DNA from: Cadophora sp. MPI-SDFR-AT-0126
Lineage: Eukaryota; Ascomycota; Leotiomycetes; Helotiales; Ploettnerulaceae
Direction: 5' to 3'
Length of the DNA stretch: 64,000 bases
Assembly: GCA_020747065.1 (NCBI GenBank)
Contig: JAGMVK010000001.1
Coordinates: 3,658,001 to 3,722,000, forward strand
Shown here: piece by piece, positions 1 to 64,000 of the stretch
How the letters are laid out: each line of letters starts with the position of its first letter
Numbering within the stretch: position 1 is the stretch's first letter
Notes under the pieces: model-generated
The model's database searches: none
What the model saw: the letters and a program-made list of their open reading frames with translations, nothing else
Told to the model about the DNA's origin: nothing
Made by a program: the position numbers and the translations under genes

Positions 1-1041
1 CCTGTTTTGGTTACCCCGCACCTCGTTTCCAAGACCCCGCCAACCTTAAATACAAGCCCAAGAGAATCGACATCTGTCTCGTGTTCTGCTGCATAACAAA
101 ACAGTGTCGATAATTGCACATACTTCCGACTCTCCACTTGAGTACTCCGATGATATGCTCTCGTGCGATTCCTCAGTCCACCAGACAATTATATCCTCGT
201 TCACGTTACCACTGCCCCTCCCTCCACTCTGGTTCGGCACGCACACGGTGGTGAGGACATTCCGACAGACATTCCGATTAGCTGATGTTGATACCATCGA
301 CAGCCCCTTACATGACGCATATCTTCACGGCATCGATGATCGGCGTGACACGGTCAACATATCTTCCAAGAAACTTTAAGAAGATGAGGACCCCTAAAGT
401 TATGGGCGTGGTTTGAACTTTACTCAAGCGGATTCCCTGTATTTTGTTGACCGCCGCATGGACAGGAGCAGCTTCCAAAAGTTTGACAGTTCTCACCGTC
501 TCTTTCCGCGATTGGCAAGCGGTGTCAGAACCATTGTTTGTTCCGGACCATACGAGCCGCGAAATGTCCGAGCATGCAAGGACAATAAGCCCTTGTATCC
601 TGTTCAGGCAATTGGTGTCGAGGGTTCGCATATGAACTGCACTTACTTCTTACTTGGCGTGCTTAGATTTCGAGTCTTTATTTTCTTTTCAGGTTTTTGA
701 TTTTCCAGATATATTGGAGGTCTCGGGCTTAACAAAACCGTCGCTTTTATTGAGCAAGCATACTGAACAGCACAGCGTTAAATCCACGAAGATAGGCTGC
801 TTCTGGAACTCTAAGAGATAGCCAATCAGCAGAGTGGAGCCCCTGAGGACGATCTGGCTGACAGCTGGTAAGCGAGCGGCAAATGGGTCAGCACTAGTAC
901 CCACCTGCAACATTACTTCAAGTCATCTCACTTCGTTCCTTTTAAGTTCCTCTGTCACACGTTTGAGATTGATTCTGGCCACAGCAGCGAGCTGCATAAT
1001 AAGTAATACGACCACTGGCCAGAATTGATCGAAATTGAAAG
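1..1041. other. Intergenic, no gene supported
   Basis: No reading frame here resembles a known protein; the longest frames are about 100 codons on both strands and lack splice-consistent extensions. The last few hundred bases are presumably the promoter and 5' leader of the P450 gene that starts at 1042. I see no clear repeat or RNA gene. Confidence 0.6.
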
Positions 1042-2745
1042 ATGGTATCGACAGCGGATTTGCCCAAGAATTGGGTGTGGATGGGCGTCAGCGCCGCTGG
1101 CATCTACCTCATCTTCTTCATCGTGAAATTTATCAATCATCGAAGATTCTACAAAAACCTGGTACATCTCCGCTCCCATTCCCATGCCCTAGACCACAAA
1201 CTATGAAAGCAAATCTAACAGACAACCAAGCCCACCCCACCTCACTCCATGCTCCTCGGTAACCTCAAAGTCGTCGGCGAGGCCATGAAGCGCTACCCAC
1301 CAGACATACACCCACAACCAATGTTCACCGAAATGGGCCAGGAGAACAACCTCCGCGGCCTCTTCTACGTCGACCTCTTCCCCTTCTCCGAATCCATGGT
1401 CTTCATCACGGATCCCGGCGTCGCACTCCAAGCCCAAACCTCACCAAACTTCTACCGACACCCCTTCGTGAAGTCATTTCTCCGAGGCGTCGTAGGCACG
1501 AAAAGCATCTTCTCAACTAACGGCGCAGAATGGTCACGTCAGCGATCATGGTTCGCGCCTTCGTTCTCGCTGGCGCATTTGTTGAAGCTGGTTCCAGGCA
1601 TGATTGAGGAGAGTTTGGTGTTCAAGGAGAAACTCACGAGATTTGCTGTTTCTGGCGAGGTCTTCTCTATGAACGATGCGACGATGAAATTGGCGATTGA
1701 TTTCATCGGACGGACAGTTGGTGATATCCGTTTAAAATCTCAGACGGAGTACAGTCCTATCCAAGACCATTTTGTCAAGGCGCTGAGTTGGACGGCGGGC
1801 CAGACCGATTCATTGTGGAAGAAAGCGCTAAGTCCATTCATGATGGATTGGTATACGAGGAAATTGGATAGGATGCTGGGTGAGGTGATTCAGGAGAAGT
1901 ACAGAAGTGGCAGGGATGATGGCGTGGAGAAGAGCGTTTTGGATCTGGCTTTGAAGGGGTACTTGAAGGATACTGGGAAGGTCGGAGGAGCGAAGGCTGT
2001 TAGAGCGGATCTCGATCCTGAATTCATGAAAATTGCCTTGGACAAGTGCGTATTCCCTTTCATAACCTCACTTAGATCTCAACTAACAGTGACCAGTGCC
2101 AAAACATTCTTCGTAGGAGGCCACGACACAACCGCATCCTTAATGACCTACCTCTTCTACTACCTCTCCATAAACCCCACCTTCCTCTCCCGCATCCGCA
2201 CCGAGCACACATCCATCTTCGGCCCCTCCCTCTCAACCACAATCTCAAGCCTAACAGAAAACCCGCACCTCCTCAACAAGCTCCCCCTCACCAGCGCCGC
2301 CATCAAAGAAGTCCTCCGTCTCCACCCCGTCGGCTTCACCGTCCGCAAAGCCGCCCCCGGCACAACAGCCACATTCGAAGGCCGCTCCTACCCCATGGAC
2401 AACCACATCATCTGCGTTCTAGCCTCTACCATGCATCGGGATCCGGCGGTTTGGGATCGCCCAGCGGAGTTCGATCCGGATAGGTTTTTGAGTCCGGAGA
2501 CGCACTCGGTGGAGGCGTGGATGCCGTTTGAGAAGGGTCCGCGGAATTGTATTGGCCAGCAGATGGCTACGCTGGAGGTGAGGGTTATGGCTGTGTTGAC
2601 GGTGAGGTACTTTGATTTTGAGGCGGTGTTTGCGCAGGATGGGTGGAGCGTGCCGGGTTGGGGTGGGAAGGCGTATCAGGAGTTGAACATGAGCGCGAAG
2701 CCGAAGGATGGGATTCCGATGAGAGCTCATTTGAGGAGCGAATGA
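1042..2745 (+). CDS. Cytochrome P450 monooxygenase
   Basis: Three exons are read: 1042-1161, 1231-2045 and 2097-2745, giving about 527 residues, normal for a microsomal fungal P450. The first exon supplies a hydrophobic N-terminal anchor (about residues 15-30), and the second begins with a proline-rich hinge (PTPPHS) before the catalytic domain. The I-helix oxygen-binding motif GGHDTT lies near residue 320, the K-helix ExxR (KEVLR) near 383, and the heme loop FEKGPRNCIG with its cysteine ligand near 462. Both introns have a CTAAC-type branch point. The second (51 nt) keeps frame and holds no stop, so its retention would add 17 residues just before the I-helix. The enzyme should oxidise a small molecule at the ER using CPR electrons; the substrate is unknown. 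It ends about 180 bp from the end of the opposing GH78 gene. Confidence 0.92.
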
Positions 2746-2926
2746 GGGGTTAAATCTAGGATATTTAATTATGACGTTAGAGAACACAAGGACTGTACTG
2801 GTGTCCGATGCTTCAAGTGCGTTAAAAATCACGTTTCGCTTTTCTATTCCACACTTAGTTTCTCTAACGATGCTATCGATCCGTGACACCGCTGGTACAG
2901 CACGAAGCTTAACCATGCAATACTCG

Positions 2927-5082
2927 CTAATACCACACTCTGATCGATGTCTTACCTCCCTGAACCCCGTACAGCATAGCATGGCCAGTAGAGCCATCAT
3001 ACTCATCAAGATCCAACTGCTGCTCATCCAAAAGAATTGTCGGCTGGCCAGTCTTACCTGCCGGTAGCCTCAAAATTCCATTTGTGCCAATTGGGAAATC
3101 AAACGAAAGATCATATCCACCAGGGATCAAGCGCCATTTAGCAGAAAACTTTCCCAGCGGCGTCGTGAACCCTCCCTCGACACACCTCAGATCTCCAAAT
3201 TGAGGAGCGAGGATCCACTCTGCTCCACCAGGCGAGACCAGTTGCAGTCCAAGAACGTAATTTGTGAGCGCATGAGTTGGCCCTGTACTCCAACCATGTG
3301 CATGCGAAGTATACGAATAGTCGTTCTCATAGCCGGAGAATGCTCGGTATCCAAACGTACCATCTTCCAAATACCCCTCGATAAAAGTGCTTTCTGTGCC
3401 ATAAGGGTTGTTGAGGTACCAGCCCCAGCTGCGGCGGATGAGATCGAGAGCTCGATTTGTTTGGCCGATGGCGAGATGGCCTTTGACTTCCGTGCTTTCA
3501 ATGAAGGGAGCGATGTTGAACTTCAGTTCTGGACTCTTGGCGCCGATGGGACCCCAGTTGGTCACTAAATTATCGCTGATGCTCTCTTGGTGGATGAACG
3601 ATGCCATGCCGTAGTAGAGCGCCAGACTATTTCCGTCTTCAGGATGGATTGTTGAGTCAACATTGCTGTCTTTGAATGCTCTGGATGCCATTAGCATTTG
3701 TTTACTTTGTGGTCATTGGTTCCACACGCTTGCTTACCCGACACTTGGATCCCAATTGTACACAGCGGAGTTCATGGCAGCTTTCAGAACGTAAGCCTTC
3801 CTCTCCCATCGAGACGAGATCTCATCCTGAACCCAAGCGGCCATCAGACTTCCAGCGATTAGTGTCCTGAACATCAGCGCATTTGCAGCGGTATTGAAAC
3901 CACCCTGTGAAGTTCGTCCCCAGTCGTTGGCTCCCGTAACATACAGAAGCCCTGAGTCGTTATCCAGCTTCCTCACAACATGGTCAATCGCTCTTTTGAT
4001 CTTGTTCCAATTGGTGGTAAGAAATTCCATGTCCCCGCTGTACAGGACGTACTCATATGTGCCAATGAGGGACGACATGTGATAGGTATCCGATCCGTAG
4101 AAATTTAAGGGCGGGCCAGCCATTGGAAGCTCTCCATCTCTGGACTGTCTAAAGTCAGATTGTGCCTCAGAATCTTTGTACGAAAGCCTACCTGAAGATC
4201 ATATTGCAACCGCAATGCATTGCGAGCACTCTCAAAATCTCCAGTGCTGACAAAAACACTTGGCAGCGCAATACCCAAATCGCCTGCCCATGTAGCTCGA
4301 TCTCGTTTGCTCCCATCAACCAGAATAGAATGACCTTTCGTGCCTAGCCAAGCATCGTTCCTCCACCCTTCGCCGATCAACGGGTATACTCGCCCCGTAT
4401 TGGGTGGAACAGAGTTCGTCTGCAGTGTATATGCTCCAGCGTACCATATCCTATTCAACAGTTCGTCATTTGAGTGGAAATATCCACTGTAAGCTCTGAG
4501 ATTAGACCACGTTGGTTGAAAGGAGAGTTCGAGCGTGATTTTCGTGACTTCGACATTGATCATGTGATCAGTGGTGGTGAAGACAGATAGGTACCGAAAG
4601 CCACCCCGCATACTGGCGTCTGGCATGGTGTAGCTGCCATTGGATGTAGTCGTTACTTTTGTGAATAGTGCTCCATCTGCCCTTGGAACATATCGTCCAT
4701 TCGATCCATCTGAAGCCCTTCCAGTCCAATTTCTCGCCTCGGAGAACGCAATGCCCAATTCTCCTGACCCAGACGCTTTGTACTGGATAGTGACGATACC
4801 GCCGACTTCCTTTCCGAAATCATAGATCAGAACATTAGATGATAGATTCGCTGTTCTGAGGTATGAACTCAGCACTGTGAAGTCTTCGTTAAATATGCTG
4901 ATTGGTGTCACGGTGCGTGATGCTGGAGAGTAGTTGTATGAATCCCATGGCCCGCTGAAGGATGCTGCGGTACGGGCGTCACATGGTGTATCGCGCCAGC
5001 AAGATGCCGCAGAGGATGATGATGCTGCTTTTGGGGGTGATAAGTATGCTGTAATAAGCGATATGAGGTAAGGAATGAACAT
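2927..5082 (-). CDS. Secreted GH78-type alpha-L-rhamnosidase (six-hairpin glycosidase)
   Basis: Three exons on the minus strand (5082-4192, 4144-3738, 3680-2927) encode about 683 residues. I chose the ATG at 5082 because it begins a good signal peptide (MFIPYLISLITAYL...); an in-frame ATG at 5241 would put about 53 residues before it. An N-terminal beta-sandwich-like part is followed by an (alpha/alpha)6 barrel region. The stretch with DGSKRDRATWAGDLG is typical of fungal GH78/six-hairpin enzymes, as is GEGWRNDAWLG upstream. Expected role: removal of terminal rhamnose from plant glycans or glycosides outside the cell. The C-terminus (GGKTSIRVWY) fits the usual family end, so I did not use a possible GTAAGA splice site just before it. 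The exact substrate is not shown. Confidence 0.8.
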
Positions 5083-6010
5083 TGTTATAACGAGTGACTC
5101 GACAGCGGGTGGGTTGAAGAATATGGTTTCAACGCCGGCATTGATAGCTATCGCTGCATAGTTGAAGGGCGCCATTGTGACTTCAGGCGAGGAAGGAACG
5201 ATCAATTGCCAAGCGATAGAGTATTGGTGCGCTTCCTCCAAACTATTGGCCGATCGTGAAATTTGTCTGAGGAAGTCGCGACTTCATTTGCGCATGGGAC
5301 CGCGCCCCGGTCCGATAATTGACGAGGCGAGCAAGGGGTGGCACGCCTTCTGAGGAATAGCAGTGGCCATGTCATAAAAGTTGCATTTTTTTAATGCTGG
5401 ACGGTCATGCTGCATGCATTCTCAAGGTCTAGATATGAGAGATGACATGGCTGAAGAAAAAGTTGAAGTTGGAGTTGAGTTGGGTTGCTCCACTGTTTTA
5501 GGCGAGCATTTCCGAGTTTCAAGATAACGACCCCTGTAGCGTGAACAGCAAGCGAGACCAGAAAAAGATAGATCACAATGAAGTAAACACTGGCAATTTT
5601 TGTTTTATTTGTTTTGTCGTTAATGAGCTGTTACCAAGGTGGACCCATATCCCCCGGATGTTGCTGTAGAAGATACTATGAGCGACCGTACCGTCAGATA
5701 ATGGTGTTTTGAGGCAACCCCACAGTCGGATGTCATTGCGTTTGCATGACAATGCAAACATTTGGTACCACAGCCATCAGGTACTGCAACCGCGTGAGCC
5801 TATCACGTGAGGCTATTCTGTCGGCCTTGCCATGAATTCTTAGCTTTCGTTGAGCCGGAGAACCAAAGTCCAGAGTATCGGTAACATCCGCGATGGCCAC
5901 AAGTGTAGTTCTTTCAGTTGCGGACAGCGCACTTCCGAAGTGTCCGAGCCCACTGATGAGACGACGACGACACGTAAAATCTCGCTTCCAGTGCCGAAAA
6001 AGTGTTTACA

Positions 6011-6018
6011 TGACGTCA
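6011..6018. promoter_or_regulatory. CRE-like palindrome TGACGTCA
   Basis: A perfect 8-bp cAMP-response-element/ATF-bZIP palindrome lies about 190 bp upstream of the small reading frame at 6204. In fungi such sites bind ATF/CREB-type bZIP factors (Atf1-like). A chance match is possible; only its position ahead of a short frame makes it worth noting. Confidence 0.3.
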
Positions 6019-6203
6019 ACGACTTTTTTCTCCAAAAACACATATCTTTGATCTTCATTTCCTCTTTCCTTGTTTCTCCCGTACGGTATAGCTTTCTTGT
6101 TGCATCATTTTAATCCTTGCACTATTCTCTTTGGTCTTTGTTTACTGTTCCTCGCTTCGCAATATCGCCACTCGCATAAAATCCTCCAGCCGAACTTAGG
6201 ACA

Positions 6204-6350
6204 ATGAATGCGATGATTTCTGCCTCGGATATGCAACAAGCGCTCTTCTTCCAGCTCAAACTCGTAACCACAAGCAGTGTCTTGACGGTTGCCTTTACTG
6301 CCTTCTACGTACTTTCCATCGCCAAATTCCACATCTCCTTGAGAGCCTAA
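6204..6350 (+). CDS. Short hydrophobic peptide, hypothetical
   Basis: An uninterrupted 48-codon frame from ATG to TAA has a hydrophobic core (SVLTVAFTAFYVLSIAKF) that could form one membrane span. It could be a genuine small membrane peptide or the stranded N-terminal anchor of a lost larger gene. The next few hundred bases carry no convincing continuation. No family is recognised and the call is weak. Confidence 0.2.
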   Translation: MNAMISASDMQQALFFQLKLVTTSSVLTVAFTAFYVLSIAKFHISLRA

Positions 6351-6841
6351 GCTCAGAAATCAGAATGATGCGGCAGCGACACGAACGAGAGACATCAACA
6401 GGTCTATCGCAAATATTCACTATCGCTCATTCCTCTGTATACAATTCAAGCAAAAATTTCGGGTTCTGAAGTCTGTCTGTCGATCCAAGAACCTTGAACG
6501 AGGGTCTCATAAACACCATCCTTGGTGGATGTTTCATGCCAACGGTGTCTCGGCTACATATGGAGGACTCATCCAGCTTTTGGTCACGACGCAGAGTAGT
6601 AAGACCTTAAAGGATAGGACGGAAGGCGCTTCACAGAAGAAAATGAGAGCATTATTAGAGAATTGATGGATCTGAAAGTGGGTTTGGGGAAACTTATTGG
6701 CGCGGACTGGGCTGGGACATGACGAGAAGAGCTGTACTTGGGGCAGAAGACGAATTTATACCGCTGAGGAGAGTTTGAAGCTGTGCATGACGGGAGATCT
6801 TTTATTCTGTAAAGTCGAAATGAATTTTCTCAATGTAGCAC

Positions 6842-7930
6842 TTAGGCAGAGGAGTACTTGAAGAAATCCTTCACAAATTGCCCTCCATCCCCCAGGAGGT
6901 CCATGAAACCATCATCCTCACACAAAAGCGCCTTGTGCCCACCCAAGTATTGGCAAACCAGTTTCCTGAGGCCACTGATACCCTCTCCCAGCCCAGCACC
7001 CTCTTCAGAATACGCACATTTGACCAGGTCAATCAATGCGTCAACGTTTTCGCTGCTGAGCTGGAACGCACTAAGTGTCTTGTGGAGCTTGTACAGAGCG
7101 AGTTCTTTCAGAGATGCGATATTTCGGTAGTCGCCTAGGATCCAGAGAGATGCATGGCTAACAAACGAGGCGGAATAGTCAAACCATGGCTCGAAGCTGT
7201 CAGATGGGTCGCAGGTCCCTGCATAATTGTTGCGCGTAACATTGAGCGGTAATGGTACCGAAGACCATCCATCTATCACTCGCGGCAGATTTTTCTTCTT
7301 TGATTTCTTGACTGCGGTTCTCCTAGAGCCAAAGCCCCATGAATCACCGTCCACAACCTCCACCGCCTCCACCACCTCCCCCGGATCTCGCGGCATGTCA
7401 AAAGGGGCTTCCCATAGTCCAGACTCTTCCACAACAGGTTCTTCTTCTGCAACAGGCTCTGCTTCTTCTGCAACAGGCTCTGCTTCTGCTGCAACAGGCT
7501 CTTCTTCTGCTGCAACAGGCTCTTCTTCTGCAACAGGCTCTTCTACAACATCAGGTGGTGGATCATGCTCAATCACAGGCAGTACCAGTGCGGGAACTGA
7601 GTAATCCCCGGTATATGCAAACTGCGCAAATCGCACAAAGGTATCCTTGCTCACATCCTCCCAGGTAGCATGTCCAGCTTCTGATTCCTCAAGACCCGAT
7701 CTCATCAGAGTATGGAGAGGCTGCGAAAGTGCGGCGACCGCTTCTTCGTGCACAGAGAATGTAGTTGCGACACCATCGACATTTTGCCCGACCGTGAACT
7801 TGAAGATTCGAGAACTGAGAATTCTGCCAAGTACAAAACGTCAGTTCAGTCGCATCTTGTTGTGAAGCATTGTTCCTTTTCTTCTGGAAAAAGGAAGGAT
7901 TGAAGCTTACTCTTCGAAGGAGGCTGGCAT
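6842..7930 (-). CDS. BTB/POZ-domain protein with acidic PVAEEE repeats
   Basis: Two exons: a tiny first exon (7930-7911, 20 nt) and a long second exon (7823-6842), about 333 residues. Splicing yields the classic fungal BTB opening MPASFEEILSSRIFKFTVG, followed by VHEEAVAALSQPL and the VSKDTFVRFAQFAYTGDY segment. This is the conserved BTB fold, about residues 1-85. Such proteins mediate dimerisation or act as Cul3 adaptors. A run of short acidic repeats built on E-P-V-A-E-E/A (7428-7551) follows, then a basic patch (VKKSKKKN) and a helical C-terminal half typical of this group. It lies on the same strand as, and downstream of, the STAND-like gene. Its target is unknown. Without the 20-nt exon the BTB N-terminus would be lost. 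Confidence 0.85.
7428..7551 (-). repeat. In-frame acidic repeat tract inside the BTB gene
   Basis: Imperfect 15-24 bp units encode repeats of the E-P-V-A-E/A-E-E type, about eight units in all. On the plus strand this appears as repeated CAACAGGCTCTTCTTCTG-like words. The tract should be length-variable through slippage or unequal crossing over, and it lengthens the flexible acidic linker between the BTB domain and the C-terminal half. Confidence 0.85.
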
Positions 7931-8374
7931 CTTGATTTTCAGACTTGTACTTCCACGTAAGTCGGCAGGTATTTGATATCTCCACTGTCTTACTTGCTCA
8001 TAGGCCCCGTTGCGATCTTTCCGAAGCTGGCACTGTCGTTGATGGGAGATTATCTTTGAAGGTAGAGATCTGTTTATCGGCGAAATCTTTCGATGTTGGC
8101 GTTTGCTGGCACTGCAGCTGCAGCTACCCGCCAATAGCACGGCCGGCGCTAACGCAGCCTCGTTGAGGTGCTTTATGAGTATAACCAGCCGTTTGGCGAT
8201 CATGAAACCAAAATAGGTCATTTGAATTTGTACGAGTTCGTCAAACAGATCCAACTTCCTCCCCCATGTCTGTATTGTATGAAATTCAATTGATTATCAA
8301 AGTCAATGTTTACCGAGGAACTCAAGTCATTTAGCCGAGCCCCTTTCAGTCTTCCTGACATCGCAACAGGCCAG
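7931..8374. other. Short intergenic stretch, possible 3' end of STAND-like gene
   Basis: This 444-bp gap between the BTB start and the STAND-like stop holds a minus-strand frame (8218-8439) overlapping the end of the neighbouring gene in another phase. It could be an additional C-terminal exon if the stop at 8375 is bypassed by splicing. I cannot decide from sequence alone. Confidence 0.3.
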
Positions 8375-10811
8375 TTAACCATCGAACAAATCCGCATCGA
8401 GGCCATATTGGTGCCAACGCTTCCAATATACTGACACATGAGCTACGTCCTCTTCGAATTCCTGATACAACTCCGTCAAGGGTTGACAAGCGCTGACCGT
8501 GGTCAGGAGCATCCTCATCCCTGGTCCCGCACTAGTCAATTTGTCATCCCACCTTTCGCAATGTTGGAAAAGCAATTCCAGCACATATTTGATGTCCGGC
8601 TCAATTGTCATATCACTCAACTTCTCGATGCCATCGAGCACGATGATCGATATGTGTGGCGAGACTTCCAGGAGGTCAATTAAGATATCAACCGCTGCAG
8701 GCAGGCTTTCATATGCACCAGTGCAAGCCTCGAATCGACTTTCCGTAAAGTTGCCGCTCAACTCGATAGTTTCCGGGATGGTCTTTATTATCTGCCAAAT
8801 GAATACGTAGACCAAGTCGAGAAGACACTGTTGATGTCTTGCTTTATCAGGCCCGTCGTTATCATACTCGTCGGCATATGGGTCGCAAGAAAAGTACAGA
8901 GCACCGACATCAAATTCTTCGGCGTTGGTCAGGACTACCTCTGTCAGGTTCTTGAAAGAAGTTCGGTGCTTGTCACCATTCTTTCCGTCAATCCATAGAA
9001 TGCGCTGTGCTTGTCCACTTGTCCAAGACTGGAGTCCATTCATCACTGCAGGCTCAGGAATAATGCCAGGACTGTGAGCTCGTGCGTGATTGGAATGTGG
9101 ACGAGGGTTACGCAGGAGAAGACTTTCGATTCTTTTGGCATTCACGCGAATGCTGGAGGCGATAGTGTCGTGTGGTTTCGGAACTTCTACTTCAGGATGA
9201 GGCGTGAGTAAACTGTTAGATGACTTTAGCAGCTGAGCGCTTACCTATTCCGACGGATCGGCTACTATGAGGCCATGGTGCCACTCTATCTGCTGATCTG
9301 GGTGTGTCATCGTGCGCTGATGCATTTGGCAGCATCAGCAGTGCTATGACATGGTCAGCAAACATTTTCATTGCGCGATTTTGAGTGGCCTTACTAGTTG
9401 GGATGTCATGACGAAAGCCCTTTTCATGTCTATTGGCTTCCGATACTTGAATTTCAGAATATTCATGGATATTTCCCTGAATCAAGAATCTCTGTCCAGA
9501 TTTTCCCAGGTCTTGTAGAGCTGCGGCGAGCCACTTCATCTGCTCGTTCTGCTGTGCTTTGAGCTCCATAATTCCTTCATAATTCCTATCAACCTTTCGA
9601 TCGAGTTTAGACAGACTGTACCTTACAGACAAATTCATGTCGCGAATTTCAGCTCGGGTCCCCAGCTCGGCTCTTTTTCGTATGCTATCAGTCGTGTTTG
9701 TGACCTCTCGCACATGATCTCCAAACTTGATCTGGAAAGAGTTTTCATTGATCGCATTGAGGAAACGAGCCCGCCGGGATGTGAAATGGTGAAGGATAAG
9801 GCTAAGAAGTCTGAAGACATGTGTGTAAAGTTGCATGATTAAGGCGCTGATGTCTTTGGTTTGCATCAGGCTATGGTCCAACCTGCACAGCTTGACTTGC
9901 TCGTTGATGTTCGTGATAGTCTCATCGAGCTTCCTTCCCAGCTCGACATGATTTGCACCGGCCTAGAAAAAAAAAATTTATTGAGTGTTCCTGTCATCTT
10001 CTTTGATCTAGAATCATCCGGAAACAGTGTGCACCATTCGCAGAAATCAGGTATGGGTTTGAAATTCTTACCTTGACAAGCGTTTTGATAACACCACAGA
10101 ACAGTGAGCAGTATTGATTCTGGGTAGGAATGACGGAAAAAAAGTTTGAATGGTTAGAGAGTGTCTCGCAGCATGAGAAGAAGTAGTTATGTGTCTTTCC
10201 GAGTGCATGTTTTCGAGATTTCCAGTTCTCAACTGATGATTGGATGTGTGTCATAAATTCTGCGAACACGTCGTCTCCAACAGGTTCGAAAACAAAATCG
10301 GCTATCTTCTTCTTGTCGACTTTTTCTTCTTCCAGGTATTTGCTCCAACTGTTCTTCAGGATGATGCTAGAGTTTTCTAGATGGTGTCGCGCGATCGTCC
10401 TAAGTTCTGGTCAGAGACAGAAAAAAAAGCATCTGCTGTAATATGCAATCTTACACCAGATCGTCACCATCTGACTCTCGATAGAGGGCTTGGAATCTTT
10501 GCTGTTGCTCCTCGGGATCGTCTGAGCCATTCGAAGCAACTGCTACCCCTAAGGCCAGCATGTTGTGCGGCTCCGCTTGGCTCCATTGGTCGCTGAATTT
10601 TCGGACCAACTCTCTCTTATCGCTCCCAGAAATCGTATATGTTTGCATCTTATTAATGCGTTGCTCTTCGACTTGAAAGGATGGGAAGATGAATGGGCTC
10701 CACGATCAGTCCACGGTAAGAAGCAGACTTTATGGTTTGCGGGGTGAACAGTATCTCACGGTCGTTGGGATTCGTGACATAAATGTACGCGGGCGACACC
10801 TTTCTTGACAT
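8375..10811 (-). CDS. DUF7708 / STAND-like (NLR-type) protein
   Basis: Five exons are proposed: 10811-10760, 10671-10455, 10399-10072, 9962-9245 and 9189-8375, about 709 residues. Residues about 160-340 match the fungal DUF7708 pattern, including the stretch ending CSLFCGVIKTLVKAGANHVELG. A coiled, charged section follows (RKAELGTRAEIRDMN to ELKAQQNEQMKWL). The C-terminal part has a nephrocystin/NACHT-like arrangement: a beta strand RILWIDG near residue 500 where a P-loop is expected, and a Walker-B-like strand IIVLDGIEKL near 617. The P-loop is degenerate (GKNGDKHRTS). Proteins of this architecture are fungal NLR-like sensors of non-self. The last splice acceptor (9189) was chosen because it restores frame; the C-terminus is uncertain. 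It diverges from the AAA gene at 11253. Confidence 0.7.
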
Positions 10812-11252
10812 GGTGGGAGTGTCCCCACCCCTCAAAATCTCGAGGAGCCTCAGGTCATGTCAGCAACGAGCAACAATTTGAGAGCTGAGCATCCTTCTGT
10901 GCGTGCGCATGCAAGCCAATCATGCCAAGGCCGACAGCTTCGCTGGAGCACCACTCATTTGAATAATGCTGGTAAGTCGGCGCTTGGCTGCAGGCTTTGC
11001 TTCTATGGAAGCATTTGGGGGCCGGAGAGAAATGAGAACACCAAAAACGGTTTACCGCCAACAGCCAACGTAGAGTTGGTGGGACGGACCCTACCTCTCC
11101 TCAGTTTCCCCCAGAATTTGATTTCTCGCTCTCATTCTCGACCATCTTTTATCCAGACACGTCCTCCTTCCACCTTCAGTCTTCTATGCGAATGCTTTTC
11201 AACTCAAGTTTCTCGTGATCTTTTCACTCTCATCAAGCACTAATCACGAGGC
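10812..11252. promoter_or_regulatory. Shared divergent promoter (STAND-like gene / AAA ATPase gene)
   Basis: These 441 bp separate two head-to-head genes: the DUF7708/STAND-like gene (minus) and the DUF7025-AAA gene (plus). The half near 11253 is pyrimidine-rich (CTCCTTCCACCTTC and similar), as in fungal core promoters. No specific operator can be named. The arrangement suggests joint regulation. Confidence 0.5.
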
Positions 11253-13998
11253 ATGAGTACATTGGCTGTAGAGCCTCCTGCCCATCTGGTCATCGGGACC
11301 GATGTCAAGAACCTGGTGGAGTATGATAAAGCATCTCCAATCTCGGATATTGCGGGACCATCAATGGAAGCAACTTCACTGCCTATGACTGTTGTCACAC
11401 AACCACTAAAAACTGCTCCAAGCTCATTGAAGCATGAAAGGAGGCAAAACGACATTGGAAACAAGCACATGTATCGAATCGAGTACGTCGATAACACTGG
11501 AACGGTAATAGCGGTAAAGAAAGGAGTCACACCGCCAGCTCACAAGCCTGACCCAGGTGAAGATGCTCCTGTTTTCGAGCTCATCAAAAGGGTAATGGTA
11601 TTTGCCAAAGGATCCAAGGTTAGCGACAAGGAAAAGAAGCCGACAGATGGGACGACTACATCAGATAGGAAGGACGATAAGCCTACGCGAGAAAAGGTGG
11701 ATGAACCCAATAGTAAGCATGGGGGAGCTCCGTCAAGCGGGACTCCCAAAGATGTCACCACCGGTTCCCGGCACCAATCGTCAGAAATGGCACCGGACAA
11801 TGAAGATGTCAAGCTGAAGGATTTTGATATATCACCCGAGGCCAATACCACTTGGTCGCTGAGAATTGTCTCCGAACATTTGATGAACGCCTTGAGAGCA
11901 GTTGTAGACTACTATCCGGGTCTCCAGCTCTTCTCGCACGATATTCGATTCGATGAGCCTTACAAGGAGTTGATACACCACATGGTGCAACTCGAAAAGT
12001 ACAAAGACAGTCAACCTGCAGACCATCCTGCCGAGTACCAAGCCACCTGCAAAGAGCACGTTGACGAGTTACTGAACTATCTCAAGGACAATTTTAGCGA
12101 GAAGCTTGAAGAGGAGTACATGCGACATAAGAGAGACATCCCGGTGTGTACATTCCCATATCTATGGCTTCTATTCAAGCCAGGAGAGGAGGTGTACCAC
12201 AACTGGGGCAACTCAATATTCTCGGTGTTCATTGTCGAGAGCGTCAGCGGTGGAGTGCTTGAAGGCACGCGGGCTATTGGCTTGAGAGTAATGTGCTTTC
12301 GGCTAGATTACAATTCCGAAGTTGTTGGAAGGGCCAGAATCATCGACGTCTTGCAGCCATTCGACGGAGAGAAGCCAATTCACGAATTGAAAATATTCCC
12401 AACTCGATTTTACAAAGAGGATTCGAAGAAGCAAGGATTCATTCCCCGTCAAGAACAGCTTCTCAGAAATGGGAAAGCATACTTCAAGTTCTGTAAGAGC
12501 GGGGGCCATTATATGATGCTAAAGGGCAGACCGGTTGTTATTGGGAAGGGTCAGAAACCAATGGTTCATGGCCGGGTTGTCATCGACATGGATCAATATT
12601 GGGCGGACCGCGACATGAAACCTATGCTACTAACCAGTGGTGGTAGTTTTGGTGACGATAGCGATGACGAAGATGATACAACTGCCAGAGCTGGATGCCG
12701 TTGTGTCCACTGTAGCAAGAAGCCACGACAGAGAAAAGGCAGAGACTGGACGAAATTCGACAATGTCGATCCGGATGGACCCGAACCACCAGACGACGAA
12801 CTGTTTTATCGACTTTGTAGAACAACGGTCTATGCATACTTACTCAAGGATCGAAAATGGGAATTGGTAAAAATTTCCGACCTTCACGAGATCGACTTCG
12901 ATGAACATTTGCTCGACTCTCTCGTTTTGCCTCCCGAGGTCAAGAGTACGGTTCAAGCCCTTGCCTGGAATGCTTCTCACAAAGCAGGAGACAGTTACAA
13001 CATCGACAATTACATTGGTGGGAAGGGAAATGGACAAATCATCCTCCTCCATGGTGCCCCAGGCGTGGGTAAAACGGCAACTGCTGGTGAGCAGAGCAAC
13101 TAAGCTCTACGAGATGATTGCTGAGTAAAACCTACACAGAATGCGTTGCAGAACTTGTGAAACGACCATTGATCTCGCTGACTTGCGGTGATCTTGGAAC
13201 ACATGTAACGACAGTTGAAGCGACCCTCAGAAAGTACATGTCATGGGGCGAGATATGGAATGGTGTGGTGAGTATAGCGATTCAATATAGATATTGACCC
13301 TAATATGGTCTGCAGGTCCTTCTCGACGAGGCTGATGTGTATCTTGAATCACGAACGCGAGGTGAAATCGAGAGGAATGCTTTGGTTTCTGTATTTCTTC
13401 GTGAGCTCGAGCGGTATCAGGGAATAATGTTCCTAACCACGAATCGGATCGGGACTTTCGACGATGCATTTCTATCCCGGATCCACGTCGGCCTCCTATA
13501 CAAAGCCTTGTCTGATGGAGATAGGGAGAAAGTTTGGACGAACAACTTTGAAAGACTCCAAAGAGAGACCAGAGATCCTCCGGTAAATGTCCACAGCAAT
13601 GCAGAGAATTATGTTACAGGTAACTGGAAGAAAGATGGGACGGTACAGGAAGACCTGATCAATATCAAGTGGAACGGTCGGGAGATACACAATGGTATAT
13701 GACTCTGCTCAAGCCCAAAAGAGGTGTTAAATTTGCTAACATTGCTTGCGAAGCCTTACAAACAGCAGTGGCCCTTGCATCATATGAGACAAATGGTGAC
13801 AAGAAACAAGGTAACGCAAAGAGGCCAGTCGTTCTCCGAGCAGAACACATCCAAAGTGTAGTCAAGATGTCCAACCAGTTCAAAATCTTCATCAACGATA
13901 CCAAGAAGAATGGAGATGAGGATGCTCGCGCGCGAAACGAGCATCTCAGGGGCTCAGCAGATGGTGAACGCACAGCAATCAAAAGGAGGAATCAGTAG
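11253..13998 (+). CDS. AAA+ ATPase with N-terminal DUF7025 domain
   Basis: Four exons (11253-13086, 13140-13267, 13316-13694, 13754-13998) encode about 861 residues. A disordered, lysine- and aspartate-rich N-terminus (to about 190) precedes a DUF7025 region with FPYLWLLFKPGEEVY. An AAA module follows: Walker A GAPGVGKT near residue 604, Walker B VVLLDEAD near 656, sensor region FLTTNRIGTFDDAFLSRI, and a C-terminal helical lid (REIHNALQTAVALASYE) ending in a basic tail. The three introns (53, 48 and 59 nt) are supported because each restores a conserved motif. This large fungal family is expanded in moulds and its substrates are unknown; it probably remodels or unfolds proteins. A short cysteine cluster (CRCVHCSKK, near residue 483) is unusual. 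Its divergent partner is the STAND-like gene. Confidence 0.88.
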
Positions 13999-14911
13999 TC
14001 ACTTTTCATCCATTTGTGTCTAGTATCCGGTAGTGGTCTTAGTCGTTGAATTTACCTTTTTCTCTCTTCCAACGTGTTAGCGTCGCCATACGGCTCAGAT
14101 CAGCACCTCTCGCACCCAAGAATACGAGCCTTACCCAATTGCTAGTCTGAGACAACATCTACTGCTAATCAATGTCGTAAATTGCGCATCAAACATCAAT
14201 CTTGAGACAGTCTTCTGACTTTTCCCTAGTCGATCATCTTACTTCAGCTTACATATTTCTCAACTGCTCTCAATCTCAAGTGAATTTCTAGTTCAAGAGA
14301 TATGGTTTTCGCCCCGTGTACTTAGACCTCAAGAATGCTTTCGTGCCATTACCGAAAAATCGGTAACAAGTTTAGAACGCATGTTCCTGATCCGTGTCAG
14401 CTGAGTACGTGACTTCCATACTCCGCAGACGATCGAACGAATCCCTCCCCCCCTAAAGAATATTACTGGACTTTGGAAGATGCAATGGCGGGGCAGATTT
14501 ACCCCACCTTTAGCTGAAAGAAGCAGACAGCAGGGTGCCTTTCGCTAAGCTTACAGGGCAGCATCACCACCTTTTGGCTCTCACCAACAACGTGTTTAAT
14601 CAATCAGTTTCAAACTTTTACTTTTCTTGACACACGAGATGTAAAGCTATTCAGCATCGGTAAAATGGCGTTTAGTAATAGCTAGAATGCCAAGTGAATC
14701 TAATATCCTACTTTCGGACCCTCAATTCCTCGAATGTATGTCTTTATAAGCCTTCGGAGCTGAGTACGTGGCGGTGGCTGAACCACAGCTTTGTATTGCA
14801 ACTGCCAGCTGCGGAAAATTGCCAAGATACTCCGAAGCATCTCTCCAGCTCGTCACCTTTTCGATTGAGCAGCTTTTTCTCTCCAACTCGGTTCACACAT
14901 CACCTTCTCAG
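13999..14911. other. Intergenic, promoter of HET gene
   Basis: No coding frame of note lies in these 913 bases. A C-rich run (CCCTCCCCCCCTAAAG, near 14445) resembles a cluster of stress-response CCCCT elements upstream of the HET-domain gene. Although the frame of the next gene is open upstream to about 14768, there is no ATG before 14912. Confidence 0.5.
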
Positions 14912-16948
14912 ATGGAGTATCAATACTCTCCTCTCGGTACGAACCAATTTCGTCTCCTTACTCTCCACCCTGGAGCCTCGGATGCACAACGTGCCTCACA
15001 AGCAGAATCACCTATTTCCTGCACTTTGAGACCTTATCGTCGGGATCAAAGCCCTCCTTACTGTGCTCTATCCTACACTTGGGGCGATGCCATCATAAAG
15101 GTTCCTATTCTAGTGAATGACAGCACGCTACACGTTACGACAAACCTGTTCACGGCTCTGAAACACATTCGTGAAGACAATTCGCCCGTGACGTTATGGA
15201 TCGACGCAATCTGTATAAACCAAGAGGACGACGAGGAAAAGTCTTCACAGGTGAAGATGATGAGGGAGATTTATGACAACGCTGAGCACACAAGATCGTG
15301 GTTGGGGCCTGCTGAAGATGGGACCGATGCCGCCATGGCGGAGCTGGATCGCGTCGGCTCGTACATTATTCAGAGCGGCCTCATTGAACCAATGAAGGAA
15401 TTCTTCAGACTCTCTCCAACTGAAGTTGAGCGATACAAGGTGCTGGAAAGCAAGATCAAAGAGGGGCTGGCTCCACTCGTCGTCCAAGCGGTTGAGAATA
15501 CGTCCCAGACATTCGCCTTCATTCAAAACGCCTGCGGCGTTCTCTCGCGGAGTTATTGGAAGCGTGTGTGGATCCTACAGGAGCTTATTGTATCTCCTCA
15601 AATTATTTTCCAGTGTGGGAAGTCTACCATTGAGTTCCCGAAACTATATGCGAGTGTGTGCTACATGCATCTACTCGGCACCCAAATCATTACGCGGGAA
15701 CTAGAAAGGATAGGAGGATTAAAGAACCTCGATGCAGAATCAACCGCAACGTTTAACTTTGCCATATCATTGAGCACACAAACAGATCGGATGTCGAATA
15801 GCACTAAACTCTTTGGCGCCAGACTGAGGTATCAAGGAGACGCTGCCGCCGTGACTTCGGAAGCATCTCAGTATTCGAAATTGGGAAGCAGCATGTTCGA
15901 ACTATTAGCTAGAATTCATGTCTCGGGTGCCACCAAGACCTTTTGCGGAGCCACAAACCCGAGAGACAGAATCTTTGCTCTCCTTGGAATAGCAAATGAC
16001 AGAGCACGGCTTGGAATTGAGCCTGAATACGACCAGTCCAAGACGTGCTCGGAAATCTATACTCATGGAGCTCGTGCTATCATCCAGTCTGGGCAAGTCG
16101 ACCTTCTGGCTCTATCTCAACCTCAGGGTAGAGAGACCGATATGCCATCTTGGGCTCCTGATTGGCGTGCAGAGTGGATCTTGAGACCTTCTGGACAGCT
16201 GCCATGGGATTCGGCGTTCAACGCATTCTCTGTGACCACAGAATCTCTTGATCTTAGCACACTCAAAGTGAGTTTAGAGAGCTCACCAGATCAGATACGA
16301 TTCCGTGGATATACAGTTGATGTTATCGAAGAAGTAGGAAGAGAATGGACTCCACCCTACCTCGAAGGATATTCCGGCGAATCGGATGCTTCTCTAATCT
16401 CAGCTTACCTGACGGATATCACAAACTTCTGCACAAGATCCGAGGAGAAGATTACTGAATCTCAGAAAAACATCTACGCCAACCACTCCGATCGCATTTC
16501 AGCCCCTAAGCGTATTCCAGTTGCAGATCAGGAGGAGTACGGGACAGGTTTCATCAGAAGAGCTGGCAAGGATTCTGATGAGGGTTATGATCATGTCAAG
16601 CAACACTCCATGATTGTCATGGCGAATGATGCTGCGGGGATTACGCCAGAGCAAGTGCAACATTTCACTCATCCTCTAAGAGCTTCGTACAGCAACATGA
16701 TGAACTGGCAGCGTGATCGACGGCCTTTCCTCTCCGACAAGGGATATGCGGGACTGGCACCGCTTCATGCACAGGCAGGAGATGTGATTGTTGTCTTTGA
16801 GAATGCAAAATTTCCTTACGTTTTGCGAGACAATGGGAACGGGACATGTACATTCGTTGGGGAGGCATATGTTCACGGGATCATGTATGGGGAGTACGTT
16901 GAGGGCAAGACTGCAGGCGATGCTTTGATGACTTTCATTCTAGTTTAA
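14912..16948 (+). CDS. HET-domain heterokaryon incompatibility protein
   Basis: A single-exon gene of about 678 residues. The ATG at 14912 opens with MEYQYSPLGTNQFRLLTLHPG, the typical start of fungal HET proteins. The HET signature blocks follow in order: PPYCALSYTWGD (about residues 47-58), LWIDAICINQEDDEEKSSQV (about 95-114) and the block containing TRSWLGPAEDGTD. A later NPRDRIFALLGIA block is the common second HET motif. The C-terminal third carries the usual degenerate GRRPF/GYAGLAP-like segment. HET domains trigger regulated cell death when unlike nuclei fuse, and are TIR-related in fold. Partners are unknown. It is the fourth member of the recognition-type gene group at 6.8-17 kb. Confidence 0.92.
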   Translation: MEYQYSPLGTNQFRLLTLHPGASDAQRASQAESPISCTLRPYRRDQSPPYCALSYTWGDAIIKVPILVNDSTLHVTTNLFTALKHIREDNSPVTLWIDAICINQEDDEEKSSQVKMMREIYDNAEHTRSWLGPAEDGTDAAMAELDRVGSYIIQSGLIEPMKEFFRLSPTEVERYKVLESKIKEGLAPLVVQAVENTSQTFAFIQNACGVLSRSYWKRVWILQELIVSPQIIFQCGKSTIEFPKLYASVCYMHLLGTQIITRELERIGGLKNLDAESTATFNFAISLSTQTDRMSNSTKLFGARLRYQGDAAAVTSEASQYSKLGSSMFELLARIHVSGATKTFCGATNPRDRIFALLGIANDRARLGIEPEYDQSKTCSEIYTHGARAIIQSGQVDLLALSQPQGRETDMPSWAPDWRAEWILRPSGQLPWDSAFNAFSVTTESLDLSTLKVSLESSPDQIRFRGYTVDVIEEVGREWTPPYLEGYSGESDASLISAYLTDITNFCTRSEEKITESQKNIYANHSDRISAPKRIPVADQEEYGTGFIRRAGKDSDEGYDHVKQHSMIVMANDAAGITPEQVQHFTHPLRASYSNMMNWQRDRRPFLSDKGYAGLAPLHAQAGDVIVVFENAKFPYVLRDNGNGTCTFVGEAYVHGIMYGEYVEGKTAGDALMTFILV

Positions 16949-17794
16949 TGGTTTGGTTGCCATAGTTTTACTACACAGTATTCTCATCATAGCCAAAATT
17001 GCAGCATATTCTTTTCATATCAACCTCCTCCCGTCCTGGATTCCCAGCTGAAACGCTTTGTATTGACCAAAACCCTTTTATTTCCCTTGGCTCTTATGCC
17101 CTTCCATCTTCGACAACAATCCTTGGATTGACCTTCTTTGTGCTAGCCGCCCGCGGATCTCTTCCTTAGATTCCATGTTCTCTCTTCGTTCCTTCATCTT
17201 GCGTTGTATGCAGGGATAGACAATTACATCGACAGTGAAAGGGAATGACCCAATGATTCGTAGACGCAATAGAAAGGCCAAAAATTCGAGTTAATATCAA
17301 GGAACGCCTTTCCCAGAGTCTCTTTAATGAAACAAGATTGACTCACTCGGAAGGAGCACACGTCAATCGCTTAGATACCAACACAACAGATTTCCCAGTT
17401 GAGCGTCGACTTCTTATATCCTCCCACCATCAAACACAACTTACGTCTAATTGGCTGAAAAGATCCTTCAATCTGTCTGTATATATCGCTATTACCCCTC
17501 CTGCTATCCAATGCGGTGCTTTGAAGTTGAAGTGCTGTTCTGCTTCCAAAGGGGTGGCGACCAAGGCGCGCTGAAGTAGATCCTGGTGCCTGACTTTAGG
17601 TTTGCTGATCAAGTTGGGATAGACGGCACTTAAGGATTGGCCTTCCTCTGGACGTCAAAGACAGCTGAAGACATGGCCAATATTTGTCGCAGCACGTAAA
17701 AGGCGGCAATAGTCACTTGCGTGCTTCAAGTGCAGTCACTAAGTACCTTACTGCCGACAGCGATCGATAGTTCTGGCCTTCGAGTCCTGCACTT
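16949..17794. other. Intergenic between convergent genes
   Basis: These 846 bases lie between the 3' ends of the HET gene and the rhodopsin-fold gene. Short frames on both strands show no recognisable protein. No repeat was seen. Confidence 0.5.
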
Positions 17795-19253
17795 TCAAGT
17801 GTCTATAATGAGACAGTTAGAAATACGAAATCCACTAGACCTGGATCGACTGTTCGTACCTTTTGAGCCTCCGCAACTCCCGACATCCGGCTCTGGTGTG
17901 GTTCCATCTCTCGCAACAGACCACTGGACCTTCTTCACAATTATTCCTTGCTGACTCTCACTTGTTCCTAGGCTTTCTCTCCTACTTTCGCAACTCCCGC
18001 CGGTAGCCGTAGTGTGACTTTCTCCTGCTCCGTATGGTCTGAAAAAGTTAAAGTCCACTGCGGATGGTAGGCCCGCTTCCAAGCGACTTCTCCTCTTGCT
18101 AGTACTACTCAAAGAGCTCAACGGGTAGCTGTTCGGTCTTGGAGGTCCCATCTCCTTCGTGAAAGGTTTGAGGAATGCTCCCAGAAGCGCGAAGGTGCAT
18201 GCCATAATGCTGAAATCCAGTTCGGCTTGAGCCCACACGGAGGGGTATACACCGTTGAGCGTTGGATCGGCGGATCGCAGCACGTAAAGCACTGAGGCAA
18301 GGCGAACGGCAGAGAATGCTATTGTACTGGCGAAAAGGATTGTAAGCGACGAAATATGCAAAGAGGGTGTTGGCTCAAAAGAAGCACCTACGGCAGACGG
18401 ATTGCAAAGGCAAGGATAACAATACTCTTCAAAAGTCTCGACATCCGGACGCCATAGATCAGCGATATACAGCTCCCAAAGAGGGCTACTTCGGTGAAGA
18501 TATCTACTGCGCATATAGTTTTTGCTCGGGCAGGCTGTAAAGTGTCAGCTTTAATGGCAAAAAGCCTTGCGGTATAGCAGCAAAACCAACTCACAATATT
18601 GTAGCATTTTGATGGCAAATCAATCAATGCATGCCCTGGCTTGCACCCAATGGTTACAAGTAGTATCGCCATTACTGCCCAAACAGCTGACAAGCTAAGA
18701 ATTACCCAAAGCAGCTTTGCGTGATTTGGATTCGGTGTAAGACGTTTATAGAGGAATATAACGGCTGCTTTTGAGAAAAACAATCCCACGATATATAGTA
18801 TAGTACTTTTGAAGACAGTCTGGTCGACATTAGTGTTCTACATACGAGATGAATTAAGAGAATCACAGGCAAGAAGGGGTCCCTACATTTCCGATACGGT
18901 TGAAATCGTCATGGTTCAATAGAAACCTAGTTTTCCCGTATCCATCTCTGACACATGTATAAACAAAGGCAGATCTTGTGATGGACAGAATCTGAATCAG
19001 AAGCGTGTCAGCAACCTTGCTCGTGAAAGAAATCCTGCTCTTGAACGATGGGACGAGAAAATCGTACTGTTGCAATGGTGAGACACCAATCATCCCGTTT
19101 CCAAGGTCCATTGATGGTGAGTCGAATGTAAAGGCGTAAGAGAGAACATATAATAATCGATGCCAGGAGAAAAGTAATAACAACTATCACCAGACCAGCC
19201 TTGTCTGTGTCCGTTATTACATACGCAGGAGGGGTGATGGTGAGGTTTGCCAT
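17795..19253 (-). CDS. Seven-span integral membrane protein, fungal rhodopsin-domain family
   Basis: Five exons (19253-19068, 19015-18887, 18837-18595, 18534-18392, 18326-17795) give about 410 residues; each of the four introns is 49-65 nt with good borders. Seven hydrophobic segments fit the fungal rhodopsin-domain family (PF20684). Typical features are WKRDDWCLTIAT after span 2, a first-loop GYGKT, KAAVIFLYKRL in a middle span, and VWAQAELDFSIMACTFALLGAF near span 7. The last about 130 residues are a serine- and arginine-rich cytosolic tail. Members include CFEM/SAT-type plasma-membrane proteins, a few linked to signalling, with most uncharacterised. No retinal-binding lysine motif was identified, so a light-sensing role is not suggested. 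Confidence 0.85.
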
Positions 19254-20661
19254 TGCGTAGATAAATTGAACATCTGTAATGGAGGAAATGCGGAAGTTGC
19301 ATCAAGACTCATTGATAAGTGGGCTGAGCAACTCATGCCCTATTCTTCAGACTTCTCGACAGTGACGGCTGTGGGCCAAAGACTCTCTTCAGATGTGGGC
19401 AGAAAAAGTCTTCAAAGGTGCGCAGAACATGTGCAAACTAAATATCGATCGTTACTTCACACCTCGGAAAGCTGCACAATCAGCCACAGCCAAATACTGC
19501 CTCTCGCCCGACATATCGGCCCCAAGTCCGCCCTACCCAAGAAGCTAATTGTCTCGTTTGTTTTTGCTCCTCTTAAAGTCTTTGCAGCTCGGCGAAGTTG
19601 TCTCAATTTCCACAGATGTGCCTAGCCTCTACATCAGTGCGCCGGATCGGGAGGACTGACCCCCCCGAGGTTGGGGAATGCTGGACCGAGAAGTTGAGGA
19701 ATGCTGGACATCGTCATAGCGTTGTAGCTAAAGCTTTGGAAAATCCCTGTATATTATGCGAGCGAATGGAATTCAATCTCAACTACGGTCTAACATCAAT
19801 ACCTTAGTGATAGGAATGTGGCCATGTGAGACTGGGCTTCAGCAAGGCTTCCAGAACAGAAGATCTCTGGCACTTTCTTCTTGAGCGAATGCAAACATCT
19901 GGACTTTACTCATATTTAACAGCAGGAAATGAAGCCACGCACGTATTACCGACGCCGATGTTCAGCTCGGCCTGTATGCTAAAATCTTGGGGGTCAATAT
20001 AATCTATTATTTAGCCAAACCTACCATTCCTTGAAACAAACTCTTACAAATCGCCCACACTTCTTGGACGCGAACGAGCCAATTAATCTTCCATTTCTTT
20101 AAGCAGTGCACAGATCACCGCGAACGCTGCTTCGCTTCCCTTCCAGGCTTCCATGGTAGTATATTTCATGACATCTTCGAGTTGAAAATCGAGCGGGAAA
20201 CTCATTGTTCTTGCATTTCGGCACACGTAGCAACATCTCGAACACATGACCTGAGACAACAAGGCCTAGGGCGTGTCGATAATTCATACTGTAGATGTCT
20301 AAACGTCAAGGGATCTTTGATCGAAGAACACGCCACTAGCTTGATACACATCTAGAGGTATGAAGAGCCCATCAGATATCTTGTGACAAGAAGAACTGAA
20401 GCTTTACGACCACTTATCCTAGCATCAGACCAAAAGACTGGAGCCTGGCTTGAAGATTCTAACTTCATGAACAACCCGAAAATCTGAATTCAGTGTATCC
20501 TGTGGCAAAATTACATCCTAGCCTTACTCCCGCACATTTCCCGAAATTCTCCTTGTCGCGCATCGTTCGTCTCTCTTCCGACAGGCATCGATCTTTGAAT
20601 ACCGTCTCCGGGGCCCACCGATCACTGATCTCCACGATCCGAGATCAAGTACACTTTAGAG
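19254..20661. other. Intergenic; one short direct repeat
   Basis: This 1.4-kb gap separates the rhodopsin-fold gene start from the permease start. It holds no convincing gene. A two-copy direct repeat is present at 19667-19709 (listed separately). The part nearest 20661 is the permease promoter. Confidence 0.5.
19667..19709. repeat. Two-copy direct repeat, period 23
   Basis: Two imperfect copies of GTTGGGGAATGCTGGAC (second copy GTTGAGGAATGCTGGAC) sit in tandem. The neighbouring seven-C run suggests slippage-prone sequence. No function is evident. Confidence 0.6.
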
Positions 20662-22455
20662 ATGGCAACAGTCATTGAACAAATGAACCAATTTCGACCC
20701 GAAGACCATTGGCCAGACATGACTTCCAAAACGGAGACTTTCGAGGAACATGTCGATATACGGGCTTTCCCGGAGGATGATCACTATCATGGACACCTCG
20801 GGTCAACAAGATTCGATAGACGCGATATGGAGAGGATGGGCAAGGTTCAGGAGCTGAGGGTAAGTTGTCTTCCATCTTCACTTCACATCATGGCCAGATC
20901 CACTGATCTTGCTGTAGAGAAATTTTCGTCCACTATCCGCTTTGAGCTTTGTCGTGATTTTGCAAGGAACATGGGAGTACGTTTTAACGTAAGAATAGAT
21001 CACAGCTTGATGTTTGTGGGTTGAAGCTCACGCCACTACTAGCGCAACAACTCAGGGACTCGTTGATGGCGGGGTAGCTGGTTTGATCTGGTCCTACGTG
21101 TGGACATTCGTCGGAATGGGACTCATCATCCTTTCCCTCGCCGAAATGGCTTCCATGGCACCCACATCGGGCGGCCAATATCACTGGATCTCAGAGTTTG
21201 CACCCCCGCGTTACCAACAGTTCCTAAGTCACTCCATGGGTTGGATGTCCACACTTTCATGGCAAGCTGGAAATGCCTCTGGCCCGTTCCTGGTCGGGAC
21301 ATTGATTCAATCCCTTATATCCGTCAATTATCCAGATTATGAAGAAACAAGATGGCAGGGCACACTGTTTGTGTTCGCCGTCACATCCGTCGTATGGGTA
21401 ATGAATGTATGGGGATCGCGAGCTATGCCGGTATTTCAAAATCTCATGTTAATTATACATATCGGTGGCTTTCTGGCTATTGTTATTGTATTCTGGGTTC
21501 TCGCTCCTCATAACTCTGCCGAGGTAGTATTCACGAGGTTCACAAACGATGGAGGCTGGAACTCAATGGGGTTGAGCTTGATGGTCGGTCAAATATCTGC
21601 ACTCTTATGCTTGATCAGTAAGATTGGCTTTAACTTCTCGAAGATATGTACTAACCTCGATCAGGTTCTGACGCAGCCGCTCATATGTCGGAAGAGATCA
21701 AAGATGCAGGCACGACGGTTCCTCAAGCCATCCTCAATTCGTACCTCCTGAATGGGGGACTCGGCTTTATCTTCTTGGTCTCCTTCATGTTTTGCATGAC
21801 CAACGTCAACGACGCTCTGAAAGACCCGACCGGTTATCCATTCATCTGGGTATTTCGTCAAACGGTTGCGAAATCTGGTCTGAACGGCCTCTCGTCCATT
21901 GTCATTGTTCTGCTTTTTGCTGGAACGCTCTCATTCAGTCTTTCCACGTCACGTCAGACATGGGCTTTTGCTCGAGATGGCGGATTACCATTCTCTCGAT
22001 GGATCGCCCGAGTGAATCCGGAACTGAAAATACCGGCGAATGCAGTCTCCGTCACCTGCCTCATCACCGTCCTCCTCTCGCTCATCAATATAGGCTCTGA
22101 TGTGGCTTTCAACGCTATTATCTCGCTCAACTTAATATCTTTGATGATCACGTACGTTGTCTCTATTGGGTGTGTCTTGTATCGACGTTGGACCCACCCT
22201 GAGCTCCTACCCAGAGCGAGATGGAGTTTAGGACGATGGGGTGTCCTCGTTAATTTTGGGGCATTCTTATACTCATGTTCCATGTTTTTCTGGTGCTCCT
22301 GGCCAAACTCTACACCAGTTGACGTGGTATCTTTCAATTGGGGTTTTGTTATGTTCCTCGGTGTAGTAATTGTCAGTCTGCTGGATTTTGTGTTCAGAGC
22401 AAGGAAGGTTTTCAAAGGCCCAGTGGTTACTGTGCAAGGATGGAGAATTGATTAA
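20662..22455 (+). CDS. APC-family amino acid/GABA or choline permease
   Basis: Four exons (20662-20859, 20918-20988, 21043-21617, 21665-22455) encode about 544 residues. The N-terminal 80 residues are cytosolic and charged. After splicing, the first span region reads LSFVVILQGTWEYVL, then TATTQGLVDGGVAGLIWSYV, the signature of the GABA/choline (Uga4/Hnm1-like) subfamily. About twelve membrane spans follow. The cytosolic MSEEIKDAGTTVPQAI loop is the consensus amphipathic motif of APC transporters. The exons were fixed by these motifs. Likely role: proton-coupled uptake of GABA, choline or another amino acid at the plasma membrane. The substrate cannot be set by sequence. It is convergent with the NmrA-like gene. 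Confidence 0.9.
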
Positions 22456-22573
22456 GACTGCATCATTGTAAAGGCAGGCGAAGGTCTCAACACCAATAGC
22501 CAAGCGCATCAACGTCATACAGTACCCTGCCAAGTATCGATGAATCAAAGCGAAAGCAAGTTCTATTGCCCAA

Positions 22574-22693
22574 ACATGTCGTTGCTGTTGTAAAGTCCTT
22601 GCTGCAATACTTCTAGAAACATGGGTGACCTAGACATGTCCTTGCTGTTGCAAAGTAACCACTGAAACGCTTCTACAAACATAGATGACCTAG
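22574..22693. repeat. Tandem duplication, two 60-bp units
   Basis: Unit 1 (22574-22633) and unit 2 (22634-22693) both begin ACATGTC.TTGCTGTTG and end in GATGACCTAG or GGTGACCTAG, with about 80 percent identity in between. The repeat lies in the 300-bp gap between the 3' ends of the permease and the NmrA-like gene. It is a local duplication that has since diverged. Confidence 0.8.
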
Positions 22694-22754
22694 AAGCAAG
22701 CTACCCAATCCACCATCCATTTGTTGACTTGGTTGATCGAACCCCCCTTTTCCA

Positions 22755-23678
22755 CTAAGCGAGTTTTCTCTTAGCGAACGTCTCAACATTCATAACTTCA
22801 ATGCCCCATTTTCCATTAAAAGTCTGATCCAATCCCCAACTAACACCCTTTCCCTCAGCAAACACAACCCTGTATTTTTTCGCCTCATTCTCAGGATCCG
22901 CTCGCAACTCCGCCCTCAAGAAATCCACGCTCCACACCTCTCGCTTAACCTTCTCCCCAGTAACCGTCTCGACGATATCCGCGACTTGCCCATATGTCAC
23001 CGTATCCCCAGCAATATAAACGGCTTCATTGTAGAATTTCGGCTCCGCAAAAACAATCATAGCCGTCAAGCGACCAATGTCCTCTGGTGTTGTAGCCGTG
23101 ACGCGATTGTCCCATCCTCCAAGTGCTCGAACGATGATTTGCCCATCATCACTTCCGCCCTCGATATCGATGACCCCAAAGAATTGCTCAAAGAGAAAAC
23201 TCATGAAGATACCCGTACTAACGATAATCCACTCTGTATCTTTCTGCTTCTTCAACATATCCCTGACATCCAGCTGTTCATCCCAAACGGGCTGAGCGCT
23301 TCCACGCCCAATGACTTCATAATCAGCGCCGAATTGCCAGGGTATGTACCGTTTGACTTTCGCGTCAAGGACGGCTTGTGCCAGCTTTATCTGTGAGCCG
23401 GGCCCGGATGCATATCCTAGACATGATATTATGAGGTCGAATGGCTTGAAGAGTTCAGCGAGCGAGGCTATCGACGAGGTGATGTCACCAGCAAGAAAGG
23501 CAATGTTGAGGCTCTTCAGGTACGCCAATTCATTGAGCTTGGCTGGAGATTTGGTGGAAAGTGTGGCTGGTCGAAGCAATACTGAGATTTTCATCTCAGG
23601 TCGAGCAATCTTCGAGAGACCAGTGAGGACTGCAGAGCCGAGTTCACCTGCGCCGAGGACCAGGATGTTGCTTGCCAT
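22755..23678 (-). CDS. NmrA/isoflavone-reductase-like NAD(P)-binding protein
   Basis: A single-exon gene of 307 residues. The N-terminal Rossmann motif GAGELGSAVLTGL (about residues 8-20) is the GxxGxxG dinucleotide fold of the NmrA/PCBER group. Further blocks are FDLIISCLGYA, KRYIPWQFGADYEV and WIIVSTGIFMSFLFE, then AGDTVTYGQVADIV near residue 235. It should bind NADP(H) and act as a reductase on a small aromatic, or as a redox sensor. No catalytic tyrosine-lysine pair can be set with certainty. It lies tail to tail with the permease. Confidence 0.85.
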   Translation of the reverse strand: MASNILVLGAGELGSAVLTGLSKIARPEMKISVLLRPATLSTKSPAKLNELAYLKSLNIAFLAGDITSSIASLAELFKPFDLIISCLGYASGPGSQIKLAQAVLDAKVKRYIPWQFGADYEVIGRGSAQPVWDEQLDVRDMLKKQKDTEWIIVSTGIFMSFLFEQFFGVIDIEGGSDDGQIIVRALGGWDNRVTATTPEDIGRLTAMIVFAEPKFYNEAVYIAGDTVTYGQVADIVETVTGEKVKREVWSVDFLRAELRADPENEAKKYRVVFAEGKGVSWGLDQTFNGKWGIEVMNVETFAKRKLA

Positions 23679-25512
23679 CTTGAAGGGAGTCGCCGGGGAT
23701 GAGTGTCTGAGGACTTACACCAAGAGAACTACATTCCTCTTATATTGTGAGACAATTTCCAGATCGGATGAATAGTTTTCCAAGTCCCGCGGATTTAAAA
23801 GTCCCAAGCATCCGAGAACCTTGCAGATCTAGAGATGGTAATTCAAATTACAAAGCTGTATCATCACGTGAGCGGACTGGCGAGCGGAACTCCGTTCGAC
23901 GACGCAGAAGCCGACCTTTCCAATTGTCTACTTACGTTTATGAGAAATAACTATATGTTGCATTGGTTATTAGTATAGCTCTACTAGTGGTGCATATCCC
24001 ACACTCGGATGTGTTTGGCTTCAACAATAAGTCTTATTCCTTGGGCAATTCTGCTGTTTCTGTTCCGCCCAACTAACCATCGAAGTAGCAGTATCAACAC
24101 TTTTGAGCATGTATATTTCTGATAAATTGCCTCAAGAATATGAACAATGAGCCTGAGTCAAGAAATATTGTTTTGAAAATGAGCTTCAATGATGAATCTC
24201 GAAGCACAGGCATACAAGAAATGTTCCAGCTTTTCACATATGTCTTGCTACCAAGCATGGATTTGCGGGCTCTGGTATACTGCATAAGCTTGATTTCTGT
24301 TTTTCGGCCAATATCTGATGCCATGTCCTTCCAATATAGAAATACGATCGGCCTCGAAATCGGAAGTCTTTGGAAAGCAATCCCATGGATGATGAGCTTG
24401 GGTTTGTTACTATAATACGTTATCATATGTTTTCACTATGCTATCTGTATTCTCGTCCTTTCTGATTACTTTTAATCGCTTTCACAGAGCTTCAAGCAGC
24501 TTCGAAATAAGTGAACAGAAGCGCCAGTATCCTTCAAGCAAATCTATAGTTAGCCCACAAGCGCTGGGAAAGTCTCGAGTACAAGTTCTTTGCTTTTTAA
24601 AATTGCACTCTTTGACGCCTTGAAGCTGTCTCAAGACCTTTCAAAGCATTAGCAAGCCATACACACTGGCCGGCTTCGGCTGATCGTCCTCATTTATGGA
24701 AAAAGGTTGCTCTGGTTGGAACCGTACGATGCAGTCTTCCCAACTGGTAGACGAGCACCTAGCACCCACTTATAAAGTCTGCTCAAAACAGACTGTTGAT
24801 AGCTTTCAAATGAGATATCTCGGGTTCCCATAGTCAGTTTACAGGCGGGAGCTATGAGAATCAGGACACTTTCTCCCGGCGTTTCTTTTTTCTGATGGTT
24901 CAAGTTTTATGCCTTGAAGCGTTCTATGGAGGTCATGATGATCAATTAACACGGACAGCGACCCATGTACACTCCTTCACAAAGCACAGTACGGTAGACT
25001 GTAATTCCTTTTCAAACGATCAAATATACCTCTCACCAAACACAGAATTATGTAAACATTTTCAATCTCTAAAACACTACTTATGAACCTCCCCAACATC
25101 AGCGGCCTTTATCCCCGCCCCACAGGCTCTTTACCCCGCTGTCAGCACTGCATCCTGCACCAAGCCGGTTCAGCCAATCCCCAACACCCCCTCGCACCTA
25201 GAAGTCTTTGGAAGGTATAGGCAAAAGTAAGCGGTGAGCCGCGACGTAGAGGACCAAGAAAAGGTCTTACTGTCTTTGCTGACATTCAATTCGTGTACCT
25301 TGGATCTTTGGTGCTAATGCACACCTCATTCTGTGGGTCCGCCCTCGGGGAAGTGCACCGAGCCGAAGAAGGTGGACCATCTGTATGTGCCCCGCATCTT
25401 GAAGTCCTTCGGTGGGATATATAAATGTCACCACTTCACTTCATTCCAACTCTTCTCCCTCCAAGCTTTGAGAAGAAAGATATATTCTCGTGCTGACAAA
25501 GGATACAATACA
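23679..25512. other. Intergenic; possible CCCCGC sites ahead of the esterase
   Basis: The gap of 1.8 kb contains only short frames on both strands (for example 24094-24426 minus) without recognisable domains. Two close matches to TTTA(T)CCCCGC lie at 25108-25119 and 25130-25139. The last few hundred bases are the promoter of the beta-lactamase-fold gene. Confidence 0.45.
25108..25139. promoter_or_regulatory. Paired CCCCGC sites (CreA-like)
   Basis: Two copies of TTTA(T)CCCCGC are spaced 22 bp apart, 375-405 bp upstream of the ATG at 25513. CCCCGC on this strand fits the CreA/Mig1 consensus SYGGRG on the other, and paired CreA sites are typical of functional carbon-repression targets. It is an inference only. 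Confidence 0.3.
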
Positions 25513-26991
25513 ATGGCATCTCTTGAAGAGCAATTCCAGAAAGCCTGCGATGCACGAGAAATCCCAGGTGTCGTCCTAGTAGCTAGCGATGCCAAAGGTA
25601 CTCACTCCAACCCCCTCACACTCCTCCCTCGACATCCTTCCCCACCCTCATCTTCATCTTCAATCTCCCCCTAACCCATCATCTCACTTCCCACCTCATG
25701 CCAAAAACACCTCATTAACACAAACCCCAGGAACATTCACCTACCAGCACGCCTTCGGTCCCAAAAACCCCCACAGCAACGATCACGTCGATCTCAACAC
25801 AACCTTCATCCTAGCCTCATGCACCAAACTCATGACCTCGATAGCCGCCCTACAATGCGTCGAGCGCGGCCTGATCGGTCTCGACGACGACGTCTCAAAC
25901 ATCCTAACCGAATTGAGAGATGTGCTGATTCTGAAGGAGTGTGAGCCCGGGAAGGAGATTGTGTATGAGAAGCCCGGGACGGCGATTACGCTTAGGTATG
26001 TCGAGATTATCTTACATTGAAATTTGAACTCTTGGATTTGGATTTGGATTTTGTTTCAACATTGGAAAGGGAGGAAACGTTCTGACTTACAGAAAACAAA
26101 AACAGACACCTCCTAACCCACACCTCCGGCCTCGGCTACGACATGTCCGACCCCAAATACCACTCCTGGCGCGCCTCACGCAATGAGACCCCCGGCATAA
26201 TGTCCATCCCCCTTCTCTCCCGGATCACCACGCCCCTGCTCTTCTCGCCCGGCACATCCTGGACCTACGGCACCGGCCTCGACTGGGCGGGTATCCTCGT
26301 CGCGCGTCTGAACAGCACTACTTTGGAAGAGTATATGGAAGCTAATATCTGGGTTCCGCTGGGGATTAAGAACATGACGTTCCACCAAGAGCGGAAAGTG
26401 GATGTGAAGAGCAATTTGGTGAGGATGTGCGTTAGAAAGGGGATTCCGGATCAGGGGTTTAAATTGCCACTTTTGCCAGTAAATACGGGGGAGGGTGTGG
26501 ACTGGACGGATGAGCTGCTGTATGATGATCCTACTGAGGACGAATACGGCGGTGCGGGCGCTATTGGATCACCAGTGGAATACATCAAGATCCTCAACTC
26601 CCTCCTCTCATCAGACGGTAAACTGCTCAGCGGTCCTTCAATCGACGAATTATTCCGTCCACAGCTCTCAAACCCGGATGTCATCGCCAGTCTAGAAAGC
26701 AGCATCTTCCAGCCGGTTTACAAAGACGGGTTTGCGAACCCGCCGGCTGGAACGCCGTTGAACCATGGATTGGGAGGTACGATTGTGATGAGTGATGTTG
26801 AGGGGAGGAGGAAGGGGAGTATGAATTGGAGTGGGATGCCGTGTTTGATGTGGAGTGTTGATCGAGAGGCGGGGTTGAGTCTGATGTATGCGAGTAACAT
26901 TTTACCGTTTGGGGATTACAAGAGTGGTGAGATGCAGAGGCTGTTTGAGAGGGAGATGTATAGGAGGTTGGAGGAGAGTCGGGGCAGCTAG
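25513..26991 (+). CDS. Class C beta-lactamase-fold serine hydrolase / acyltransferase
   Basis: Three exons (25513-25597, 25731-25995, 26106-26991) give about 411 residues, matching fungal LovD-like and EstB-type transesterases. The catalytic S-x-x-K is SCTK within FILASCTKLMTSIAALQCVE (about residue 63). HLLTHTSGLGYD is a conserved block after the second intron. A Y-x-N-type element reads YGTGLDWAG instead of the usual Y-S-N, and the third motif region is HGLGG. Expected chemistry: acyl-enzyme formation on serine and hydrolysis or acyl transfer of an ester. It is not predicted to be a drug-resistance lactamase. The start at 25513 follows a typical MASLEEQF opening. No neighbouring polyketide synthase was seen, so a metabolite partner cannot be named. 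Confidence 0.88.
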
Positions 26992-27495
26992 GGGAGGTGT
27001 TTGCTGGGCTGCCTTTTGTCAAGCGAATGGAATGTCAATAGATGTGGCTGTAGACACTTTTTAAATACTACATTTCATGACGAGATTGAAATTATTCATT
27101 CAGAAGCTGTTATTCTTAGGAAATTTTAATAGATCACCTTTTTTTCCCTCCTTGCCATAACCTCCTTCCTTCTAATCAAGTTAACTCACCCTCCCTACCA
27201 CTGGATTTGTGTAGGGATTTCGAAAGGAAAGGGAAGGGAAGGGAAGGGAAATACTGAATGTAAAATCGGAATAGAAAGCTATGAAGCCATGAAATATAGT
27301 CTCGAAGCGAAACGAAATGAAACGTAACATGAGATGTACAGTACTGTATGTATAATTTCCGAATGTCAGAATTCTCAAAAAAACGCTTCACGAAAAATGC
27401 ACCAAATCCATGCACCTAACCTTTTATTATACAGCCCGTTCTACCGTCTATATTTCCAAGCAACTAACCAGCTCTGTATCCACATCCATATCCAT
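26992..27495. other. Short intergenic, polypurine tract
   Basis: Between convergent genes. It contains a GGGAA/GGGAAA microsatellite (27226-27250) and no coding frame of note. Confidence 0.5.
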
Positions 27496-28929
27496 CTAAG
27501 CGAAAGCAATCAAAGCAGCAGCAACACCGACGAGTCCAACGAACGAGGAAGCCTTCATCTGGCCAGCGGCATTGGTGCTAGTAACGGGGGTGGAAGTGGA
27601 GCTCGCATCTGTGGTGGACAATGTGTTAGTTTGTGCTTCCTTGGTGGGAGATGGCATGGTTCCTGGGGATGTGTCTGAACTACCAACTGTGGTAAATTGA
27701 GGGGTAGATGTGATACTTGAGGCGGGGGAGGGAGGGGGCAGGGAATCCGAACCTGTGGAAGTGCCGGTGGTGGCAGAAGCACCAGATCCTGAGCCGGATC
27801 CTGAACCGGATCCAGTTCCGCTTGCGGCAGCGCCTGAGGTGCTGACTTGGACGAGAGTGGTACCGGTTGGAGAGGAGGTTGCTGAACCAGTGACTGATCC
27901 GCTTGCTGAGCCGGTAGCTGAACCACCGGCAGATGAAGAGGTAGCAGTCTTGGATGATGCTGAGGAGGTTGACTTTGGTGCATCACACTTCAGGTCGAAG
28001 AGAGACTTGGAAGAAACGCTTGTGCCGACAACACCGAATTGAGGTTGGCTGTCAACAGCGGTGTTGGCATCGACAAGGGTGTACCAGTAGGTATCGACCT
28101 TTCCGAAGAGAGTGTTGCATCCAACAGCCTCGTAGTAAGATCGTGCGTTGGCAGTGGATGGGTGGCCAGACTCAGCGTCCTTTCCAGCGACAGGCCATCC
28201 GGTCTCAGTGACAATGACTGGCTTTCCCTTGGCAGCAGTGGTGGTGATATCGTAGGCTGCGTTGAAGAGCGTAGGAGCATTCTCGATGGAGTTGTCCTCT
28301 GTGACTTGGAAGTATGGGAAGGTGTTCATTCCGAGGAAATCGGCCTCCTCAATAACGGCAGAGTTGGAACCGTTTCTCCAGACATCCCAGGTATCGACGT
28401 GTCCGACTGCCACTCCGCTCAGAGCGGTACCTGCAAGAGCCTTTCTGACCTGTTGAATATATTTGACAATCTCCGAAGGTTGGGCTCCAACTCCGGTGGG
28501 ATCGTTCTTGAGTCCAGTGGGCGAGATACGGTACAGATCCTCAGATCCAACCGAGATACCGTTGACACGGCTCGTGAACTCCTCTCCGTATTGCTCGATG
28601 GCAGATGTAAGGGCGGCAATCTCGTTGTCGATGATTGTTTGGCCTGCTGAAGCCCACAGGCCGAGGAAGAGCTTGGTGTCTGTCGCGATCGCGGCTGGGA
28701 TGGCAGAGATGGGGGAGTTGTCGGTGCCGGATTGGATGCAGGTGTAGAGTCTGGCACTGGAGAAAGCACCATCTGTGTTGGCAAGACCCTTTGCGGCCTT
28801 GAATTCGGCAGTGAAGGCAGCTTCATTCTTCATCGCTCCCTCTCTGGTGACAGCTCCATAGTTGAATCCTCTGGTGACGGCGGAAGCGACCGAAAGGGAT
28901 GCCGCGAGGGCAATGAGTGAGGCGTGCAT
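27496..28929 (-). CDS. eglC: GPI-anchored GH17 endo-1,3-beta-glucosidase, EglC type
   Basis: One exon, 477 residues. The signal peptide is MHASLIALAASLSVASAVT. A GH17 barrel spans about residues 20-310, with FNYGAVT at its start, the SVGSEDLY acid-base region and the ETGWP motif with the nucleophile Glu. A serine/threonine/glycine tail with GSGSGSG repeats follows, then a C-terminal hydrophobic stretch (SFVGLVGVAAALIAFA) preceded by a small omega-site region, as in GPI-anchored proteins. EglC-type enzymes cut and remodel beta-1,3-glucan in the cell wall and are found across Aspergillus and related moulds. No oddities apart from the long linker. The symbol follows this family. Confidence 0.9.
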   Translation of the reverse strand: MHASLIALAASLSVASAVTRGFNYGAVTREGAMKNEAAFTAEFKAAKGLANTDGAFSSARLYTCIQSGTDNSPISAIPAAIATDTKLFLGLWASAGQTIIDNEIAALTSAIEQYGEEFTSRVNGISVGSEDLYRISPTGLKNDPTGVGAQPSEIVKYIQQVRKALAGTALSGVAVGHVDTWDVWRNGSNSAVIEEADFLGMNTFPYFQVTEDNSIENAPTLFNAAYDITTTAAKGKPVIVTETGWPVAGKDAESGHPSTANARSYYEAVGCNTLFGKVDTYWYTLVDANTAVDSQPQFGVVGTSVSSKSLFDLKCDAPKSTSSASSKTATSSSAGGSATGSASGSVTGSATSSPTGTTLVQVSTSGAAASGTGSGSGSGSGSGASATTGTSTGSDSLPPPSPASSITSTPQFTTVGSSDTSPGTMPSPTKEAQTNTLSTTDASSTSTPVTSTNAAGQMKASSFVGLVGVAAALIAFA

Positions 28930-29932
28930 ATTAGAAGAAAGATTTAGTTTAGCAAATTAGACAAACAAACAAGTAGGGAAGTAGTGAGTGTGGTGTTCTG
29001 CTGAACGAAGATCAGACAGAAACAAAAAGAAGGTTGTCGTTGAAAGAAACGAGAGAACGAGGGTTGGTTGGTTGTCGTGAACAATGTTGTTGAAAGAACC
29101 AAGACCAAATGGGCGTTGGGGTACCGCGTTCCTTTTAAACAAGCACCACCTGGTTACCTATTTTTGGCTGGACTCGCACAAATTTCCGCTGGTCCACAGG
29201 GTCTTGGCAACTCCCAGCACTCTTGGAATTGGAATGATCTCATGGGATACGAGGCACAGTCTTGGTTCCTGCTTTAGCTGTAATTATCGACCAATCCTTT
29301 GATCACTTGGCGCGTAAACGAGACAGAATTGTGGATGATGGTGTTCTTGGCGCGAAAAGATGGTTTGTTTTTAAAGTTCACTAATGTCCCAAATTGGACG
29401 AACCGTGAAAATCGTCCCCTGAGCACGGACCAGTTCAGGGGTAAAGTCAATATTTTGTTTGAATGAATGAAATAGTTAATGTTTATGTTGAGATGGCCAC
29501 CAGTGATTTTGCAAATATAAGATAAAAGAAGATGGTCATGGCTTCAACTTTCTTCCGACTTTTTATTATGCCCGTCAATTCAGGGTTCAACATGCCTCCT
29601 TTCATCCGCATTCCACCAACAGTGTGTTTCACACAACATCCCGGGTAGGGCAGGTAGGGCACCTTTTCGGGGGGCTGATCTCGTCAATGCTGGTGACAGT
29701 AATTTGACTTGTCAGTCAGCCATCCAAGTGTTCGAAGGCCGAAAAAAGTATATGTTATGCTTCGAGGAAACTTACTCGAAAAGATAATAAAGCTAAAGGA
29801 TATGAATTACTGAAGCAATACGGACAATAGGGAGAAAGACCGACTACCAATTGCCGAAACACCACCTTCAAATTCAAATTGCACCAGTTGTTCCCATTAA
29901 CACCAGCTAGAACACTCACCAACACCCAACAT
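28930..29932. other. Intergenic, promoter of eglC and 3' flank
   Basis: These 1003 bases carry the eglC promoter and the end of the tripartite enzyme gene. A small direct repeat, GTAGGGCA twice (29645-29662), is the only pattern I see. No RNA gene or coding frame is supported. Confidence 0.5.
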
Positions 29933-32511
29933 CTACGAAACAGTGATCCTCGCCATATCAACCTCAATCCTCTCCGCGATCTTCTCTTCCTTAACCACCA
30001 TCGCCGCCGCCCGCTTATACGGGATCCCCCTCGCCAGCTCCAACGTACTCATACACATCCTCAAGAACAGCGGTCCCAACTCCACCTTATGCAGCGGAAT
30101 CAAACTAAACAACAAACTCGCCGTAATCCTCAACAGCGTCTTCTTATGAATACTAACCGCATACTTCTCCTCCAAGAAGCGCCAGAACACATCCTGCAGC
30201 CCCATCAGGATCCTCTGGTCGGCCTCCTCGAGAAGCGGTTGGGTTGCGGATGGGAGGGAGGATAGGTCCATGAAGAGGATGTGGTCGTAGCCCATGAGCG
30301 ATTGTAGGATCTTCGCGAGGTCGTAGTGGATGTCGCCTTCCATGGTGAGCGTGTCTTCTAGCTGGCAGCGCACGTCGATGAAGGATACGCTCTTGTCGTC
30401 CTGGCTCAGGATGGCGTTGCTGAAGACCGGGTCGCCGTGGATGATGGGCACGTGCACGCCTTTGTCCTCCGCCTCGTACGTATCGAGGAACTCGCTGAGG
30501 CGCGAGAAGCACTCTGCGGAGTTGGGCCCGAGAGCGGCGTAGCGTGCGGTGTTGTTGTAGTAGCGAGAGCGCAGCTTCATGCCGTAGTTGGCGTAGATGT
30601 TGACGCCGCCGGAGCGCTCGATGCTGTGTTGGGAGAACTTGTTGGCGACGGCTGGGGAGATGGGAAGGCGGGGGGAGAGCGTGCTGCTTGTCGTGTGGAT
30701 GCTGTGGAGGGCTGTCAAGAGAGTCAAGAGTCGGCCTTCCGTGATAGAGCGACCGACGAGGAGGTGGCTGAAGGTGAGGCCCTGACGGTATTCCATCTCA
30801 ATGGTATAATTTCCTGTCTCTGGGAGGTAATCCACGGCGAATCCTGTAGGGAAGACTGGTAGCAGGTCGGTGGGCATGTGAGCATAAAAGTACAACTCGC
30901 CGAGGATGGCGTCTGATTTGGAGGATTTGATCACTTTGTCCCCTACAATTTGGATCGTGTTAAAGTCTCGAGCTGCGACCATTGCCTTGGTGGTTTGATT
31001 CGGGCGAGGAGTCAGTGGTCTTGACGCGGTTCCTTCAGGTTCCAAGAGAGAAGATGGGTCGGCTTCATCAAGCAGCCAGCCGATTTCTTTCATCGTGTCG
31101 AGATTTGCATTGACAGCAAGATCGTCCACATAGACATCTGCCCAAGGTTTGCCGAAATGAATGTCTAAAGGTCAGTACAGTTCGGTATGTGTGTGTGGGA
31201 GTATACTTACCATGGAACGGAATCTCATATCTTGCTAGTTGTTGGAAAGTGACGACCCCAACATCCCTTAGAATCGCACCCACATTCCCATTGTGAGTCC
31301 TCATCCTTCGAGCAGTTTGCTAACACCATATCAGTCAACCTTCCCCAAACCACACCGAGCATCAACATACAATGATAATATAGTGACCAGCCTTGTGCAA
31401 CTGCTGCACCAGCCTGATATTCTTCCAAATCGGCGGACACGTCGAGTAATCGCCCGCCACAGCCGGCACACCCACAAGCGTCATATCCAGATCAAAGCAG
31501 AACCTCCTCTTCTTGACCTGATTCGGCCTCTTCCCATCCTTCATCTGCATCAGCAACTCCTCCAACTGTTCCGGTGTGCCGACACAGCTGAAGTCCTTCT
31601 TCGAAAGCGGCAGTCCCAGGAAGGGCAGCTGCGCATCGTGGATCATAGTCCCGATCATTTGCGACGTGTAGTACTCCCCTATGTCGGAGCCCTTGGGACG
31701 CAGAGCATGGGAGTCAATGTTCTTCGCGGCCCAGGTGTGCATTAGTGATGCGGTGGCGAAGACATACGCGCCGGTGTTGGCTTTGTTGCTGATGGCTTTC
31801 TTCTCGCGGATGTCGGTTATGAGGGGGATGGCGTTGCCGTCGGTGCTTTCTTCGGTTTTGATGTAGGAGTAGATTGGATTGATGCCATCGTCTGGGAAGT
31901 AGAAAACTGCGCCGTATTGGACGGGCATGTTTCGCACGTCTTGCAGGATGTCGGCCCAGTAGATGGTATCGCCTAGATCAGTTAGTGATAGTTTGCTTTC
32001 GATGCTGTATTAAGTGACCTTACAGTCAAGTGATACTGTTCGTCTTCCCATGTGCTCGGCACCCATGCTCTGGGCCGTCATATACAGCTTCAGGATAAGT
32101 CAGCTTTCAATTCTCCAGATTACAAAACCAGAAATAGAACATTGGAAGAGAACTCACCGTCTCCGAAGCCCCCTTCGTCTGATGCTTCAACCTCAATAGG
32201 CGAAAGTCCACCTTCGGAAACGTCTTCATAACCAACTGTCCAATGCGGAACTCGTCATCAACCTCCATATTGACCGCCATCCATAACGTATCCTCTGGTC
32301 TCAGAGATAAGTTATCAATGATCCTCAGAATCATAGGCCGGCCAATGATGTTGATCAAAGGTTTGGGATATCGATAGCCGACTTTAGAGAAACGGCTTCC
32401 GATCCCGCCGATTGGGATGATGATGTTGAGTGCCTGGCTACTACTACTGCTGCTACTTTTGCTACATTTCGACGCTTCAACCGGTACATCGATGTTGGTG
32501 AGTCCTGGCAT
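29933..32511 (-). CDS. Three-domain sugar-activation enzyme: nucleotidyltransferase - HAD phosphatase - APH-like kinase
   Basis: Five exons (32511-32158, 32087-32024, 31972-31371, 31319-31211, 31164-29933) encode about 786 residues. Residues about 28-270 form an NTP-transferase domain with the motif IIIPIGGIGSRF and YPKPLINI, as in sugar-1-phosphate nucleotidyltransferases. Residues about 297-395 form a HAD domain: FDLDMTL (DxDxT type) near 299, QTARRMRTH, and HFGKPWADVYVDDLA. Residues about 420-780 are an aminoglycoside-phosphotransferase/choline-kinase-like domain with HGDPVFSNA near 617 and FIDVR near 636. No signal peptide is seen, so it is probably cytosolic. By analogy with bacterial capsule-modification clusters it could phosphorylate, dephosphorylate and nucleotide-activate a small sugar or polyol. 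The substrate is unknown. An upstream in-frame ATG (32658) would lengthen it by 49 residues. It diverges from the transporter fusion at 33109. Confidence 0.85.
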
Positions 32512-33108
32512 ATTTGCTGTTGTGGAGACCGATGTTTGATGTTGATCGTGGGGGAGGGTGGAAATGGAATTTGCCTTCAAGACGGAGCAAGGTTGCATCA
32601 GGAGTGGGCAGGAGCTTGGTGATATGCACATCGATAGCTCTTCGCTCCTAGTGATCATGGTCTTTTCTGTGTTGTGTTCTCAATCCAATCGTGGCGAAAT
32701 TCTTCCTGCAAGTATAAGACACGATCGCTCATATTCGACGCGTCAACTTCACCATCAGCCTCCGCCCTCGACGCGATCTAATTTGCACACACTGTATCAG
32801 AATTGCTTTTGATTGGGAAATCCCAATCCGAAAGAGAAGAATTTAGCTTTACAGCTGATGCAAGGTACAGAATGTTTGGTGCGCGCGGGTGAGACATTTG
32901 TGTTTTCGCGACAGCAAGGGATGCGAACCTGAATCAACCCGCGCAGGAGGAACTTCAGATCAGCAATCTGTCTTCTGGGTAGCAATGCCCACCCAAAAGT
33001 TCATTTTGGAAGGGGACCGACCGACATCTCCATCTACTCCACCCAACATCCTCCAAAACAGCTCTCCGCTCAATTTCGAGATAGACGATTCATGACGGCA
33101 AATTCAAG
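32512..33108. promoter_or_regulatory. Shared divergent promoter of the sugar-activation gene and transporter fusion
   Basis: About 597 bp separate the two divergent starts. It contains no convincing coding frame. The close head-to-head arrangement, with no other gene between, suggests coordinated expression. Short sequences at 32876-32985 resemble tRNA B boxes but fold badly (see rejected items). Confidence 0.55.
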
Positions 33109-36100
33109 ATGCAGTTCCTCCATACTCTTTGGTCACTCCGCTCATACAATGCAGCATACCTCTCAGCTCTCAGCCTGGTCGTCATCCAAGTCGGCATAGG
33201 ATGTATAATGCGAGCGTCCCAAACGAGTGGAAAATACACCTTCTCGACATCCGGCTCCGTGACCATTTCCGAGTTCTTCAAATTCCTGATCTCGTCTGCG
33301 TTGATGGTCCGTTCGTCGTTGAGAGCTAGACGAGATCCGGCTGGGACGCACGAGCTCGTTCCGATTGAGGCCGGGGATGTGAGGGAGAACGAGAGAAGCA
33401 ATGATGGTGCTGAGATGGAAAACGAGAAATTGATTTACGGGGGTGGGAAACCCCATGGGAGAGGAAGTCTGGTGGGGGATTATGTAAGGAGTTTGGGGAT
33501 GGTGAGTGTGGAGAATAGGTATGGGTTTGCGAAGTTGGCGTTGTTATATGCACTGATCAACAATACGGTAAGATTTCAACAGTGCACCAGGGAGCGCGAA
33601 GAACACTTACTAATGTCCGAACCACAAACAGATCTTCGTGGCATATAAATTAGCGGATCCAGGTACCATCGCGCTCGTCCGTTCGGGAGTTATCTTCATC
33701 ACAGCACTCATCATGGTCCTCGCTCTTGGTGCGGATATCTCAAAGGTCCAGTGGACGGCCATTATCATTCAGGCATGCCCTCCATTCCCCTTCCTTTTCC
33801 TCGCAAATTTGACGTTGGCCATCCTAACACTCTGTAGCTCTGCGGTCTCGTGACAACTCAATACACTCCAGAAACTGGTACATCCTATCCACTATCCACC
33901 TACATGGTCCTGCTCTTTCAAGTGTTCGTCAGCTCGGTAGCAGGAGTATACAACCAATCTCTTTTGAAAAGCGATCAAGCGTCTCTTCACGCGCAGAATG
34001 CCGTTTTATATGGATGTGGTGTTGTCATCAATGGCATGGTTCATCTGACGCTGAGCTATGTGACGGAAGATGAGCCAGGCCTCTTTGATGGCTATACGAG
34101 CTCGGCGGCGTATTTGGTGATTATGAGTAATGTATTCATCGGATTGGCGATCACAGCGGTGTATAAGTGTAAGTCTCGCTCTTCCATAACTTGAGAGTAT
34201 CCAATCCATCTCATTCTCGCTCACGAGGTGTGGCATTACTCCCTGCAAATGAGCTGATCAGACTTGACCAGATGCCAATGCTGTCATCAAATGTCTCGCC
34301 ACTGCATTCGCAACCGGCATTCTTCTGTACATCTCGCCCATCTTGTTCGGGACCACAATGGCACCGCTCATAATCCCTGGCGGATTGATCGTGTTCATCA
34401 CTTCGTGGCTGTATATGGAATCACCTGCTCCAAAGCGACCCACCTCCTTTGCAGACGAGGTACCACGTAGTCGCCCATTCGACTTCATCCCCTCAGGACC
34501 GGTATGTATTTTTCTTCCAGCCGACCCTCTGGTCGAACCTGAAACTAATACATCCCATCTTCAGAAATGGCGTAACCCTATCCTCGCTCTCTCAACCTTC
34601 TTCTCAATAGTCATAATCGTCTTCTGCGAAACCATGTCCATTCCCGACCTCTCATCTTCGCCCGATACCTCACCCACTCCCATCCTAACTTCCCCCTTCA
34701 ACAACACGCTCGCCTTCATCAGATGGAACGGACACCGACCCGAACGCGTGCCACTAATGGAGAAATACGCGCCTTTCTTCCACACTCTGCACTTCAGCAT
34801 GCCGGGCTTCATTGATCAGCCGCTGAAAACAGAGTACCAGAATCTGACGCATGATAATTGGGGTGATGGATTGGTGACATATGTTCAGATTGCGAGGACT
34901 ATGGAGTGGATTTTGAAGATGCCGAAGAATGAGAGTGAGAGGGAGATTGAGGGTTTGTTGCAGTTCCATTTGTGAGTTTCTTCCTTCTTTCGTTTGTCTA
35001 CTTTTCCTAGGCCTGTTGTTTTGAATTGCTCTCGCTTGGCCCCGTAGCATTCGCGAGATGGTGAAGGGACTAGTCGGAGAGTTGGTGTCTGCAATGACAC
35101 ATTTGATTTGCTGATACCGTTTGAATACAGTGACGCATGGGTCGATCCCATGCATTTTGCCGAAGAAGACTTTAAGAAGATGTGGATAGCCGTCAGCCGG
35201 CACAATGACGGCGCAGGGGGTGGCCCAACATTCCTCTGCATGACAAAACGCACTCGATTCGCAAATTGGGTCGGCATGGATGTCAACCATAACTGGCAAT
35301 ACCCGCTCCTCACCGCGCTCGCCTCCCTCTCCGCTGCCAATACCGACTATGTCTTCAACCCTGACGAATGGTGCACGGGTTGGTCCGACATCTACTATAT
35401 CCCGCGCCACCTCTGGGTCGACTACATCTACCTGGCCTACACATTCGCCGCGCACTCAGTCTTCCACGAAATGGCCGTTCCGACTATCTTGCATATCCTA
35501 GATCAGACGAGGAGAACGAACGAGCTGTCGAGTATCATAACTTTCATTGGGGACTGTTACGGGGGTTGTTGTGCCCCTGGCGCCGGGATGGAAGACTTGC
35601 TCGCACATAGGTGTGGGCACAAATTGGATTATAGGGGCCGAGAAGTGGTCGAGGCGCATTACGAGAGGTTGGACTATGCGGCGAGTGTGCTCGGTACTGA
35701 AATCGGAAGACCGCAATGGCTGAGTCCAGAAGCTCAAGCACACAGGGTAAATTGGACTGCGTTCGAAAGCAGTTTAAGCCCAGAAGCAAGACGAAAGCTG
35801 GATGAAGCGAGGTTCAATACGAGGCTGGGAAAGACGATGGGGCACAATATGCCGGAGAACTTTCCATTCAATGCGACGGGCATTGAACCGCCGCCTACAA
35901 CTGCAGAGTTGAGGAAGGCGGAGCAGGAGAAGAAAAAGAAAATTGAGGCGCAGAAGTTGGCGGCGGCCGAGAAACAGGCGAACGAGCAGAAAGCCAAGGA
36001 GGAGCAGATGAAGAAGGAAGGTAATAGAAAAGCAGAGGCGCAGAGATTGAAGGATTTGGAGTTGGAAAAGTTGAAGCTCGAGGAGCAGCTGAAGAAAGAA

Positions 36101-36160
36101 AAGGGCGGTGCGAAAACAAAAGGAAAGGAAGTGGCCGCGGCAGTGGAAAATGAGACTTGA
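33109..36160 (+). CDS. Nucleotide-sugar transporter fused to a lumenal domain (probable glycosyltransferase-like)
   Basis: Six exons (33109-33567, 33632-33772, 33838-34168, 34272-34501, 34565-34971, 35131-36160) give about 865 residues. Residues 1-385 are an SLC35-type (UDP-galactose/CMP-sialic-acid-like) transporter, with about ten spans and the KYANAVIKCLATAFATG block near the end. A further span (about 391-412, LALSTFFSIVIIVFC) would place the rest in the Golgi lumen. That rest (about 420-770) contains FHFDAWVDPMHF near 523 and GWSDIYYIPRHLW near 607, with cysteines and N-glycosylation sequons. It resembles a metal-dependent glycosyltransferase-like fold, but no named family is certain. 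The end is a lysine/glutamate coiled coil (about 781-860). Intron 2 (33773-33837) uses a GC donor. All exons join in one frame, so this is a true fusion unless a stop was missed. Confidence 0.82.
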
Positions 36161-37975
36161 TGTGCGTGTCTCTAGATGGAGATGATGCAGCCTAGAAGTG
36201 GCGGAACGAATACACAGGGTTTGATTGATGAAACACAATGTTATAGATCTGGCCGTATCTGGATCCAGTTTAGCGATCTTGGACTGCATTGTTGTAAAAT
36301 AGTTGAATGAATCTCGCTTGTTTGTTGACATAATGTCGAAATCGACGAGCTTGGACCCTGCGATGACTTTGAGAAAGATGAAGCATTCGTGAGCGTTGTA
36401 CATATGGAAGGTATATTCGTGGTGAAGGTGGGAGGATGTCACTCATGCGTTGGAGGAATGATGTTCCTTGCCACGAGCAGCGAGCTGACAGTCCACAGAT
36501 TATCTCAAGTCCACTGTTCCAGTAGCAGAAGACCGTTTTGATAGTTCAGAAAGTGTGGCCAGAGCCCAGCATTCGATTCCGTAATCCGATGCCCCGAATG
36601 GGATGCGATGGTAGGGGTAACGAAGGAATGTGCTGTATGGGCGGTGACGACCCAGCGAGATATAGACTTATGAAATAGAAAGCATGCAGCGAGAGAGCCA
36701 AGCTGCATATTGAAAGATGAAGACCGTGGACGTAAGGAACAACTCAAGAGCATACAACGCATCTTAAAGTGGTATACATCAATCTGCACTAGCTGCAAGG
36801 AGATATAAATGAAGAGACTCGAACTGGAGCAATCCGCAGCGTTCGTCGAACTAAGCTCTGTGCTCGGGCTACCTTGGATGCGAGCTACCTCTTCCACAAC
36901 ATGACGACGTGGGCTTTGACCTACATGTATAAGTGAGATGGATCAACGTATTCTCCTCCATGTGTCGCAGTTAATGTGTTTTTGGGACACACAGGTGGAG
37001 GTGTTCGAGATCAATTGCCTCCCACTGCCAGTTCCGCAGCGTAACCAGAGAAGTCTTCACCATCTGCTTCATCATCCCAGGTCATGTAAGGTTATTCGAA
37101 GGAAGGAGGGAAGGAGGGAAGAATTTAAGACTAGAGAGCTTCGTGAACGTTAGCACAGCTCCAACCATCGTGAAAACAGGACATTGGGACTGATCGCAAG
37201 TGAAAAATCAGAGGTGCATTTGCATGCTTGGTATCTCGCCATAACACGGTTCTTGAGGCCGCTCAGTAACACGGACCAATGTTGCTCATCATAGAGGGTA
37301 GGTGTCGAATGGGAAGTGCTATCCGGGGTGAAGCCAACAGCTCCCAAACGTAGCAGAACGGGAGAGTGAAGAAAGAACGTACCAATTAGAACAGCAGCAA
37401 AGTCAGATAGCCGCTCTGCACACATACCGATGTCCTCCATGCTACCAGAAAGCTTCTGTGACTAATGACTTGTTCAATTGATCATTTGGAATAACAGTGC
37501 CGTTGACGAAGATAGGTAGATACCACGGGGAGGCTCCAGCCCGGCAATGAAAGTGCAATGTGATTAATTGACCGTCATGATCAGGGCGCTGCCTATGATC
37601 AGTGACATGGCAAGAAACCAAGAGCTGTGGTCGACTGCTGAAATAGAGAAGGAAGAAGACTTGAAGCAGAAAAAAAAAGACAAAAGGCTCGAGTGGATCT
37701 CGAAAATCTTAGCGCGATTGACCCACCACGTGACCGTGTTCCTGTTCAACGCCACTAGCTCGAAGGGGCAGCTGCCACAACTTCGAGCTACATCAACAGC
37801 TGTCTTTTGAAAACTCTCATTCGAGGATTCAAACGGTTGTCCTCGGCTCAAGACACACAGGTTTCGCCAAAAGTCCATGACTTCGCTGCTCTCATCTTTG
37901 AAAGCTGCTGTTACTTCTGCTCTAAGACTACCATTCAGAACCCCGCCAACACCTATTGCAGCTTCCATTCGCACC
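36161..37975. other. Intergenic, no gene supported
   Basis: A 1.8-kb gap. Minus-strand frames of up to about 130 codons (36505-36897, 37150-37440) have no family resemblance and uneven composition, so they are not annotated. A GGAAGGAGGG purine tract lies near 37102-37125. Confidence 0.5.
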
Positions 37976-40204
37976 ATGGCTACTACGACCTCCATCACCA
38001 TGCCTCGTGACCCAACTACTGTCTCGAATTACAATAATTGTAGGTAAAGCTTCCTTGGAAGTGGGGTAACCAAGCTTCAGAGCATGCGCTGTAGCGATGA
38101 CCAGATACCAGATGGCTTCATCTCTGGATCTGTAGTGCATATCTTGAATCTCAAAACATATCAAATATCAAAGCAGCGCTTGGAACTCTGGATATCGGGA
38201 CGATTGCTGCTCTGGCGTTGAATGATTCTTAAATATGTCGTTTGAACAATCAGAATAGGCTAACAAATCCCAGGGAAAACAAAACACACCATCGCTGATT
38301 TCGCCATCGACTTCAAGAAGCAGCGCCTCACCGGAACAGTAACTCTCTTCTTGGAATCTATCACTGAGAAGGAATCAGAGGAGATCATTCTCGACACATC
38401 CTACTTGGACATCAGCGAAGTCACGGTCAATGGCAGCAAGACCAAAGACTGGAAACTCGCCGACAGGTCCGAGCCATATGGCAGCCCACTTTCCATCAAA
38501 ACCCCAGGAGGAGCATCCAAAGGATCTACAGTCGAAGTGAGCATCGCTCTCGCCACCACCGAGAAATGCACCGCTCTTCAATGGCTCCCACCATCTCAGA
38601 CGGGAAACAAGAAATACCCGTACATGTTCTCTCAATGCGAGGCCATCCACAATAGATCTATCTTCCCGTGCCAAGACACTCCTGACGTGAAGAGCACGTA
38701 CGATTTCCGTATTCGTTCTCCTCTTCCAGTTGTTGCGAGTGGTCTTTCGACTGGCGCTTCAGCTTTCAAGCATGGAGAAGAGGGCGAGGCTGGCACCCTT
38801 TTGTATACTTTCCATCAGGAGATCCCAATCCCGTCTTACCTCTTTGCTATTGCCTCGGGTGATATCGCTACTGCCGCCATTGGGCCTCGTTCGCTTGTCT
38901 CTACTGGACCCGAGGAACTCTCTGATTCCAAGTGGGAGCTCGAAAATGACATTGAGAAGTACATTGAGGTCGCAGAGAAACTGATCTTCCCATACAAATG
39001 GACACAGTACAACGTTCTGGTTCTACCACCAAGTTTTCCCTATGGAGGAATGGAGAATCCCATCTTCACGTTTGCAACTCCTACAATTATCAGTGGTGAT
39101 CGAGAGAACATCGATGTCATTGCTCATGAACTTGCTCACAGCTGGAGTGGGAACTTGGTCTCGAACGCCAGTTGGGAACACATGTAAGTGCCTATTCTTT
39201 GATCATGATGTTTGCTAATCTTGGCAAGGTGGTTGAATGAAGGTTGGACTGTGTACCTTGAACGTCGTATCCAAGCTGCTGTTCATGGTGAACCTCATCG
39301 TGACTTCTCAGCAATCATTGGATGGAAAGCTTTGGGTTAATTCCTTCCTCCATATCGTCTACACCTACTGACATGATATCAGAGGACTCTGTTAGTAACT
39401 TTGGTGCTGACCATGAGTTCACCAAACTTGTCATTGATCTCAAGGGCAAAGACCCTGACGATTCTTTCAGCAGCATCCCTTACGAAAAAGTAAAGCTCAG
39501 CTCCTGCCCATCTCAACAACTCTAACAAAAGCCAGGGTTTCCACTTCCTCTACTACCTCGAGAAACTCGTCGGCAAACCAGCCTTCGATAAATTCATCCC
39601 CCACTACTTCACAACCTGGTCCCAAAAGTCCCTCGACTCTTACGACTTCAAAGCCACCCTCCTCGATTTCTTCGCATCCGACAGCGCCTCCGCCAAATCC
39701 CTCCAATCCGTCGACTGGGACGCCTGGTTCTACAAGCCCGGACTCCCACCCAAGCCCAAATTCGACACCAGCATGGTCGACCGCTGCTACGCCCTCGCAG
39801 AATCCTGGTCCTCCCCATCATACAAACCTTCCCCATCCGACATCCAAGGCCTCACAGCCAACCAAATCGTCGTCTTCCTCGAGAAAGTCCAGCTCTTCGA
39901 AACTCCCCTCTCACCATCTCAATCCCAAGCCATGGGTAAAGCGTACAATCTCGCTACATCTCGTAATGTGGAGCTCAGTTTCCGCTATTTCGGCATCGGG
40001 TTGACGGCTAAGGACGAGACGGTTTATCATCCTACTGCTGAGTTACTAGGCACAGTTGGACGAATGAAGTTCGTAAGACCTTTGTATAGGAAGTTGAATA
40101 AGGTGGATAGGAAGTTGGCGCTTGAGACTTTTGAGAAGAATAGGGATTTCTATCATCCGATTTGTAGGGACATGGTGGAGAAGGATTTGAAGGTTGGGCA
40201 TTAA
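37976..40204 (+). CDS. Leukotriene A4 hydrolase-type M1 aminopeptidase
   Basis: Five exons (37976-38039, 38274-39183, 39229-39335, 39383-39489, 39536-40204) encode about 618 residues, the usual length for fungal LTA4H. The start exon [21 protein letters not shown] joins to [14 protein letters not shown], the conserved N-terminal domain opening. GGMEN (exopeptidase motif) is near residue 280, the zinc site HELAH near 305, and the downstream glutamate in WLNEGW completes the HExxH-(18)-E signature. The C-terminal helical domain ends in VGH. It is a soluble zinc enzyme that trims peptides and, in animals, hydrolyses LTA4; the yeast homologue is Lap2. The first intron is long (234 nt), and the intron at 39336-39382 has a weak GTTAAT donor. 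Confidence 0.93.
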
Positions 40205-40468
40205 ACTGCGCCTGGCAGGAGCCATGTGAAGAGGAAGCTATATGCAGATAGTCATCCCGAAATCTACTAGCTAGATTTTCTTATGGGGCAAATGGCAAAT
40301 TCGAAATATCATGTCACACAAGGTCGATGACAAGAATATCAAAGCATCGCGTCTACTCCAAGATGAAATTTTGCGCGAAACCAACTCCTAGGACTCAGAG
40401 TATCTTACATGGCCCTGCCCTACCTATGAAGCAATCACCCGAGCACAACACGCCATGTCTCTCTCCCC

Positions 40469-41383
40469 TCAAATCCCCGCCAACCTCCTGACAGCAGCAT
40501 TACCCAACGTCCTCCCCTCCCCACTCACCCCCTTCCCCTCCAGCGCCTCCCCCCCTCCCATCGCCAACTCCACCAGCACCTTCCCCAACTCCCTCGTCGG
40601 GCTCATCAAGCCCTGCACACCAGGCAGCACCCTCAGCACCGGCAGCGCCAGCGCCTCAGCCCAGTTCCTCGACCCCACCCACTGGTGGATCTCAGTATGT
40701 TCCTTCATGTCTACGCCGCCGGGACGGACGCTCAGAGGCCGGAGGTTGGAGTACGCGGGGTCCTTGGAGAGGGAGAGGAGCGAGGATTCGGCGAGGCCTT
40801 TGGTGCGTGCCCAGTGCTGGGTTAGGAAGGAGGGTGTGGGCGTGGCGCCTTCGCCGGAGATGTAGATGAATGTTAGGGGGGAAGGGGGGGTTGTTTTCGA
40901 GAGGGCGCGGGCGAAGGAGAGGGGGTAGGTGAGCGTTATGCGTTCGTATTCTCTAGGTTGCCGAGTTAGTAAAGATCGCCCTTCTTGTAAATCCCACTGT
41001 TCCTCTCCTTCAAGACCTGCCAAATCCTCCAACGTCGAGCATCGAGCATCGAGCAGCGATACTGAAAACCCAAATGTTGAAGAAGACAATAAAACCTCGC
41101 GAACACAACCAGATGTAAACTCAACTTACTCCTTCCCGACCTGCGACGCACTAATGCCCAACGCCCACACCACACCCTTCACATCCTTCAACCCGTCCAA
41201 AACCTCATCCCCATACTCCGCGAAATCCTTGTGTATGATCACCATTGCTTTGGCGTGCCCCTCTGCTTGTGCGACCGGTCTGCGCGAGAGGATGCTGATC
41301 TTTGAGATCGAGGGCGTGGTGAGCATTGTTTGCAGGACAGCGGAGCCAACGAGGCCTGTCGCGCCGGTGAGGACGAGGTGCAT
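40469..41383 (-). CDS. FMP52/HTATIP2-like NAD(P)-binding protein
   Basis: Two exons (41383-41130 and 40952-40469) with a 177-nt intron give about 245 residues. MHLVLTGATGLVGSAVL holds the GxxGxxG dinucleotide motif typical of FMP52 and HTATIP2 (CC3/TIP30) atypical short-chain reductases. Other blocks are VVWALGIS, FIYISGEGA and LRPLSVRPGGVDMKEH. Yeast Fmp52 is associated with the outer mitochondrial membrane; function is unclear. The C-terminus (GRTLGNAAVRRLAGI) is normal. The splice acceptor was set by frame restoration, so the residue or two at the junction may be off. GC-rich codons are used heavily in exon 2. Confidence 0.8.
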
Positions 41384-42907
41384 TGTTTCTGTTTCTGTTT
41401 GTGGTAATGGAAGAGGTGGGAGAAGGTTGTTCGAAGGGAGGGGAGCGCGGTTGATGGGTAGGGAGAATGAGTAAAGTGAAAGGGAGCTTGGAGAGGGAAG
41501 GGAAGGGAAGGGGAGGAGCAGAAAGGAAACGGAAAGAGATATACCTCACCGTTATCCGCACATGCTGTTGTGTTACTCGCCAGCCAGCCAGCAGCGGACA
41601 TTACCATGGAACATGGACTTAAAGGCGTCGTTACTCTACGAACGAGGCTGAAGATGGAGATTCAGCAGCGGATGGTCGTTTATTTTTCGGCCGCGCGCCC
41701 CGCTGGCGCCTTGAATACTGAGCCTCCATTGGTTGTTGTTCCCCCATTTCAGAGTCTCACTTCTGGGAAAGGTGGGGCTGTCAGCATGTTGCATGAGGTG
41801 GACCTGGGCTCGAGACGATTCGGACTTTTGGACTGTCATCAGGTCCGATTGGGGATGAACAGATTAACGTGAGGGGTCAAGACGTCTTGCATTCTCCGTT
41901 GTATACCCTGCAGGTGGTAACAAGAAGGGGTAATTTGGAAATTTGAAATTGATGGCAGTATCAAGATACTTATCTCGAAACACTAAAGAGAAACGAACGA
42001 GAAGATCAATGGCATTTTATAACTCTCACAATATCACTTGGAATCAACATAGCAGGCATGAGAGTGAGTGATTACATGTAGATATCTTTTCTTGTTTTTA
42101 TTTGCCACGATGAAGTACATCTGGACATGAATTTCGCCCCGATCTGTATCAGAAGCATCCATTCCATTCCAACTTCCCATTCAATCTCTACTATACAATC
42201 TCCAATTCCCAATCCCAATCCCAACCAGCACCTTCAAATCCCCCCAAACGGTGACCTGATTGAATTATACATAAAAAGAACCTAAGAGAGAACAAGCAAG
42301 GCAGGAACGATATCGACTGCCGACAGGAACATTTTCCTCCTGATATTTGAATAGACAACCCAAGCGCCTGTAAATGTTGGTATCGAACAACAACTGTAAC
42401 AGTAGCAATGAAGATATGCAAACAAAAAGAGGTATGTGAGATAAAAGATGCGTGATGCAAAAGTGTGTTAATGAGAGTAGAGAAGGTAAAAATGTACGTG
42501 GTATGCGACTCGGGCTATGTAGCCATCGAGGTTGATAAAACAGAAAGTAGCGATGCGGGAAGCAGTGTAAAGCAGCAGCGTGCGCTATGCAGAGAAAATC
42601 CAGGTAAAGTACTGCAGAATAACGTGTTGTGGTCGTTCGTCCAAGTCGTGTGGTAGCAGCAGTATGAGTGAGTCGTTTCGTAAAGCATCAAGCGTCGAAA
42701 TCGTAAGGAATGTAAGAACGTAAGCAAGACTATCCCTCTTCGCCTTTGCATAAAGCAATGTGGCTTGGGTAAGTGTGTGTAAAGGAGCGTGATAGCGTCG
42801 AGCCATAAGCCAGCCGTAAGCGCGAAATCGGAAAAAGTAAACAAAACAGAAAACGGTAACATCGCTTCGTGGTCCATCGATCCATGTGTCCATGCATGAA
42901 TTCAAAT
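41384..42907. other. Intergenic; polypurine tract, 3' region of Uds1 gene
   Basis: The first few hundred bases are the promoter of the FMP52-like gene and include a GAGGGAAGGGAAGGG tract (41489-41512). The remainder is probably the 3' untranslated region of the long Uds1 gene. Frames such as 42515-42877 (minus) look like chance openings. Confidence 0.5.
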
Positions 42908-45211
42908 TCAGTTCTTCAACTTCCCCGCGCTCCTCTGCTTGTGTAGTGCCATGCCCTCGAAAGCAACAGCATTCAACAGCATCGGCAGCGGCTCCTCTTC
43001 CTTCTTCTCCACCACCGGCGTCGCGGCCTCGAGAGCTGGCTCCTCGCCCATCCGCTTGATCTCATCCTCGACATCGGCCATCAAAGCAGAGATATCGCTA
43101 TCGGCGTAGATGCGGATACTTTCCACAGCACGACGACTCATCCTCAACGGTGCCTCCGGAGACGAAACCTTGACTTCCTCCACTACGCGCTCGAGACGTT
43201 CCGGCGATGAGGACTTGGTAGGCGAGCGAGGCGGCGTGCTAGGTCCTTGAGCCTGACTCGTAACATGCGCTTTGACATTTTCACCACCACCCAACAGCAA
43301 ACCCACCGCCTCATCAGACGTTGGCGACGGAGCAGGGCTCATGAGCAGTGCAGCAGCGACATGCTCCAACAACTTTTGCCTGACTCTCGTACGTCTATTC
43401 TCTGCCTGCTCGAGCTTCGACACCCAGTCGTCGATACTGGTATCCAGCTCGCTGAGCGCTTCTTCCTGCCGCAACATGCTCTCGTGACTGAAACGTGCAA
43501 CACGCGGGCTGCGAAGGTAGGTGCAGATGCGTTCGTGGAGGTTGCGACGGCCGGAACGGAGAGAGCGGTGGGTCTTGCGAAGGTATTCGCAGCGCTCGTC
43601 GAGGGCGCGGAGTTCCCGAGAGAGGGCTTCGACGTCTTTGGCGCAGAGGACATGGAAGCGGGAGGCTTGGCCGATGGCTTGTTTGCGGAGAGTGGCGATC
43701 TCGCTTGTGGGGAGGTGGGCGTGTGCTGTGGTTGCAGTGTGGCCGGTTGGGAGGTGCTCGAAGGCGCGTTGTTCTTCGGAGCGGTCTCGCGGTGAGCAGG
43801 TCTCTGAAGATTGGGGTTGTGCCTGGGAGGGAGGGTCGGATCCTGATGTTGGAATTGAGGGCGAGCGTTTGGAGGTGGAGCGTTTGACGGGAGAGCCGTC
43901 GGATGGGGTACGCTTCTTTGGACGGCCTCGGTCCATAATTGAGGCCGAACTCTCGGATTCATGTCTTCGGTGTCCTTTCAAAGTTGGACCTACAGGGAAT
44001 GATCGTTGGTGAGAGAGTGAGTGTTGTGCGGCATCTGATGAGCTTTTGCTGTGGCCCATGTGACCTGAATTTGTGCTACTTGTCACTGGGGAGCAAGAAG
44101 TTCCGTTCCATGGTCTAGGTGATGAGCGACCCTCGACAGGGAACTGGGGATTTGGGAGTGGTTTCGGTGACGATCGTCCTTCCTGCGGGAGCTGAGGAAG
44201 AGCAAAGGGAGTATTAGGCGTCGTTGAGACTGACGTTACGGCAGTGGAGGCTGATAGCAAACTGGTGGATGACCCTGACATGGGAGTATATGGAGAGGCC
44301 CGTGGGTGTGGGGAGCCTTCTTTCATCCGGGCAGACTTTGGAGGCACATCCGGGGGTGTACCATAACTTCCACTTCCCGAGCGCGAACGCAGACGGGAAG
44401 TAGATGATTGCTGGGTAAGTCTCTGAGGTTGCGAGGAAGTTGATTGGGGGATGACCAGCGGCGCCAGGGATTTGGGGGAGAGCGGCTGTTGTTTCGGCGA
44501 AGCAGATCGAGATTTGTTGCGAGAAGAGTATGAAGTTGGTGCTGGGAGCGGCTGAGAGACGTCCTCGTTTTCGGAAATGTGGCTGTCGACCTGTATATTC
44601 GCTTGAGCCTGTCCGTTACTTCCACCATCCGGAGATATAGCCATCTCAGCATTCTCATCCAATGCAGGTCCGGATATGCAGGAGAGCATACTCTCGCCGA
44701 ACACATGCTGGCGCCAGCTGTTACCGGGTGCACTAATAGATCGCTCGTGCAGTGGTGGTCGACCGGGTATAGTAGCTAGGACATCTAATCAGTTTCATGA
44801 AACAAATCAGAACCCTCCCATCCCCAAACTTTACTCACGAGAATCCATGGCAACTTCCTGCACCGTTGTCATTGGACCTAGTTCTGTTGGCATGCTGGGT
44901 TTCCGTCGACGGTTGACAGGCTGCTCCTTCGTTTTCATTCCGAGCCGTAGAGCGCTTGTGAGTAAGGACCGGTCCTTTTCATTCATTCCATTCTGTCCCG
45001 TCGTTGTCGATTGTGATGACTCTACATCACCATTCTTCTGTCCTGCAGCTATCGATAACTTTTCCTTCGCCGCTGGAAAGAGCTGGTATTTCCGAGGCTC
45101 TGTTGGTTGATGCATCCTCCACACATACTTCTCAGAGTCATCGGCGGATGAGCTGTCGTTTGTCTGTGTAATCTTCAGTGAACGTGTCCGACGAATGTGT
45201 TGGCCGAACAT
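42908..45211 (-). CDS. Uds1-domain protein (up-regulated during septation)
   Basis: Two exons (45211-44839 and 44775-42908) encode about 746 residues. The N-terminal two-thirds are a disordered, proline/serine-rich stretch with many SPxP and SPK-type sites, likely phosphorylation targets. Residues about 486-606 form a coiled Uds1 domain (PF15456): FHVLCAKDVEALSRELRALD, LRSGRRNLHERICTYL and the run ending in TRVRQKLLEHVAAAL. Uds1 proteins are induced around septation and associate with growth sites. The start at 45211 (MFGQHIRRTRSLKI) is the first good ATG. The intron (63 nt) is supported by the continuation PTIPGRPPLHERSISAPG. Fungal-specific and conserved, so probably a housekeeping gene. 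Confidence 0.88.
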
Positions 45212-48200
45212 ACTGCTGGTGATGCTTCTTTGGGAGAATGTGGTGATAGCTCTCTGGCTATATAATTATTCAACCCCAAACTGTTCGGTGGTCCCACCAG
45301 TAAATCCGCAATATGGGCCATGGACGTTTCACAGGCTACCACCAGCTGGGCCTGCCTTGTCGACCGTAGGATCTCCACAAAAGTAACGATTGGAAGGTAA
45401 TGTACTCGGAGGTATCCTTACGAACTGCTCCACAGACGTAGCAGGAGGATATTAGGATTCAGATAAGAACTTGGAATTTGAAGATGGACTGCAGGATCAT
45501 TTAACAAGATTGCATGGACAGGACCTTCGATATACTTAAGGAGGAGTGAAGCAACATGGACGGACCCCGGACGATGAAGGCGATTCGACTATCTTAACAT
45601 CGGATCCCTACATCACATAAGAAACTATGCAGCAGGGATAGGTTTTCAACCCAGCTCCAACGCTGGTGCTGCTTGCGGAGCAACACATGAACGCTGTGGC
45701 GTCTGAGACACCACAGTCAGTTCCTCTGCAGTATCCACTCCGGACTGGACCTTCGAACCCCGGCAACTGAGGCGCTGCGATGGAGGGGTGCTGAGAGAGG
45801 TGCTGCGGGCTGGGATCCAGAATGAAACCGCTTGAGCCCATGACAGGCAAGTTTGCTCCGAGATCAGCCAGGGTCAGTGTGCACCGTGCAGACGGTGATT
45901 ACAGACCAGGACAGTGGGAGTTACGGACTCGGGGACTTCTCCTGCATACGGTAAGGTTCTAGCAATAATGAAGGTGACTCAGTCGGCTGCTGCAGAAGTG
46001 AAGTTCTCCAGCACTCGAGCACTTGAAGCACGTCGATTTTGACATTCCCTGGCCTCTGAGACGACATCGGCTAATATCTGGGACCACTGGCTTGGCTGCA
46101 AACTCTGTTGCTGAGTTTATTTTGAGTACATGGTGGTGCATGTGCAAATCCTGTCAGGATAGTTGAATAGGGGTTATGATTGGCCTACAGAGGGAAGCCG
46201 TCGTAGGGGGAAGCCTTCCATTTCTTGCACGGACGTTGCTTTTGGGTTGCTGTCTGGCGAGTGAAATTGCTAGCTGGTGGGGGCAGTCTGTGCTTTGCTG
46301 GGTGCTGATGCTGATGCTCGCCTCCCTGAACCCCTCGGTTACACGATAACAGCAGCAAGCCAGGAAGCCAGCCATCGAGCAACATTGTCATTAGTAACCC
46401 AATCGACGATCAAGTTGACTTTGGGAGAGGTGAAGCACGAAGGAACCACAATCATCGCACGTCTGCATGAGAAAACTGAATTGATCAATTTTACAGCAGA
46501 TCTCGATTATTCGGTTGATGTCCGAGTACAGTGCCGAAGCCTCCATGGTGAAGTTGAAGTGCCGGTTGATTCAAATGTGATGCATTTGCGGGAGGTGGTT
46601 CTTCTGCCTGGTCCTCATTTGTTTCTTCTTCTAGGCAAAGAAACGACCCATGGATGATAGCTGACGATCAAAATACTGTATGATACACGCTGGACTCATC
46701 TCTTCTGCTTGACTCAGAGAAATGCAGGCTACGTCAATCGAGAGTTTTTTTGGTTCAAGAACTTTCATCTCACCTCCGTGGTGTGATGTTCGATCTTCAA
46801 GTAACTTCCTAGCTAAAGCAAGTCATCGAGTCGCAAGAATCATGCACATACGCCTTAGGACAAACATCAAAGGTTTCGAATCATGATGTTATCGTCTCGT
46901 CACAATCGATAACACCCCGCCAGATCGAATATATTAGCACTTTAGATGAGAACTGCGTGGTTGGGGTTTGCACTTACAGTTCGTTGTTAAGAAACCTTGC
47001 TTGTAGGGTCCTCCCGCACACTCTTGCATCGACCTCGTGGTAACGGAGGAGTCGAGACAACGATCGCCGAAACGTTCAAATCACCGGAACCCTTCTGCTT
47101 CATGCACCAGATTTCGACTTCCCACCTTGAGGCGGGGTATTCGCCCTTCACGGTATGAAAGCCGTGCTGAAGTCTGTGCGAATACAGGCATCTTGGATTT
47201 TGCGCTAACAGGTTCAACCGACTATTCTCAAACAGCACAAGTCTCGAGTGGCTGGAACTCCCGTTCCGCGGCAGGATTCAGCACGCTTTCAGTATTACCC
47301 ATACTGGACAGCTTTGTCACTCTTTCTCGTAAAGACGTCGACGTTGGCGTCGCTCCTGACAACTATTCGAGATTCATGGTCACCCAAGCCCTTTCGTCCC
47401 CAAGCAGATGGCCTTTCTATTTTGAATAGCCTGTGATCGCAGTTACGACCAGAATCTCCCTTGCTCCCAGTCTCTTGCCAGACTTAGAGAGTCCGAAAAA
47501 CTCTTAGACTCCCCGTCTCTCCCGGTCGTCTCTCCCCCATGTCGTTCATCCGGCTGCAGTCTCGAAGATCCTATCACAATTCCCGGGTTGCCATGCGTTT
47601 GGGCCCAGATCATGAACGGCCATCGACCAGGGCTGAAGACTCTGGTACGGGGAGAGGCGGCCAGAATAGAAACGGTGGCCAAACGAAACTAAACGCAGCC
47701 TCGATATCAGTAAGCCGGAGCTCAGTTTTCCAACAGACAGCGGCAGAGCATTCTAAAAAGATGCAGGGAAGGCTTATGGCAAGTAGCTAAATGCACCGGC
47801 TTGCTTGGACATTTTGCTTAATTTTGAGGTCAATTCTATGAAGTTCTCCTGCATCATACAGATGGCGGGTGTTGAGGTCCCCACTTCGCTATGGTCCTGC
47901 CAAGCTTTCTAGTCCCAGTCAATCGACGGGTCACATCGAGCTCTTGTTTCACGGCTCAGATGTAAGCTTGTTCTGGAGGTTAAATCCCTCCATATTGGTC
48001 CTTGTGGCAGGCATCAGAACGATAGGAGCTCGATAAGCTGCTTCACGATAGTACAATTCATGAACAATCGATACCTTGCTATGCGTAGCTTCATCTAATC
48101 CTTCTGGCATCAACCCTTCATTGAGGGTGATCTAGGAGCGGGGCAGCGAAGCATTGCAGAAAGACAAGGGACGTTCAAAGTCGTGACCTCTTTGCTCTCT

Positions 48201-51200
48201 CCTTTCCTCCTTTCTAACTGAGCTTTGTCAAGTACCAAATTTACTATCGCATAGTCAAATTTCACAGCATCAAGCTCAAGCAATGTACACCATGCTGTTG
48301 AACTAAATGTCCGCGTTTCTATTTCTGGTGAAAGAGTGCGATCAATTTTGATTTGTTTCCTGCAAGACATTGCAAACAGCAATGCATAGCTGCATATCTT
48401 ATCCGCAGCACGGAGAATTTTAGCCATGCACAAATTCTACGAGTCAGAGTGGTTCACGGAGCACAAAGAAATAAGAAACAATCTCCCGACTTGCCACCAC
48501 TCGTGGCCGAGGAACCACATAGCGACTTCGTTCTCGAGCACATCGTCAAGTCTCCAGCCAGGTCAGAGAAGTGCCGGTCAAGCTGCACATCGCCACACAT
48601 GTTCCTGCAAGTCTAGACATGAAGAGTTAGTCTTTCCCCTCAGAGTCTCCCTCCCACGTTCATCTGGTCGCACGGATCTCCCCTCTACCGTATCCCGCGA
48701 GATCCTACCTGGAACGGCAGAGGGACTTGCCCTCAAATGCAACGATCTCCGTGGCTTCTTACCCACTCCGTGGACGTGAACGTACGATTTTTATCACATC
48801 CTTGGTTTACCCGAGAGCAGCTACAAAGTGGCGGTACCGAGTCCAGATTAAGTTCTTGGGCTTACAGATTTGGTCGTCTGGTTTGTCAATGCGGCTCTGC
48901 TTTTGTCTGTTGAGCGAGATAGCCGTCGTAAAGCGAAAGAAGGTTTACGGACTGTTTCCCTAATAATGGAATTGAGGATTTGAAGCTTCAGACGGGCAAG
49001 CTTTTCTTGCCTGATAAGGTTATAGTTTCTGAGTATATCCCCAAGTTTCTTCTCGCCAATATCTCAGGGTCTTTATCTGACTCGCTAGAACTCTGAAATA
49101 TGGAACTACCACAGAACGTGCTGTTGGTCCAGAGTCGCGACACGAGGCTGTTCCACCAGTGAAATTGGGCGCGGAGGCGACGCCGGTGTAACACGACCTA
49201 TGTTCATGTGTACCCTAAAGAATTCTCCGTAGTCCTATATCTACCCGATTATAAGCAATACTGGCGGTTCTATCTGTAGATCACTTAGAGATCCGGTCTG
49301 ATTGTTGAACCTCAACAGAGCACTTTGATCTTTCATCTCAACTCCTCGTCAAAATATTGATGCATATGCAGGTATGATGCACAACGAAGCACAAAAACAT
49401 ACTACGACACAACACCATCGGCTACACAAGATCCCTCATTCCTTGTATGCCGGTCGCTTCACGAATCTTCATTATTCAAAACAGCAACTTGGGTACTACA
49501 TGGCTTAGGGTCATGAGCGCAGCAAGTCCGTGTGACTCCGTGCGGTGATAGGACCGCTCACACTCACAGACCGCCAGATGTTCCCCGCCCAGATCCACCG
49601 CACCCGATCCTTGTACCGTAGCCCTATATCGGAGCACTTGTATAGGGAGGCAGGGAAGTTTGACATTGGTAGTGTCATAAAAGCTTAAGGTTGATCCATT
49701 TGGAAGATGGGGATTTCATTGGTGCCCAGCCAGCAGTTCGGAAAATCCGAAACTCTGTTTCTCAGGTTGTTTGTGTTTGGCAGCTCTTCTCCGAATCGTG
49801 GCTGGCATCCTCCGAAAATTTATTAGATGCTTATTCGGTACAGACTTGAGGCACCTACTGGCACTTTAACGCATCCCCGCTGCGTCTAATAATTACTCGA
49901 TATTTCAGGCCCAGTCATGGCTACGGGAGATACAAATGCTACGCTGTTCCACTGCTCAAAACAGGAATCTAACTTGCAAAGACCTGGTGGCTGGATCCCG
50001 TTGACTCCCGCTTGTGGAGTAGACAGCTGTCGAAATGCCGGGAGTCTTCTCTCCATTTTTCTGCTGATGCATCATCTAAGACAAGTTCAGAATCGTGAGT
50101 ATCAAACACCAAATCACGCAACAGCGTCTCAAGATAAAGAGTTCATCCCAAGTTTCATTCTTTCTATCTGAAGGCCTGAAGCTCTCATCAGGTCGAGTTT
50201 CAAACCATCGACGACATACTTCAAACAAAATCAAACTTCACGATCCAGTTCAACTCAAGGATTCCCCCGTTGCATTGCCCATGTTTCAAAGCCTTCCGCC
50301 AACACCCACGGAGCTGTTTCTGTCTCACAGTAATCTACCCCATAAGTAATCTATTCTTGACCCCGCTCGACCCCGGGGACTGGCCAACCCCTCCCTATAT
50401 CAGTTCTCGCCAGTTTTAAGTCTTATCTCATCAACACCGACAACTCATCTCTTTGTTTCCTGGCATGAAAATGCTCATCACGGAATCCTCCTTCTCAAGA
50501 ATGAGGATTCGCGCCATCTCCACATTTGCTGCGACGTTCTCGGGCAGCAGAGGTTTGATAACGGAGCGATCTTAGCATTTTTGACCAGCACAGAGGACGG
50601 TGAACAACTTCATGGGCTCGTGGTCGTGTGCTTTCTTTCGCTAACCAAACCGAGACATCACCGCCGGCAACCCGCATCAAGAAACGGGAGAATACGACCT
50701 TGGTTCCGTACCAAGAATGTCAAGCTTGGAGACGCTCATACAAGGGGCGATAGTGTGTTGAAGTGATGGCAGAGCTGCATGCCCCCTCTCCCTCCCGCCA
50801 CCTGCCAAACTAAACTTTGATCCCTTACTTTCTGGGTCTCCAGGAGACGGGAAAGAACGTCAATCCAAGACAAGTGTTCCTCACCAAAGTACTTTGAGAC
50901 AAAACTCCGAGCCGCTGTCATTAATAGGGGCATTTCCAACTGGCCGGTTTCACTTCCTTCTAGAACACATTCTCCGAATGCCCTCGACCTGCTCAAGCCA
51001 CGACCCACCAAAACCTCTTGCTTATCAAATCTTGTCATTCCCTTTCGTTCCGTCCCATGTGCACTTTTGTTTCGCGGATCCCCTTCCACGCGAACAAGAA
51101 GGATTTATGCACTTCGTGGCTTTTGCTTTCTCTTGGGACTCGGTTAGTCGGGGATTATCTGCTGCAAGGGACAATTGTGAAACGCCCTTTGTGCAAGGCA

Positions 51201-51645
51201 CTGCATTGGTGTGAAAAGGCCCGAAGCGAATCCACGTGACAAGACCCTGCAGGTGGGGGTCTCCATTGAACACCAGGTTCTTTATTTGTTATCACCGGTG
51301 GGGTACGGTGTGATCGTTTGTCTTTAATATATCTTCAGTGCTTGTCGCTGGGCGTTGTGACGCTGGTGTTCGGTTGCTCGGATGTGATAAGCTGCATTTT
51401 CTTCCTATCTGAGAGAACTAGAGTTGGGCTAGAAATTTTATTCTGAGAGATGTACAGTATGTTTGACTTGATGGCACGGATATTCGTTGATGCTAATATA
51501 TCAATGTGCAGCTAAATGTCTCGGTACTCGACTGTGACCTCATACTAACGTTGTCATATAAGCCTCATCCCAGCTTGCTCCTGCACTGGCCGCTTTTCTT
51601 CATGTCTTTTAAGTTGAAGATCTCGCTCACATGTGCTGAGCAAGG
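45212..51645. other. Gene-poor stretch of about 6.4 kb
   Basis: No domain-bearing protein could be supported in either strand. Frames of 60-130 codons occur (for example 46277-46657 plus and 47037-47429 plus), but none has a recognised family, good start context or splice-consistent extension. The Uds1 promoter lies at the left end. The neighbourhood also contains a decayed gene (51646-52836), so this looks like a region of relaxed selection. No transposase, LTR or terminal inverted repeat was found by eye. Confidence 0.5.
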
Positions 51646-52836
51646 TCAGGGCTTGGCTTGGAGCAACCACTTCTTCCCCTCAATCAAGTCGTAGTCACTG
51701 TTTACTGCTTTCCAGTTCTGCACCTATTGTCCACCATCCATGCGGAAGTCCGGGGTAGGCATCCTGCTTTGTTTCAACCCCAATGTCTCATCGTATAGCA
51801 GAGCTACATCTCATTTTGAAGCTATCCGCAGATGCGACAGGAAGTCCTCTCTGGCGGTCAATAGTGGAAGGGATACAGCGGTGGTGAAAGTTACATCTGC
51901 CGGAGGAGCCCTGTATTTGCCTGCAGTTGATTAAGTTCGAGGTTTCAAGTAGAGAGGGTATCTGGAGGATATCAGCAGAGTGGTTGATGCTTTTCCTTAT
52001 CAAAGCTGGGTCACCACTGATTTCAATGGTACTCATGATTCGGTCCTTGTACTTTCCTGGTCGAACGTTCGGACAGCAGAAGCTGGACGCCATGAACAGC
52101 AGACCTGCCAGGGGTGAAGATATACCCTTGAATACAGCTTTATGAGCGAGAGCTGCAGTTAACCTCCTCAAGCTGAAGTTTTACCAAGAATAAACCCTTT
52201 CCAGATACTCGTTTTCAGCTTCTTTCTGCCGTGTTGTATGGTTTTCTACTGCTATCGACAATAATACCAAAGTCTTCCCAGTCGAAGCAATGCCAAGTGA
52301 AGCATATCTGGACAAGCTTCCAGGTGGTAAGAAAGAAATTTCCTGAAGTACAACGGTATACAACGTAATAACACTGGAATTCATAGAATTCAAAATTTTC
52401 TATGAATACCATCATCTGTTTTATTCTCTCGGTCCATTCTTTAAACCGAGTTACTCACTCGAGAACCAACCATTTTCAAGATACCCCGAAACCAACCCGC
52501 CCCCGTGCATGTACACGATGGGTGGAAGTTCCTTTTTCCATTTTTGGGATGTAAGAGTGGACTGTGATTTCATGGCTTCTTCGCTGTTGACTAGTAACTC
52601 GATAATGTCGAGCGTGCGATACGGTGTGACCTCCCTCCTTCCTCGTGCGACCGAACCTTGTATTTAGGGGGAAATTGTTGGGGAATTAGAGACTCTTATT
52701 AACTTTATTGTAGAGCTGTATGCACAAGAGGTACTGACGCCAATCCATTCTGTGTGGGGGATGGCGGGGTGTTGATGTTCAGCCCTTCTTGCTTGGCCAA
52801 CCACTTGAGGCGCTCTTGAGGCGTATTTTTGAAAAT
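51646..52836 (-). pseudogene. Broken alpha/beta-hydrolase-3 (esterase/lipase) gene
   Basis: Family landmarks appear in order on the minus strand but in different frames. NTPQERLKWLAKQEGL is at 52735-52836. LPPIVYMHGGGLVSGY, the oxyanion-hole HGGG block, is around 52485-52520. The remains of the nucleophile elbow G-x-S-A-G-G (near 52160-52180) have an in-frame TGA (52168-52170) where the first glycine after Ser-Ala would be. TAALAHKAV continues in another frame (52120-52160), then GDPALIRKSINHSADIL. YPGLPHGWW, with the catalytic-histidine region, is at 51731-51757. A tail EGKKWLLQAKP ends at a stop at 51646. Frame changes and the nonsense codon in the active site point to loss of function. I do not try to rebuild the protein. 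A sequencing error is possible but would need several errors. Confidence 0.7.
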
Positions 52837-53843
52837 CTAATATGCTTTAGCAACTTCGCAGTTTCGATACATTCATGTGTAATAAGACTGAGTGCGAATG
52901 AACATAGTGTAAAGGCAAGTGCGGCGTTAACATCCACGATCACACAACAATCGCACCTGCATCTTTGTTCCTGTCTGCTCAGGCAAAGATCTTACAGAGC
53001 AACGACGGATTTCATATCTAGTTAAGATCAGATCTCGGCAGTCTAACCTTTTTATTCCATCACCAACCCCTTAGATAGCATCGAGTGGCTATCCGCACTT
53101 CTCCGAATCGTACCATCTCACCTTTCTCTCACTAGGACAACGCAGATTCCAATCATGTCTGATACTCTTACAAATATGAGTTCTTCATTCCCCTCATCCG
53201 GAGTACCTGAAACATTCGAGCATTTCTGTTCCATCAGAAAAGTTGAATCTGTCAAGACCGGTTGTATTTTCTCGGTATAATTCGTTTCTACGATGTATTT
53301 TGACATGGGGAATCTGTTGTCTGCATTCTCTACCCAGCCCGATCATCAAGAGTCAAATTTTTCGCCATTCTCGAGCCATCTAAAGCCTACCTAGAACTGG
53401 CCTGCTTGGGCTTTTCAGATCACGGTGCTCTCTAGTCTGTATTTTGAACTCCCTTTGCGGGGTAGCAAATGTGAGGTCACTGAGGTGGTGTTTGCACAAT
53501 ACCAACTATTTTCACACAGCAGCCCAAACATGTTCTTGTCTCTATTTTATCCCAGTGATACAAGTTCATCGCCAGACTCAAGCTGGAAATAGAACCATAA
53601 AAATGCAATTATTTTTACGTTGAGAGTTACCTAATCTCGCGATTCTATGGTCAACTAGGCACCAACCACCAACTCATAGCCAATCAACAAACCACGATCA
53701 TTGTCAGCCACATCACCGCAACCTCATCTCTGCCCTGAACATCTAAGTTCACGGAGGCCAGTACTCAGCCATCTCTCATCAAGGCGTCCAAAATCAAGCA
53801 AAACACTAATAACCACCACGATATCACTGCTTCAATCTACCCC
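52837..53843. other. Intergenic; possible upstream remains of the pseudogene
   Basis: The sequence upstream of the pseudogene (to about 53015) may contain its former first exon, beginning near an ATG at 53015 followed by a possible splice donor. I could not identify a family block there. The rest is the promoter of the GNAT gene, with no gene evident. Confidence 0.4.
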
Positions 53844-54720
53844 ATGACATTCCTCATCGAGCCAGCGTCATACGCTGACCTTGACACCCTCTTCGACATC
53901 TACATTGAAGCCTCCGCATCACATCCCCTCTCCTCATTCATCTACAACGGCTTGACTCATGACGAAAAACGCAATTTCGAGTCCGGTGGCCCGAAGAAAG
54001 TTTTCTTGGAGTGTCCGTGGGTGAAATATCACAAGATGGTTGAGGTGGAAACAGGGTACGTGTGACCAGCCTCACAAGTCCTATCCCAATCACATAAAGC
54101 AACACGTCCATATACAGCGAAGATCCCGGATACAATCGATTAAATGGTAATCATGGGGTTGATCGATCATCTAGGAAAATCGTAGCATGGTCTCGCTGGC
54201 ACTTTCCTCGGCCACTAAAAGACGAAGAGAAAGGATCGATGGATCCAGACTATTTCGAGGATATACCAGCTGGAGCCAATGCTTCGCTGCTGCAGGAGTG
54301 GTTCGACAAACTTGAGGAGGTGGAGTCCAAGTACATCGACCGCGAGAAAGGATTCTGTATGTCTTGCTCCATCATATCTGGTGTCGTACTTTCTTCGTTA
54401 TCTCCATTTTTCTTGAATTCTAATAATATTCACTTCCTCTCCTGACTGGCATAAAAGTCATAAACTACCTTGTAGTACTCCCATCCTACCAACGCCTTGG
54501 CCTAGGAAGACGATTACTAGACATTGGACTCAAAGAGGCTAATGCGCTAGGCGCAAGTGTGTTCTTGGTCGCAACGGAAATGGGAGCAGGATTGTACAAA
54601 AAAGCCGGATTTAAGGAGATCGAGCAATTTGTGATTGATGTCAAGCCGTGGGGTGGCGAGGGAGAGGTGGTGTTCAGGAGTATGAAGAGAGAACCACAAG
54701 CTGAGTCGCCAGGTAAGTAA
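53844..54720 (+). CDS. GNAT-family N-acetyltransferase
   Basis: Three exons (53844-54055, 54175-54356, 54458-54720) encode about 218 residues. The N-terminus TFLIEPASYADLDTLFDIYIEAS is a typical GNAT opening. After the second intron, NYLVVLPSYQRLGLGRRLLDIGL contains the acetyl-CoA motif A (Q/RxxGxG/A). ALGASVFLVATEMGAGLYKKAGF is the motif B end. Substrate is unknown; similar fungal proteins are often annotated as toxin/antibiotic or polyamine acetyltransferases without proof. The terminal sequence CCAG|GTAAGT has a strong donor just before the stop at 54718-54720. A matching acceptor at 54774 would give a spliced end two residues different (stop at 54785). Confidence 0.87.
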
Positions 54721-55137
54721 CACAAGTTGGAGCAGGATTAAGAGGCTTCTCAAGAATCTTGGTCTCTCCTCCAGGGAAATCATAGCAATGAAATTCGTTT
54801 TAAACTATTTGACAATGTACCATGTCGTTTGCAAGGGCACTCTGGGACTTGAGGATCGCTAAGCATCCGAAAGCGAAAACGAAGTAAACACATGAAGACC
54901 AAACTTACCTGGATTTGAACAGACGTGAAATTAAAACTCGAATTCCAGGTGTTTTCAATTACAGTACTCATTTCATTGGTAATCTGAACACTAAAAATAT
55001 AGCTGAAGACCAACAACGATGTTTTACTTCCCCGGACTCCAGTCCTTCCATATCCTGCCGCCATGACCCGGTCCTGCTTCTTCAATCCTGAGCAGACCTT
55101 TGTATTTTCTGAACCTTAAATTTTCTCAGTGTTGATA
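54721..55137. other. Short intergenic between convergent genes
   Basis: These 417 bases hold the 3' ends of the GNAT gene (including its possible optional last intron) and of the METTL24-like gene. Nothing else is seen. Confidence 0.5.
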
Positions 55138-56442
55138 CTACCATAACACACTCTTCGGGTCCTTAACATTCAAAAATGTGTACTGCACGAGTCATCAGCA
55201 CGACCCATTCATCTCTCATCTAGCCCCTCACAACAAACGAAAAAAAGGAAAAAGAAAAACTCACCTCCGCCAACCTCGGCATCTTATCCGAAAGCCCCAA
55301 CGTAACAGCCAACAAATTCGGTTCCGTCCACGTCGGCCTCACACCCCTTTCCTCCATCGACTCCCACCAATCCAGGAACTGTCCCAACGTATGCGGTTCC
55401 GTCCTCTCATATTCATTCCCGAACAGGTGGATCTCCATGAGCATCTGCCCGATGGGGAAATCCTGCATGAGCGATGCTGTGTGCGTGAGGAGGGAGGTTA
55501 TGGTTGCGAATTCGGCGAACTCGACGTCGATTTTGAGGATGTCGCTGAAGGGGAAGTGGTGTCAGTATTTGCAGATGGGAGGATGAGGAGGAGCGCCAGA
55601 GAGGGTGTGCGTACATGTAAGTATGTCCATTCATCACCATGAGATCCTGTACCGTGTAAAATGGAGGCGTCGCTTCCTTATCCGTTGTCCCTGAAATCCC
55701 AGCTTTCATGAAGTGTGTCCGGCTCGCATACTCGTTCGTGATTGCCGGGCCGAATGCTTCCACTGAGAAATCATAACCCCATATTTCGCAGTTCGTACGT
55801 TCTAACATCTCCTGTTCTGTCAATCAAACATCAGCTACTACTTCAACTTCTTGGAATTTTCCAAGCAAAAATCACAACGAAGAGGAATATCTACCAAAAC
55901 TCGACTCATTCTGCACTCCAAAGGAGTAAAGAACGCAAGGTCTCGATTTCTTCTCATACCGACTCATTCCACACACCCATTTCCCACCATCGCCCATCCG
56001 TCCAATCCTCTCAACTTCATAAGGACAGTTCCACGAAGCGGGAACGAGATCCCATACCGAATATGGAAAGCTGAAGTACGTTGGTCCGTCCTTCGCTGGG
56101 AAACTGCAGGAAGGTCTCAATCAGTACTTGCCCTTTATCCTTAGAGCATACACTTTAGAACTGATAGGACTTGTACTGCATATGAGGTCAATATGAAGAA
56201 CAAACTCACAAACCCATCTCCCCAAACTTCTCCCAGACCTCATGTCTCTGCCTCACAGTCTTCATCCACAGCACCTCACTCTTCGCCATAATACTCTTCA
56301 CGCTCCCCCTCGTAATCGCGCCTGATATATTCGAGGACACACCAGCGAGGCCATCGGGAGCACTGAGGTGTGTGAGTAGGATGATGAGGAAGAATGCCGC
56401 ACTAGAGGAGAGGAAGATCTGGAATGTGTTGAGTCGTAACAT
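55138..56442 (-). CDS. METTL24-like membrane-anchored methyltransferase-fold protein
   Basis: Five exons (56442-56210, 56103-55895, 55816-55615, 55544-55265, 55182-55138) encode about 322 residues. MLRLNTFQIFLSSSAAFFLIILLTHL is a type-II signal anchor. The lumenal part contains the METTL24-type blocks WNCPYEVERIG, GGKWVCGMSRYEKKSRPCVLYSFGVQNESSFEQEML, EIWGYDFSVEAFGP, and HTYIDILKIDVEFAEF. The final short exon encodes NVKDPKSVLW. The family is related to FkbM-type methyltransferases and is widespread in fungi and animals, but its reaction has not been settled. Introns were fixed by these blocks and each restores frame. Likely location: Golgi or ER lumen. Confidence 0.82.
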
Positions 56443-58280
56443 CGTGTTGTGGAAAAAGTTTTATTCGAGGTTGAGGTTTCGGTGAGAAAGAAGTTTTAAG
56501 ACGAAGCTTCGGGAAAGGCTTTGAGGAGAGTTTAGAAGAAAGTCAAAGTTCAGCTGAAGACAAAACCAATGATCAAGAAGCAGTGTCAAATGAACGATAA
56601 CTATTTCCATAAACCCGGACAAAACACTTGTAGTTAGGTAGCTGAGAGATCTGACTCCAAGATCAATCGACCAGAAAGACAAAAGTTACAAGAGAACAGA
56701 AATCCCCCTTCACCAAGCGGACATCCCAAAAGCAATACAGAATCCCCTTCATACTCCCAAGAGTCATGTGACACCCGAAATCAATAGCTCAAGGTCGATC
56801 AGCAACTTAAGTAGTCTTGTATGCGACCTGAGCTGCACCAGATATACACGCCAAGGGCAAGTCGAGCAATGCACATACATTCCTTACTTCCCAAGATCCA
56901 GCTTGCCCTTGCCAAACCATTCCCGGATGCGGATGACAGATTGACGGTTTGCAATGGTTATGTTTTACCTGAAGAAATGAACTACAATGAGCAGGAATGT
57001 AGATTTCGTCCAAACCGGAAGTACATGACAGTGACAGTGAGTGACATCTGTATCCTCACATCCGGTATCAGTCCAGCCCAGATCAGACCAGACCAATACC
57101 CCGACCCTACAGCATCATCCAAGCACCTTTCCAGAACATCAAATCAATCAATCTATTCTAAGCCAGTCTCCATTTCCTCGTTCCAAGCCGCCACCACACA
57201 CTCCACGATTCAGACCTCCAAGTCTGAAACATCCCGCGCTTCCCACCCACCACGCTTCCCGTTTCGGCTAGCGAGCACCACACATCAACCAGGCTCAAAC
57301 GCCTTGTCAAAAATTTGTGGGCTTGGAATGTTTCGAGAAGACGGTGAGAAGGATTTCGATTGGTTGTGCGATTGGTGACATGTCGAAGTTTCGAAGGTTT
57401 GTTTCGACTTTACTGTGGTACTTTGGAAGTGGAAGCGAGGCAAGATGTGTGAGAGCTTGAGAGGAAGGATGTGGCGAGATTGGTGACGAGAAGGAAGTAG
57501 GGTCGCGATTGGAGATTTTCAGCTGCCGGTGTGTGGGTGCGATTGGGAATAGCTTCATCGTGGGGTGCAATTGTTTCGTGAAATGAGGAGTAATGGTTAA
57601 AGGTGTTACCCCCTATTAAGGTGGATAGCAGTGGAGAACGAGATTTATGCATAAATATTGCATCGTGACGAGAAGGAGAAAAGCAGGATGAAATGCAGTT
57701 TGTTATGTTGAATCCCCATATATTAAGCTATGCTATATCCTAAGTTCCGTCCCTTTCCAAGCGCCGACTGCGTACAAAATCTTAAAACTTCAAAAACTCC
57801 AAGCACGCTGTTATCTTTACCAGTGTTGCCATTCTATGTCTAAGGGGTATCATGTCTAAGTCTAATGTCCCATCCAGTCTGTTTCTATTTGTCTGTGTAA
57901 GCTAGCTACCTGTACAGTAGTCTTGGGGACTCTACTTTGGCTTGTCTTATCTTGTCTGTCTGTCTGGTTTGGCTAGCTATATTATTCCTCCTGCTCGTTT
58001 CCAAGCCCACCTGTCTATAAACAAAGCAAAAAAGTGTGTGTAGACTCACAGCGTGCCTGCGCTCGTACGTATGAATGATTGGGGTATGTGTTTTCGGTAA
58101 CGACAGGATGACCAGATGATGTTGTTGTCTGCCGCCCCGTTCGCTTGTCCCAGCCCCGATGCCTGTGCCAATCCGTGTGCCCAGAGCCCGATCCAATCCG
58201 ATTCCGTCTTATCCATCCTTCCTATCCCAGCCCGGTTCCCATGTTCCTATTCTCTTCCGTTGGTGATGCAGTTAATATGT
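56443..58280. other. Intergenic, no gene supported
   Basis: This 1.8-kb gap holds the METTL24-like promoter and the 3' region of the dicarboxylate transporter. A plus-strand frame of 185 codons (56821-57378) has low-complexity serine/proline composition and no family. A CTTGTCTGTCTGTCTGG microsatellite lies near 57951-57966. Confidence 0.5.
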
Positions 58281-59801
58281 TTAATGGGCATCCTCATCGC
58301 GTCCAGGCCAGCAGATCATATGACCGAAGAAAGCCTTGATGTGGCAGAAGAAGACCAAGCACCAGGAGAAGAACAACACGGCAGCCATACCAGTGCCGAC
58401 CAATAGGACGGCAGGACTGTCGATCCTCTCACCAATCTTGATGGTTGCGATGGTGAAACCGACGTTAGGGAAGACCTTTGCGTACCAGTTGAGATGGAAG
58501 TCATTGTGTGGAATACCGTCGATCATGGCGATGAATGCCATGACAAAGAACCAGAATGCAAGGACCCAGAGGAAGATGGCCATCACGAGAGCCATGATGG
58601 AAAATAGGTCCGGGATGAGAGCTTGGTTGGAAACTCCCTGGAGCTTTGTGTAGCCATCGAAGATCTTAGTGACTTGTACGTCTTGAGCCATGTTGATGAA
58701 AGCGAGAGATGTGAAAGCGGGTGGACCGACGGCGATGAACATTGCTGGGCGGGAGAGATAAGCTGGGATACCGGATGTGAGGAGACGTCCAAAGTAAAGA
58801 GGGTACATGAAAAGGGCCATGAAGAAACCGAAGCCCTGATATGAAAGGCCAGCGATGAGCATCGGATACGCGTGCTCGGCAGGTTGTGTCTTAGCGATCG
58901 CTCCTGCGAGAGTCCCGACCAGCATGGCAGGAAACATAGGCAGAACCCAACCGGGCAGAACGTTGGTGATCTTGAGCTGTTGGTTGACGAAAATAATCTG
59001 GTAGTAAACGATGGCGTGAAGTGTTGCACAAATGGTATAGATCCAGAAAGCGATTCGAAGAGCTTCGATAAGCCATGGTCCGGTGTTGGGAATACCGTAA
59101 GCGACGGTGTTGGTAATCATGGTGGCACATGTGAGCCAGAAGGTGGCGCTGAAGACACCCTCGTGGAAATTGGTGAAGCAGCTGGTGAAAATTTCAGGGT
59201 AAATTATGAAGCGAGTGATCATGGCGCTGGTAACGCAGATAAAGAAGAAGATGTTTAAGAGAAACATGAATGTGCCGAGTCCAGTGAGGCCGGAGAAACG
59301 ATTTGGAACAATGGAAAGAGTCAAAGCAGTTCCTCCAGTCGCCATCGTGAAAGCGTACCACGAAAATGTGAAATGCTTCAGACGTTCCTTCAGCGTATGA
59401 GGTCCGGGAGATATGCCGTGGTGGTCATCGTGATGGTTGTCGGCTGGCTTGGCCTCGATATCGATTTTCTCGCCCTTGTAGTCGTTGAATTGATTGGGGT
59501 CCTTCTCCATATCGTTGTATTGATTGTTGAATGAGCCAGGTAATTGTACCATAATTGGTCTGGAGATCTGAGGATACGACATTGTGTTGGCAAGTCCTGA
59601 TGGTCCATGTGTAGGAGATGCAGACCGGCTGGCGAAAGGGGGTGGAGGAGGAAGAGGAGGAGCAGAAGTCTTAGTCTTGAAGAACTCGAGGGTGGCTTCG
59701 ATGCTTCCGCGAATTCTGGTATCCCTCCTGTCGTCGCGGAGCACAGCCTTCTTGTATTGAACGAGGTCGTCGATGGGGTTAGGGCCTGCCTGATAAGACA
59801 T
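58281..59801 (-). CDS. Malate/C4-dicarboxylate transporter, TDT family (Mae1-like)
   Basis: One exon, 506 residues. The first about 140 residues are cytosolic and low-complexity. Ten membrane spans follow, characteristic of the tellurite-resistance/dicarboxylate transporter family. Recognisable blocks are FTFSWYAFTMATGGTALTL (first span), the span with ITRFIIYPEIF, TCATMITNTVAYGI, NVLPGWVLPMFPAMLVGTLAG and MYPLYFGRLL, plus AYLSRPAMFIAVGPPAFTSLA. The last part reads FFSWCLVFFCHIKAFF. Schizosaccharomyces Mae1 imports malate and C4 acids by proton symport, and mould homologues export or import malic acid. The first ATG at 59801 fits the MSYQAG opening. A plasma-membrane role is expected. Confidence 0.93.
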   Translation of the reverse strand: MSYQAGPNPIDDLVQYKKAVLRDDRRDTRIRGSIEATLEFFKTKTSAPPLPPPPPFASRSASPTHGPSGLANTMSYPQISRPIMVQLPGSFNNQYNDMEKDPNQFNDYKGEKIDIEAKPADNHHDDHHGISPGPHTLKERLKHFTFSWYAFTMATGGTALTLSIVPNRFSGLTGLGTFMFLLNIFFFICVTSAMITRFIIYPEIFTSCFTNFHEGVFSATFWLTCATMITNTVAYGIPNTGPWLIEALRIAFWIYTICATLHAIVYYQIIFVNQQLKITNVLPGWVLPMFPAMLVGTLAGAIAKTQPAEHAYPMLIAGLSYQGFGFFMALFMYPLYFGRLLTSGIPAYLSRPAMFIAVGPPAFTSLAFINMAQDVQVTKIFDGYTKLQGVSNQALIPDLFSIMALVMAIFLWVLAFWFFVMAFIAMIDGIPHNDFHLNWYAKVFPNVGFTIATIKIGERIDSPAVLLVGTGMAAVLFFSWCLVFFCHIKAFFGHMICWPGRDEDAH

Positions 59802-61524
59802 AATGAAATGAAGAGCAACGCTGGGCTGAAAAATTATAAGAGGGGAATCATCGCATGATTAAGACGTCGTTGGGAGTGACAGCGATGGACCCAATAGATA
59901 TCAATAGCAACTGGCCTGTTCACCTCACGGCCACCCCGTAGCCTGTTGAATCACACCCAAAACGATAATAAAGGGATACTCATGGTTCTGAGCACGTAGT
60001 GGGTCTGTTTGAAGAATATATAACAGCCAAGTGAGGACGAAAACGTAGAAGAGCCTCAAGATCGAGCCCTCAAATGGAAGGCCAAGAGATAACGGACTTG
60101 CGTTGATGTACGCGAGTCTTGTGGAAGGCTCCCAATTGGTCGTTTTGAGGCGTCAATGCTGCCAAGCTGCGCAAGGAGTGTTTCCCTCGTTTGCTCCCGT
60201 TAGAGATTTTGGCTTTTTCAGTGCTCGAAATAGGACCGTATCCACTGAACTACTTGGCAGGGGCGTGCGCGAGGCTGGGCGCGAGCCTCTCGGCCAAGGC
60301 TGGGCAGTCAATCGACGGTCATTACCCATGTAATGTGGATGTCACTGAATGACCACACCCTGCCATAGCCTGTAGGAGATGTTGATTGGAACCGTAGAGT
60401 GACAGAGGTCGGTGGAGCCAGCCTCGAGTCCCTTGTATACCAAGCCCTGGGCATATGTTCGTGGGGGCGTTGATCGACCGGTACTCGCGTGTAGCGTGTG
60501 TCGCATGCGTGGGTCTTCCTTGGCCATCACCAAAAACACACCGACCCGACTCTCTCCGACTCTGTTGTCTTCCAATTGTGCTCGTGCCAAGATATATCTT
60601 CACATGCAAGTGGTTTGGAGTTGGCCACCTGTGGAGCTCTTCATGGCTTGCACTGTCGCTGCAGAGAAATGATAAGACGTGTTGGGCAAGGCCCGGCCCA
60701 CTTGGGTCTAGACGTGTAATGGCAAATGCACACATAGTGAGATAGTCCATAGATTTGAACGGCCTTCTGGTTAAGGAAGGTAAGAGATCGTCCAGTACCT
60801 TGAAGCTGGCAAAGAGGTCGAGGTCGAGCTCTTGCTCGCTGTTCCAGAATGGCACTTCGCTTCTACTGACCCCTTCAAATTCCCATGTTGAAGCCAAGCA
60901 CAATACATCAAGAAGACGCAGCATGTTTGTTTCACTGCCTAGACGCCCAGAGATCTGTACAGTGGTAGCGACATCAACGGCAAGTTTGAGCATTTCGCAA
61001 TGAAGCTCTGAGGGTTCCGAATCTCAATCGCAAGAACGACGCGATGTCATCGCAATCTTTTTGTGATAAAACAGAGGCCCATCCTCATCTCTTGCACTCG
61101 CAAAAAGATTGAGATTTTCTGATCTTCAAGACATTATTGGGCATCAACTGACCCCCTTTTAGTGACAACAATCGGAAATTTCGCTCGGGAGGATGCGGCC
61201 CCACGTAGACAGAGGGGCCATGACAGTTGACTGCTGCACGGACAGAAACGTAGATAAAGACAACTTTGCTACCCAACTTCCGTTTTTTAACCAACAAAAA
61301 AAGATGCAAGGAAAAAACTTTCCGCCTGTGCTGCTAATTTCCCAAGATCTCGGGCAGACCAAATCAGCTCATACCACTGGTATGGAGATTTGCATCTGTC
61401 ACCTCGTAGGACTCATAACCAGATCACTTCTGCCTCCAAAAGTCTCAAGATCAAACGAGAACATACAAAACGAATTTGAATCGAGATAAAAAGATGCCGA
61501 TGCTTGGAAGTGCCTCAGCAAGAA
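59802..61524. other. Intergenic with a doubtful minus-strand gene
   Basis: This 1.7-kb gap carries the TDT promoter and the 3' end of the EasG-like gene. A minus-strand frame at 60322-60993 is listed separately at low confidence. No repeat was seen. Confidence 0.45.
60322..60993 (-). CDS. Hypothetical protein, doubtful
   Basis: An uninterrupted frame of 223 codons. Its first about 120 residues look protein-like (acidic and leucine-rich, e.g. LVLRLLDVLCLASTWEFEGV-type helices: actual block NMLRLLDVLCLASTWEFEG). The last 80 residues look like chance reading of a purine-rich strand. No family is recognised. It could be an expressed orphan, part of a spliced gene, or chance. Confidence 0.28.
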   Translation of the reverse strand: MLKLAVDVATTVQISGRLGSETNMLRLLDVLCLASTWEFEGVSRSEVPFWNSEQELDLDLFASFKVLDDLLPSLTRRPFKSMDYLTMCAFAITRLDPSGPGLAQHVLSFLCSDSASHEELHRWPTPNHLHVKIYLGTSTIGRQQSRRESGRCVFGDGQGRPTHATHATREYRSINAPTNICPGLGIQGTRGWLHRPLSLYGSNQHLLQAMAGCGHSVTSTLHG

Positions 61525-62550
61525 TCACTGCCAAGTGGTCTTGTTCTCCTGGATGTATGTATCAAGATTCTTGGGAGGTCGGCCCGTGAGTTGCTCCACA
61601 ACATCGTTCGTCATCGCCTCGCTTCCACCTGCAGTGTTGAGTTCGATCCAGGCCATGAAGCCCGCTGCGGCTTGCGGAAGTCCAATCTTCATGTATTGCT
61701 GGGCAGTCTGCTCCTGGTTGAGTCGAACATGTACAATTTCTCGCCCTAGAACTTTGCTGAATTTTGCTGCAGCCTGTAGAAATGGTAAGTATCATTAGCG
61801 GGCTATATCCGAGTGCGTAGTCGTACCTCATCATAGGTCAAAAGTTCTGGTCCTAAAACTCTGACTGTCTCGCCAGGCACTTTCGCAGAAGTGAGCGCAT
61901 GAACTGCCACGGCAGCAATATCCTCAGCACTGATGAAGGGTATCTTTCCATCCCCGCAGGCAGTGTAGATTTTACCCTCGTCCTTGATTGTGGTGGGGTA
62001 TTGCCATTCAGCAAAGTTCTCTGCAGGTCTGTCAATCCCAAGAAACTCTACTATAAAAAAATCGACTTTACCCATAAGCCAAGTAGCTCGGAGCACGCAG
62101 TATTCAACTCCGATCTGATCCAAGTGTTCCCAGATCTTACCAACGACCGGCCCTCCTTTTTCAGCAGAGGTTCCTGTGAATAAAACGAATCGCTTGACGC
62201 CGTGATTCTGTGCGGCATAATCTACAAAGGCATTGGTCGGCGTGACTGGATCCTCGTTTTCCGGTATGACAATGTAGATTGCCGAGACCTTCTCTCCTTT
62301 GATAGAAGAGTGCTGGAATGGATTCTCATATGTTGACTTGTCGAGCCAGTCGCTGAGGAGAGGTCAGTCGGTCTGCGAGAGGTTCATTCGACGATCCACG
62401 TGATACATACAACTTGGCGACTGGCATAGTGTCTGAGCATCCGGCGTCGCCCTTACGAGACGTCATGATGAAAGGTATGTCTGCATCCTTGAGAATACGT
62501 GCAACTCGGATAGAGGTCTTACCCTTCCCGCCGGTGAGGAGGATTGCCAT
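61525..62550 (-). CDS. EasG/FgaFS-like NAD(P)-binding reductase
   Basis: Four exons (62550-62411, 62352-62072, 62020-61827, 61773-61525) encode about 287 residues. The opening AILLTGGKGKTSIRVARIL matches ergot-alkaloid reductases (festuclavine/agroclavine dehydrogenase family, TIGR03649). The intron-restored DWLDKSTYENPFQ, HGVKRFVLFTGTSAEKGGPV, VLRATWLMENFAEW and ISAEDIAAVAVHAL blocks fit the same family. It should bind NADPH and reduce an imine or quinone-type substrate. No other ergot-alkaloid genes are visible in the window, so an alkaloid role is not claimed. The last exon ends TWQ. Introns are 51-58 nt and all restore family blocks. Confidence 0.87.
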
Positions 62551-64000
62551 TGCTGATGCTTGAGCTGAAATTGAAGTTGGAGGTGATAAGTTGGCTGAGT
62601 TGTTGAGGTGCTTGTCGTGCTTGACACAGGTTTTGTCGTGAGGTAACAGAACTATCTATCTTTATATACTTCTTTCTCGTCCAGATTATGACCACTAGAC
62701 ATTCGGTCTGAATGTTTTCCCCGCGGACAAAACGGAGAATTATCTCATCACGCCCGGCTCCCACATATCTCGACGTATGAGACGCACATAAAGTACTGAC
62801 AGGACTGCCATACATACGTAGATACACGAATGAGCGGTCCAAATGACGAGTCTTAAGACCGTCCGGTGTCTAGACGTATCGACGTAAAGTCCGTAAGGAG
62901 ATGAAAGATCACGTGACTGGGGCGAGAGAGTGTTTCTTTTTCTGCTTCATTGGCTGAGGCCGTCGTCAGTACTCGGTGTTCCTGCATTGTTGCTTGCCAT
63001 CTGAGAGGGAGTTCCGAAGTCCTTGTAGTCCGTGTCGTTGAGGCCTCCTTCCCAGTCGGTCAACATTTGTCTCGGTTTGGTGGCGATCGGCTGAATCCAG
63101 GCTCGGCCGAATATTGGAACAGTGAGACCTGTCTTCGCGCTCGACCGGTCTTGTCACAAGCGTCGGCTTGTAGATATGTACATCAAGATAATCCAAGAGT
63201 TCTATCGTCAATGTATCCGATGACCAAGGCTTACTTCTTCCTTGTGGAGTGTTTGCGCCGACGAGGTAGCACATGTGTGGTGGGGACATGTGTGTAGGGA
63301 TCCTTTGTCGCGTCCTGTTCTGTAGATGATTCCATGGTAGCGATATTGACAGGTTAGATGCAGATACTTCGATGGAATGATGAGTATTTCGACAGCGTCA
63401 GAGGTGCGTACCAAAAATAAAGAAGAAAGAAGAGGGAAGACAAGAGGGCAGCACAGAAGAAATATTAAGGTTAAGTCGCCCTTCCCTCCTCGTACCACCA
63501 AGACCACTAGCGCGCATTCTGTAACCGGGGTTAGTGCGTCCCCCACACGCCTCTTTCCCTCTCCAGGTTTCATGGTCCGATCTTCACACAATTCTTAAAC
63601 AACACGAGCCATCTAGAGTCGGTCGGAGCAACTTTAATTAACTTAAGTCTATTTGCGCAGTGCAAGATTCCTCAACTCAAGAAGAACCCCATCTGAGGAT
63701 ATAATCAAGCAGCTTTTTTCTTGCCTTTGTTGAGTTTTTTCTGAGGGAAGAGGAGGATAGGAAGAGTACCAAGCCGTTTCAGATGTTGTGATGCCCAGCT
63801 GGGTGGCATCTTGGAATCTACTGACATGACATGATATCGACTGTTGCCAAGGGCCATGGCCTAGATTGACTTTTTCTGCCAATGAGTTTGAGGTCTTGGA
63901 GAATCTGAACTGTACGGGCATGAATCGAGTCCTGCTTACCTTTGGGGTTACTGCATGATGAGCTCTTTAATTATTGGACTTACCGCGTATCAAGGGTAAT
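62551..64000. other. Window end; one possible small two-exon gene
   Basis: The EasG-like promoter lies at the left end. A doubtful minus-strand small gene is listed at 62966-63335. Frames at 63208-63591 and 63649-63921 (minus) show no family. The window's last part may hold the start of something beyond its edge. Confidence 0.4.
62966..63335 (-). CDS. Small hypothetical protein, doubtful two-exon model
   Basis: Exon 1 (63335 downward) gives MESSTEQDATKDPYTHVPTT, then VLPRRRKHSTRKK and a GTAAGC donor. One acceptor that keeps a frame joins it to a 90-odd-codon frame ending at 62966. The combined product would be about 95 residues, basic and probably disordered. The unspliced version would be only 34 residues. 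I cannot name a family, and the C-terminal part may be wrong. Confidence 0.3.

What the first reader, a model, noticed from the sequence alone, without database searches (positions are those of the whole stretch)
29933..36160. Divergent two-gene system: make, import and transfer an unusual activated sugar
One gene fuses a nucleotidyltransferase, a HAD phosphatase and an APH-like kinase: the set needed to phosphorylate, dephosphorylate and NDP-activate a small sugar or polyol. The head-to-head neighbour fuses an SLC35-type nucleotide-sugar transporter to a lumenal domain that could use the imported donor. Together they would form a complete two-gene route for decorating Golgi glycans. The domain assignments come from sequence; the joint pathway is my inference, and I cannot name a described equivalent. 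This is my best candidate for an undescribed system.
Basis: partly seen in the sequence, partly recalled or inferred. Interest (0 to 1): 0.9.

Follow-up and report, generated by a model that had tools for sequence, protein, structure and literature searches.

The report
Fungal sugar-activation and import gene pair
Two neighbouring fungal genes appear to build an unusual activated sugar (best guess: fructose, by a three-enzyme set like the one some E. coli use to put fructose on their capsule) and to carry it into the Golgi to be attached to glycans; the chemistry is inferred and still has to be tested.

Summary
Gene A (minus, 29933-32511, five exons, 786 aa) fuses a nucleotidyltransferase, an EcbF-like HAD phosphatase and an APH-like kinase. 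Gene B (plus, 33109-36160, six exons, 865 aa) is an SLC35A-type transporter, one extra transmembrane helix and a lumenal domain of about 290 aa that no library placed. Relatives are often linked: 13 contigs (matched by length) carry both, with consecutive gene numbers in three species. It is not a strict pair: A is far more widespread, and some species have the two apart or only one listed.

New here is what A may make. Its domains match, one for one, three adjacent E. coli K4 capsule genes (hhalign 98.1-98.6%). Published primers that delete the K4 'fructosyltransferase' kfoE bracket exactly the kinase-like gene of that set, and the deletion removes capsule fructose. I propose that A turns fructose 6-phosphate into an NDP-fructose (anomeric kinase, phosphatase, nucleotidyltransferase) and that B imports and transfers it. 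General route about 0.8; fructose about 0.45. Against: related phage genes (RB69 type) are proposed to serve arabinose; the set is also in the O78 locus, whose recalled structure lacks fructose. No fold could be computed.

The parts
29933..32511 (-). Gene A, 786 aa, five exons: nucleotidyltransferase-HAD phosphatase-APH-like kinase fusion
   Evidence: Spliced frame; 100% identical to deposited P0001; Pfam/NCBIfam; found once in the genome
31596..32427 (-). Nucleotidyltransferase domain (about aa 29-265, interrupted by introns; limits worked out by hand)
   Evidence: PF00483 26.5 bits; hhalign to the K4 nucleotidyltransferase prob 98.6, E 8e-16
31103..31508 (-). EcbF/BcbF-like HAD phosphatase domain (about aa 295-397, interrupted by introns; limits worked out by hand)
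   Evidence: TIGR01689 56.8 bits, below its cut-off; PDB 1xpj E 2e-12; hhalign to the K4 HAD gene prob 98.4, E 4e-15; DxDxT, Thr, Lys and DD invariant in the 18 rows of A3
30029..30985 (-). APH-like kinase domain (about aa 437-755; limits worked out by hand)
   Evidence: Weak PF01636; hhalign to KfoE, mainly its second half, prob 98.1, E 6.6e-14; HGD...N and the later Asp invariant in the 18 rows of A3
32512..33108 (.). Shared divergent intergenic region (597 bp; possible bidirectional promoter)
   Evidence: Head-to-head starts; promoter function is inference
33109..36160 (+). Gene B, 865 aa, six exons: nucleotide-sugar transporter fused to a lumenal domain
   Evidence: Spliced frame; 28 relatives of 561-914 aa, all with PF04142; relative P0121 found only here in the genome
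33109..34435 (+). SLC35A-type transporter domain (aa 1-365)
   Evidence: PF04142 91.5 bits; PDB 6oh4, 6i1r, 6oh2 E 2e-16 to 5e-16
34580..34636 (+). Extra hydrophobic segment (aa 393-411) that would carry the C-terminal domain into the lumen
   Evidence: Mean hydropathy 2.22; a segment in the same place in P0121, P0131, P0135 and P0148 but not over the threshold in P0145
34688..35707 (+). Unassigned lumenal domain (about aa 429-715)
   Evidence: Conserved family in fungi and bdelloid rotifers; no assignable Pfam, NCBIfam or PDB sequence match

Best explanation
Gene A is a trifunctional cytosolic enzyme that turns a central sugar phosphate into a nucleotide sugar without a mutase: the APH-like domain phosphorylates the anomeric hydroxyl, the HAD domain removes the original distal phosphate, and the nucleotidyltransferase domain couples the anomeric phosphate to an NTP. 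The most likely substrate is fructose 6-phosphate, through fructose 2,6-bisphosphate and fructose 2-phosphate, to an NDP-fructofuranose. Gene B imports this donor into the Golgi through its SLC35A domain, and its tethered lumenal domain transfers the sugar to secreted or cell-wall glycans. Shown here: architecture, motif conservation, linkage, homology of A to the K4 gene set, and that the gene deleted as kfoE is the kinase-like gene of that set. Inferred: each catalytic step, the order of steps, fructose as the sugar in fungi, transporter specificity and transferase activity.
For: A's three domains match three adjacent K4 genes one for one (the K4 order is HAD, kfoE, nucleotidyltransferase; A's order is nucleotidyltransferase, HAD, kinase): prob 98.6 (nucleotidyltransferase), 98.4 (HAD) and 98.1 (KfoE). 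The kfoE deletion primers printed in PMC7429809 (passage): the first 50 bases of each match 50 of 50 in the K4-type locus L098, one in the 3' end of the HAD gene, the other at the start of the nucleotidyltransferase gene, so the gene removed is the APH-like one between them (uninterrupted in L099). K4 capsule is fructosylated chondroitin and the kfoE deletion gives non-fructosylated polymer (PMC7925653 and PMC7429809, passages). All three parts are found in 15 of 15 bacterial loci tested with A-derived models (these loci were picked because they had matches). In a RB69-type phage an arabinose 5-phosphate isomerase gene precedes the related genes, which fits a phosphorylated input and an anomeric kinase. 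A and B homologs share 13 contigs by length, with consecutive gene numbers in Oculimacula, a Mollisiaceae isolate and Anthostomella. Both families occur in bdelloid rotifers, though in different listed genera: A in Rotaria, the lumenal domain in Adineta.
Against: No enzyme of this set was assayed in any passage I read; K4 genetics shows need for fructosylation, not the reaction. KfoE is published as a fructosyltransferase and could be one (its N-terminal half looks like a degenerate nucleotidyltransferase). The set is in the E. coli O78 locus, whose recalled O-antigen structure has no fructose (loss in mild acid would be a guess). RB69-type relatives are proposed to serve arabinose (PMC6024577 passages). 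The lumenal family shows no detectable similarity to the glycosyltransferases beside the bacterial set (hhalign prob 0.1, a test without a working positive control). The pair is loose: Fusarium, Metarhizium and Ophiocordyceps are listed with A but under those names no B relative appears; Hyaloscypha bicolor and H. finlandica are listed with B but not among the 120 listed A relatives; Sphaceloma murrayae and Chlorociboria aeruginascens have the two on different contigs. One listed relative, P0081 (Rhodotorula), has altered HAD motifs, and P0075 lacks the start of that domain. I recall no report of fructose in fungal glycoproteins and made no search for one.
Confidence: 0.45

Rival explanations
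1. Same three-step route, but the sugar is an aldose such as D-arabinose (arabinose 5-phosphate to arabinose 1,5-bisphosphate to arabinose 1-phosphate to NDP-arabinose).
For: RB69-type phage phiR1-RT has an annotated arabinose 5-phosphate isomerase gene, then a RB69ORF052c-like gene whose second half matches A's APH model, then a HAD gene; RB69 DNA carries arabinosyl groups and its ORF53_52c is discussed as part of donor synthesis (PMC6024577, passages).
Against: The nucleotidyltransferase part of that phage gene was not matched by A's nucleotidyltransferase model, while that of K4 was (73 bits); the phage row sits on a very long branch (4.4) outside the group that holds A. I noted no isomerase gene beside A by eye and did not search for one.
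Confidence: 0.15
2. A makes a CDP-polyol or phosphocholine-like donor and the transferase passes on a phospho-group, in the manner of LicA/LicC/LicD or CDP-ribitol pathways.
For: A SAR11 relative of A lies in a locus with a LicD-family gene (L005; LicD 29.9 bits, cut-off 22.6); B's transporter is closest in PDB to CMP-sialic acid transporters, and SLC35A1 is recalled to carry CDP-ribitol.
Against: A polyol phosphate could be coupled directly, without a phosphatase step; no LicD match was reported for B or its relatives; the K4 genes are tied to a glycosidically bound sugar, fructose.
Confidence: 0.12
3. The genes are neighbours but not partners: B imports an ordinary UDP-sugar for its own lumenal enzyme or binding domain, and A feeds an unrelated process.
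For: Many relatives of B are named UDP-galactose transporter (source names only); A is much more widespread than B; Hyaloscypha is listed with B but not A, and two species have the genes on different contigs; the lumenal domain has no assigned fold.
Against: 13 shared contigs, among the named ones species of Leotiomycetes and Xylariales (taxonomy recalled), two linked sets under one Xylogone strain name, and both families in bdelloid rotifers point to a shared role.
Confidence: 0.15

Closest known systems
E. coli K4 capsule gene set (HAD gene, kfoE, nucleotidyltransferase gene)
   Same: The three K4 genes match A's HAD, kinase and nucleotidyltransferase domains; kfoE is needed for the fructose side chain.
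   Different: Separate genes in another order in bacteria, one polypeptide in fungi; KfoE has an additional degenerate nucleotidyltransferase-like N-terminal half that A lacks; the bacterial donor would be used in the cytosol, the fungal one would need Golgi import.
ADP/GDP-heptose pathway (anomeric kinase, GmhB phosphatase, nucleotidyltransferase; recalled)
   Same: Same chemical logic: bisphosphate, removal of the distal phosphate, nucleotide coupling.
   Different: Kinase families differ (GHMP or PfkB there, APH-like here); no heptose isomerase was noted by eye among the window's long ORFs, none was searched for.
SLC35A transporters (CMP-sialic acid transporter structures 6oh4, 6i1r, 6oh2)
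   Same: Transporter domain of B is a clear family member.
   Different: B adds a transmembrane helix and a lumenal domain; specificity unknown.
RB69-type phage arabinosylation genes
   Same: Related HAD and APH-like parts beside a sugar phosphate isomerase gene.
   Different: A nucleotidyltransferase part that A's model does not match; the sugar goes onto phage DNA (PMC6024577, passages).

Membership tests
NTP_transferase (PF00483) | Score over the curated cut-off and intact GGxGxRF...KP and metal-binding Asp | tested here: met
   26.5 bits against 21.2; motif columns invariant or nearly so in the 18 rows of A3
EcbF-BcbF (TIGR01689) | Score over the curated cut-off of 162 bits | tested here: not met
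   56.8 bits: a relative, not a member by the curated rule; HAD motifs invariant in the 18 rows of A3, altered or missing in P0081 and P0075, which A3 leaves out
APH (PF01636) | Score over the curated cut-off of 23.2 bits | tested here: not met
   13 bits; HGD...N and the later Asp conserved; two bacterial counterparts also fall below, 21.0 and 17 bits
Nucleotide-sugar transporter (PF04142, SLC35A) | Score over the cut-off over most of the profile | tested here: met
   91.5 bits against 27, best stretch profile 90-314 of 315
K4-type sugar-activation set | Homologs of all three genes: HAD, APH-like kinase, nucleotidyltransferase | tested here: met
   hhalign probabilities 98.1-98.6
K4-type sugar-activation set | Degenerate nucleotidyltransferase-like N-terminal half on the kinase protein | tested here: not met
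   A has a single nucleotidyltransferase domain; KfoE aligns only from about residue 185
K4-type sugar-activation set | Product is an activated fructose | not testable with these tools
   Needs enzymology; genetics seen only for kfoE in K4
Glycosyltransferase (any known family) for the lumenal domain | Sequence match to a described family or solved structure | tested here: not met
   NCBIfam and PDB: none at E <= 10. Pfam: one chance-level hit in 1 of 10 (E 0.32); 12 families at E <= 10 in 30 relatives, best PF04142 at 0.0035 in 2 of 30, which keep a transporter remnant, none a glycosyltransferase. PHROGs: four families, each in 1 of 10, best E 0.0064, no function given
Glycosyltransferase (any known family) for the lumenal domain | GT-A or GT-B fold with a donor site | not testable with these tools
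   Structure prediction switched off

The most novel reading that the evidence does not exclude
Many eukaryotes (fungi, chytrids, aphelids, bdelloid rotifers, some algae or other protists) make a nucleotide-activated ketose, NDP-fructose, with a single trifunctional protein, and in some fungi and rotifers a family of Golgi transferases that no library names attaches it to glycans. The fusion would keep fructose 2,6-bisphosphate, a master regulator of glycolysis, from escaping as an intermediate.
Probability: 0.35. Interest if true: 0.92.

Novelty: new variant of a known kind. Interest (0 to 1): 0.78.

Why it matters
If right, it adds a new sugar donor and a new Golgi transferase family to eukaryotic glycobiology, gives a function to a protein family that now bears names such as 'capsule biosynthesis phosphatase' or 'mannose-1-phosphate guanyltransferase' in many fungi, and changes the reading of KfoE, a gene deleted in strains used to produce chondroitin: it would help make the fructose donor, not transfer it. 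Ketofuranosides are very acid-labile (recalled), so such glycans could have been missed by routine sugar analysis. The core claim can be tested with one purified protein.

Tried and rejected
Profile searches for a known glycosyltransferase family gave nothing assignable (chance-level hits are in the membership table). Homology of the lumenal domain (66 sequences) to the KfoD-like (20) and WavE (5) proteins beside the bacterial set was not detectable (prob 0.1); the two latter did not match each other either (prob 1.0, E 0.05), so the test had no positive control.

The KfoD-like glycosyltransferase as a marker for fructose: the model (built from four of these loci) finds it in 6 of 15 bacterial loci (L034, L036, L037, L041, L096, L099) and in 16 of 50 viral loci with an A relative. 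The family is broad, so I do not use it as proof.

Lumenal-domain relatives in viral contigs: none of 45 pattern matches. KfoE-like genes in plasmids: 7 records, not followed. Papers: ten searches. No hit for 'capsule biosynthesis phosphatase'; EcbF/BcbF: 156 papers, 15 listed, none of them on these genes by title; NDP-fructose terms: 29 papers, 25 listed, none judged relevant from title and abstract start, none opened; V. cholerae core fructose: 289 papers, 8 listed, none that showed it, so that statement stays recalled. None of the ten searches aimed at fungal transporter fusions or at fructose in fungal glycans. Liu et al. 2014 (KfoE) and a review of E. coli O antigens are not held.

Considered and dropped: heptose as the sugar (different kinase family, recalled); a transfer of A from bacteria into this fungus only (22 rows taken as eukaryotic form one group, support 100/100). 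Of those rows P0109, P0112 and P0118 came without a species name; their label is my assumption. In that tree 41 of 50 viral and 14 of 15 bacterial-set rows remain: I dropped L070, L073 and L077 by hand, the rest fell to a length or presence filter; two viral rows kept (L076, L078) match only the HAD and kinase parts.
Full report
What is there. The window lies in a 53.96 Mb assembly; gene A is identical to a deposited protein of Cadophora sp. MPI-SDFR-AT-0126. Genes A and B start head to head, 597 bp apart. I re-derived the exon joins from splice sites; both give one uninterrupted frame. Protein searches of the own genome hit only this locus for each (with P0001; with B's relative P0121).

Gene A. 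Pfam sees the nucleotidyltransferase over its cut-off; the HAD and APH parts fall below the curated cut-offs of EcbF-BcbF and APH. The match to the HAD structure 1xpj is nonetheless clear (E 2e-12), and an alignment of 18 chosen relatives keeps the signature residues (motifs recalled) of all three enzymes: GG, R and KP and nearly always the DC(D) Asp of the nucleotidyltransferase; DxDxT, Thr, Lys and DD of the HAD; HGD...N plus the later Asp of the kinase. In the 15 sequences printed, P0081 (Rhodotorula) has altered HAD motifs and P0075 lacks the start of that domain; both were left out of the 18. In the window's own protein none of the three looks dead. Named relatives include Helotiales, Colletotrichum, Fusarium, Metarhizium, red yeasts, chytrids, aphelids, a marine protist transcript and a bdelloid rotifer (829 hits at E <= 1e-3 among 8000 scored candidates, best 120 listed).

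Gene B. The transporter domain is an SLC35A member, closest among solved structures to CMP-sialic acid transporters. SLC35 proteins have ten helices with both ends in the cytosol (recalled); B has one more hydrophobic segment at 393-411, which would put the following domain in the lumen. Independent support: relatives of the domain in Adineta steineri, Adineta vaga and Chlorociboria have one N-terminal hydrophobic segment, the usual Golgi glycosyltransferase layout. The family has 28 relatives of 561-914 aa, all with PF04142, and 56 shorter hits, several of them fragments. No library placed it: NCBIfam and PDB gave nothing at E <= 10, Pfam and PHROGs only scattered chance-level hits or transporter remnants.

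Linkage. I compared the contig lengths of 118 of the 120 listed A relatives (two gave none) with those of all 84 B or lumenal relatives: 13 A rows share a contig length with a B row. One of the 13 is a metagenome contig nearly identical to the window itself (P0003/P0176). In three the names show consecutive gene numbers (Oculimacula 13043/13044, EG329_004041/004042, Anthostomella 095890/095880), and Xylogone sp. PMI_703 has two such contigs. Against strict coupling: Sphaceloma murrayae and Chlorociboria aeruginascens have the two on different contigs; two Hyaloscypha species are listed with B but not among the 120 A relatives; Fusarium, Metarhizium and Ophiocordyceps are listed with A but not, under those names, with B. 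So A must serve other transferases in many fungi. The lists are capped and gene models may be faulty; orientation in relatives was not readable.

From fungus to capsule genes. A pattern scan of one genome per species confirmed A as a fusion in only three bacterial contigs. In viral contigs 50 loci encode a relative, 41 of them over nearly the whole length (full-length identity up to 41%). A search of 398 genomes of one bacterial phylum gave 114 with any match, many of them only weak nucleotidyltransferase matches, and among the best the unfused form: a HAD gene of about 130 codons, a gene of about 530 codons with the APH part in its second half, and a nucleotidyltransferase gene of about 245 codons, side by side. 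By eye most of the ten loci fetched lie among polysaccharide genes; L035 and L038 lie beside cofactor-synthesis genes. With A-derived models all three parts are found in 15 of 15 loci tested, ten of these and five E. coli ones. In E. coli the set is in an O92-type and the O78 O-antigen locus, each with a gene annotated WavE, in the K loci of an ST69 strain and another strain, and in a locus with the K4 layout: epimerase, a 686-codon glycosyltransferase (the recalled length of KfoC), dehydrogenase.

The kfoE identification. K4 capsule is chondroitin with fructofuranose branches, and deleting kfoE, called a fructosyltransferase, removes them (PMC7925653 and PMC7429809, passages; kfoB, kfoD and kfoG are called of unknown function in PMC3673904, passage). 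PMC7429809 prints the deletion primers. Their first 50 bases match the K4-type locus L098 at 50 of 50 positions each: one in the last codons of the HAD gene, the other at the start of the nucleotidyltransferase gene. The gene removed is therefore the APH-like member of the set. Profile comparison of A with the three K4 proteins gives probabilities of 98.6 (nucleotidyltransferase), 98.4 (HAD) and 98.1 (KfoE, mainly its second half). Gene A is thus a fused counterpart of the K4 set, in another order.

Mechanism. A kinase, a phosphatase and a nucleotidyltransferase acting on one sugar make sense if the kinase phosphorylates the anomeric carbon of a sugar phosphate, the phosphatase removes the original phosphate and the nucleotidyltransferase activates the rest, as in heptose pathways (recalled). 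In a RB69-type phage the related APH and HAD parts follow an arabinose 5-phosphate isomerase gene, which suits a phosphorylated input. For fructose this gives fructose 2,6-bisphosphate, fructose 2-phosphate and NDP-fructose. Keeping all three steps on one polypeptide would spare a eukaryote free fructose 2,6-bisphosphate; this rationale is speculation.

Other fructose cases. [quoted passage not shown] I could not see its sequence, so I draw no homology. The ST69 locus may be K52, the most common K locus in CC69 (39.5%, PMC13171598, passages); that K52 contains fructose is recalled only, as is fructose in the Vibrio cholerae core.

Against fructose. The O78 structure as I recall it contains only mannose and N-acetylglucosamine. 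The RB69 version is proposed to serve arabinose (PMC6024577, passages), though its nucleotidyltransferase is not matched by A's model and its branch is very long. The donor may therefore differ among branches of this family. I put the general route at about 0.8 and fructose in this fungus at 0.45; the corrections made on checking did not move these odds.

Origin. In a tree of joined HAD and APH parts (82 rows), the 22 rows taken as eukaryotic form one group at 100/100, drawn among viral and marine bacterial fusions, with only weak support for the nearest viral rows (87/67) and a midpoint root. One reading is that eukaryotes gained the fused gene once, from phage or marine bacterial stock; the rooting does not prove it.

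Novelty. Each part belongs to known kinds. The combination, a trifunctional eukaryotic activating enzyme of K4 type linked to a transporter-plus-lumenal-domain fusion of a family without annotation, was not met in the ten paper searches made, but these covered open-licence papers only and aimed at the bacterial set and at nucleotide-fructose terms, not at the fungal fusion itself. That it is undescribed is therefore likely, not shown.

Noticed in passing
L098:10190-11845, L099:10240-11808: KfoE of E. coli K4, published as a fructosyltransferase, is by sequence an APH-kinase-like protein between a HAD and a nucleotidyltransferase gene; it may help make the fructose donor instead.
   Followed up: partly
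L044-L093: 50 viral contigs encode a relative of gene A, 41 of them over nearly the whole fused length (up to 41% identity).
   Followed up: partly
L005:91-6751: A Pelagibacteraceae contig has a fused gene A relative with LicD-family, pyruvate-kinase-like and ATP-sulfurylase-like neighbours.
   Followed up: no
L041:10522-12933 and L096:8522-11011: A KfoD-like glycosyltransferase domain is in the same frame as the nucleotidyltransferase in one genome, and as an annotated acyltransferase in the ST69 K locus.
   Followed up: no
L094:12001-14615: In this strain with the O92-type locus the APH-like gene of the set is in pieces.
   Followed up: no
window 27496-28956: A gene with the look of a GH17 beta-1,3-glucanase (wall enzyme, by eye only) lies next to gene A.
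   Followed up: no
window 33773-33837: Gene B has a GC-AG intron.
   Followed up: no
P0128, P0129 (Hyaloscypha): Two Hyaloscypha species are listed with a B relative but not among the 120 listed A relatives.
   Followed up: no
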